A stretch of DNA of 30,054 bases. Origin: a virus. Location: positions 1 to 30,054 of IMG/VR virus record IMGVR_UViG_3300017989_000326. One strand, given 5' to 3'. Shown piece after piece: positions 1-30,054 of this stretch (within the stretch, counting starts at the first letter, position 1; each line of letters begins with the position of its first letter). A program made the position numbers and the translations under genes. The notes under the pieces were generated by a model. It made no database searches. It was not told the origin of the DNA and worked only from the letters and a program-made list of their open reading frames with translations.

Positions 1-30
1 GACAATGCGGCGCCAAAAGTTGGAGAATAG
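1..30 (+). CDS. C-terminal end of an upstream gene (partial)
   Basis: Frame 1 is open from the window edge and reads DNAAPKVGE before a TAG stop at 28-30. The next gene starts three bases later and its GGAGA ribosome binding site lies inside this tail, the same tight packing seen elsewhere in the window. Nine residues are too few to identify a product; position suggests another tail gene. Confidence 0.35.
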   Translation, partial: DNAAPKVGE

Positions 31-32
31 AC

Positions 33-389
33 ATGTCACAGGGAGCGGCAACCTATAACATCACCATCGAGCAAGGCGCGACTTTCAATCGTGTTCTGAC
101 GCTGACCGATTCAGACGGCAACCTAATCAACCTGACCGGATACTCGGCACGCATGACTATTCGTCGGGCGAATGACTTTGAAACGGTGCTTATAGAGTTG
201 ACAACTGTCAACGGCAGAATTGCACTTGGTGGCGCTGCCGGAACTGTGACGCTGGAGATAACCGATTCCGATACAGCGGCTCTTGAATCTGAGGTCGGCA
301 TATATGATCTTGAGATAGAGTCTTCCGGCGGCGTAACAACTCGACTGATCCAGGGTACTGCAACTATTGACCGCGAAGTAACGGTGTAA
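33..389 (+). CDS. Small tail/baseplate-type phage protein (BppU N-terminal-like)
   Basis: The 118-residue product opens with YNITIEQGATFNRVLTLTDS and continues with LTGYSARMTIR near residues 35-44. That opening (an IxxGxTF strand followed by a polar D-S-x-G turn and 'LTGYxaxMxIR') is a pattern I know from small phage proteins placed next to tail-fibre or baseplate genes, related to the N-terminal beta-sandwich of BppU-type proteins. It has no membrane segment or catalytic motif. GGAGA sits just ahead of the ATG. It is followed after three bases by the tail fibre, so a role as virion adaptor or fibre attachment protein is likely, but this is inferred from the family pattern and position. Confidence 0.55.
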   Translation: MSQGAATYNITIEQGATFNRVLTLTDSDGNLINLTGYSARMTIRRANDFETVLIELTTVNGRIALGGAAGTVTLEITDSDTAALESEVGIYDLEIESSGGVTTRLIQGTATIDREVTV

Positions 390-392
390 TAC

Positions 393-2984
393 ATGGCTAT
401 ATATATCAGCATAGTTGAGACCGGAACGACTGTAACAGCAACTGAGGACGGTGCTAATATTACTGTCACCGAGACAAACGTCACGGCTGCGGTTACCTCG
501 GTCAACGGCCTGCTTGAGGTCTATCACGATGCAACGCTGACCGGCGCCGGAACAGTCACAAGTCCGCTGTCTGTTGTCTACGGTACACTGACCGACCTGA
601 TCCCGGCCATCGACTCAACCTATGACATCGGGCAGGCCGGTCCGGCAGATCCGCGCTACTGGGCAAACTCGTATATTGACAGGATGTACGTTAATGATTC
701 GGCCTATCTGGACGGCGCGACGGCAGGGCAGGTAAACCTTGTAGGCAATCTGGATGTATCCGGGCACATGGCTGTCGGCGCAGACGGCACTGTATCTGCT
801 ACCAGGACGTTGTTTATCAACGAGGACTACACGCTTGCTGCCGGTGAAAACTGCACCTTCCTGTCTGTGTACGGTGCATTGATACCGGACGGTGCTGCTA
901 ACCTGCCTAACTATGGAATTGTATTGCTTCAGCAACCTCGAGGCAGTACATGGTCTGGGAGCGCCGGGGCATACGGTATTTATATCAATCACTGGTCAAG
1001 CAATCAAGCCGGTGTCGGCAGTACGTCATTCAAGGTTGTCGGCATTCAGAATATCGGCATTGGCGGCACAAATACAGACATCACGGTTGCCAGATCAGTC
1101 GGGGCTCAGTTTATCGCCTGCCAGGGAACGACTGGATCTGATATAACAGTCTCCGAGTACAGCGCAGCACTTATGTTGCTTGCCGACACAGCAGCAGTGT
1201 ACAGCAACCCCTATGAGTACACGATGTACGTGCAGGAACCGACAAGCGGCACGAAGGCGCACCAGGTAGCACTTGCCGGGAACGGTGCGGGTGCCGGTGT
1301 CTTCTACAATATGAGTTCTGCAGGTTCGGCCTCACAGAACTATGCCCGGACGTATGCCTCAGCGGCCAGCACAATGGCACTTGGGGTCGATGTATCCGGC
1401 ACGGAATACCGAACACTTCAGACGACACACGACGGAAGTAATGCGGTTCTCAATCTCGGCACAGGAGTGACGCACGAGTTTACGCTGAGGGCGAATGAAA
1501 CAAACGCACGGCTGGAACTGGATAACGCTTCTGACTACTGGTTCAAAAGCGGACATATCGGAATTGGCTCGAATGTTAATTTATTGCTGCTTGGAGACGG
1601 CAAGCCTGCCGCGAGCGCGAATATCAGATCTGTTCACGAATATACTACCGGTCAAGGGGCCGGGATATCTTCAATCGTTATGGCAAGACCTACAAGCCTG
1701 CTTTCAGCTACATGGACTGGTGTCGGTGGCTACGCAATAATCCGCGGATCAAACTTTGATACCGGGTCAATCATAAATGGCCTCGACTTTCTTAACGTAA
1801 CGTGGTTTCAAGCTGGCGGTTCAAGTTCGCTTCAAATGCGTGGTATCAATGTTGTCGGAGCAACTGGCGTTTCCGGTCTGTTGACAGCAAATACGGTCTA
1901 TGGTATACGATGCGCCGGAACGGAAACATCAGACAGCGTTAATATCACAACATCGTATGGATATTACGGACGTGCAACAACCGTTGGAACGGGGACAATC
2001 GGCACGGAATACATGATGTATCTGGAGAAGCCGTCGGCCGCGTCAACGAATTATCAGCTCGTACTTGCCGGAACCGGTACAGGCGCAGGCATCTGGTTCG
2101 GTGGAACCGGCGGGGAGCATATCTGGAGCGACCAGGCCGGGCGCACGAAACTGGACAGCCAGCTATGGGTTACAGATCAGATGGGCATTGGTACTGCCAC
2201 TGACACTAATTATACCAACGGCCAACCAAGTATCCTCAGACCGTTTTCGTTGCTGGTAGAGCAGACAAGCCACAACGTTACAGGTATTCGAAACATTGTC
2301 CGGCACAATCCTTCCGTTGCTGCTACCGGAAACAGCTATGCACTCGAAGCCCGCAACGTTCCTGTTGGATCAAACTGGACTGGTTTCTCATCGCTGTCAG
2401 CAGTATTAGCTGCAAATCTGACGACCGGAACAACAGCAGGCGGATCGGTTAACTGCGACCTCATAGGTGTCAACATCGTCGGTGCAACTGCATTCAATGC
2501 TGCAACTATAACCGCGAAGGACGTATTCGGCATCAAGGTTCGAGGAGTGGCGCGCAAGGATGTTATTGTCGCAACAAACAGCTATGGTCTGTACTACGTT
2601 GCAACTGTGAGCAGCGGCGGCACTCTGACGAACGAGTATGGCATCTATGTCGAAAAGCCGACGAAGGGCGACAGTGGCAATTATCAGTTGGTTCTGGCCG
2701 GTACTGCGGCCGGTTCCGGTATCTGGTTAGGCGGTACAAGCAACTACGGCAGGATCTTCTCACCGGCCAGTGGCCAGCTCGATTTTGCGGTAGACAACAG
2801 TGGTGAAACGGTGTATCTTAGGATTGATAACGGAGCAATAGATCTGCGCAATCATATACTCGGCGGAAGCGCCAGCAACTGGAGCGGCTTCGGGACTGCC
2901 AACATACCGGATACAACAGCAGGATACATCACAGTCGAGATAGACGGCACGAACAAGCGGATACCTTATTACAACGACGCATAA
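393..2984 (+). CDS. Large tail fibre / receptor-binding protein with three internal repeats
   Basis: The 863-residue product is rich in Gly, Ser, Thr and Ala, with no enzyme motif and no membrane segment, as in beta-structured tail fibres. Three modules of about 170 residues recur (about 138-306, 398-571 and 607-781). Each has a W-[ST]-G motif (W187, W441, W662) and ends with a conserved block: NPYEYTMYVQEPTSG, GTEYMMYLEKPSAAS and TNEYGIYVEKPTKGD, each followed by QxxLAGxxxGxG[IV]. The last residues (GYITVEIDGTNKRIPYYNDA) match a closing segment common at the C-terminus of phage fibre-type proteins. It probably recognises the host surface. No separate chaperone domain or tailspike lyase motif is visible. 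It lies directly behind the small baseplate-type gene. Confidence 0.8.
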   Translation: MAIYISIVETGTTVTATEDGANITVTETNVTAAVTSVNGLLEVYHDATLTGAGTVTSPLSVVYGTLTDLIPAIDSTYDIGQAGPADPRYWANSYIDRMYVNDSAYLDGATAGQVNLVGNLDVSGHMAVGADGTVSATRTLFINEDYTLAAGENCTFLSVYGALIPDGAANLPNYGIVLLQQPRGSTWSGSAGAYGIYINHWSSNQAGVGSTSFKVVGIQNIGIGGTNTDITVARSVGAQFIACQGTTGSDITVSEYSAALMLLADTAAVYSNPYEYTMYVQEPTSGTKAHQVALAGNGAGAGVFYNMSSAGSASQNYARTYASAASTMALGVDVSGTEYRTLQTTHDGSNAVLNLGTGVTHEFTLRANETNARLELDNASDYWFKSGHIGIGSNVNLLLLGDGKPAASANIRSVHEYTTGQGAGISSIVMARPTSLLSATWTGVGGYAIIRGSNFDTGSIINGLDFLNVTWFQAGGSSSLQMRGINVVGATGVSGLLTANTVYGIRCAGTETSDSVNITTSYGYYGRATTVGTGTIGTEYMMYLEKPSAASTNYQLVLAGTGTGAGIWFGGTGGEHIWSDQAGRTKLDSQLWVTDQMGIGTATDTNYTNGQPSILRPFSLLVEQTSHNVTGIRNIVRHNPSVAATGNSYALEARNVPVGSNWTGFSSLSAVLAANLTTGTTAGGSVNCDLIGVNIVGATAFNAATITAKDVFGIKVRGVARKDVIVATNSYGLYYVATVSSGGTLTNEYGIYVEKPTKGDSGNYQLVLAGTAAGSGIWLGGTSNYGRIFSPASGQLDFAVDNSGETVYLRIDNGAIDLRNHILGGSASNWSGFGTANIPDTTAGYITVEIDGTNKRIPYYNDA

Positions 2985-2998
2985 CGGAGATTGGTAAC

Positions 2999-3259
2999 AT
3001 GGCACTGACACAGCAGGAAACAGCATGGCGTATACAATATATGCGGGCATACGGCGGACAGTTGCCGGGAGTTGCCCAGGATCAGGAGAAGTTCGATGCA
3101 ATGCTCAGCGGCAGCGAAACGACACAAAAGGCATTGCTGAAGGAGTTTGTGCAGGATATTTTGCTTCCTGCGCATGAAACAGAGTTGCCACGCCTTGAGG
3201 CCAGCATAGAAGCGCTTGAGGGCGTGATAGCAACCGAACAGGCGTATGTTGACGCCTGA
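2999..3259 (+). CDS. Small helical protein behind the tail fibre
   Basis: The product has 86 residues, predicted mostly helical, with a C-terminal half rich in Leu/Glu heptad-like spacing (LLPAHETELPRLEASIEALE), so a short coiled coil is likely. A GGAG ribosome binding site precedes the ATG at 2999. It has no cysteine, membrane segment or recognisable enzyme motif. Small genes directly behind fibres are sometimes fibre assembly helpers, but nothing in this sequence proves that. Function unknown. Confidence 0.6.
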   Translation: MALTQQETAWRIQYMRAYGGQLPGVAQDQEKFDAMLSGSETTQKALLKEFVQDILLPAHETELPRLEASIEALEGVIATEQAYVDA

Positions 3260-3296
3260 GAAAACACAAGTACGGAACAACGGAGGAACAGAGACA

Positions 3297-3677
3297 ATGA
3301 AACGGACAATCCATTTCCAACAGCAAGTCAAGAATCTGCGCGGTGATTATATGCGCGAAACGATGAGTGCGCCCGTTACCAACTCAGACGGCACGGTAAC
3401 ACCCGGCGAGACTGTCGAGATGACACTGAAGCACTGCTGTATTGAGGCGCTGAACCTGCCGCCCGAGAAGGGACAGACACCATCGGCTAAGGAAACCGTC
3501 CGCAAAGGCAAGCTGATGTGGAAAATCTATGATGCCGAGGAACCTATCGAGATCGACCACAGGGAAGCGGATTTGCTCAAAGACCAGTTGCACAAGCGCT
3601 ATCCTGTTCCGCTTGTCTACACGCAACTTGTCGAGATGATCGATCCTGACGACGAGACAATAAAGGCCGACGCGTGA
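3297..3677 (+). CDS. Hypothetical phage protein, 126 aa
   Basis: The start is taken at ATG 3297, which follows a strong CGGAGGAACAGAGACA leader; the frame stays open upstream to 3246 but that extension overlaps the previous gene and has no ribosome binding site. The product is soluble and acidic-to-neutral, with a central segment rich in Pro, Lys and Glu. In phages, small proteins of this kind between fibre and lysis genes are varied. I recognise no family. Its TGA stop overlaps the GTG start of the next gene, so the two are likely translated together. Confidence 0.6.
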   Translation: MKRTIHFQQQVKNLRGDYMRETMSAPVTNSDGTVTPGETVEMTLKHCCIEALNLPPEKGQTPSAKETVRKGKLMWKIYDAEEPIEIDHREADLLKDQLHKRYPVPLVYTQLVEMIDPDDETIKADA

Positions 3678-4033
3678 AAGCACTTCTCAACCTAATAACT
3701 GCGTTCTTCAGATGGCTTGCAAACCGGAACAGCCCGGAGGCTATTGCGGAGCGCAAAGAGAAGGAAGCGGAGGGCGTCATGGACTCCGTGGATAAGGCAA
3801 TCATCAAGCGCGATGAGGACGATGTAAACCGGCATCTTAACCGGATGCTTGGAGTCGTTGTGGTGTTGGCTGTTCTGTCAGTCGGATGCGCACACCGGCG
3901 GACGGTGTATATCCGTGACTCGGACAAGGTGATATTTCACGAGTTGAACGGCAAGCCAGGCTGGTGGGTGCCGGAAGCGATCTTCGGCCGGATGATGAAC
4001 AAACTTGCAGAAGCAGAAGCAAAGGAAAAATAA
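3674..4033 (+). CDS. Lipoprotein-like / spanin-like small protein with internal lipobox
   Basis: The GTG start at 3674 overlaps the previous stop (GTGA). The 119 residues contain two parts. The N-terminal part (1-57) has an amphipathic opening (LLNLITAFFRWLA) followed by a charged helix. A hydrophobic run (59-71, LGVVVVLAVLSVG) ends in Cys72, which fits a relaxed lipobox, and is followed by a short domain with DSDKVIFHELNGKPGWWVP. Small lipoproteins of this type in phage lysis regions act as outer-membrane spanins. The lipobox normally lies near an N-terminus, so its mid-protein position is odd: this may be a fusion of two small genes, or a second product may start at in-frame ATG 3845 (62 residues), although no clear ribosome binding site precedes it. 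It could instead be a simple single-pass membrane protein. Confidence 0.5.
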   Translation: MKALLNLITAFFRWLANRNSPEAIAERKEKEAEGVMDSVDKAIIKRDEDDVNRHLNRMLGVVVVLAVLSVGCAHRRTVYIRDSDKVIFHELNGKPGWWVPEAIFGRMMNKLAEAEAKEK

Positions 4034-4035
4034 TT

Positions 4036-4344
4036 ATGTGGACAACATTCAGAGTCTTTCTATCGGGTGCATTGCGGGCGGTAATATATGCCTTGATGGC
4101 ATGGCTTAAGAGCGAGGCTGGCAAGTTTGCCGCGGAGTATTTCCGGGATGCGCAGGAAATTGTCCGTGAAGTGGCAAGCAAGGAAGAACTGACAGGCAAA
4201 GAGAAGTTCGAGTATGCCTGCAAGGCGCTTACGATCAAGCTCAAAGAAAAAGGCATCGAATACAAGGATCACTGGATACACGATGCAATTCAGACCGCAT
4301 ACGGCGCGCTATACGAAGAGCTGCATAAGCCGGAATCGGAATAG
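4036..4344 (+). CDS. Holin-like small protein (LLH holin-type pattern)
   Basis: ATG 4036 lies two bases after the previous stop; an upstream in-frame ATG at 3964 would overlap the previous gene heavily and lacks a ribosome binding site. The 102-residue product begins with a hydrophobic/amphipathic stretch (about 3-24) that could be one membrane segment. The C-terminal half has the pattern 'K-x-x-x-A-x-x-x-L-(8-12)-G-I-x-x-x-D-x-x-I-x-x-A-I-Q-x-A-Y', which resembles small phage holins of the LLH superfamily. Its place between a lipoprotein-like gene and an XhlA-like gene supports a role in lysis. The match is by pattern only. Confidence 0.4.
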   Translation: MWTTFRVFLSGALRAVIYALMAWLKSEAGKFAAEYFRDAQEIVREVASKEELTGKEKFEYACKALTIKLKEKGIEYKDHWIHDAIQTAYGALYEELHKPESE

Positions 4345-4386
4345 CCGATATTGTCAACAAACGCGGGAAGTGTACAAGGAGAGTCA

Positions 4387-4662
4387 ATGGCAAGCAACGA
4401 AGATATTCTGAACGCGATAAACAATATCGACAAGCGCCTGGAAGCGCACCTGGCACGATGCGACGAACGGCACAAAGGCATTGATAAGATAGTCGGTGGC
4501 CTTGAAAGTGAGATGTACGACTCAAACAATGGTGGAGTTAAAGGCGCTGTTCCTAGTATCAGGAAAGACATAAATATCCTGCAGCGGAATACTCGTGTCA
4601 TCAATGGTGGTGTAATTGTGATCCTGCTCAAGATGGTGTGGGACTGGATCAGGATGAAATAA
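4387..4662 (+). CDS. XhlA-like coiled-coil membrane protein
   Basis: The start is ATG 4387, preceded by AAGGAGAGTCA. The 91-residue product has an N-terminal coiled-coil region (NEDILNAINNIDKRLEAHL), a second helix, and one C-terminal hydrophobic segment (VINGGVIVILLKMVWDWIRM). This is the layout of haemolysin XhlA-type proteins that work with holins in host lysis (an N-terminal cytoplasmic coil and a C-terminal anchor). No endolysin gene is visible in the window; it may lie upstream. The gene ends immediately before a bidirectional terminator, so it closes the rightward operon. Confidence 0.5.
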   Translation: MASNEDILNAINNIDKRLEAHLARCDERHKGIDKIVGGLESEMYDSNNGGVKGAVPSIRKDINILQRNTRVINGGVIVILLKMVWDWIRMK

Positions 4663-4663
4663 A

Positions 4664-4697
4664 AACGAGCACCGGGTATTTAACCTCAGTGCTCGTT
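4664..4697. terminator. Bidirectional hairpin between convergent operons
   Basis: The 9-bp perfect stem AACGAGCAC (4664-4672) / GTGCTCGTT (4689-4697) has a 16-base loop. Read leftward, the stem is followed by a run of T (TTTTTATTT on the minus strand), so it is a good intrinsic terminator for the leftward recombination operon. Read rightward, it follows the last stop codon by two bases but has only a weak T run. It separates two converging operons. Confidence 0.75.
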
Positions 4698-4723
4698 ATG
4701 TTGGGAATCGCCTTTCTACCTCA

Positions 4724-4939
4724 TTATTGACCTCCTTTCTTCTCCGGCAGTGAACTCTTGCCGACTATCCGGATCAACCGCGGAGTGTTCTGCGATACAA
4801 ACCGAGCCCAGCACTGGGAGCAGTACGTCCCCGTAACGCCCGGCTCCGGACTTTCAATCTGTATTGCCTCCGCATCTATCGCGTATTCAGCTCCGCACTT
4901 CGGGCATCGGAACTGCGGTGATAGCGTGAATGTTATCAT
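4724..4939 (-). CDS. Small zinc-ribbon protein
   Basis: The 71-residue product has a CPKC pair near residue 12 and a CSQC pair near residue 41, the layout of a four-cysteine zinc ribbon. A TTG at 4942 is also in frame, but ATG 4939 follows GAGGTGATTG at suitable spacing and is preferred. It is the last gene of the leftward operon, just three bases after the coiled-coil gene, and ends before the terminator. Zinc ribbons of this size in phages often bind nucleic acid or a protein partner; the exact role is unknown. Confidence 0.6.
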   Translation of the reverse strand: MITFTLSPQFRCPKCGAEYAIDAEAIQIESPEPGVTGTYCSQCWARFVSQNTPRLIRIVGKSSLPEKKGGQ

Positions 4940-4942
4940 CAA

Positions 4943-5593
4943 TCACCTCACTCTCACACTGCTCTCAGCATACGCCTCGATGCCCGGTATGTCCGTCTCT
5001 GACTTCATTGCCCGGACTATCTGCCCGATCTTCTTGGTATCGATCATCAGATACTTGCGCGGGATCTTGGCTTCATCGGTAATACGGAACTTCCATGTCT
5101 GCTGTGTGTGGACGTTCTCCGCCGTCGGCTTAGGTGCTGACGGTACAGCAACGACCGGAGCCGGATCTGCTGCAAGGATCTCTTCGGCCAGTTCCGTTTC
5201 ACCGTTCGCCTCGGCCAGCTCGGCCATTCGAAGTTGACGTTCTTCTTCGGCCTTGCGTGCTGCTGCCAAATTGGCCGCTTCCTCTTCACGGCGCTTCCGT
5301 TCCTGCTCCTGGTAGTATTCACCCATACGACCGCGGAGTGTCCTGTCCGCCTCGACAAGCGGAGCATCGGTCTCTCTCTTGCGTGCGACGGCTTCCTTGT
5401 GTGCCGCATGTGCTTTCTTGATAATCGGGTCGAATACGTTGCCGATCTCTTTACGCAAAGCCTTGATCTGCTTCAGTACCGTTCCGGCCTCGGCATACTG
5501 GTCGTCATTGGTGACCGCCAGTGCGGCCGCCTGAGTTGCGAAGTCCATAGCCTCTTTCGGTGCTGTGTCGAGTGTCATGATTGCTTCAGTCAT
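4943..5593 (-). CDS. Coiled-coil protein of the recombination operon
   Basis: The start is ATG 5593, preceded by CGGAGGAAACAAC; the open frame upstream to 5716 lies inside the next gene and has no ribosome binding site. The 216-residue product has a long charged coil (about 40-145, rich in E, K, R and A, with QEQERKRREEEA), then a linker with Ala/Pro, then a C-terminal domain (WKFRITDEAKIPRKYLMIDT...IPGIEAY). Proteins with this coil plus 'vP..Yl..D...I' tail often sit beside phage exonuclease and annealing-protein genes. Its biochemical role is unclear; I infer an accessory role in recombination. Its ATGACTGA overlap with the upstream exonuclease gene suggests coupled translation. Confidence 0.65.
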   Translation of the reverse strand: MTEAIMTLDTAPKEAMDFATQAAALAVTNDDQYAEAGTVLKQIKALRKEIGNVFDPIIKKAHAAHKEAVARKRETDAPLVEADRTLRGRMGEYYQEQERKRREEEAANLAAARKAEEERQLRMAELAEANGETELAEEILAADPAPVVAVPSAPKPTAENVHTQQTWKFRITDEAKIPRKYLMIDTKKIGQIVRAMKSETDIPGIEAYAESSVRVR

Positions 5594-6182
5594 TGTTGTT
5601 TCCTCCGATGTTGTGTTCCTGTTTCCATTGATACACGGTATAGGCCGAGCGGAACGCATTCCAGTCGGCCATGTCGTTTCTGTACCGTTCAACCTTGTAC
5701 TTTCCTTCACTGCCAAGATACACGGCTATCCGCTTGCATGCTCCAAGCACTCCCAGCCCTTCGGCATACGCTGCGAGCTGCAGCGCTGTTGCCGGGTGCG
5801 GCTGCCCGGTTTTGATGTCAACCAGGCAATCTGTTTCGTTGATCTTGCCGAACCGGTCAAGCAATCCGGCATAAGGTGGCATATCACAGCTCACCATATG
5901 CTCAATCAGCTTCGGCTGGAACTCGGACTCCTCGCGGTAGCTGATCCACGCGTCAACGTACGGGACGATCTCCGGATCAAGACCGGCATAGTCGAGATCG
6001 CCTTCGTCCCAGTACTGACAGGCCAGGTGTACGGCAGTTCCACGGGCTGCGGCATATTCAGCGCCCTGGTACATGCTGTAATCAATGAGCCCGGCGCCTT
6101 TGAGGATCTGCGTGACGCTGGGAACTACCTGGCCGGTGCTGTCCCGGTATGTGTGTGTTTCCGGCTCAAATGTCACTTGCAT
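5586..6182 (-). CDS. PD-(D/E)XK exonuclease (RecB/Cas4-type phage nuclease)
   Basis: The start is ATG 6182 with GGAGGG eight bases upstream; this removes 11 residues from the longest frame. In the 198-residue product the nuclease signature is clear: RGxxxH (47-52), GLLDR with Asp109, VDIKTG with Asp122 and Lys124, and QLAAY with Gln135. These are the metal-binding Asp, the catalytic D-x-K and the motif-III Gln of the PD-(D/E)XK superfamily. Such phage enzymes degrade one strand of DNA ends and work with an annealing protein during recombination. The gene lies directly downstream of the annealing-protein-like gene, overlapping it by 17 bases. The length is short but normal for this family. Confidence 0.85.
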   Translation of the reverse strand: MQVTFEPETHTYRDSTGQVVPSVTQILKGAGLIDYSMYQGAEYAAARGTAVHLACQYWDEGDLDYAGLDPEIVPYVDAWISYREESEFQPKLIEHMVSCDMPPYAGLLDRFGKINETDCLVDIKTGQPHPATALQLAAYAEGLGVLGACKRIAVYLGSEGKYKVERYRNDMADWNAFRSAYTVYQWKQEHNIGGNNND

Positions 6183-7047
6183 TGTTCGCACCCTCCAGCC
6201 ATGCCTTGATTTCATCGACTGCCGAGAATGGGATTTCTTCGCTGGATGTCACGCCGTATTGCTGTTCGACGAAATCCCGGTATTCCTGTTCAGACACGTT
6301 GTTCGCTTTGGCAACTGCCCAGAGCATACGCCGTTGTGCTTCGGTACATGCTCCAGGTTTGCTGGAACGCCGTTCCGGTTTTGCCGGTGCCTTTTTCTTT
6401 GCCGGTGCAGATCCGCCAAAGTCTTCACCGTTAGCAGCCATATCTTCAATGTCCTGCGTGAAGATGTCACTGGCGGCCGTTGCCTGTATGATCGCGTGTA
6501 CGTATGCCCGTTTCGTTGCCATCTTCTTTACGGTATTGTAATAGTCGGCTGGGTTATCGTGATCGACACGTTCACAGATTACCCACTCACCATCTTTTTT
6601 TGATGCCGTATAGTTCGGGCCACCAAGCAACAACTTATCCCGACTGTCCCAGTATTCCCTGGGAACCGGCCTGCCGGTGTTCTCACTGCGGTAGCGGTAC
6701 TTCGTTTCCATCGTCGAGCAGTTACCCACACCCATTCCGACGTATGTGCCGTCCGCATGGTACAGTTCGCAAATGACTTCATACTCCCGATGCTCATTAG
6801 GCAGGTCTTCGCGTTCGACCTGGTATCGTGGTTGCAGGCGAAACATAAGGCCGATTTTCTGCGCTCCTGGTTGCAACAGAGACGGCTTAGGGCATCCAGG
6901 TATAGTACCGAAATGTTCGTCATGCTTCATTACTGCCCGCATAAGGCGTTCGATCTGCTGGACGTGTTCCATTACGTCCTGTACTTCCATAGGCAGTGAT
7001 CCGCCGATGTGTACCGGTGTGAGTGCGGTTGTTTGTTCTTCTGACAT
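6166..7047 (-). CDS. Probable single-strand annealing / recombination protein
   Basis: The 293-residue product starts at ATG 7047 after CGGAGGAAAGACA. The core (about 20-205) contains conserved phage-type segments: GMGVGNCSTMETKYRYR and NTVKKMATKRAYVHAIIQAT followed by SDIFTQDIED. I know this core from many phage proteins placed next to exonuclease genes; they are usually left unnamed or compared with Rad52/Sak-type annealing proteins. A low-complexity A/K/P linker (213-230) leads to a C-terminal helical domain (about 234-287, 'TEAQRRMLWAVAKANNVSEQEY'-type) also seen at the end of other recombination proteins. The operon with the exonuclease supports DNA pairing as its job. No direct proof of function. 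Confidence 0.6.
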   Translation of the reverse strand: MSEEQTTALTPVHIGGSLPMEVQDVMEHVQQIERLMRAVMKHDEHFGTIPGCPKPSLLQPGAQKIGLMFRLQPRYQVEREDLPNEHREYEVICELYHADGTYVGMGVGNCSTMETKYRYRSENTGRPVPREYWDSRDKLLLGGPNYTASKKDGEWVICERVDHDNPADYYNTVKKMATKRAYVHAIIQATAASDIFTQDIEDMAANGEDFGGSAPAKKKAPAKPERRSSKPGACTEAQRRMLWAVAKANNVSEQEYRDFVEQQYGVTSSEEIPFSAVDEIKAWLEGANNASDI

Positions 7048-7072
7048 TGTCTTTCCTCCGATGTTGGTGGTT

Positions 7073-7501
7073 CTACCTAAGTGTTTCGATTAATGCTTGG
7101 CATTTTGCATCGCGCACTGATTGTCTCCATTCGTGCCTATCTTCATGCCACTTGAAAAAGCTCTTGCCTGTTTCGAGGCAATGTAAAGACTTAGAACCAA
7201 GAGGCTGGTATTTTTGAGGCCACTTAGAGCCTACGTATGTAGTTTCATCCTTGAGCTGTTCTGCCAGTTCCTTGTGAGACAAGTTCCAGCCGGAGCGCCA
7301 TTTTATCAGTGCCTCTCGAGCCTGTTTGACAACTTCTGATTCTACGAGAGGACAGAAGTCTTTGAGTTGTTGTTGTCGTGGTGGCTCGTTACTTCCAGCG
7401 TCAGCTTTATCCGCAGGCCAGTACTTTTCAAAGATGGCTTTTACATTTTCAAATGCTACCAGCGCCTGCCCGATCTGATGTTTTTCTTTGTTGCTGAACA
7501 T
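7073..7501 (-). CDS. Hypothetical protein of the leftward operon, 142 aa
   Basis: ATG 7501 follows a strong CGGAGGAAACA site. The product is basic and soluble with several Trp residues, and a helix-rich centre containing 'WRSGWNLSHKELAEQLKDE', which could be part of a helix-turn-helix but is not a clear match. It has no metal-binding motif or membrane segment. It sits between the ribbon-helix-helix gene and the annealing-protein-like gene, so it may be regulatory or assist recombination. I do not recognise the family. Confidence 0.6.
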   Translation of the reverse strand: MFSNKEKHQIGQALVAFENVKAIFEKYWPADKADAGSNEPPRQQQLKDFCPLVESEVVKQAREALIKWRSGWNLSHKELAEQLKDETTYVGSKWPQKYQPLGSKSLHCLETGKSFFKWHEDRHEWRQSVRDAKCQALIETLR

Positions 7502-7525
7502 TGTTTCCTCCGATTTGATTTGTTA

Positions 7526-7702
7526 CTATTGTCCGGTTCCAGTCCTTGCCTGCCGGAACTGAATCGCTAGAATACCTTCCGTGATCGCCTCGGCCAGGTA
7601 TGCTCGGAGTGACTTCCCGGCAAGCGCGGCCTCCGACTTCAGTCTGCGATGCAAGTCCTTCGTTATATGGACGCGCATCAAGGGCTCTTTCGACTTGTTC
7701 AT
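7526..7702 (-). CDS. Small ribbon-helix-helix DNA-binding protein
   Basis: A 58-residue frame runs from ATG 7702 to TAG 7526, preceded by AAAGGAAGCAG. It reads MNKSKEPLMRVHITKDLHRR and then LKSEAALAGKSLRAYLAEAI: a short N-terminal strand (LMRVHIT), a helix beginning at the conserved Lys-Asp-Leu-His, and a second helix after 'AGKSLRAYL'. This is the strand-helix-helix layout of Arc/CopG/omega-type ribbon-helix-helix repressors, which bind DNA as dimers through the strand. It is the first gene of the leftward operon and faces the divergent control region, so it is a strong candidate for autoregulation there. Its short length is normal for the family. Confidence 0.7.
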   Translation of the reverse strand: MNKSKEPLMRVHITKDLHRRLKSEAALAGKSLRAYLAEAITEGILAIQFRQARTGTGQ

Positions 7703-7752
7703 ACTGCTTCCTTTCTGTTGTTTGGGCTATATTGCCCTGTTGCGTTATCCAT

Positions 7753-7781
7753 ACCATACGGCTGAAAAGTAATATATGCAA
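7753..7781 (-). promoter_or_regulatory. Candidate leftward promoter of the recombination operon
   Basis: On the minus strand TTGCAT (7776-7781) and TATGGT (7753-7758) are separated by 17 bases and lie about 50 bases upstream of the ribbon-helix-helix gene. Three and four of six positions match the sigma-70 boxes, so this is plausible but weak; an alternative pair (TTACTT/GATAAC) overlaps it. Confidence 0.35.
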
Positions 7782-7848
7782 GAGAAAATAGGAAAAAAGC
7801 GCAAAAAAGGCTAAAAAAGATGAAAAAGCACTTGCAAAGGGGTAAAAA
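7765..7848. promoter_or_regulatory. Phased A-tracts (predicted bent DNA) in divergent control region
   Basis: Runs of A begin at 7765, 7785, 7793, 7803, 7813, 7823 and 7844, with a short one at 7836. Those from 7793 to 7823 are exactly ten bases apart and four to six A long, in phase with the DNA helix. Such phasing is the classic signature of intrinsic curvature. The tract lies between the leftward and rightward promoter candidates and reaches up to the rightward -35 box, so it may act as an UP-like element or as a protein-wrapping site. Confidence 0.7.
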
Positions 7849-7859
7849 GGGCATATTGT
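7832..7859 (+). promoter_or_regulatory. Candidate rightward early promoter
   Basis: TTGCAA (7832-7837) and TATTGT (7854-7859) are 16 bases apart, immediately downstream of the phased A-tracts and about 25 bases before the first rightward gene. Both boxes are imperfect, but the A-rich upstream DNA would favour RNA polymerase binding. Confidence 0.4.
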
Positions 7860-7881
7860 ATAGGTAGGTAAGGAAAACAAG

Positions 7882-8235
7882 ATGACAACAAATCAAACAA
7901 AAAGGAATGAGAAAATGAACAACGAAATCGAAAAACTGATCGACAGCCTCTACGTCCACGCCACCGACAAATGGGGCAATCAGAGGTTTGTCTGCCACGA
8001 GGACGAGATCGAAGCTGAACTGACGGCTAACTGGTCGGTATTTGAGGCCGACTACGAAGCTGGGGAAGAGCTGGACAGTGCCAAGGCTGAACATGATGCC
8101 GAGTACCTCGTGCCGATCACAGATGTATGCGACGATGCTGAGGACGTCATCGACTGGTGCGGGAGCGACTGCATCGTCACGGATCACGCTGCGGAAGTAC
8201 TGGCAATGATCAAGGACATCACCCCGGCGGAGTGA
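7882..8235 (+). CDS. Acidic early protein, first gene of rightward operon
   Basis: The start is placed at ATG 7882 (AAGGAAAACAAG upstream); ATG 7915, with GGAATGAG ahead of it, is a real alternative and would give 106 residues. The 117-residue product has about 30 Asp/Glu against about 8 Lys/Arg, spread over its whole length, with two aromatic-acidic stretches (NWSVFEADYEAGEEL and DVCDDAEDVIDW). No enzyme motif or membrane segment is visible. Small, strongly acidic early phage proteins are sometimes DNA mimics that block host nucleases or repressors, but this is a possibility, not a demonstrated function. Confidence 0.65.
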   Translation: MTTNQTKRNEKMNNEIEKLIDSLYVHATDKWGNQRFVCHEDEIEAELTANWSVFEADYEAGEELDSAKAEHDAEYLVPITDVCDDAEDVIDWCGSDCIVTDHAAEVLAMIKDITPAE

Positions 8236-8260
8236 CCGGGAAACAGGAAAGAAAAGGAAA

Positions 8261-8455
8261 ATGACACACACAAACATCAACCATCATCAAATAACAGAGG
8301 TCAAACTGCTGCCGGTAAAGACCAGCTATATGAACAACGGCGAACCGGTCATAACACGCCGGATAATAGTGCGGGATCAAGACGGCGGAATGCTGGAGCT
8401 CGTGCTCTTCGCCGACACCGAGAAGGCGCTGGAGATAGTCGAGGAGGACAAGTGA
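8261..8455 (+). CDS. Small hypothetical early protein, 64 aa
   Basis: ATG 8261 follows AAAGGAAA. The 64-residue product appears mostly beta-stranded (ITEVKLLPVKTSY, PVITRRIIVRDQDGG, LELVLFADTEKAL), like a small OB- or SH3-like fold, but no family is recognised. Its TGA stop overlaps the ATG of the next gene (GTGATG), so the two are probably coupled. Confidence 0.55.
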   Translation: MTHTNINHHQITEVKLLPVKTSYMNNGEPVITRRIIVRDQDGGMLELVLFADTEKALEIVEEDK

Positions 8456-8811
8456 TGCAACTATCGCGAAGAGCAAGAAAAGCCTGCCGACGCCTGCAGG
8501 AACGGGGCGAGCGGGAGAAGATAATCCAGACGATCCGGTACGATACCATGAGCGGTAGGGCGGCCGCAGAGCGCCACTACCTGGATCACTACCGGGTGGC
8601 TGACAGACGCGGTGCTCCGGAGCCAAGGTATCCAGATCCTCGAACGGTGGATTTGTCAGGTGGCTTCTGGCTGGAACCGCAGCCGGAGCCGAGATACGAG
8701 TTCACCACTGCGCAGATATGGCTGTGCCGGGCAATAGCTATGCCGCTGGCCGCACTGGCGATCTGGGGCGTCCTGGAGGCGATCACGCGCCTTTTGTTGT
8801 GGATATTCTAA
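8455..8811 (+). CDS. Small membrane-anchored hypothetical protein
   Basis: The start is ATG 8455 with GAGGAGGACAAGTG upstream; GTG 8452 is possible and would add only one residue. The 118-residue product has a very basic N-terminus (RRARKACRRLQERGER), a Pro-rich middle (about 47-75) and a hydrophobic C-terminal end (about 90-118, ending ITRLLLWIF) that could be one or two membrane helices. The basic end suggests contact with nucleic acid or with the inner face of the membrane. No known family is recognised. Confidence 0.55.
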   Translation: MQLSRRARKACRRLQERGEREKIIQTIRYDTMSGRAAAERHYLDHYRVADRRGAPEPRYPDPRTVDLSGGFWLEPQPEPRYEFTTAQIWLCRAIAMPLAALAIWGVLEAITRLLLWIF

Positions 8812-9115
8812 ATTGAACAACTATCTTAATGACATGGGAATCAGAAACAACAACTTCGCCGCCGGGGTGTTCCTTACCCTCCCTAATCCCTTCCCTCACC
8901 TCGGCGGCTCTTATTTTCACAATGTCCCCGGTGCGGGCGGAGAAGCTCCGGCAGTCACCCACAACCAACACAGTCGGAAACCCAGGCAGTGGAGAGAAAC
9001 CCACTGTATTATTCATCCGCACCGGGGTATTTAAATTCACAAAGACCGCTTGCACCCCAGCGGAGTGAGTGTATAGTATCAGTAAGAGGCTGTAGCAGGC
9101 CAGAAAGAGTAAGTT
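8812..9115. other. Structured, apparently non-coding stretch with strong inverted repeats
   Basis: No gene with a ribosome binding site is found here. Four fold-back elements are visible: a 12-bp stem GCCGCCGGGGTG/CACCTCGGCGGC (8858-8869 with 8897-8908, one G-T pair); an 11-bp perfect stem CCCCGGTGCGG/CCGCACCGGGG (8926-8936 with 9017-9027); and, inside the latter, CGGAG/CTCCG (8938-8942 with 8946-8950) and CAGTGG/CCACTG (8987-8992 with 9001-9006). It could be a structured RNA, a replication origin for the initiator gene downstream, or a protein-binding region. A 90-residue leftward open frame (8783-9055) overlaps it but lacks a ribosome binding site. Confidence 0.5.
9050..9077 (+). promoter_or_regulatory. 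Candidate promoter of the replication genes
   Basis: TTGCAC (9050-9055) and TATAGT (9072-9077, five of six to the -10 consensus) are 16 bases apart, just downstream of the structured stretch and about 40 bases before the next possible start codon. Confidence 0.4.
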
Positions 9116-9271
9116 ATGAATGCAACCACAAAAACAACCTCCTGCAGGAACGGGTATTCCATTGGCGCAACGCCAGCTTGCTCTGCCCGCTGCTACCCTG
9201 CAGGGGGTTCTTTATTTTCAACGGCTACAATGGTGCAGTGTTGTATCCCGGAAGGCGGGTTACATGAGTAA
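9116..9271 (+). CDS. Possible small cysteine-containing protein, 51 aa
   Basis: A 51-residue frame runs from ATG 9116 to TAA 9271 and overlaps the start of the replication gene. It has five cysteines (positions 10, 23, 27, 43 and 44) and no charged helix or membrane segment. The ribosome binding site (AAAGAG) is weak. It would fill an otherwise empty stretch behind the promoter candidate, and its stop overlaps the next start as in neighbouring genes, but the competing frame that extends the replication gene upstream is also open, so this may not be a gene. Confidence 0.3.
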   Translation: MNATTKTTSCRNGYSIGATPACSARCYPAGGSLFSTATMVQCCIPEGGLHE

Positions 9272-9935
9272 TGGCTATATAAAACTTGCGCGGTCGCTCA
9301 GAACAAACAAGATGTGGACTTCTGAGCCGTTCACGAGGGGGCAGGCGTGGGTTGATATATTGTTGTCCTGCGCCTATTCAGACATGTTTGTTCGTATCCG
9401 TGGGGTGCGAGTGGACTTGAAGGCTGGACAGGCCGCATTGTCAGAACAGCACCTTGCTGATCGATGGAAGTGGTCGCGAGGCAAAGTCAGAAGATACTTG
9501 GAAGAATTGGAAAAAACGGAACAGCAGATAGTACAGCAAAAGACGAACGTAACTACCATAATATCAGTGGTTAACTGGAATACGTACCAAGCAGACGGTA
9601 CAGCAGATGATACAGCAAACAGTACAGCAAACGGACAGCAAACGGACAGCAAACGGACACAGAAAAGAATAATAAAGAATAATAAAGAAGGTAAAGAAAA
9701 AGATAAAAAAGTAACCAAAAAAAGTAAGGGCTTTCAAAAGCCAACACTTGAAGAAGTGCAGGGATATTGCATAGAACGAGAAAACAATGTAGACGCTGAA
9801 GGCTTCATTGCCCATTATAATGCTAACGGCTGGAAGGTTGGAAGAGGGAATCCAATGAAAGACTGGAAATCAGCAGTAATAACATGGGAAAAGAACAGTT
9901 TTAATAAACAGTCGCAAGGAGTACTAGACTGGTGA
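9264..9935 (+). CDS. Replication initiator-like protein (DnaD/replisome-organiser type)
   Basis: ATG 9264 is chosen because GGAAGG lies at good spacing; the frame is open back to 9120 but that extension has no ribosome binding site. The 223-residue product begins GYIKLARSLRTNKMWTSEPF and GQAWVDILLSCAYSD, then a winged-helix region with 'LADRWKWSRGKVRRYLEELE'. This is the start of many phage replication proteins. After a polar Q/T/D/N linker and a K-rich stretch, the C-terminal domain (about 160-215, PTLEEVQGYCIERENNVDAEGF...GWKVGRGNPMKDWKSAVITWE) is the DnaT/DnaD-like type. It probably binds the origin and recruits the host helicase. A GTG start of the next gene overlaps its stop. Confidence 0.75.
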   Translation: MSNGYIKLARSLRTNKMWTSEPFTRGQAWVDILLSCAYSDMFVRIRGVRVDLKAGQAALSEQHLADRWKWSRGKVRRYLEELEKTEQQIVQQKTNVTTIISVVNWNTYQADGTADDTANSTANGQQTDSKRTQKRIIKNNKEGKEKDKKVTKKSKGFQKPTLEEVQGYCIERENNVDAEGFIAHYNANGWKVGRGNPMKDWKSAVITWEKNSFNKQSQGVLDW

Positions 9936-10630
9936 GAACACCTAAAGAAGCACAATTCTGGGCCTATTGGCTGGACAACTGGCCAAAACCTGCCCACGTC
10001 AATGCCGCCAATATCGAAGACGGCAGCACACCATACTCCTGGTTCCGCGACTGGCTGAACCAGGAACGGACAAGCCTCAACCTGGTGCTTGAGGTTCTCA
10101 AGGAGTTTGAAGACTCCAACTATGCTCCGAAGTTCGGCAGGATCAAAAGCCTGTACAACCGCAAGGTCGGCCTTGTCGGCAAGGTTGATGCGACCAAGCG
10201 CTGCGAGGTCTGCGACAACACCGGCATCATAGAGGTCGCAATGTGTCCGAAGAACGACGGCTCCGGCGGCTATCGGGTAATCAGCAAGCCTGCGCCAGTA
10301 GTTGGCATCGTGCTGAACAGTGTGCCTTGCAAATGCAGTGTCGGCCATCGTGTGAATGATCGTCCTGGATACCAGTACGACTACAACCTGCTGAGCAAAC
10401 TGTTCAAGCACCGGATTACACCGGCAAAATATCATGCACTGATTGAAGAGTGCCGAAAGCTGCGCGGCGATTCAAAGGTTGAGTCCAAGCGAGTCAAGCG
10501 AGATCAAGGCAAAGAACAGGAATGGCATGACTGGCTCAGTCGGATGTCAATGCAAAAACTGCATGACACATCAGAGCAACCTGCAAGGGTGGTTGAGGAT
10601 AGATTTGATGATGATGAAGGATGGGCATAG
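9932..10630 (+). CDS. Zinc-binding protein next to replication initiator
   Basis: The GTG start at 9932 overlaps the stop of the previous gene (GTGA). The 232-residue product has a helical N-terminal half and a cysteine cluster in the middle (CEVCDNTG near residue 91, then CPKN, then VPCKCSVGH near 133), consistent with a zinc-binding site. The C-terminus is charged and ends in an acidic DDDEGWA tail. No Walker motif is present, so it is not an ATP-driven helicase loader. Coupled position suggests a replication accessory role. The family is not recognised. Confidence 0.65.
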   Translation: MRTPKEAQFWAYWLDNWPKPAHVNAANIEDGSTPYSWFRDWLNQERTSLNLVLEVLKEFEDSNYAPKFGRIKSLYNRKVGLVGKVDATKRCEVCDNTGIIEVAMCPKNDGSGGYRVISKPAPVVGIVLNSVPCKCSVGHRVNDRPGYQYDYNLLSKLFKHRITPAKYHALIEECRKLRGDSKVESKRVKRDQGKEQEWHDWLSRMSMQKLHDTSEQPARVVEDRFDDDEGWA

Positions 10631-10694
10631 TGTCTCCGCGCTGGACGTGCATCGCAAGGCGTTCCCGGCGGTGAAGGAAAAGGAAAGGGAGTGA
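10608..10694 (+). CDS. Possible very small ORF, 28 aa
   Basis: ATG 10608 follows GAGG at nine bases and opens a frame of 28 residues (MMMKDGHSVSALDVHRKAF and onward) ending in KEKERE before TGA 10694. It overlaps the end of the previous gene by 23 bases and fills most of the gap to the next one. It may be a small gene or just the leader carrying the next ribosome binding site (AAAGGGAGTG). Confidence 0.25.
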   Translation: MMMKDGHSVSALDVHRKAFPAVKEKERE

Positions 10695-10698
10695 AACA

Positions 10699-11376
10699 AT
10701 GAAGCATGAAAATCTTAGGTTAGAGGTTGCCAAACTGATACACAAATATCGTGTTCAGGAAGGGTTGTCATTCCGCGACATCTCAGACGTTTTCACAGGC
10801 GAGGAAAACCAAATGGTCGGCATCGAACTGTGCAGACATGCAGAGCGAGTTCTTGGATTTGGAACAGACTGGATATTTGAACCCGAAGGAGCAGAAAAGA
10901 TGAACTTTGAAGAAGGCAAAATTTACAAAGTCAGACACTCTCGGAAAGGAATCTTTCATCTCTATGTTTTAAACCAAGATGATACGTGGCTTACTGGAAG
11001 AATTATAAAAGGACACGCAAAGGCCATGTTGGAATACAACGAAAAATATGTAGGGGATGAAATTACAGTAAGAAAATCATTCTTAACCAAGCCAATAGAG
11101 GTTAAAGAAGTCCAGCCGAAGGAAGGGTGCAGGATGCTGGAGCCGGATGAGACACCAAAGAAAGGTGACTGGTTTAGATTAAAAAAATACTCAAATAGTA
11201 AATGGTTTCTCAGCAACAGATGGGAAGATGATCCACCCCTTCAGAGTCCCGATTGCCACTACTGCCGCCCGATTGAGGTTGAGCAGGAAGAGGAAGAGCC
11301 GACCATGCTGGACGTACTGAAAAGTATTGACAGGAAGTTGGATGTGTTGATCGGAAAGGAGGCCGGGGATGAATGA
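10699..11376 (+). CDS. Multi-domain accessory protein of unknown function, 225 aa
   Basis: ATG 10699 follows GGGAGTGAAACA. The N-terminal part (1-65) is helical and could include a helix-turn-helix ('LSFRDISDVFTGEENQMVGIELC'). The middle (about 68-130: EEGKIYKVRHSRKGIFHLYV then TWLTGRIIKGHAKA) is a small beta-rich module common in short phage proteins. A second short module follows (EPDETPKKGDWFRL), and a Cys/His patch (SPDCHYCRP) and an acidic region precede the last helix. It looks assembled from parts of several small phage proteins. Its C-terminus (GKEAGDE) is encoded by the ribosome-binding junction shared with the next genes. Confidence 0.6.
   Translation: MKHENLRLEVAKLIHKYRVQEGLSFRDISDVFTGEENQMVGIELCRHAERVLGFGTDWIFEPEGAEKMNFEEGKIYKVRHSRKGIFHLYVLNQDDTWLTGRIIKGHAKAMLEYNEKYVGDEITVRKSFLTKPIEVKEVQPKEGCRMLEPDETPKKGDWFRLKKYSNSKWFLSNRWEDDPPLQSPDCHYCRPIEVEQEEEEPTMLDVLKSIDRKLDVLIGKEAGDE
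11354..11370 (+). repeat. Gene-junction repeat, copy 1 (ribosome binding site plus start)
   Basis: GAAAGGAGGCCGGGGAT here is identical, over 17 bases, to 12731-12747. It encodes the end of one protein (KEAGD) while supplying the ribosome binding site of the next gene. Near copies lie at 11825-11841 (one base changed in the GGAGGCCGGGG core) and about 12377-12392. Confidence 0.75.
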
Positions 11377-11611
11377 AGAACATAGAATCTGCAATAACTG
11401 CCACATCCGGGAGGGTGATTTAGTAAGGCAAGTTGTAATGCCTTCATTTAAGCCACATATTTCAGAGCCGTGGGTGTTTCGGTATTATCTATGTCGCTGG
11501 TGCCGCGGTGCATGGAATCGTTATAGGTTGCCAACGCAACAAAAAATAACGGTATTAAAATACAGACCAGATGCAGAACTTGTCTCAACAAAGGAAGGTG
11601 GTGAGGGATGA
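11369..11611 (+). CDS. Small zinc-ribbon protein, 80 aa
   Basis: ATG 11369 overlaps the stop of the previous gene and is preceded by AAAGGAGG. The 80-residue product has CNNC (residues 8-11) and CRWC (42-45), a four-cysteine zinc-ribbon layout, with a Trp/Tyr-rich stretch between. Proteins like this usually bind nucleic acid or act as small adaptors. It ends in STKEGGEG, part of the shared junction pattern. The precise role is unknown. Confidence 0.6.
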   Translation: MNEEHRICNNCHIREGDLVRQVVMPSFKPHISEPWVFRYYLCRWCRGAWNRYRLPTQQKITVLKYRPDAELVSTKEGGEG

Positions 11612-11850
11612 GCGACATTTGGGAAGATATTTACAGCACAGAAGAGGAAATGCGTCTGGCGGCTGAAGCATCAGGCGAAATGAGACACAAAACAACAGCC
11701 AGCGAACTGCTGGAAATCATAGTTCTCAATGCAGCGATCGGCCCAGATGCAAAAATGGATGGATTTACGGACTGTTATCATGTTCCGTTGGATGACATTG
11801 ACAGAGCCAAAGAATGGCTGAAAGCAAAGGAGGTCGGGGATGACGCTTGA
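11608..11850 (+). CDS. Small hypothetical protein, 80 aa
   Basis: The ATG at 11608 overlaps the previous stop (ATGA), with GGAAGGTGGTGAGGG just upstream. The product is acidic, with a helical N-terminus and a 'DCYHVPLDDIDRAKEWLKAKEV' end that resembles short phage proteins of unknown function. It has no metal or enzyme motif. Its C-terminus (AKEVGDDA) is encoded by the shared junction sequence. Confidence 0.55.
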   Translation: MSDIWEDIYSTEEEMRLAAEASGEMRHKTTASELLEIIVLNAAIGPDAKMDGFTDCYHVPLDDIDRAKEWLKAKEVGDDA

Positions 11851-12394
11851 AAAACTGAGGCACATCATAGATGAGAATGGGTTCGGTGATCGATTACAAT
11901 ACAATGACACTGTTGCCGACATGGCAATAGACTGCCTCGACTCTGCTATCAAGGAACGTGACAAACTCAAGGCGAAGGTGGACATGTATGAACAGGCACT
12001 CATGCAGTCAGCCCACGAACTAGTATCATGTCCATTTTGCGGTGAGTCGGAAGATATTTCAATTCTAGCCAGGCGTTATCACGGTGGGGTCGTGGAAATA
12101 CGTGGGGACAAATTTTGGCGTGTCGAATGCCTGCAGTGCGATTGTCGTACCGGCGACTTTTTTGACGCTGACTATGATGGCGACGGACGGTCGGCCGCTA
12201 TAGAGGCGTGGCATCGTAGACAACAGAACAGTAAAGAGCTTGAAATCTTGAACCAGGCATTTGAGGAATCGGACTATGACCTTGTGACGTGTGCCAAGTG
12301 CGGTCGCTGGGTGCTGGATCTGCCGGATGGCCTGTCCTACTGTAGGGAATGTGCAGAAAAGCTCGAAGAAGAGCAGGAAGGAGGCAGGGGATGA
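11840..12394 (+). CDS. Lar-like restriction-alleviation protein with two zinc ribbons
   Basis: ATG 11840 overlaps the end of the previous gene; AAAGGAGG lies just upstream. The 184-residue product has an N-terminal helical coil (about 1-60), then a Lar-type zinc ribbon: CPFCG (Cys64, Cys67), WRVECLQC (Cys97, Cys100), and AAIEAWHRRQ (about 119-128), which corresponds to the family's 'A-x-x-x-W-N-x-R' ending. A second ribbon follows (CAKC 151-154 and CREC 168-171). Lar proteins of prophages such as Rac relieve host type I restriction by an indirect effect. A second ribbon in one chain is not the usual small Lar. The function is inferred from the motif. Confidence 0.55.
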   Translation: MTLEKLRHIIDENGFGDRLQYNDTVADMAIDCLDSAIKERDKLKAKVDMYEQALMQSAHELVSCPFCGESEDISILARRYHGGVVEIRGDKFWRVECLQCDCRTGDFFDADYDGDGRSAAIEAWHRRQQNSKELEILNQAFEESDYDLVTCAKCGRWVLDLPDGLSYCRECAEKLEEEQEGGRG

Positions 12395-12753
12395 ATGCAC
12401 CATTACCAAGCATTGACCTAATAGTTTGGGCTGCTTTATTTAAGGCAATGAACGACCGTGAGCCAACTGTTTCTGAATTGCCTCCAGAGTTAGCAATTTG
12501 TCTCGGCAAAAAAGTATTTCAGTATGTAGACCACATGCGTGAACATCATTTTTGTAACACACGGATTGTAACTGAGCGACACGCTTACGTAGGATGTCTT
12601 TACGATCATGGCATAAGCAGAGACGCATTCGATGGTGTGGACAAGGCAATTCTTAAAGCATCACCAGACGAAGCGCCTTATTGGGTCAAACAGGAAGCGC
12701 GGAATAGATTATGTCATGCACAGGGAGCGAGAAAGGAGGCCGGGGATAAATGA
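12391..12753 (+). CDS. Hypothetical accessory protein, 120 aa
   Basis: ATG 12391 follows GAAGGAGGCAGGGG and overlaps the stop of the Lar-like gene; the upstream in-frame ATG 12349 lies inside that gene. The product has helical segments, two cysteines and several histidines, but no recognisable domain. It ends in ARKEAGDK, encoded by an exact copy of the junction repeat. Function unknown. Confidence 0.55.
   Translation: MNAPLPSIDLIVWAALFKAMNDREPTVSELPPELAICLGKKVFQYVDHMREHHFCNTRIVTERHAYVGCLYDHGISRDAFDGVDKAILKASPDEAPYWVKQEARNRLCHAQGARKEAGDK
12731..12747 (+). repeat. Gene-junction repeat, copy 2
   Basis: Exact second copy of the 17-base junction found at 11354-11370. It gives the KEAGD ending of the 120-residue protein and the ribosome binding site of the VRR-NUC gene. 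Confidence 0.75.
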
Positions 12754-13208
12754 CCAGCGGCATCACCATATCAGACCTGCCTGAGAAATACCGGCAGCAG
12801 GCATTGCAGCAGCTCGGATTAGACCTCCCGGCACCGGAACCGGGCAAGCCGAAAAAGCGTGTACCGGAATCGAAGCTCCAGGCCGATGCCGAAAAGTATC
12901 TCGAGTTCCGCGGATACGACAGGCTTACACAAAAGAAGATCCTCGGCGGTGCTCCGGAAAAAGGATGGTTCGCACACTGGCCGATAGCCAAAGGCAACCC
13001 GATAATGCTGGATCTGCTGATACTATCGAATGAGCCGCCGTACAGGTTTATGATGATCGAATTGAAGACCGACACCGGCCGCACTAAAAAGCACCAGGCG
13101 GCTTTGATCGTACAGTGCAAGTCCGCTATACTATGCCGTAGCGTCGATGAAGTCAGGCGGGCGCTGGATGCATGGGAAAGCAACACAACGGAGGAAAGAC
13201 CGAAATGA
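12750..13208 (+). CDS. VRR-NUC domain nuclease
   Basis: ATG 12750 overlaps the previous stop (ATGA). The 152-residue product carries the VRR-NUC fold signature: Gly82-Asn-Pro with Asp88 in GNPIMLDLL, Glu104 and Lys106 in MMIELKTDTG, and Gln116 in KKHQAALI. These are the metal-binding and catalytic residues of this PD-(D/E)XK relative. Phage proteins of this type are thought to cut branched DNA such as Holliday junctions during replication or packaging. The first 70 residues are a variable helical and basic lead. The length is typical for the phage single-domain form. Confidence 0.85.
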   Translation: MTSGITISDLPEKYRQQALQQLGLDLPAPEPGKPKKRVPESKLQADAEKYLEFRGYDRLTQKKILGGAPEKGWFAHWPIAKGNPIMLDLLILSNEPPYRFMMIELKTDTGRTKKHQAALIVQCKSAILCRSVDEVRRALDAWESNTTEERPK

Positions 13209-13432
13209 ATGAGGAAACCAGTTTTGTTGAGAACAAGAAATGTGAAGTCTGCGGGAAACAGGCAACAGGTGTAACCCAGGATCTTACCAAAAGACGCAAT
13301 ATGATGACAGGGACTGTTGAAATAGGTGCTTTCAGCCCTCCGCACATACATTTCTACTGCGAGGAACATTTCACATTCCCAGAAATGGTGGATATAAGCA
13401 CACCATTGCTCGATGCTTTGCGGGGAGAATGA
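13205..13432 (+). CDS. Small Cys/His-rich protein, 75 aa
   Basis: The start is ATG 13205 with CGGAGGAAAGACCGAA upstream; the frame is open to 13172 but that start has no ribosome binding site. The product has CEVC (near residues 13-16) and a second metal-type cluster (HIHFYCEEH, near 48-56), consistent with one zinc site. Overlap with the VRR-NUC stop suggests coupled expression. It may be a small nucleic-acid-binding protein; no family is recognised. Confidence 0.55.
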   Translation: MNEETSFVENKKCEVCGKQATGVTQDLTKRRNMMTGTVEIGAFSPPHIHFYCEEHFTFPEMVDISTPLLDALRGE

Positions 13433-13461
13433 AAGATTATTAAATCAAAGGAAAGACAGTA

Positions 13462-15231
13462 ATGATAAAATTGGCAAAACTGAACCCACGCGAGAACAAC
13501 CCAAGGACAATATCCGAAGAGGCAATGCAGAAGCTCTGCGACTCGATCAAGCGCGATCCGGACTTCATGAAGCTCAGGCCGATAGTCTACGACCCGGACA
13601 ACGGAAACGAGATCCTCGGCGGTAACATGCGATACCGGGCATGCGTATTGCTCGGCATGGAAGAGATCCCGAACGACTGGACGAAATCAGCATCGGGGCT
13701 TACCGAAGAACAGAAGCGCCGGTTTGTGATCGTGGACAATGCACCGTCAGGGATGGCCGGGCGCTGGGACTGGGATCTGCTCGCGAATGAGTTCGATGTT
13801 GAGGAACTGACTGACTGGGGATTCTCTGAGGCGGAGTTGGGGATGATGGAGCCGGAAGAGCCTGCAATCGGAAACAAATCTGCTCCAGATGCTAAAATGA
13901 ATCAGAAAAAAGAACTTGCCGAAAAATGGAAAACAGCCATAGGGCAACAGTGGCAACTCGGCGATCATATATTGATCTGCGCTGATTCTGCCGATGTGAT
14001 GGGTTCAGGAGATCAATGCAAAACCCTGTTTTTTGATCCTGAATGGGATGCAATTCCAGAAATTCCAAAATACGAGAATACACTTGCATTTACAGACGGA
14101 CAGCATTTTTCTGAAATAAACAGACAATTCGGAGCGCCGACATGGTGTTTTACCTGGGATTGTGGCGCATGCTGGTATGTGCCTAATCAACCATTGAGGC
14201 GCGCAAAATACTGCATGTGGTTCGGAAATCTGGCTGACTATGAGTATAACGGAAGCCATTACGGCGAGCCTGATGCTCCGCATGTAGTTTCAAACTCACG
14301 CGGCAAGTATATGTATGAACCAGATCCACGCGGAAAGCATCTTGCAGATGTCTATTCGGAAAGCCTGGTAGCACTGCACAAAGACGGCTTGCACTCGCAC
14401 GAAAAGCCTGTCGACTGGGTGAGAATGCTTATTGCAAACTGTACGACCGGGGATGTGTTCGATCCGTTCGCAGGTGCCGGAACATGTCTGATTGCCTGTC
14501 AGCAGTTGGGGCGAAAGTGTGTTTCAGTGGAAATTGACCGTGAGAATGTTGCTGTGATTCTCGAAAGATGGCAGGAGATGACTGGCCAGGAACCAAAATG
14601 CACGGACAACAAGATCAAAAAGATCATAAGTGTCAGGGATAGCATTAAGACTGAAACAGAGTTGAAAGAACAAAGCAGTGATACTGCATTTCGCAAAATG
14701 GCAATGAGATACCAGGCGTTTGAAATGTGCGCGATCAGCTCGGCAGAAGAATTGATAGAAAAAGAGCTGAAGCAGAATACTCAAATAAGGGCTATCACTA
14801 AAAAATGGTTCAACGCGTTGTCAGTAATCAAGGCTCTTGGCAAAAAGTTCGAACTGACAGAGGTTTTTATCTGTATTTATCGAATGAACCAGGCATCGGC
14901 TGCAGCGTTATTGGAGTTTGCGGAAGCATCAAAAACGGAAATCACCATAATACTGAATCGCTGGTTCAGAACGCCAAAAAACTATCAGAAATGGTGCAGG
15001 CTGATGGTTGAATCAGCTAAAAATATCAAAAACCTCAAAGTCGGATTTGCACCGACTCATGCCAAGATTGCGATTATGAAGACGAAATGTGGAAAGCATA
15101 TTGTTTTTGAGGGATCGGGCAATATGGCAGACAATGACCGCATTGAACAATACCTGCTGGAAAACAATAAACAGACATACGAGTTTCATAAAAAATGGAT
15201 TACGGAGGAATTTGAGGAGAACGCAGAATGA
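13462..15231 (+). CDS. ParB-like / DNA methyltransferase / PLD-like triple fusion
   Basis: AAAGGAAAGACAGTA precedes ATG 13462. Residues 1-100 form a ParB/Srx-like domain (NPRENNPR; ILGGNMRYRA at 51-60). Residues about 160-375 are an amino-methyltransferase: motif IV at 189-196 (LFFDPEWD), HEKP at 313-316 and motif I DPFAGAGT at 334-341, the order seen in phage ParB-methyltransferases. Residues about 400-589 resemble phospholipase-D-like nucleases: KWFNALSVIKALG, then H533-x-K535 and G551-S-G-N554, with RIEQYLLEN and EFHKKWI. Motif IV has DPEW where DPPY/W is usual, and the PLD acidic residue is replaced (Lys540). The gene overlaps the radical SAM gene (ATGA). Methylation is inferred; the PLD part could cut DNA or only bind it. 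Confidence 0.75.
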   Translation: MIKLAKLNPRENNPRTISEEAMQKLCDSIKRDPDFMKLRPIVYDPDNGNEILGGNMRYRACVLLGMEEIPNDWTKSASGLTEEQKRRFVIVDNAPSGMAGRWDWDLLANEFDVEELTDWGFSEAELGMMEPEEPAIGNKSAPDAKMNQKKELAEKWKTAIGQQWQLGDHILICADSADVMGSGDQCKTLFFDPEWDAIPEIPKYENTLAFTDGQHFSEINRQFGAPTWCFTWDCGACWYVPNQPLRRAKYCMWFGNLADYEYNGSHYGEPDAPHVVSNSRGKYMYEPDPRGKHLADVYSESLVALHKDGLHSHEKPVDWVRMLIANCTTGDVFDPFAGAGTCLIACQQLGRKCVSVEIDRENVAVILERWQEMTGQEPKCTDNKIKKIISVRDSIKTETELKEQSSDTAFRKMAMRYQAFEMCAISSAEELIEKELKQNTQIRAITKKWFNALSVIKALGKKFELTEVFICIYRMNQASAAALLEFAEASKTEITIILNRWFRTPKNYQKWCRLMVESAKNIKNLKVGFAPTHAKIAIMKTKCGKHIVFEGSGNMADNDRIEQYLLENNKQTYEFHKKWITEEFEENAE

Positions 15232-16034
15232 GTTTGATTTATACACCGCGAGGTAAGGCACGGGAGTATAGTCCGCTGGCGCTGAACATCTATTCGGGAG
15301 GCTGTGACCACGCCTGTAAGTATTGCTATTGTCGATTATTCCAGCAAGGATGGTGCGATACGCCGCGCCGCCGCGACCTCTCAAAACTGGCTAAGGAAGC
15401 AGAACAGGCCGACGAACAGATCTTGTTGTGTTTTATCAGCGACCCATACAATCGGCATGATGTCGAATGGAAGGACACGCGCAAAGCATTGCAGATTTTG
15501 AGCTCTGCAAAATGTTCCGTGGCAATACTCACAAAGGGCGGCATGCGATGCCTGCGTGATATTGACATATTTCGAAGCTGGCCTGATAATCGGTTAAAGG
15601 TTGGCGCAACTCTCACAAAGTCGGATGAAATCGAGCCGGGGGCTGCTACGCACTCCGAGCGAATCGCAGCACTAAGAGAATTGCATGCTGCCGGTATTAA
15701 AACCTGGGCAAGCATTGAGCCGGTGATTGATCCAACGCGGTCACTGCAGGCAATAGAAGAGGCAATGCCGTTTGTGGATGAATTTAAGGTTGGAACATTG
15801 AACCATGAAAAAACAGAAACAGATTGGAATGCTTTTGCAGTCGATGCCGTAACAATGATACGAAATGCAGGAAAGATGCTATATGTAAAGCGAGATCTCA
15901 GAAAGTATTTGCCGGATGGATATTTAACTGCAGAGGAAGGCAATCAGAACTATCTGACAATTCAGGATAGAGAACATAGGCAGTTGTGTTTTGGTGGTTT
16001 TCTGCCTCACGCACGCCTGCGCGATATGGTATAA
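15228..16034 (+). CDS. Spore-photoproduct-lyase-like radical SAM protein
   Basis: ATG 15228 overlaps the stop of the fusion gene. The 268-residue product has a canonical radical SAM cluster motif, C26-x3-C30-x2-C33 (GGCDHACKYCYC), after IYTPRGKAREYSPLALNIY, and further barrel segments ILLCFISDPYN, CSVAILTKGGMR, LKVGATLTKSDE and TWASIEPVIDP. The lead and the 'A-L-N-x-Y-x-G-C' form match the SPL-like subgroup (SplB), enzymes that repair a thymine dimer by a 5'-deoxyadenosyl radical, and their phage relatives. The substrate here is unknown; DNA repair and base modification are both possible. Direct coupling to the ParB-methyltransferase gene favours a DNA-linked role. Confidence 0.75.
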   Translation: MSLIYTPRGKAREYSPLALNIYSGGCDHACKYCYCRLFQQGWCDTPRRRDLSKLAKEAEQADEQILLCFISDPYNRHDVEWKDTRKALQILSSAKCSVAILTKGGMRCLRDIDIFRSWPDNRLKVGATLTKSDEIEPGAATHSERIAALRELHAAGIKTWASIEPVIDPTRSLQAIEEAMPFVDEFKVGTLNHEKTETDWNAFAVDAVTMIRNAGKMLYVKRDLRKYLPDGYLTAEEGNQNYLTIQDREHRQLCFGGFLPHARLRDMV

Positions 16035-16083
16035 CACTACACTAAGAGTAATACATGGGAGTATATGGGAGGTTACCAGTAAT

Positions 16084-16320
16084 ATGAGATACGCAGTGAT
16101 AGACACAAACACCCAGAACGGGAACTTCCTCGGGACGGTAATGTCGATACACGCATCAAGGACAAGCGCACTCAAAGACGCAACGCACAGGACGCACACC
16201 GACAACAGAATACACGGACACGTTGTCTGGAGAGTCCGAAACCGGCACAAGGTAAAGGCCGTAGAGCGTGTGCGATTCTTGACAGGACCGGTTGAACCGA
16301 TGCTGCAGGAGTATTTGTGA
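16084..16320 (+). CDS. Small basic hypothetical protein, 78 aa
   Basis: ATG 16084 follows GGGAGG at about 11 bases; the frame is open to 15991 but that region overlaps the radical SAM gene. The product opens MRYAVIDTNTQNG and contains 'TSALKDATHRTHTDNR', with many His, Arg and Thr residues. It ends before the terminase promoter. No family is recognised; a small DNA-associated protein is possible. Confidence 0.5.
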   Translation: MRYAVIDTNTQNGNFLGTVMSIHASRTSALKDATHRTHTDNRIHGHVVWRVRNRHKVKAVERVRFLTGPVEPMLQEYL

Positions 16321-16333
16321 AGGTACGCGATTC

Positions 16334-16362
16334 TTGACAACGAACCACAGTCGTGATACTTT
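16334..16362 (+). promoter_or_regulatory. Strong candidate promoter of the terminase operon
   Basis: Perfect TTGACA (16334-16339), a 17-base spacer and TACTTT (16357-16362) preceded by TG two bases earlier (extended -10, TGATACTTT). The expected start of transcription is about 16369, which is the A of the terminase start codon. GCGATTCTTGACA here (16327-16339) repeats 16272-16284 inside the previous gene. Confidence 0.55.
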
Positions 16363-16368
16363 GGAAAT

Positions 16369-16836
16369 ATGGCTAAGACGAAGTTAACACCGGAAAGACA
16401 GAAGATAATTGTCGATTATCTCGCAGACGGGGGGTATGTGGTACATGCATGCCAAAGAGCTGGGATTCACAAGGATACGTATTACGAATGGATGAAGAAG
16501 GGGGAGACGGACAAGAGGGGGGGCAAGTACCGCCTCTTTGCCGACGCCTGCACGCACGCCTGCACCGAAGCGATCCGCAGGCATGTTAAGATGGTCGAGG
16601 CTGCTGGTGCTCCCAAGAAGGTTGTTACTGAACGAACTGTAACCAGAGTCACGAAGTCCGGTGAAAAGGTAGTCGAAAAGATAGTTACCCACAACGTCGA
16701 GTATGACTGGCGCGCCGCTGCCTGGTGGCTCGAGAGACGCTGCCCGAAAGAGTGGGGACCGCAGGATAAGAAAGTGATCGTAGAGTCAGACGAGCCGGTG
16801 CGTATAAAGCGCGGTATGCCCGGACCGAAGGATTGA
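16369..16836 (+). CDS. terS: Terminase small subunit
   Basis: The 155-residue product begins with a helix-turn-helix: KLTPERQKIIVDYLADGG, then VVHACQRAGIHKDTYYEWMKKG (about 22-44), the DNA-recognition part of phage small terminases (pac/cos binding). A helical part follows (ADACTHACTEAIRRHVK) and a C-terminal end with 'YDWRAAAWWLERRCPKEWG', a segment common in this family and thought to contact the large subunit. It starts at ATG 16369 with little or no leader; GGAAAT is only three bases away. The large terminase follows after a small gene. The length is normal for the family. Confidence 0.8.
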   Translation: MAKTKLTPERQKIIVDYLADGGYVVHACQRAGIHKDTYYEWMKKGETDKRGGKYRLFADACTHACTEAIRRHVKMVEAAGAPKKVVTERTVTRVTKSGEKVVEKIVTHNVEYDWRAAAWWLERRCPKEWGPQDKKVIVESDEPVRIKRGMPGPKD

Positions 16837-16866
16837 TGTAATGCAAAACGGAACGGAGGAAAGACG

Positions 16867-16983
16867 ATGGAAATGTCAACGGAGTATGCCAGAGGATACC
16901 GCGACGGAATAATGGCTGCTGCAAAGGAAGTTGCAGATCGCAGAGTAACTGGCGAGAACAAGTCACAATGCCCCGCGAAGTAG
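16867..16983 (+). CDS. Very small protein between terminase genes, 38 aa
   Basis: CGGAGGAAAGACG precedes ATG 16867, an excellent ribosome binding site. The product reads MEMSTEYARGYRDGIMAAAK and ends TGENKSQCPAK, with a Y-A-R-G-Y-R-D-G-I pattern common in short phage proteins. It overlaps the start of the large terminase. Its function is unknown; it may pace translation of the terminase. Confidence 0.5.
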   Translation: MEMSTEYARGYRDGIMAAAKEVADRRVTGENKSQCPAK

Positions 16984-18350
16984 AAGTAACAGACGAAATT
17001 ATCTGGCACGGGAATCCCGGAGGACAGGAAGCATTCCTTGCCGACTGGGAACACTGGTGCATCGGACTGGAGGGAGGCTGGTCAAGCGGCAAAAGCTGGT
17101 CAGCAGCGCGCAAGTTGCTGACGCTGCACATTGATAATGCGTTTCGGGACAGCGGTGAGCCAACGTATATCTGGAGCGCGATCGTTGCGCCGACCTACAG
17201 CAATGCGAATGATTTCTGCCTTCCTGCCATAAAAGACGCCGCCAGGGAGATCGGTCTATCCTGCGAGTACAAGGGAGCGGCAAGCGAGTTCATCTTTCCG
17301 GATCTCGGCACCCAGAACTCACCGAGCAAGATCATTGTGCGCACAGCAGACAAGCCGGAGCGCATAACCGGCTGGCAGGTTGGGGCGGCCTGGGGGGACG
17401 AAGCCGCGAGATGGAAGGTTGACAACTATGATCCGAGCAAAGATCCATATTTGCAGTTGACCGCCAGAGTCCGGCACCCGGAAGCGTACTTCTGCCAGTT
17501 GATGCTGACATATACCAACGAGGGCGATGCAACGCGAGTATACCAGGAGTTCCGGCGCGGCCTGTCAACGCATGCACTCTACAGGGCGGCAACAAAAGAA
17601 AATCCGCATGCTGCCGAGTTCCTGGAGCGTCAACGGGAAATGCTGTCACCGGAACTGCAGGAACAATACCTCGAGGGCGGCGCGATCAGTCTGCGCGGTA
17701 GACAGCTGTATTCGGCGTTCGATGCAGAGCGACATCTTGACGATACACTGAAGCTCACCTATGCACTGCCGCTTCACCTGGCTCTTGACTTCAACATCAA
17801 TCCCGGCATGCACGCACTGCTTGGGCACTATAATCAGCAGCAGGATCTATTCACAACCGTTCACGAAATACACGAGAAGCGCCTTGACGTACAGAATACC
17901 GTTGTCCGGCTGGTCAGGCTGATTGAGGAGTTCGGCGGCTGGAAGTGGGCAGATCCGCTGCAGGTATACGGTGATGCAACCGGCGGGAGCGCTTGGGCTG
18001 GAACAGGCGAGACGTGCTACCAGATACTTGCCGAGGCTCTTGATGCGGCTGGAATCCCGTTCCGGGTGCGTGTTCCAGGTCGCAATCCATTTGTACAGGA
18101 CAGGATCAACTCAGTCAACATGGCGCTACTGGACGTGCGCAGCAACATTCACTGGAAGATACATCCGAGCTGTGTTCGGCTGATTGCAGATCTCAAGGGT
18201 ATGCGGTACGATGATTCTGGACAGCCGGACAAGCACGAGGAAAGCATGTCCCACGCCAGCGAGGCCGAGGGATACAGGATACACTATCTGCGGCCGATCC
18301 GCAGGTTCGACGACAAGCCGACGGGGCGAATGAGTGTGGTGGTGAACTAA
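16968..18350 (+). CDS. terL: Terminase large subunit
   Basis: The 460-residue product has an ATPase domain with Walker A GGWSSGKS (36-43), Walker B with Asp144-Glu145 (AAWGDEAARW), and a C-terminal nuclease with acidic residues in LALDFNINPG (Asp274) and VYGDATGG (Asp336), then MSHASEAEGYRI, where SHAS-D-A-x-G-Y is usual (here Glu). It packages DNA into the prohead and cuts the genome ends. The length is typical. It overlaps the 38-residue gene at its start. Confidence 0.9.
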   Translation: MPREVEVTDEIIWHGNPGGQEAFLADWEHWCIGLEGGWSSGKSWSAARKLLTLHIDNAFRDSGEPTYIWSAIVAPTYSNANDFCLPAIKDAAREIGLSCEYKGAASEFIFPDLGTQNSPSKIIVRTADKPERITGWQVGAAWGDEAARWKVDNYDPSKDPYLQLTARVRHPEAYFCQLMLTYTNEGDATRVYQEFRRGLSTHALYRAATKENPHAAEFLERQREMLSPELQEQYLEGGAISLRGRQLYSAFDAERHLDDTLKLTYALPLHLALDFNINPGMHALLGHYNQQQDLFTTVHEIHEKRLDVQNTVVRLVRLIEEFGGWKWADPLQVYGDATGGSAWAGTGETCYQILAEALDAAGIPFRVRVPGRNPFVQDRINSVNMALLDVRSNIHWKIHPSCVRLIADLKGMRYDDSGQPDKHEESMSHASEAEGYRIHYLRPIRRFDDKPTGRMSVVVN

Positions 18351-18364
18351 TCGGAGGAAATGTG

Positions 18365-18598
18365 ATGCCTGAATCTCTGCCACAAGAAAAAATAGACGGC
18401 CTTGGAAATTATATCGGCGAGTATCTGGAGTGTCACCTACTGGTGGGCTTTGATGATGCCGGGAATCCAGTAATTTCAAATCATATACCATCAGCAAGGG
18501 ACTTCGCAGCGATTAAATGTCTTTTGCAGGAGTGTGCGAATCCAACGACAAATAATAACGAAGCGTCGCGAGATAATAGCGAAGACTGGAAATACTAA
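18365..18598 (+). CDS. Small hypothetical protein, 77 aa
   Basis: ATG 18365 follows CGGAGGAAATGTG, so this start is well supported (GTG 18362 is less likely). The product has an N-terminal helix (EKIDGLGNYIGEYLE), a short strand region and a polar Asn/Ser-rich C-terminus. No family is recognised. It is one of three small genes between the large terminase and the control region ahead of the portal gene. Confidence 0.5.
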   Translation: MPESLPQEKIDGLGNYIGEYLECHLLVGFDDAGNPVISNHIPSARDFAAIKCLLQECANPTTNNNEASRDNSEDWKY

Positions 18599-18599
18599 T

Positions 18600-18782
18600 A
18601 TGAAAATGATGTGCCGGATAGCGTTCTGCCTGCTTATTATTCCAGTGACGGTTTGCGTTCCGCTGATATGGCTTTCATTCTGGGTGATAGGTGGCAAGAA
18701 AGGACTTGGCCGTTGGGATCGGTTAGTTGATGCAGTATGCGACTATATAGAATTTAAGGACTGTCATTTTTGGGAATCTTAG
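18600..18782 (+). CDS. Small membrane protein, 60 aa
   Basis: ATG 18600 starts one base after the previous stop; the longer frame back to 18534 lies inside the previous gene. The product has one strongly hydrophobic segment (about 6-31, ending WLSFWVIGG) and an acidic/aromatic tail with CHFWES. The ribosome binding site is weak (GGAAAT). No known family is recognised. A small phage membrane protein in this position could alter the host envelope, but that is only a guess. Confidence 0.45.
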   Translation: MKMMCRIAFCLLIIPVTVCVPLIWLSFWVIGGKKGLGRWDRLVDAVCDYIEFKDCHFWES

Positions 18783-18796
18783 CAATCGGAGGAAAA

Positions 18797-18988
18797 ATGA
18801 TGAACGCGAAGGTACTTGATAAGATTCGCTGGCTGTACCGGCTGCCAGACTATATTCCAGATGACAAGATTCGGAAACATTGCAAAGGAACGTGGAGCCA
18901 TCGGCGAGCCGAAGTGGCAGTTGCTATTGATGATCTGCTGGAAGCAATAAAGGACGCATTGCCGAAGTGTTTACAAAGATGGTTCTAA
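18797..18988 (+). CDS. Small hypothetical protein, 63 aa
   Basis: The double ATG at 18797/18800 is preceded by CGGAGGAAAA; ATG 18797 is taken. The product is basic with a helical C-terminus (AEVAVAIDDLLEAIKDALPK). It ends just before a terminator candidate, so it closes the terminase operon. No family is recognised. Confidence 0.5.
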   Translation: MMNAKVLDKIRWLYRLPDYIPDDKIRKHCKGTWSHRRAEVAVAIDDLLEAIKDALPKCLQRWF

Positions 18989-18998
18989 CTGTCCATCC

Positions 18999-19021
18999 TA
19001 TGCCTATGGCATACAATTTTT
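18999..19021 (+). terminator. Terminator candidate behind the terminase operon
   Basis: The palindrome TATGCC-TAT-GGCATA (18999-19013) is followed after three bases by five T. The stem is AT-rich and short, so it would be a weak intrinsic terminator. Confidence 0.4.
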
Positions 19022-19033
19022 GCACACTTTCGT

Positions 19034-19062
19034 TTGACGGACAATAAAAAGGCGTGTATTTG
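19034..19062 (+). promoter_or_regulatory. Candidate promoter ahead of the portal operon
   Basis: TTGACG (19034-19039, five of six) and TATTTG (19057-19062, three of six) are 17 bases apart. The predicted RNA start falls just before the inverted repeat at 19072. An overlapping TTGCAC/AATAAA pair (19020-19048) is an alternative. Confidence 0.35.
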
Positions 19063-19071
19063 TAAGTAAAA

Positions 19072-19169
19072 CCGAGCAATAGGCAGTGAACTAGCTATTC
19101 ACCGCTGATGTAAAAAGTCACAAGGTCTGTCGGGGCCGACACCTCGACCGGCCTTTTTTTATTGCTCGG
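19072..19169 (+). promoter_or_regulatory. Structured leader / attenuator candidate before the portal gene
   Basis: A perfect 10-bp inverted repeat, CCGAGCAATA (19072-19081) and TATTGCTCGG (19160-19169), encloses a hairpin GTGAA/TTCAC and a second hairpin formed by GGTC-TGTCG and CGACA-CCTC-GACC (or GGCCG/CGGCC) followed by seven T (about 19120-19160). The second hairpin with its T run looks like an intrinsic terminator. Together with the promoter candidate it could make a small RNA of about 90 bases or attenuate the structural operon. No gene is found in 18989-19203. Confidence 0.5.
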
Positions 19170-19203
19170 AACACTTTTTGATGCGCCACTATAGGGGCAA
19201 AGA

Positions 19204-20559
19204 ATGGCCGACAACCTACTAACCCGACTGTTCCGCCGCGATTCCACAATCAAGACCACTGAACGCACCGGCCAGCAGATCCCGCCAAACTCCGCAGCAG
19301 GAGGCCTTGCAATCCTTCAGAACCAGGATGGCGACCTTCCGAAACCATCACCCGGAACGTACAAGACGTATCGCGAAATGCGCAGCAATCCGACGGTGGC
19401 GCTTGCCAGGGTGATGGCGCGGGCACCGATCCAGTCTGCGAACTGGTCAGTGGAAGCTGACGAAGCGGATAAAGAGATTGCCGACTTCATCGACGAAGAG
19501 TTCACACGTCTCTGGGCTGAACTGCTGGACGACATGCTCTATGCGTTTGACTACGGGTTCGCACCATTTGAGAAGGTCTACGAAGTCGGCTCCGATGGAA
19601 AAATACACTACAGGAAGATCAAGCCGCTGCTGGTCGACAAGACACAGATCCTAGTGACCGAGAAGACCGGCGAGTTTGCAGGGCTGAAGCAGTCAAAAGG
19701 CAATGTCGTACTCACACCGGAATACTGCTTCCTGTACACATACGACGGCGAGGCCGGGAACCTGTACGGTCGCAGCAGGCATGAGAATATCCGGGAAACG
19801 GCATGGCACAGCTGGCAAGAACAGGCTAAGCGATACTCGAAGTACGGCAAGAAGGTTGCCGGAGCCACGCCGATAATTGAATATCCCGAAGGAACCGGCC
19901 TGGATGCAAACGGGCAGGAGGTCTCGAACTTCAAACTTGCCCAGGCGATACTGCAGAATCTGTCGGCGGTTAACGGCGTTGCAATGCCGAATACGTTGGC
20001 AAAGTACGTCGAAGACCTGGCACGCCTCGGTGGTGCAGGCAAGGACAGCATGAAGGCGTGGAATATCAGCTTTCTCGAAGCCAAGGCGGCACACGGCAAG
20101 GACTTTGTTGACGGCCTGTCATACTGGGATAAGCTGATGATGCGCGGATGGCTTCAGCCGGAACGGGCGGCGCTCGAAGGCCAGCACGGCACGAAGGCCG
20201 AATCCGAGACACAGTCACAGTGGTCTTACCTTGTCGGGCAGATGCTCACAGAAGAGATATTCCGGCATATCAACCAGGGACTGGTCGAGCCGCTGGTAGC
20301 TATCAACTACGGACCGGACAAGGCGCGAGACGTAAAGATAGTCCTTGCCGGTATCGATCCGCTGCTGTTGCTTTTTATGCGGGATCTGGTCAAGAGCCTG
20401 TACGGCAACCCGGTAAACATCGACCTTGCGCTTGAGGCAATCGACATGCAGCAGGTAATTGAACGTGTAGGTCTGCCGGTCGAAGAGCGCGAAGATGAAG
20501 TCACTGTTGTCCGAAACAGGCCGATGGAACCAGGCGAAGAGGTAGACGAAGGCAATTAA
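19204..20559 (+). CDS. Portal protein (DUF935 / Mu gp29-type)
   Basis: The 451-residue product has the DUF935 pattern: YREMRSNPTVALARVMARAP near 60, then DMLYAFDYGFAPFEKVYEV (about 112-130), and a long alpha/beta core ending in an acidic tail. Mu gp29-type portals form the twelve-fold ring at one head vertex through which DNA enters and leaves. It follows the control region and is directly followed, without a gap, by the Mu F-type gene, the standard order. The ribosome binding site is weak (GGGGCAAAGA), unlike most genes here. Confidence 0.85.
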   Translation: MADNLLTRLFRRDSTIKTTERTGQQIPPNSAAGGLAILQNQDGDLPKPSPGTYKTYREMRSNPTVALARVMARAPIQSANWSVEADEADKEIADFIDEEFTRLWAELLDDMLYAFDYGFAPFEKVYEVGSDGKIHYRKIKPLLVDKTQILVTEKTGEFAGLKQSKGNVVLTPEYCFLYTYDGEAGNLYGRSRHENIRETAWHSWQEQAKRYSKYGKKVAGATPIIEYPEGTGLDANGQEVSNFKLAQAILQNLSAVNGVAMPNTLAKYVEDLARLGGAGKDSMKAWNISFLEAKAAHGKDFVDGLSYWDKLMMRGWLQPERAALEGQHGTKAESETQSQWSYLVGQMLTEEIFRHINQGLVEPLVAINYGPDKARDVKIVLAGIDPLLLLFMRDLVKSLYGNPVNIDLALEAIDMQQVIERVGLPVEEREDEVTVVRNRPMEPGEEVDEGN

Positions 20560-21423
20560 ATGGCTCGAGTATCGGCAAAAGTAAGGCGCGAAGGACTCCG
20601 GCAGGAAGCCGAACGTGTCCGGATTGAGCGTGACTACATTCGCAGGATGCGACGCCTTGTCCCGGCTTTCCGTAGGAAGATCCTCGAAGCACTGCCGGAA
20701 CTCGACCTGCAGCCGACTATCCGGATTGAGAACGCGATATCACCGCTGCGTGAATCGCTGCTCGGTGTAGCTGAAACGGCATTTGAGCGCGGCTATCAGA
20801 ACACAGTCAGAGCCGCACAGGATTATATGCGGAGCAAGGGCGGAAGACTGGCAATGCCGATGAGTTTTCAGCTTGAACAGGGCGGCCGGGCGATCTATCG
20901 GAATATGGTAGGCACGATATTCGGCGACCTTGAGCCCCGCCTTGCAAGCACAGTTGCCGCAGCGGTCAATAACGGCTATACCGGGGAGATAACGATACCT
21001 GAAGCGAAAAGCTGGCTTTCAACCAGGATGGACGCAATGGGGTTCCGCTCAGTCAAGCCTTATGTCATCGAGACATGGATCACGACTATGGTGCAGACTT
21101 CATACTCGGCTGGGAAAGCGGAAGCGGCAATGCACCCGGCAATTGACGAGATCCTGTGGGGCTGGGAATATACCACCGTCGGTGATGACCGGGTAAGGTT
21201 CGAGCATGAGGGCTATGACGGCACGCGGTATCCGAAGAATGATCCGTTCTGGACAGTTAATACACCTCCGAACGGCTGGAACTGCCGCTGTTCGGTAATT
21301 GAGGTATTCGACGAAGGTACAATCAATCCACCGCATTCAGTTGATGTGAACGGCGTTGAGGTTGCACCGTCAACAGATCCGACATTCGAGTTCAGTCCGC
21401 AGTCGGTCGCTGTTGCAGCATAA
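20560..21423 (+). CDS. Minor head morphogenesis protein (Mu F / SPP1 gp7 type)
   Basis: It starts immediately after the portal stop. The 287-residue product is basic and helical at the N-terminus and ends with the family signature: WEYTTVGDDRVRFEH near 205-219, KNDPFWTVNTPPNGWNCRC near 227-245, then SVIEV. The Cys-rich 'W-N-C-R-C' end is characteristic of Mu gpF-like proteins, needed for prohead assembly and DNA retention. The length is normal and the order (portal, F-like, protease/scaffold) is standard. Confidence 0.85.
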   Translation: MARVSAKVRREGLRQEAERVRIERDYIRRMRRLVPAFRRKILEALPELDLQPTIRIENAISPLRESLLGVAETAFERGYQNTVRAAQDYMRSKGGRLAMPMSFQLEQGGRAIYRNMVGTIFGDLEPRLASTVAAAVNNGYTGEITIPEAKSWLSTRMDAMGFRSVKPYVIETWITTMVQTSYSAGKAEAAMHPAIDEILWGWEYTTVGDDRVRFEHEGYDGTRYPKNDPFWTVNTPPNGWNCRCSVIEVFDEGTINPPHSVDVNGVEVAPSTDPTFEFSPQSVAVAA

Positions 21424-21436
21424 GGATGATGAGATC

Positions 21437-22744
21437 ATGGCAGAATGGACAACAAAATATATGAACGACCTGCCGGACTCGGCTTTTCTGTGGATACAGC
21501 CAGGCGGTGATAAGGATTCCGAAGGAAAAACCACGCCGCGCAGTTATCGACACCTCCCATTCAAGGACGCTGATGGCAAGATCGATCTGCCGCACCTTCG
21601 GAATGCACTTGCACGGCTTGACCAGTTGAAGGGAGTCGGAACAACGACCAAAAACCAGCTCCGTGATCGCGCGGAAAAGCTGTTGCAGAAAGAACGCGAC
21701 CGGCTCGGCCTGTCGTTTGCATCGGCAACCGGCGCAATGGAGCAGGTCGGGAACAAGAAGTACATCAAGGATGCAATCCACGTCGGGCATTACAAGCACC
21801 CGAACGGCAGCTTTGATGTTGAGATCGACACTGCACGAATGGATCGATGGATAGATACGTTCTGGAAAATGCAGGGCAACGGCGTGAAGGTTCCGGTCTT
21901 TGCAGACCATAATGATGATACTGCGTCCGAGCGACAGTCACCGAGCGAACGTACACGCGGCTATGTAACCGACATGTTCCGCAAGGATGACACCCTGTAT
22001 TATGTGCAGGAGTTCGGGAGCAAGGAAAGCGAAACGATGGCTACCACGGTTGACCAGGTATCAATAAACGTTGATCCTGAGTTCGTTGATGGCGAAGACC
22101 GGAAATACGGCGAGGCGATAACGCATATCGCAATAACTCCGAAACCAGTTGTTCCGGGGCAGTCGTCGTTTATTCCGATGTCGCTGATTCGAGTTGAAGA
22201 AGAGGAGCAAAAAGAAATGGATGAAGTATTGACCAAACTGAAAGAGGCCTTCGGGATCGAATCTGATCTTACGGAGGAGAACGTTGTGGAGGTGCTGACC
22301 GGCGAGCACTCGAAGCTCACTGCGAAGATTGCCGAAATGACAACCGCACGCGACACAATCCAGGCAAGTCTGGATGCTGAACGCGACCAGAAACCCAAGG
22401 ACGTGACCATCGAGCCGGAAGTACTGGACGTCTTGAGCGAAGCGACCGATGCCAAGCTCGACAACCTGGTCAGCATGTCCAGGATCACTCCTGCTGTACG
22501 CGACAAGTTCAAGGCAATTATCGCAGACGAAAAGGTACAGCCCTTCATGCTGTCCCGGACTGTCAGCGGTACTCCGAAGTCTGTCGTCAGTCAGATTCTG
22601 GACGTGCTCAAGGACAACGAAGTTGTGGACACCAGGGAAAAGACCGGTACGCAGGTTTTGACCATGAGTCAGGAACAGCAGGACTCTGAGAAGGCACAGG
22701 CTGAATCCGGAACAGAGATCGCGAAGCGCTACAACGGCGAATAA
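21437..22744 (+). CDS. Prohead protease / scaffold-like protein (Mu I-type)
   Basis: The start is ATG 21437, since the frame upstream to 21356 lies inside the previous gene. The 435-residue product has an N-terminal module opening TTKYMNDLPDSAFLWIQ, a middle domain with FADHNDDTASERQSPSERTR (about 157-176) and VDQVSINVDPEF...ITHIAITPKPVVPGQ (about 205-240), the region resembling phage I-like proteases, and a long charged coil (about 255-435) with Glu/Lys/Ser/Thr repeats typical of a scaffold. The product probably shapes the prohead and is cut out. I do not see all catalytic residues with confidence. Confidence 0.65.
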   Translation: MAEWTTKYMNDLPDSAFLWIQPGGDKDSEGKTTPRSYRHLPFKDADGKIDLPHLRNALARLDQLKGVGTTTKNQLRDRAEKLLQKERDRLGLSFASATGAMEQVGNKKYIKDAIHVGHYKHPNGSFDVEIDTARMDRWIDTFWKMQGNGVKVPVFADHNDDTASERQSPSERTRGYVTDMFRKDDTLYYVQEFGSKESETMATTVDQVSINVDPEFVDGEDRKYGEAITHIAITPKPVVPGQSSFIPMSLIRVEEEEQKEMDEVLTKLKEAFGIESDLTEENVVEVLTGEHSKLTAKIAEMTTARDTIQASLDAERDQKPKDVTIEPEVLDVLSEATDAKLDNLVSMSRITPAVRDKFKAIIADEKVQPFMLSRTVSGTPKSVVSQILDVLKDNEVVDTREKTGTQVLTMSQEQQDSEKAQAESGTEIAKRYNGE

Positions 22745-22808
22745 GAAGAACGCGGCAAATGTGAAGGCCGCCACTTAGACGAACACGAACGATAGAGGAG
22801 AAAGAGAA

Positions 22809-23513
22809 ATGGCAACAGACTATGGAAATGCTCTTCCTGGTCCGCAGACGGAGCGTACAGCTACTCCGCGCAAGGTGATGAACACCGATGCCGGATTGAT
22901 GCTGATTCCGGGCGGCGAGATCATTGACGGCTCAAAGTCTCGCGATCCTGGCAACACCGGCGATGTCGATGTGCTCAGGGCGGGTCTTCTGATGGGTAAG
23001 ATAACTGCAAGCGGCAAGTATGCTCCGAGCGTTATCGGCGCGCTTACCGTTGCGTATGACAAGGACGGCTCGCTTGCTACGCAGATGACTGTCAGCGCTG
23101 CAACCGCAACTGAACTTGTCCGGCGTATCGGTTCGAGTGGCACATTCGGCATTGCCGGACCGCCCACGGCAGCCGGTACAGTGGCAACCGAACAGGTAAC
23201 ATACTCGGCAGTCAACACGACTACCGGAGTCATCACCGTTACAACTGCAGCCGCTGACTACGTGGTCGGCTCGCTGATTCGTCCCGAAGACGGCAGCGAA
23301 GCTCCGCTGTGTCTTATCAACGACGGCTATGGTCTGAAAGTGACCGACGCTGACGACACCAGCATCGACACCCAGTTTGCGCAGCCGGTTATTGCCGGTA
23401 ACGTGGACGCAAGTCAGATCATCAATTACAGCAGCGATACAAGCATACAGGCATGGATCAAAGCACAACTGAGGACTAACGGAGGTTCCTGGACGTTCGA
23501 CGACGACTTTTAA
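22809..23513 (+). CDS. Head decoration protein
   Basis: The GAGGAGAAAGAGAA leader supports ATG 22809. The 234-residue product is rich in Gly, Ala, Thr and Asp with few charged helices; the segments DVDVLRAGLLMGKITASGKYAP and VIGALTVAYD (about 56-87) match phage head decoration proteins of the lambda D type that follow the protease and precede the capsid gene. A small beta-rich insert (about 105-160) is typical of the longer members. It would stabilise the expanded shell. Confidence 0.65.
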   Translation: MATDYGNALPGPQTERTATPRKVMNTDAGLMLIPGGEIIDGSKSRDPGNTGDVDVLRAGLLMGKITASGKYAPSVIGALTVAYDKDGSLATQMTVSAATATELVRRIGSSGTFGIAGPPTAAGTVATEQVTYSAVNTTTGVITVTTAAADYVVGSLIRPEDGSEAPLCLINDGYGLKVTDADDTSIDTQFAQPVIAGNVDASQIINYSSDTSIQAWIKAQLRTNGGSWTFDDDF

Positions 23514-23576
23514 GTCGACCCGTTGAATGAAGCAGGACGATAGAAACTCCAGATTGAAATTGAGGAGCAACGAAAA

Positions 23577-24659
23577 ATGGCTAAGACACTCGAACAAATC
23601 CTCGGGTCAGTCGCCTTGACCAGCCTTGTGAACGGCATCAAAGGCGGCGTTCCGGATGACGTGATTCCGCCCGAGTTCATGCGGGTCAACCGCACCGTCA
23701 CCGGCAACACAACGAAGTACCGCAAAGTCGACAACACCCGCAAGGTGGCTCGGCTGGTTCAGTACGGATCTGCGTCAGTAAGGCGTGAACAGACCGGCAT
23801 CTCCGAGGTGCCGATCACTCTGATGCACACATTCGAGCACCAGGTCTTCGAGGCATGGGTTCTCCAGAATCTGCGCAGCGCAATGGATGCGGAACAGCGC
23901 CTCGGCGAAGATGAAGTTGCCCGGCAGACCGCTGAGTTCAAGCGGCTGTTCATGAATCTGCGCATGGCTTCGACCATGAGCATGATTGCACAGGGCAAGA
24001 TCTTCTTTGACGGTGATGGCAACATGCTTCCGAGCAGTTCCAGTGCTGTTACAACTGTCGATGCTGGTATTCCTGCGGGCAACCGCGACCAGATCGGCGG
24101 CATCATCAGTGCAAAATGGAGCGTTGCCGGAACTGACATCCCGCTGCAGATCACGAACCTCAAGAAGTATGCAAGGAAGCTCACCGGCTACCGTCCGATG
24201 TATGCGTTCTACGGCGCAAACATCCTGTCGTACTTCACCGGCAACGACAAGATGAAGGAAATCATCAACCGGAATCCTGCAATGCAGAACGCTGTTCTCA
24301 TGAACAACGAGATTCCGGATGGCCTGATGGGCATGAAATGGCGCCCGATTTATGAGTCCTTTTTCGAGGACGCCGACGGCACCAATCAAGACCTTGCCGA
24401 CGATGATACTGTCATCTTCACTCCCGATCCTTCACCCGAATGGTGGGAAGTGATCGAAGGCACATACGCAATCCCGAGCAATATGGTTCTTGGCGGCAAC
24501 GCCCTGGACGTGCTCGCAACACTGCGGAATGTTCCCGGCATGTTCAGTTATGCTGAAGTCAAGACCGATCCGCCCAGCATCAAGCAACTGGCCGGTGATA
24601 CGTTCCTGCCTATCATCAAAGTTCCGAATGCGGTGTTTATCGCAAAGGTGAAATGGTAG
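23577..24659 (+). CDS. Major capsid protein (family E)
   Basis: GAGGAGCAACGAAA precedes ATG 23577. The 360-residue product has the profile of phage major capsid protein E: a helical lead (LEQILGSVALTSLVNG), YGSASVRREQTGISEVPITL (about 62-81), QVFEAWVLQNLRSAMDAEQR, an RMAST...GKIFFDGDGN loop, and an end with FSYAEVKTDPPSIKQLAGDT. It builds the shell. Length and place behind the decoration protein are standard. A terminator-like hairpin lies right after it. Confidence 0.85.
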   Translation: MAKTLEQILGSVALTSLVNGIKGGVPDDVIPPEFMRVNRTVTGNTTKYRKVDNTRKVARLVQYGSASVRREQTGISEVPITLMHTFEHQVFEAWVLQNLRSAMDAEQRLGEDEVARQTAEFKRLFMNLRMASTMSMIAQGKIFFDGDGNMLPSSSSAVTTVDAGIPAGNRDQIGGIISAKWSVAGTDIPLQITNLKKYARKLTGYRPMYAFYGANILSYFTGNDKMKEIINRNPAMQNAVLMNNEIPDGLMGMKWRPIYESFFEDADGTNQDLADDDTVIFTPDPSPEWWEVIEGTYAIPSNMVLGGNALDVLATLRNVPGMFSYAEVKTDPPSIKQLAGDTFLPIIKVPNAVFIAKVKW

Positions 24660-24684
24660 GATCTTTGCGGGGGTTTTCCTCCGA

Positions 24685-24761
24685 GCCTGCATAATGTGCA
24701 GGCACCGTACAGGCTGGGTGCCGTCACTACGGCATTACAGGCGGCACCCGGCCTCTTTCTT
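24685..24761 (+). terminator. Two hairpins after the capsid gene (partial terminator)
   Basis: GCCTGCA-TAATG-TGCAGGC (24685-24703) is followed by a larger stem GGCTGGGTGCCG/CGGCACCCGGCC (24712-24723 with 24742-24753; 12 bp with one G-T pair) and then TCTTTCTT. The second looks like an intrinsic terminator with an imperfect U run, which would lower expression of downstream genes compared with the capsid. Confidence 0.65.
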
Positions 24762-24779
24762 GTAAAGGGTTAAGCGGCA

Positions 24780-25184
24780 ATGGCAATAACAATCACACAG
24801 GCAGATCTTGAGAAGCGGTTCGGTACTTCGAATGTCACAGTGTGGAGCGACCTTGAGAACACCGGGAGTGCTGACACAGACCGGATAGCCGAGGCGCTTG
24901 CCATTGGACAGGCCAAAGTGCGCGACAAGTTCCGGCTCGGTCCGTATACTGTCCCATTTGAAGGCACTGAAGCCGATCTGCGGCCGGTTAAAGACCTGAT
25001 GCTTGTCTACGCCGGGGCGTGGTTGTATTTCAGTCGTGGACTGCAGGATACCAGCGTGAACGAGCGTATGCAGGATCTTGCAGACAGGGCAGATGCCGAG
25101 ATCCGGGAATACTTCAGCGGCAGGGCAAGGCTTGGCGCTACCAGGGCAGAGACAATGCCGACGGCGCCGATAGTGATACAATGA
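24780..25184 (+). CDS. Head-tail connector-like protein (DUF1320 / Mu gp36 type)
   Basis: The 134-residue product has the helical DUF1320 pattern: ITQADLEKRFG, DTDRIAEALAIGQAKVRDKF, LMLVYAGAWLYFSRG and LADRADAEIREYFSG. Mu gp36 relatives sit directly behind the capsid gene and are thought to join the head to the tail. It is followed with ATGA overlap by a glycosyltransferase-like gene rather than by the next neck genes, which is not the usual order. Confidence 0.75.
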   Translation: MAITITQADLEKRFGTSNVTVWSDLENTGSADTDRIAEALAIGQAKVRDKFRLGPYTVPFEGTEADLRPVKDLMLVYAGAWLYFSRGLQDTSVNERMQDLADRADAEIREYFSGRARLGATRAETMPTAPIVIQ

Positions 25185-25795
25185 TAAACGATAACTTCCA
25201 GATAATAGCGTATGCAACTGACAAGTCGCCGTACTTGAATGAACTGGTGGAGCTCGGTGACAGTTGCCGTAAATATGGCTACAAACCGTTCTTCAAAGTT
25301 GTCGGCGATCATGGAAGCTGGCAGCGGAACACGCAGGCGAAGGCTCAGTTCATTCTGCTGGCATCGATGATGTATGCCGGATTCCCGATAGTGTACCTTG
25401 ATGCTGATGCACGCATAGCCGGACGCTTGGATTTGCTGGAAAGTGCCGACGCCGACTTTGCCGCGCACTGGTTCCGGGATCGGGAGTTGATTTCAGCATG
25501 CCTGTATTTCAAGAACGACAGCTTAGGCTGGACACAGCGGATCATTCACGAATGGATAGACGAAAACGAACAGTATCCCGACGTATGGGATCAGAAGAAC
25601 CTGCAGAAAGTTGTGGAACGCCTGGAACCGCATGGCTTGAATGTCCTGCGTCTCCCGCCGGAATACAACTGGATCGATGCCGGAGATCCGAATAGAACAC
25701 CAGATTTATCAGAGCGGCACTATGGCAGGCGTCAACCGAGGATCATTCAGACGCAGGCAAGTCGCCGCTACAAAAAGCCGGGGCTGGTAGCATAA
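25181..25795 (+). CDS. GT-A-type glycosyltransferase-like protein
   Basis: ATG 25181 overlaps the connector stop (ATGA); the frame upstream is inside the connector gene. The 204-residue product has a typical nucleotide-sugar site: FPIVYLDADARIAG with Asp74-x-Asp76 as the metal-binding DxD, preceded by an alternating helix/strand core (IIAYATDKSPYLNELVELGD), and a later WDQKNLQKVV segment near 150 typical of the family in which a D/Q pair lies in the acceptor region. It is small, single-domain and has no membrane segment. It would transfer a sugar from a nucleotide carrier; the acceptor is unknown. Confidence 0.65.
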   Translation: MINDNFQIIAYATDKSPYLNELVELGDSCRKYGYKPFFKVVGDHGSWQRNTQAKAQFILLASMMYAGFPIVYLDADARIAGRLDLLESADADFAAHWFRDRELISACLYFKNDSLGWTQRIIHEWIDENEQYPDVWDQKNLQKVVERLEPHGLNVLRLPPEYNWIDAGDPNRTPDLSERHYGRRQPRIIQTQASRRYKKPGLVA

Positions 25796-26460
25796 TGAGT
25801 GTGTGGTTCGCAATACCATCAGCAAACTTTCCAATGGCACAAAAGACACTGCCGCGCTGGAAAGCACAGGGCTACAGGATAGCCTTGATGCTTGACGAAG
25901 GCGCACCGGTGCCGTTCGATGATGCTGATTATGTTTATACCGGCACCTTCCGCAGCTGGGCAATCGAAAACAATGCTCTATGCCGGTACATCTACATCAG
26001 CGATCCCAAAATGACCGCAGTTATCACGGGTGGCGATGACATCTATCCGGCAGAGGACAAGACAGCGCAGGAACTTGAAGCCGAGTTCCTGGAACACTTC
26101 CCGGATACGTTCGGGATTATGCAACCGGTCGGTGACGGCTTCTGTGGTAACGGACAGGCTGCTGTGTCGCCGTGGATGGGGCGAGAGTGGATACGGCGCG
26201 GGTACGGAGGTAATGGTCCGTTCTTTGAAGGCTATGGCCACTTCTGTCCGGATACTGAGCTGTGTGCTGTTGCGCGCAATCTCGGCATCTACTGGGATCG
26301 ACCGGATGTTTCCCAGTTCCATGCACACTGGACGCGACTGCCGCAGGAAGAGCGCAAGCCGTGGGCACACCTTGGACACGCGCAGGATTTCCGTATTCAC
26401 GATAGAGACTTGTTCCAGGCAAGGAAGGCATCGGGCTTTCCGGGGAGCGAGCCACTATGA
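25795..26460 (+). CDS. Second GT-A-like glycosyltransferase-like protein
   Basis: The TAATG overlap makes ATG 25795 sure. The 221-residue product starts FAIPSANFPMAQKTLPRWKA and has 'GYRIALMLDEG', VITGGDDIYP with Asp81-Asp82 as the possible metal site, then GNGPFFEGYGHFCPDTELC, a D-x-E-L element like those used for catalysis in GT2-type enzymes. The family cannot be fixed by eye. It lies between two other transferase-like genes. Confidence 0.55.
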   Translation: MSVWFAIPSANFPMAQKTLPRWKAQGYRIALMLDEGAPVPFDDADYVYTGTFRSWAIENNALCRYIYISDPKMTAVITGGDDIYPAEDKTAQELEAEFLEHFPDTFGIMQPVGDGFCGNGQAAVSPWMGREWIRRGYGGNGPFFEGYGHFCPDTELCAVARNLGIYWDRPDVSQFHAHWTRLPQEERKPWAHLGHAQDFRIHDRDLFQARKASGFPGSEPL

Positions 26461-27323
26461 GCACAATGTACGCATTACTTGCAGTAGATCCCGCACAGTA
26501 TCGCTATTATGTGCCATGCGGAATGTCCGCGATACTATGGCAGTGGGCAGGCTTTCGGCCGTTTATCATGCAGTTCGGACCTATGGATTTATGGGATCAG
26601 CCGCTTGCACAGCGTGCGCTTGAGGAGATAAAGAAGACCGACCCGATAATCAAGGAGATTGAACTGTTCGATGTTCCGGCCTGGTCGAACAACAAGCGCT
26701 TTCACTGCATTACGGGGAGCCGGAGGCTTGCCGCTTCAATGTGGTTCGATCCGCACAGCTATATCATGCTTGGTGATGGTGACATGCTGCTGCTTCACGA
26801 CGATTACCTTATTCCGGAGCCTACTATGTCATTCCACTGCTGGGGCGTTGATATGTTCCATGAGGACGAACGCGAGTTCCCACGGTGGCCGAGTTGCTAC
26901 CAGGGCGCAACGTCCGGCATCTGGCGCGAGATCATGAAACCTGCCAGCGACGACCTGGCAAAGGCAACATGTGACCACATGAACCAGACCAAACAGTACG
27001 CTCTTGAGCATTACAGAGGACAATGGAACTGTGAGCCGGGGCTACACGCCATGCTTTCACAATGGCACGGTTATCCGCGGTATTGCTATCAAGGCAAGCG
27101 TAAGGGCAAGCCGACCGAATACGGGCGTCGCCTGTATCTGCGTCAACGCTGGACGCCTGCAGACCCGGTTGACTGCCATATCCGGAACGACTGGCGGCAG
27201 AATATGCACTGGGAATTGCTGATGCAGCATTCTCCAAGAGTGCCGAGCGACGTTAAGAAGCGCCTGGATAACTACCGGGACGACTGTTTGCAGATCCTTA
27301 GAGACATGAAGGATACCGTATAA
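26457..27323 (+). CDS. Glycosyltransferase-like protein, paralogue A
   Basis: ATGA overlap with the previous gene. The 288-residue product has YIMLGDGDMLLLHDDYL with D107-G-D109, a DxD-type metal site, followed by PTMSFHCWGVDMF, then YGRRLYLRQRW and VDCHIRND near 224-246. The pattern [IM]xGD[AG]DML[ML]L and the later 'YGR...Y.R..W......D.H' recur in the gene at 28467, so the two are probably duplicates that diverged. Substrate and product are unknown. Confidence 0.55.
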   Translation: MSTMYALLAVDPAQYRYYVPCGMSAILWQWAGFRPFIMQFGPMDLWDQPLAQRALEEIKKTDPIIKEIELFDVPAWSNNKRFHCITGSRRLAASMWFDPHSYIMLGDGDMLLLHDDYLIPEPTMSFHCWGVDMFHEDEREFPRWPSCYQGATSGIWREIMKPASDDLAKATCDHMNQTKQYALEHYRGQWNCEPGLHAMLSQWHGYPRYCYQGKRKGKPTEYGRRLYLRQRWTPADPVDCHIRNDWRQNMHWELLMQHSPRVPSDVKKRLDNYRDDCLQILRDMKDTV

Positions 27324-27826
27324 TGACCGAAAACAAACGCTATCCATCATATTTGAGCCACTTCCCGATACTGTCGGCAGTTGTTGCCAATAGTACCGGG
27401 CCGGTGCTGGAGCTTGGCTGCGGTGACGGTAGTACACCGATGCTTCATGAGATATGTCGGCCGACGGAGAGAATGCTTGTTACAGTAGAATCTGATGGTG
27501 CCTGGATGGCAAAATTCACTCACCTGGTGACATGCTGGCATGAGTTCCGACTAATCGGCCATAATGATTGGCCATCGCAGGGATTCGAAAACCAGCAACC
27601 CTGGGGGGTAGCATTCATAGACCACGGCAATGGCGACCAGCGACACAACAACCTCGAGGACTTCGCATGTGTTGATTATCCTGTCTGGGTGGTTATCCAC
27701 GATGCCGGGGGCGTTGAACATTACAAACTTGGCGCCGGTCTGAAGATGTACAAGCATGTTTACAAATACACCGATTACTGGCCGCATACTTACGTTTGCA
27801 GCAATCACAAGGCATGGAAAGAATAA
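27323..27826 (+). CDS. SAM-dependent methyltransferase (class I fold)
   Basis: TAATG overlap. The 167-residue product has a clear SAM-binding motif I, VLELGCGDGSTPML (28-41), then TVESDGAWMAKFTHL as the acidic loop at the end of strand 2, and WGVAFIDHGNGDQRHNNLE and VWVVIHDAGG as later core strands. The fold is small and lacks a DNA-recognition domain. In this island, methylation of a sugar or of a peptide is more likely than of DNA. Confidence 0.65.
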   Translation: MTENKRYPSYLSHFPILSAVVANSTGPVLELGCGDGSTPMLHEICRPTERMLVTVESDGAWMAKFTHLVTCWHEFRLIGHNDWPSQGFENQQPWGVAFIDHGNGDQRHNNLEDFACVDYPVWVVIHDAGGVEHYKLGAGLKMYKHVYKYTDYWPHTYVCSNHKAWKE

Positions 27827-28470
27827 TGTCAGATCCGGCACCAATTCGTGTTTGTTCTCACCGCAGAAGCGGAACTCACTTTATGCTCGCTTCGATATAC
27901 GAGAACTTCGAGGTCGGCAATCAAGCTGGGAATATCAAGGTTCCAGGCCAGAAGTGGCATGAGACCGGCGAAGAGACAGCCTGCATTCCGTGGTGTAACC
28001 TGTTCGGTGCCCACGGACCACTGAGCGCGGCATGTCGCAAGAATATTCCATTCAAGAATATCCTGTACATCGTCCGGCACCCCTACGACTGCCTGTACAG
28101 TCTCTGGCGTTTCTGGGATCACAAGAACGAGAAAAAACGCGAGACGGAGCTGATCGACTTTATGGGTGCTGATCGTATCTGCCGTTGGCGTGATCATGTG
28201 ACCAGCTATATCGGAGTGCCGACTGTCCGCTATGAAGATCTGTGCAATAACTTCACCGGCACAATGGAACGAATCGAAGAACAGTTTGACCTAAAGCGTA
28301 AGCATGCTGAAATCAAGCGTCCGGACAGCCTTGTCGGCTGGAGTCCGCAGGAAGGGCATGTCGGATACTGGCAGGACGCAGATCCTGTTATTCTACACAA
28401 ATTGAACCGAGTACTTTTCGGCAGCTACCCGCTGATCGAGCACAAATACAGGCTTGACAAAACACGATGA
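27826..28470 (+). CDS. Sulfotransferase (PAPS-dependent)
   Basis: ATG 27826 overlaps the previous stop (TAATG); GGAAAG is upstream. The 214-residue product has the 5'-phosphosulfate loop motif in CSHRRSGTHFML (10-21, RSGTHFM) and the 3'-phosphate motif YIVRHPYDCLYSLWRF (81-96; Arg84, Ser92). Those two together are diagnostic for the sulfotransferase fold. VPTVRYEDLC is the usual 'RYEDL' segment. It would place sulfate on a sugar or tyrosine hydroxyl using PAPS from the host. Sulfotransferases are not a common phage gene. Confidence 0.75.
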   Translation: MSDPAPIRVCSHRRSGTHFMLASIYENFEVGNQAGNIKVPGQKWHETGEETACIPWCNLFGAHGPLSAACRKNIPFKNILYIVRHPYDCLYSLWRFWDHKNEKKRETELIDFMGADRICRWRDHVTSYIGVPTVRYEDLCNNFTGTMERIEEQFDLKRKHAEIKRPDSLVGWSPQEGHVGYWQDADPVILHKLNRVLFGSYPLIEHKYRLDKTR

Positions 28471-29267
28471 ACAGATACGCAGTCATAAGTTGCGACGCAA
28501 AGCCGGATTACAGCTTTCCGATACCGATAACGGCGGCAAGCTGGGCACACCTCGGATATGGCGTTATAGCCTATCTGATCGGTGACGTTCCGCGCATTAC
28601 GGTAAGCGTTCTTTATGACATCGGCGCTAGAGTGCTTTTCATGGATGCCGACCCGTGCTATCCGGAGCACTACACCAGCAAGTGCATTCGGTTCTTCGCA
28701 CACCAGAACGCATATGATGACGATGTGCTGATAACCGGCGATGCCGACATGTTGATGTTGAGCAAGGAATATATGGATCAGTACGACGAAAGCGCAGACA
28801 TGACAATGTGGTATTCGAACGCCTACGACGGCACTCAGTGGGAACCGCGCTATCCGCTGTGTCATATCGGCGCGCCTGCCAGTGTCTGGAACGATGTAAT
28901 ACCGCACGCGACAGTTCACAGATTTCTGGACGAATACGCGGAGTTCGGGGAGGAGCCAAACGGCAACTTTTCAGATGAACTGATATTCAAGGAAGTACTG
29001 AAAACCTGGGACGGCTACCCGGATCGCTGCTGCTTCCTGAAGCGCGAACAGAAGAACGCAATGGGACCATACGGCCGCTATGACCGCAGCTACTGGCGAA
29101 GCGACCGTACCGGCCTGATTGATGCACACACACCGCGCCCGGCCTACACAGATGAGGCATGGCCGACTGTCAAAGCTCTCATTCGGGACTGTATGCCCGA
29201 ATACTTAACTATGCTCGACGAATATAGGAACTATTACTGTGAAGATCTCGGAATACATATCGGGTGA
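28467..29267 (+). CDS. Glycosyltransferase-like protein, paralogue B
   Basis: ATGA overlap. The 266-residue product has two Asp-rich motifs: VLFMDADPCYPEHYT (57-70) and VLITGDADMLMLSKEYM (87-103, D92-A-D94). The latter matches LGDGDMLLL of the gene at 26457. MGPYGRYDRSYWRSDRTGLIDAHTPR near the C-terminus also matches that gene's YGRR...D.H region. The two are probably paralogues in one family. Its substrate is unknown. A second gene overlaps its end by 29 bases. Confidence 0.55.
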   Translation: MNRYAVISCDAKPDYSFPIPITAASWAHLGYGVIAYLIGDVPRITVSVLYDIGARVLFMDADPCYPEHYTSKCIRFFAHQNAYDDDVLITGDADMLMLSKEYMDQYDESADMTMWYSNAYDGTQWEPRYPLCHIGAPASVWNDVIPHATVHRFLDEYAEFGEEPNGNFSDELIFKEVLKTWDGYPDRCCFLKREQKNAMGPYGRYDRSYWRSDRTGLIDAHTPRPAYTDEAWPTVKALIRDCMPEYLTMLDEYRNYYCEDLGIHIG

Positions 29268-30054
29268 ACGCATCGGTGCCGTAGCAGATGTCAGATGGTG
29301 TCCAGGGATGGACTGCCCGAAATCGGGATCTGTTGTCTACGTTAAGGCGGAGTACGTTGAAAACTTCTTTCGGGCATGCAGGGAATGCAAGGGATCGATA
29401 ACGCTGGTCACACATAACAGTGATCGTGTAATCACACAGGATATGTATGACAACCGCCCGAAGGTTGTCAAAAAGTGGCTTGCTCAGAACTGCGCGGCTA
29501 CCGGACCGATTGCAGTGCCGATCGGCCTGGTCAACAGCCACACAATACACGGTTGCATGTCAATCATCGAACGAGTGCGGTCTAAGCGCGTCAAGAAGAA
29601 CACCAAGCGTCTTGCTTATCTGTGTTGCACGAAGACGACACATGCGGAGAGACCGATACTGTATAATCTGTTTGCTGATAAAGATTGGATCACGGCCGAG
29701 GGTGGTGCAGGCGTCAAAGACATACCTTTCGAGGACTACCTCCTCAACATGCACAAGCACAAATTCACGTTCTCACCACCCGGAGCCGGTCCAGACTGCC
29801 ATCGCACATGGGAAGCTATCGCGATGGGCAGCATTCCGATCCTCAAGCGTAGTCCGGATAATGCACACTTCGAAGGTCTGCCAATCCTGTTTGTTGACGA
29901 CTGGGACGAAGTTACAGAAGACCTGCTGAAGAAGACCAAGATACCGAAGAAGGCCTGGAGCGATCCGCGGCTTTCGGTCAATTACTACTGGAAAAAGATC
30001 GGCAGGCGGCCTCCGAAGCGCCGCATCATATCGTTCTCTGTTTTCGGCAATGAC
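29239..30054 (+). CDS. Exostosin-like glycosyltransferase (partial, runs off the window)
   Basis: The frame is open from GTG 29239 to the window edge (272 codons, no stop). An in-frame stop lies at 29206-29208 and GTG is the first usable start, with AGGA nine bases upstream. The start of the product has a Cys-rich segment (WCPGMDCPKSG). Near residues 170-215 it has KFTFSPPGAGPDCHRTWEAI then AMGSIPILKRS, followed by FEGLPILFVDDWDEV, the hallmark of exostosin/GT47-like C-terminal domains ('F...P.G.G.D..R.wEai..G.iPi'). It lacks a membrane anchor in the visible part. It continues the glycan island. Confidence 0.65.
   Translation, partial: MKISEYISGERIGAVADVRWCPGMDCPKSGSVVYVKAEYVENFFRACRECKGSITLVTHNSDRVITQDMYDNRPKVVKKWLAQNCAATGPIAVPIGLVNSHTIHGCMSIIERVRSKRVKKNTKRLAYLCCTKTTHAERPILYNLFADKDWITAEGGAGVKDIPFEDYLLNMHKHKFTFSPPGAGPDCHRTWEAIAMGSIPILKRSPDNAHFEGLPILFVDDWDEVTEDLLKKTKIPKKAWSDPRLSVNYYWKKIGRRPPKRRIISFSVFGND

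Follow-up and report, generated by a model that had tools for sequence, protein, structure and literature searches.

A repeated ribosome-binding block at the junctions of unrelated phage genes and its possible role as a cassette seam

Introduction

Why would neighbouring genes that encode unrelated proteins be joined by nearly the same ribosome-binding sequence? The question is raised by a run of small overlapping genes in a 30-kb fragment of an uncultured tailed phage, recognized by a Mu-type portal, a Mu F-like protein and capsid protein E. The whole fragment of 30,054 bases is referred to here as the window. A first-pass annotation proposed that five consecutive genes are joined by the same block, that this block gives their products similar C-terminal tails, and that the locus is a cassette slot in which small genes can be swapped without breaking translation.

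The gene cluster

Six overlapping genes span positions 10699-13208, flanked by a DnaD-like replication region on one side and by a ParB-methyltransferase gene on the other. The five genes named in the annotation are real open reading frames, and so is the next one at 12750.

10699-11376, + strand: gene, 225 aa, no assigned function; no family and no phage match; its own start has no block
11369-11611, + strand: gene, 80 aa, no assigned function, CxxC pairs (family-library searches)
11608-11850, + strand: gene, 80 aa, no assigned function (family-library searches)
11840-12394, + strand: Lar-like restriction alleviation family, zinc-finger-like, 184 aa (Pfam PF14354, E 1.3e-7, above the cut-off; phrog_599, E 4e-12)
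12391-12753, + strand: gene, 120 aa, no assigned function (family-library searches)
12750-13208, + strand: VRR-NUC-like nuclease (weak match), 152 aa (Pfam, E 0.023, below the cut-off; phrog_93 endonuclease, E 1.9e-5)

The open reading frames overlap by 4-11 bases, and the junctions are coupled in the manner of the lambda nin region, with stop and start overlapping and the Shine-Dalgarno sequence lying within the upstream gene. Apart from the Lar-like and the weak VRR-NUC-like proteins, the products have no relative in the libraries searched. The annotation had called the genes unrelated, and this agrees with the comparison of the six proteins, which gave no convincing mutual similarity (best E 0.03 over 19 residues). 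Nearby, the DnaD-like gene contains three tandem 11-base units (ACAGCAAACGG) at 9624-9659, and a radical SAM protein is encoded at 15228-16034, immediately after the ParB-methyltransferase gene.

The repeated block

Blocks of the AAAGGAGGYCGGGGATGA type lie at 11355, 11826, 12377 and 12732 and occupy four of the five cluster junctions within 1.4 kb.

11354-11376, + strand: copy 1 of the block (GAAAGGAGGCCGGGGATGAATGA), joining the end of gene 10699 to the start of gene 11369; motif search
11590-11611, + strand: degenerate fifth junction (AAAGGAAGGTGGTGAGGGATGA), 4 bases longer; missed by the motif search
11826-11843, + strand: copy 2 of the block (AAAGGAGGTCGGGGATGA), joining the end of gene 11608 to the start of gene 11840; 1 mismatch
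12377-12397, + strand: copy 3 of the block (GAAGGAGGCAGGGGATGAATG), joining the end of gene 11840 to the start of gene 12391; frame unlike the other copies
12731-12753, + strand: copy 4 of the block (GAAAGGAGGCCGGGGATAAATGA), at the end of gene 12391; matches copy 1 at 22 of 23 bases

A search of the 30,054 bases with AAAGGAGGCCGGGGATG, allowing up to three mismatches, returned exactly four copies, every one at these junctions; the chance expectation is 0.10, and four copies were reached in no shuffle. The 17-base identity of 11354-11370 and 12731-12747 reported earlier was confirmed, and the match in fact extends to 22 of 23 bases (11354-11376 and 12731-12753), the best of any two copies. In the copy at 12732, ATA stands in place of the ATG of the other copies, and the start of the downstream gene is shifted by 4 bases, to 12750. 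The proposed run of five joined genes has to be trimmed: the block is present at four junctions, the junction at 11608 is only loosely similar, and no block precedes the first gene, 10699. The resemblance of the copies is confined to positions -14 to about +6 of the start; their flanks are unrelated, with identity at background.

AAAGGAGG is the complement of the anti-Shine-Dalgarno end of 16S rRNA and pairs with the 16S 3' end. Because of this complementarity and its position six bases before the ATG, it is a strong ribosome-binding site (RBS), and the block consists of this strong Shine-Dalgarno site and a rare CCGGGG spacer. At AGGAGG-N6-ATG sites of other viral loci a spacer ending in GGGG was found in 1 of 256, and in none of the 76 that were GC-matched. 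Since such spacers are rare behind AGGAGG, the Shine-Dalgarno constraint does not explain the G-rich spacers of the block. With background frequencies, the probability that three further spacers fall within one mismatch of CCGGGG is about 4e-9, in a test chosen after the data had been seen.

The block is also not the general RBS or start signal of this phage, a possibility that was rejected because no further copy with up to two mismatches exists in about 38 kb, including 8 kb beyond the window. The motif is thus far from being a feature of most gene starts, which would have counted against a cassette slot. A second repeated start context is present in the phage: atcggaggaaacaATG-type sites lie before leftward genes at 7038-7066 and 5584-5613 (minus strand), and also at 7501, and two of these sites agree by about 87% over 30 bases.

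Searches for relatives and for the junction elsewhere

INPHARED, IMG/VR and the searches with single genes gave no further contig that covers the cluster. INPHARED gave no match to the cluster by blastn and none for four cluster proteins by tblastn, and IMG/VR searched with genes 12750 and 10699 gave no usable match. The methylase query returned only one locus (L012), with its tail. The terminase query returned a contig of the same phage (L021, 99.99% identity from 15191 on), which contributes the further 8.1 kb, and a second contig (L022) that is 80-91% identical over 16.0-20.2 kb only. RecT-like and DnaD-like queries led to distant phages that lack the cluster genes.

The motif was also searched for elsewhere. 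Apart from one phage, L007, no match in IMG/VR had a second copy of the block at a gene junction, an outcome close to the chance level (an estimate). The L007 phage has no detectable similarity to the window. It carries GGAGGCCGGGGATGA, the same 15-mer, twice, with the same gene head after each copy, and its 80-bp duplication starts at the RBS, the sequences upstream of the two copies being different. Here, in a genome other than that of the window, the seam forms the edge of a duplication. In the same record (33140-35014, fetched also as L026:14140-16015) there are duplicated gene heads (MNQIQLDYKTMLKDHKIEIDRLE and MVRYYKGEERAVLFDDHLAALAE) joined to different remainders.

Local sharing of blocks and spacers in other phages

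About 185-200 other viral loci were surveyed, with gene starts called by a simple script and left uncurated. At AAAGGAGG-N6-ATG sites in viral contigs a second copy, within two mismatches and in the same locus, was present in 12 of 125; three of these 12 sites had two further copies, and none of the 125 had three, as in this window, a comparison that is approximate because these loci and the window are of unequal length. At least three near-identical blocks before unrelated genes were found on about 4-6% of strands: 7 of 115 in a set picked for strong Shine-Dalgarno sites, which raises its rate, and 5 of 113 in a set picked by a RecT-like gene. The blocks of the window are an extreme case of a recurring phage pattern and are not unique.

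Similarity of the whole block (17 bases, up to three mismatches) falls with distance, from 2.1% of same-strand pairs less than 1.5 kb apart to 0.78% at 1.5-5 kb and 0.48% beyond; between GC-matched phages it is 0.34%. Similar proteins were found in none of 78 local pairs that share blocks. With the Shine-Dalgarno core and spacer length held equal, spacers matched within one base in 10.8% of near pairs (less than 1.5 kb, same strand; 93 pairs), 2.0% of those farther apart (204 pairs) and 1.1% of pairs between phages (8280 pairs), and thus spacer sharing by neighbouring unrelated phage genes is about nine times that between different phages. Because the core and the spacer length were equal in this test, Shine-Dalgarno strength alone does not explain the local sharing. 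Shared descent or operon-specific selection could be the cause.

Repeated start blocks were also noted in single loci. At L221:4100-4400 near-identical AAGGAGGCGATCTGATGA seams join three consecutive starts; with KEKEAI and KEKEAS as tails, this locus is a cleaner case of the pattern than the window itself. L045:1900-2320 has two RBS copies together with about 20 near-identical upstream bases ahead of unrelated genes, and L103:947-2121 (+ strand) has a series of starts with TAAGGAGATGGATCATG-type blocks in common, two copies being identical.

Homology joints at ribosome-binding sites

Ends of homology between phages fall within -20 to +3 of a Shine-Dalgarno start in 16.3% of 332 collapsed ends, as against 2.9% for random placements (maximum 5.1% in 200), an excess of about 5.6 times that may be inflated, since unrelated starts share AGGAGG and ATG and blastn ends may be drawn onto the RBS, and since many ends come from related pairs. 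In the adjoining zones the ends are at background. Six HSPs, representing four independent cases, run from one RBS zone to another, where 0.6 are expected and at most 4 were reached in 300 placements.

Three RBS-to-RBS pairs were inspected. L060 and L221 have 153 bp in common (91.5%), comprising a 41-aa gene from its own RBS to the next start; upstream the sequence differs, and the downstream gene has a different N-terminus. The 41-aa gene has the same kind of K-E-A tail. L159 and L171 have 163 bp in common (95.7%), with different DNA on both sides, these junctions being read as sequence only. In the third pair, L231/L232, an RBS is missing from one left flank, and so the case is less clean. 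Across the fetched loci, in which the L007 and L026 rows are the same record, no clean case of gene gain or loss between two RBS copies was found.

Explanations for the repeated block

The cassette slot is the reading that we favour, with confidence about evenly balanced, by analogy with other phages and published cases (PMC3029335). In this reading the four blocks are strong ribosome-binding seams with translational coupling, in which AAAGGAGG pairs with the 16S 3' end, the spacer is six bases and the start codon overlaps the upstream stop. CCGGGG would be common to the seams through common origin: small operon genes may have been added, duplicated or replaced as units with the RBS at their edge, each join reproducing the same seam, and their coding sequences may be different from the outset or have diverged beyond recognition. 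The first-pass proposal gains from the RBS-to-RBS stretches and the joints at the RBS in other phages, and is weakened in that the string also arises independently as a plain RBS. No exchange is seen at this locus, for which the searches gave no further contig. Also set against a common origin are the flanks, which are at background outside the block, so that duplication left no trace beyond it; such flanks would equally fit selection acting on the block by itself. A homology of just 17-23 bp is expected to recombine inefficiently unless a permissive recombinase is available. It is plausible that the seams still promote exchange through short homology, and small genes may be gained or replaced as cassettes through them.

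A broader form of the cassette reading, which we put forward tentatively as possible and somewhat unlikely, is that single-gene cassettes generally land at RBS seams in tight phage operons, and that the cluster is an array produced by repeated use of one seam. If exchange units run from RBS to RBS, neighbouring unrelated genes would inherit the same spacer, and similarity would decay with distance.

The block and its spacer could instead be a regulatory motif that is kept by selection, is read by a phage or host factor or by the host ribosome, and coordinates translation of the operon. Background flanks are what such a motif would leave, the conserved CCGGGG reaches beyond the 16S-pairing part, as has been argued for the start-associated sequences (SAS) of mycobacteriophages, and the copies are confined, SAS-like, to one operon of non-structural genes. 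However, that operon holds only four copies, their spacers differ at positions -6 and -5, and copy 4 has a displaced start codon. Folding of the five junctions revealed nothing unusual (z from -1.2 to +0.5), and RNA structure was rejected as an explanation. Phages also share spacers locally with a different spacer in each, which a single recognized motif would not predict. This regulatory explanation is judged unlikely.

Could strong ribosome-binding sites have evolved independently at the four junctions, the spacer match being accidental? Cellular genomes contain 7 matches to the 21-base pattern, where about 4 are expected (an estimate), and because these are mostly at ordinary gene starts, the block string also arises independently as a plain strong RBS; the 12 of 125 viral sites that have another copy point the same way. 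The absence of three further copies at any of the 125 sites, the rarity of the G-rich spacer and the use of different, mostly A-rich spacers elsewhere in this phage (such as cggaggaaacaATG at a minus-strand start) speak against convergence, which we regard as distinctly improbable.

The tails of the upstream products are GKEAGDE (10699), TKEGGEG (11369), AKEVGDDA (11608), QEGGRG (11840) and RKEAGDK (12391), as the annotation quoted them. They are not one peptide signal: at 12377 the upstream gene reads the block in a frame that yields QEGGRG, and not in the K-E-A/V-G-D frame. Because upstream genes read the block in two frames, it is conserved as nucleic acid and not as a protein tail, and because it also extends past the stop codon, the similar tails are a by-product of encoding the next RBS. 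That the conserved thing is instead a C-terminal K-E-A-G-D peptide, such as a degradation or targeting tag, is scarcely credible despite the resemblance of the translated tails; it was rejected on the frame difference at 12377, and the KEKEAS and KEKEAI tails of L221 likewise arise simply from AAGGAGGC in that frame.

The importance of this locus alone is modest, and the cluster is an unusually strong instance of something fairly frequent in phages. The finding directs attention to the RBS itself as the place to look, and the survey provides a measurable signature, local spacer sharing together with RBS-to-RBS shared stretches, that could be applied to all phage genomes.

Comparison with known systems

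In T4-type phages, mobile regulatory cassettes (Arbiol et al. 2010) are said to be repeated regulatory pieces between genes that were proposed to mediate shuffling. They reportedly carry a promoter and a stem-loop, whereas the block of the window is only an RBS.

The lambda ninR region, described as a 'chain of interlinked genes' (Kroger and Hobom 1982, as cited in PMC8022706), likewise packs small accessory genes closely together, with overlapping ATGA stop/start, between the replication genes and the late region. However, as a positive control for shared blocks it was negative: no two of its 11 P-to-Q starts have a 17-base block in common within 4 mismatches.

In Island3, gp67 and gp68, a gene and its upstream neighbour, have a common 3' end of about 60 bp, which was explained by gene gain or loss via recombination between repeats; its relative Brujita, with one copy, shows the event (PMC3029335). 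The cluster resembles this type of short, recombinogenic boundary sequence in that adjacent genes without mutual similarity end in almost the same sequence, but with four copies of 17-23 bp and without a relative such as Brujita.

The SAS of cluster K mycobacteriophages, GGGATAGGAGCCC, is present in 11-19 copies per genome, is conserved across the cluster, often has an extended inverted repeat and has been proposed to have a regulatory role (PMC3203893; PMC12699233). In a control with TM4, seven SAS sites were located, each 16-20 bases ahead of a start. The window block, AAAGGAGGYCGGGGATGA, does not match GGGATAGGAGCCC, has four copies in one operon and is carried by no known relative. Like the SAS, it is a short repeat with an AGGAG core and conserved non-pairing bases just upstream of starts, and it adjoins unrelated non-structural genes in one orientation. 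With Island3 gp67/gp68 and the cluster K start-associated sequences as precedents, the cassette-slot mechanism is plausible.
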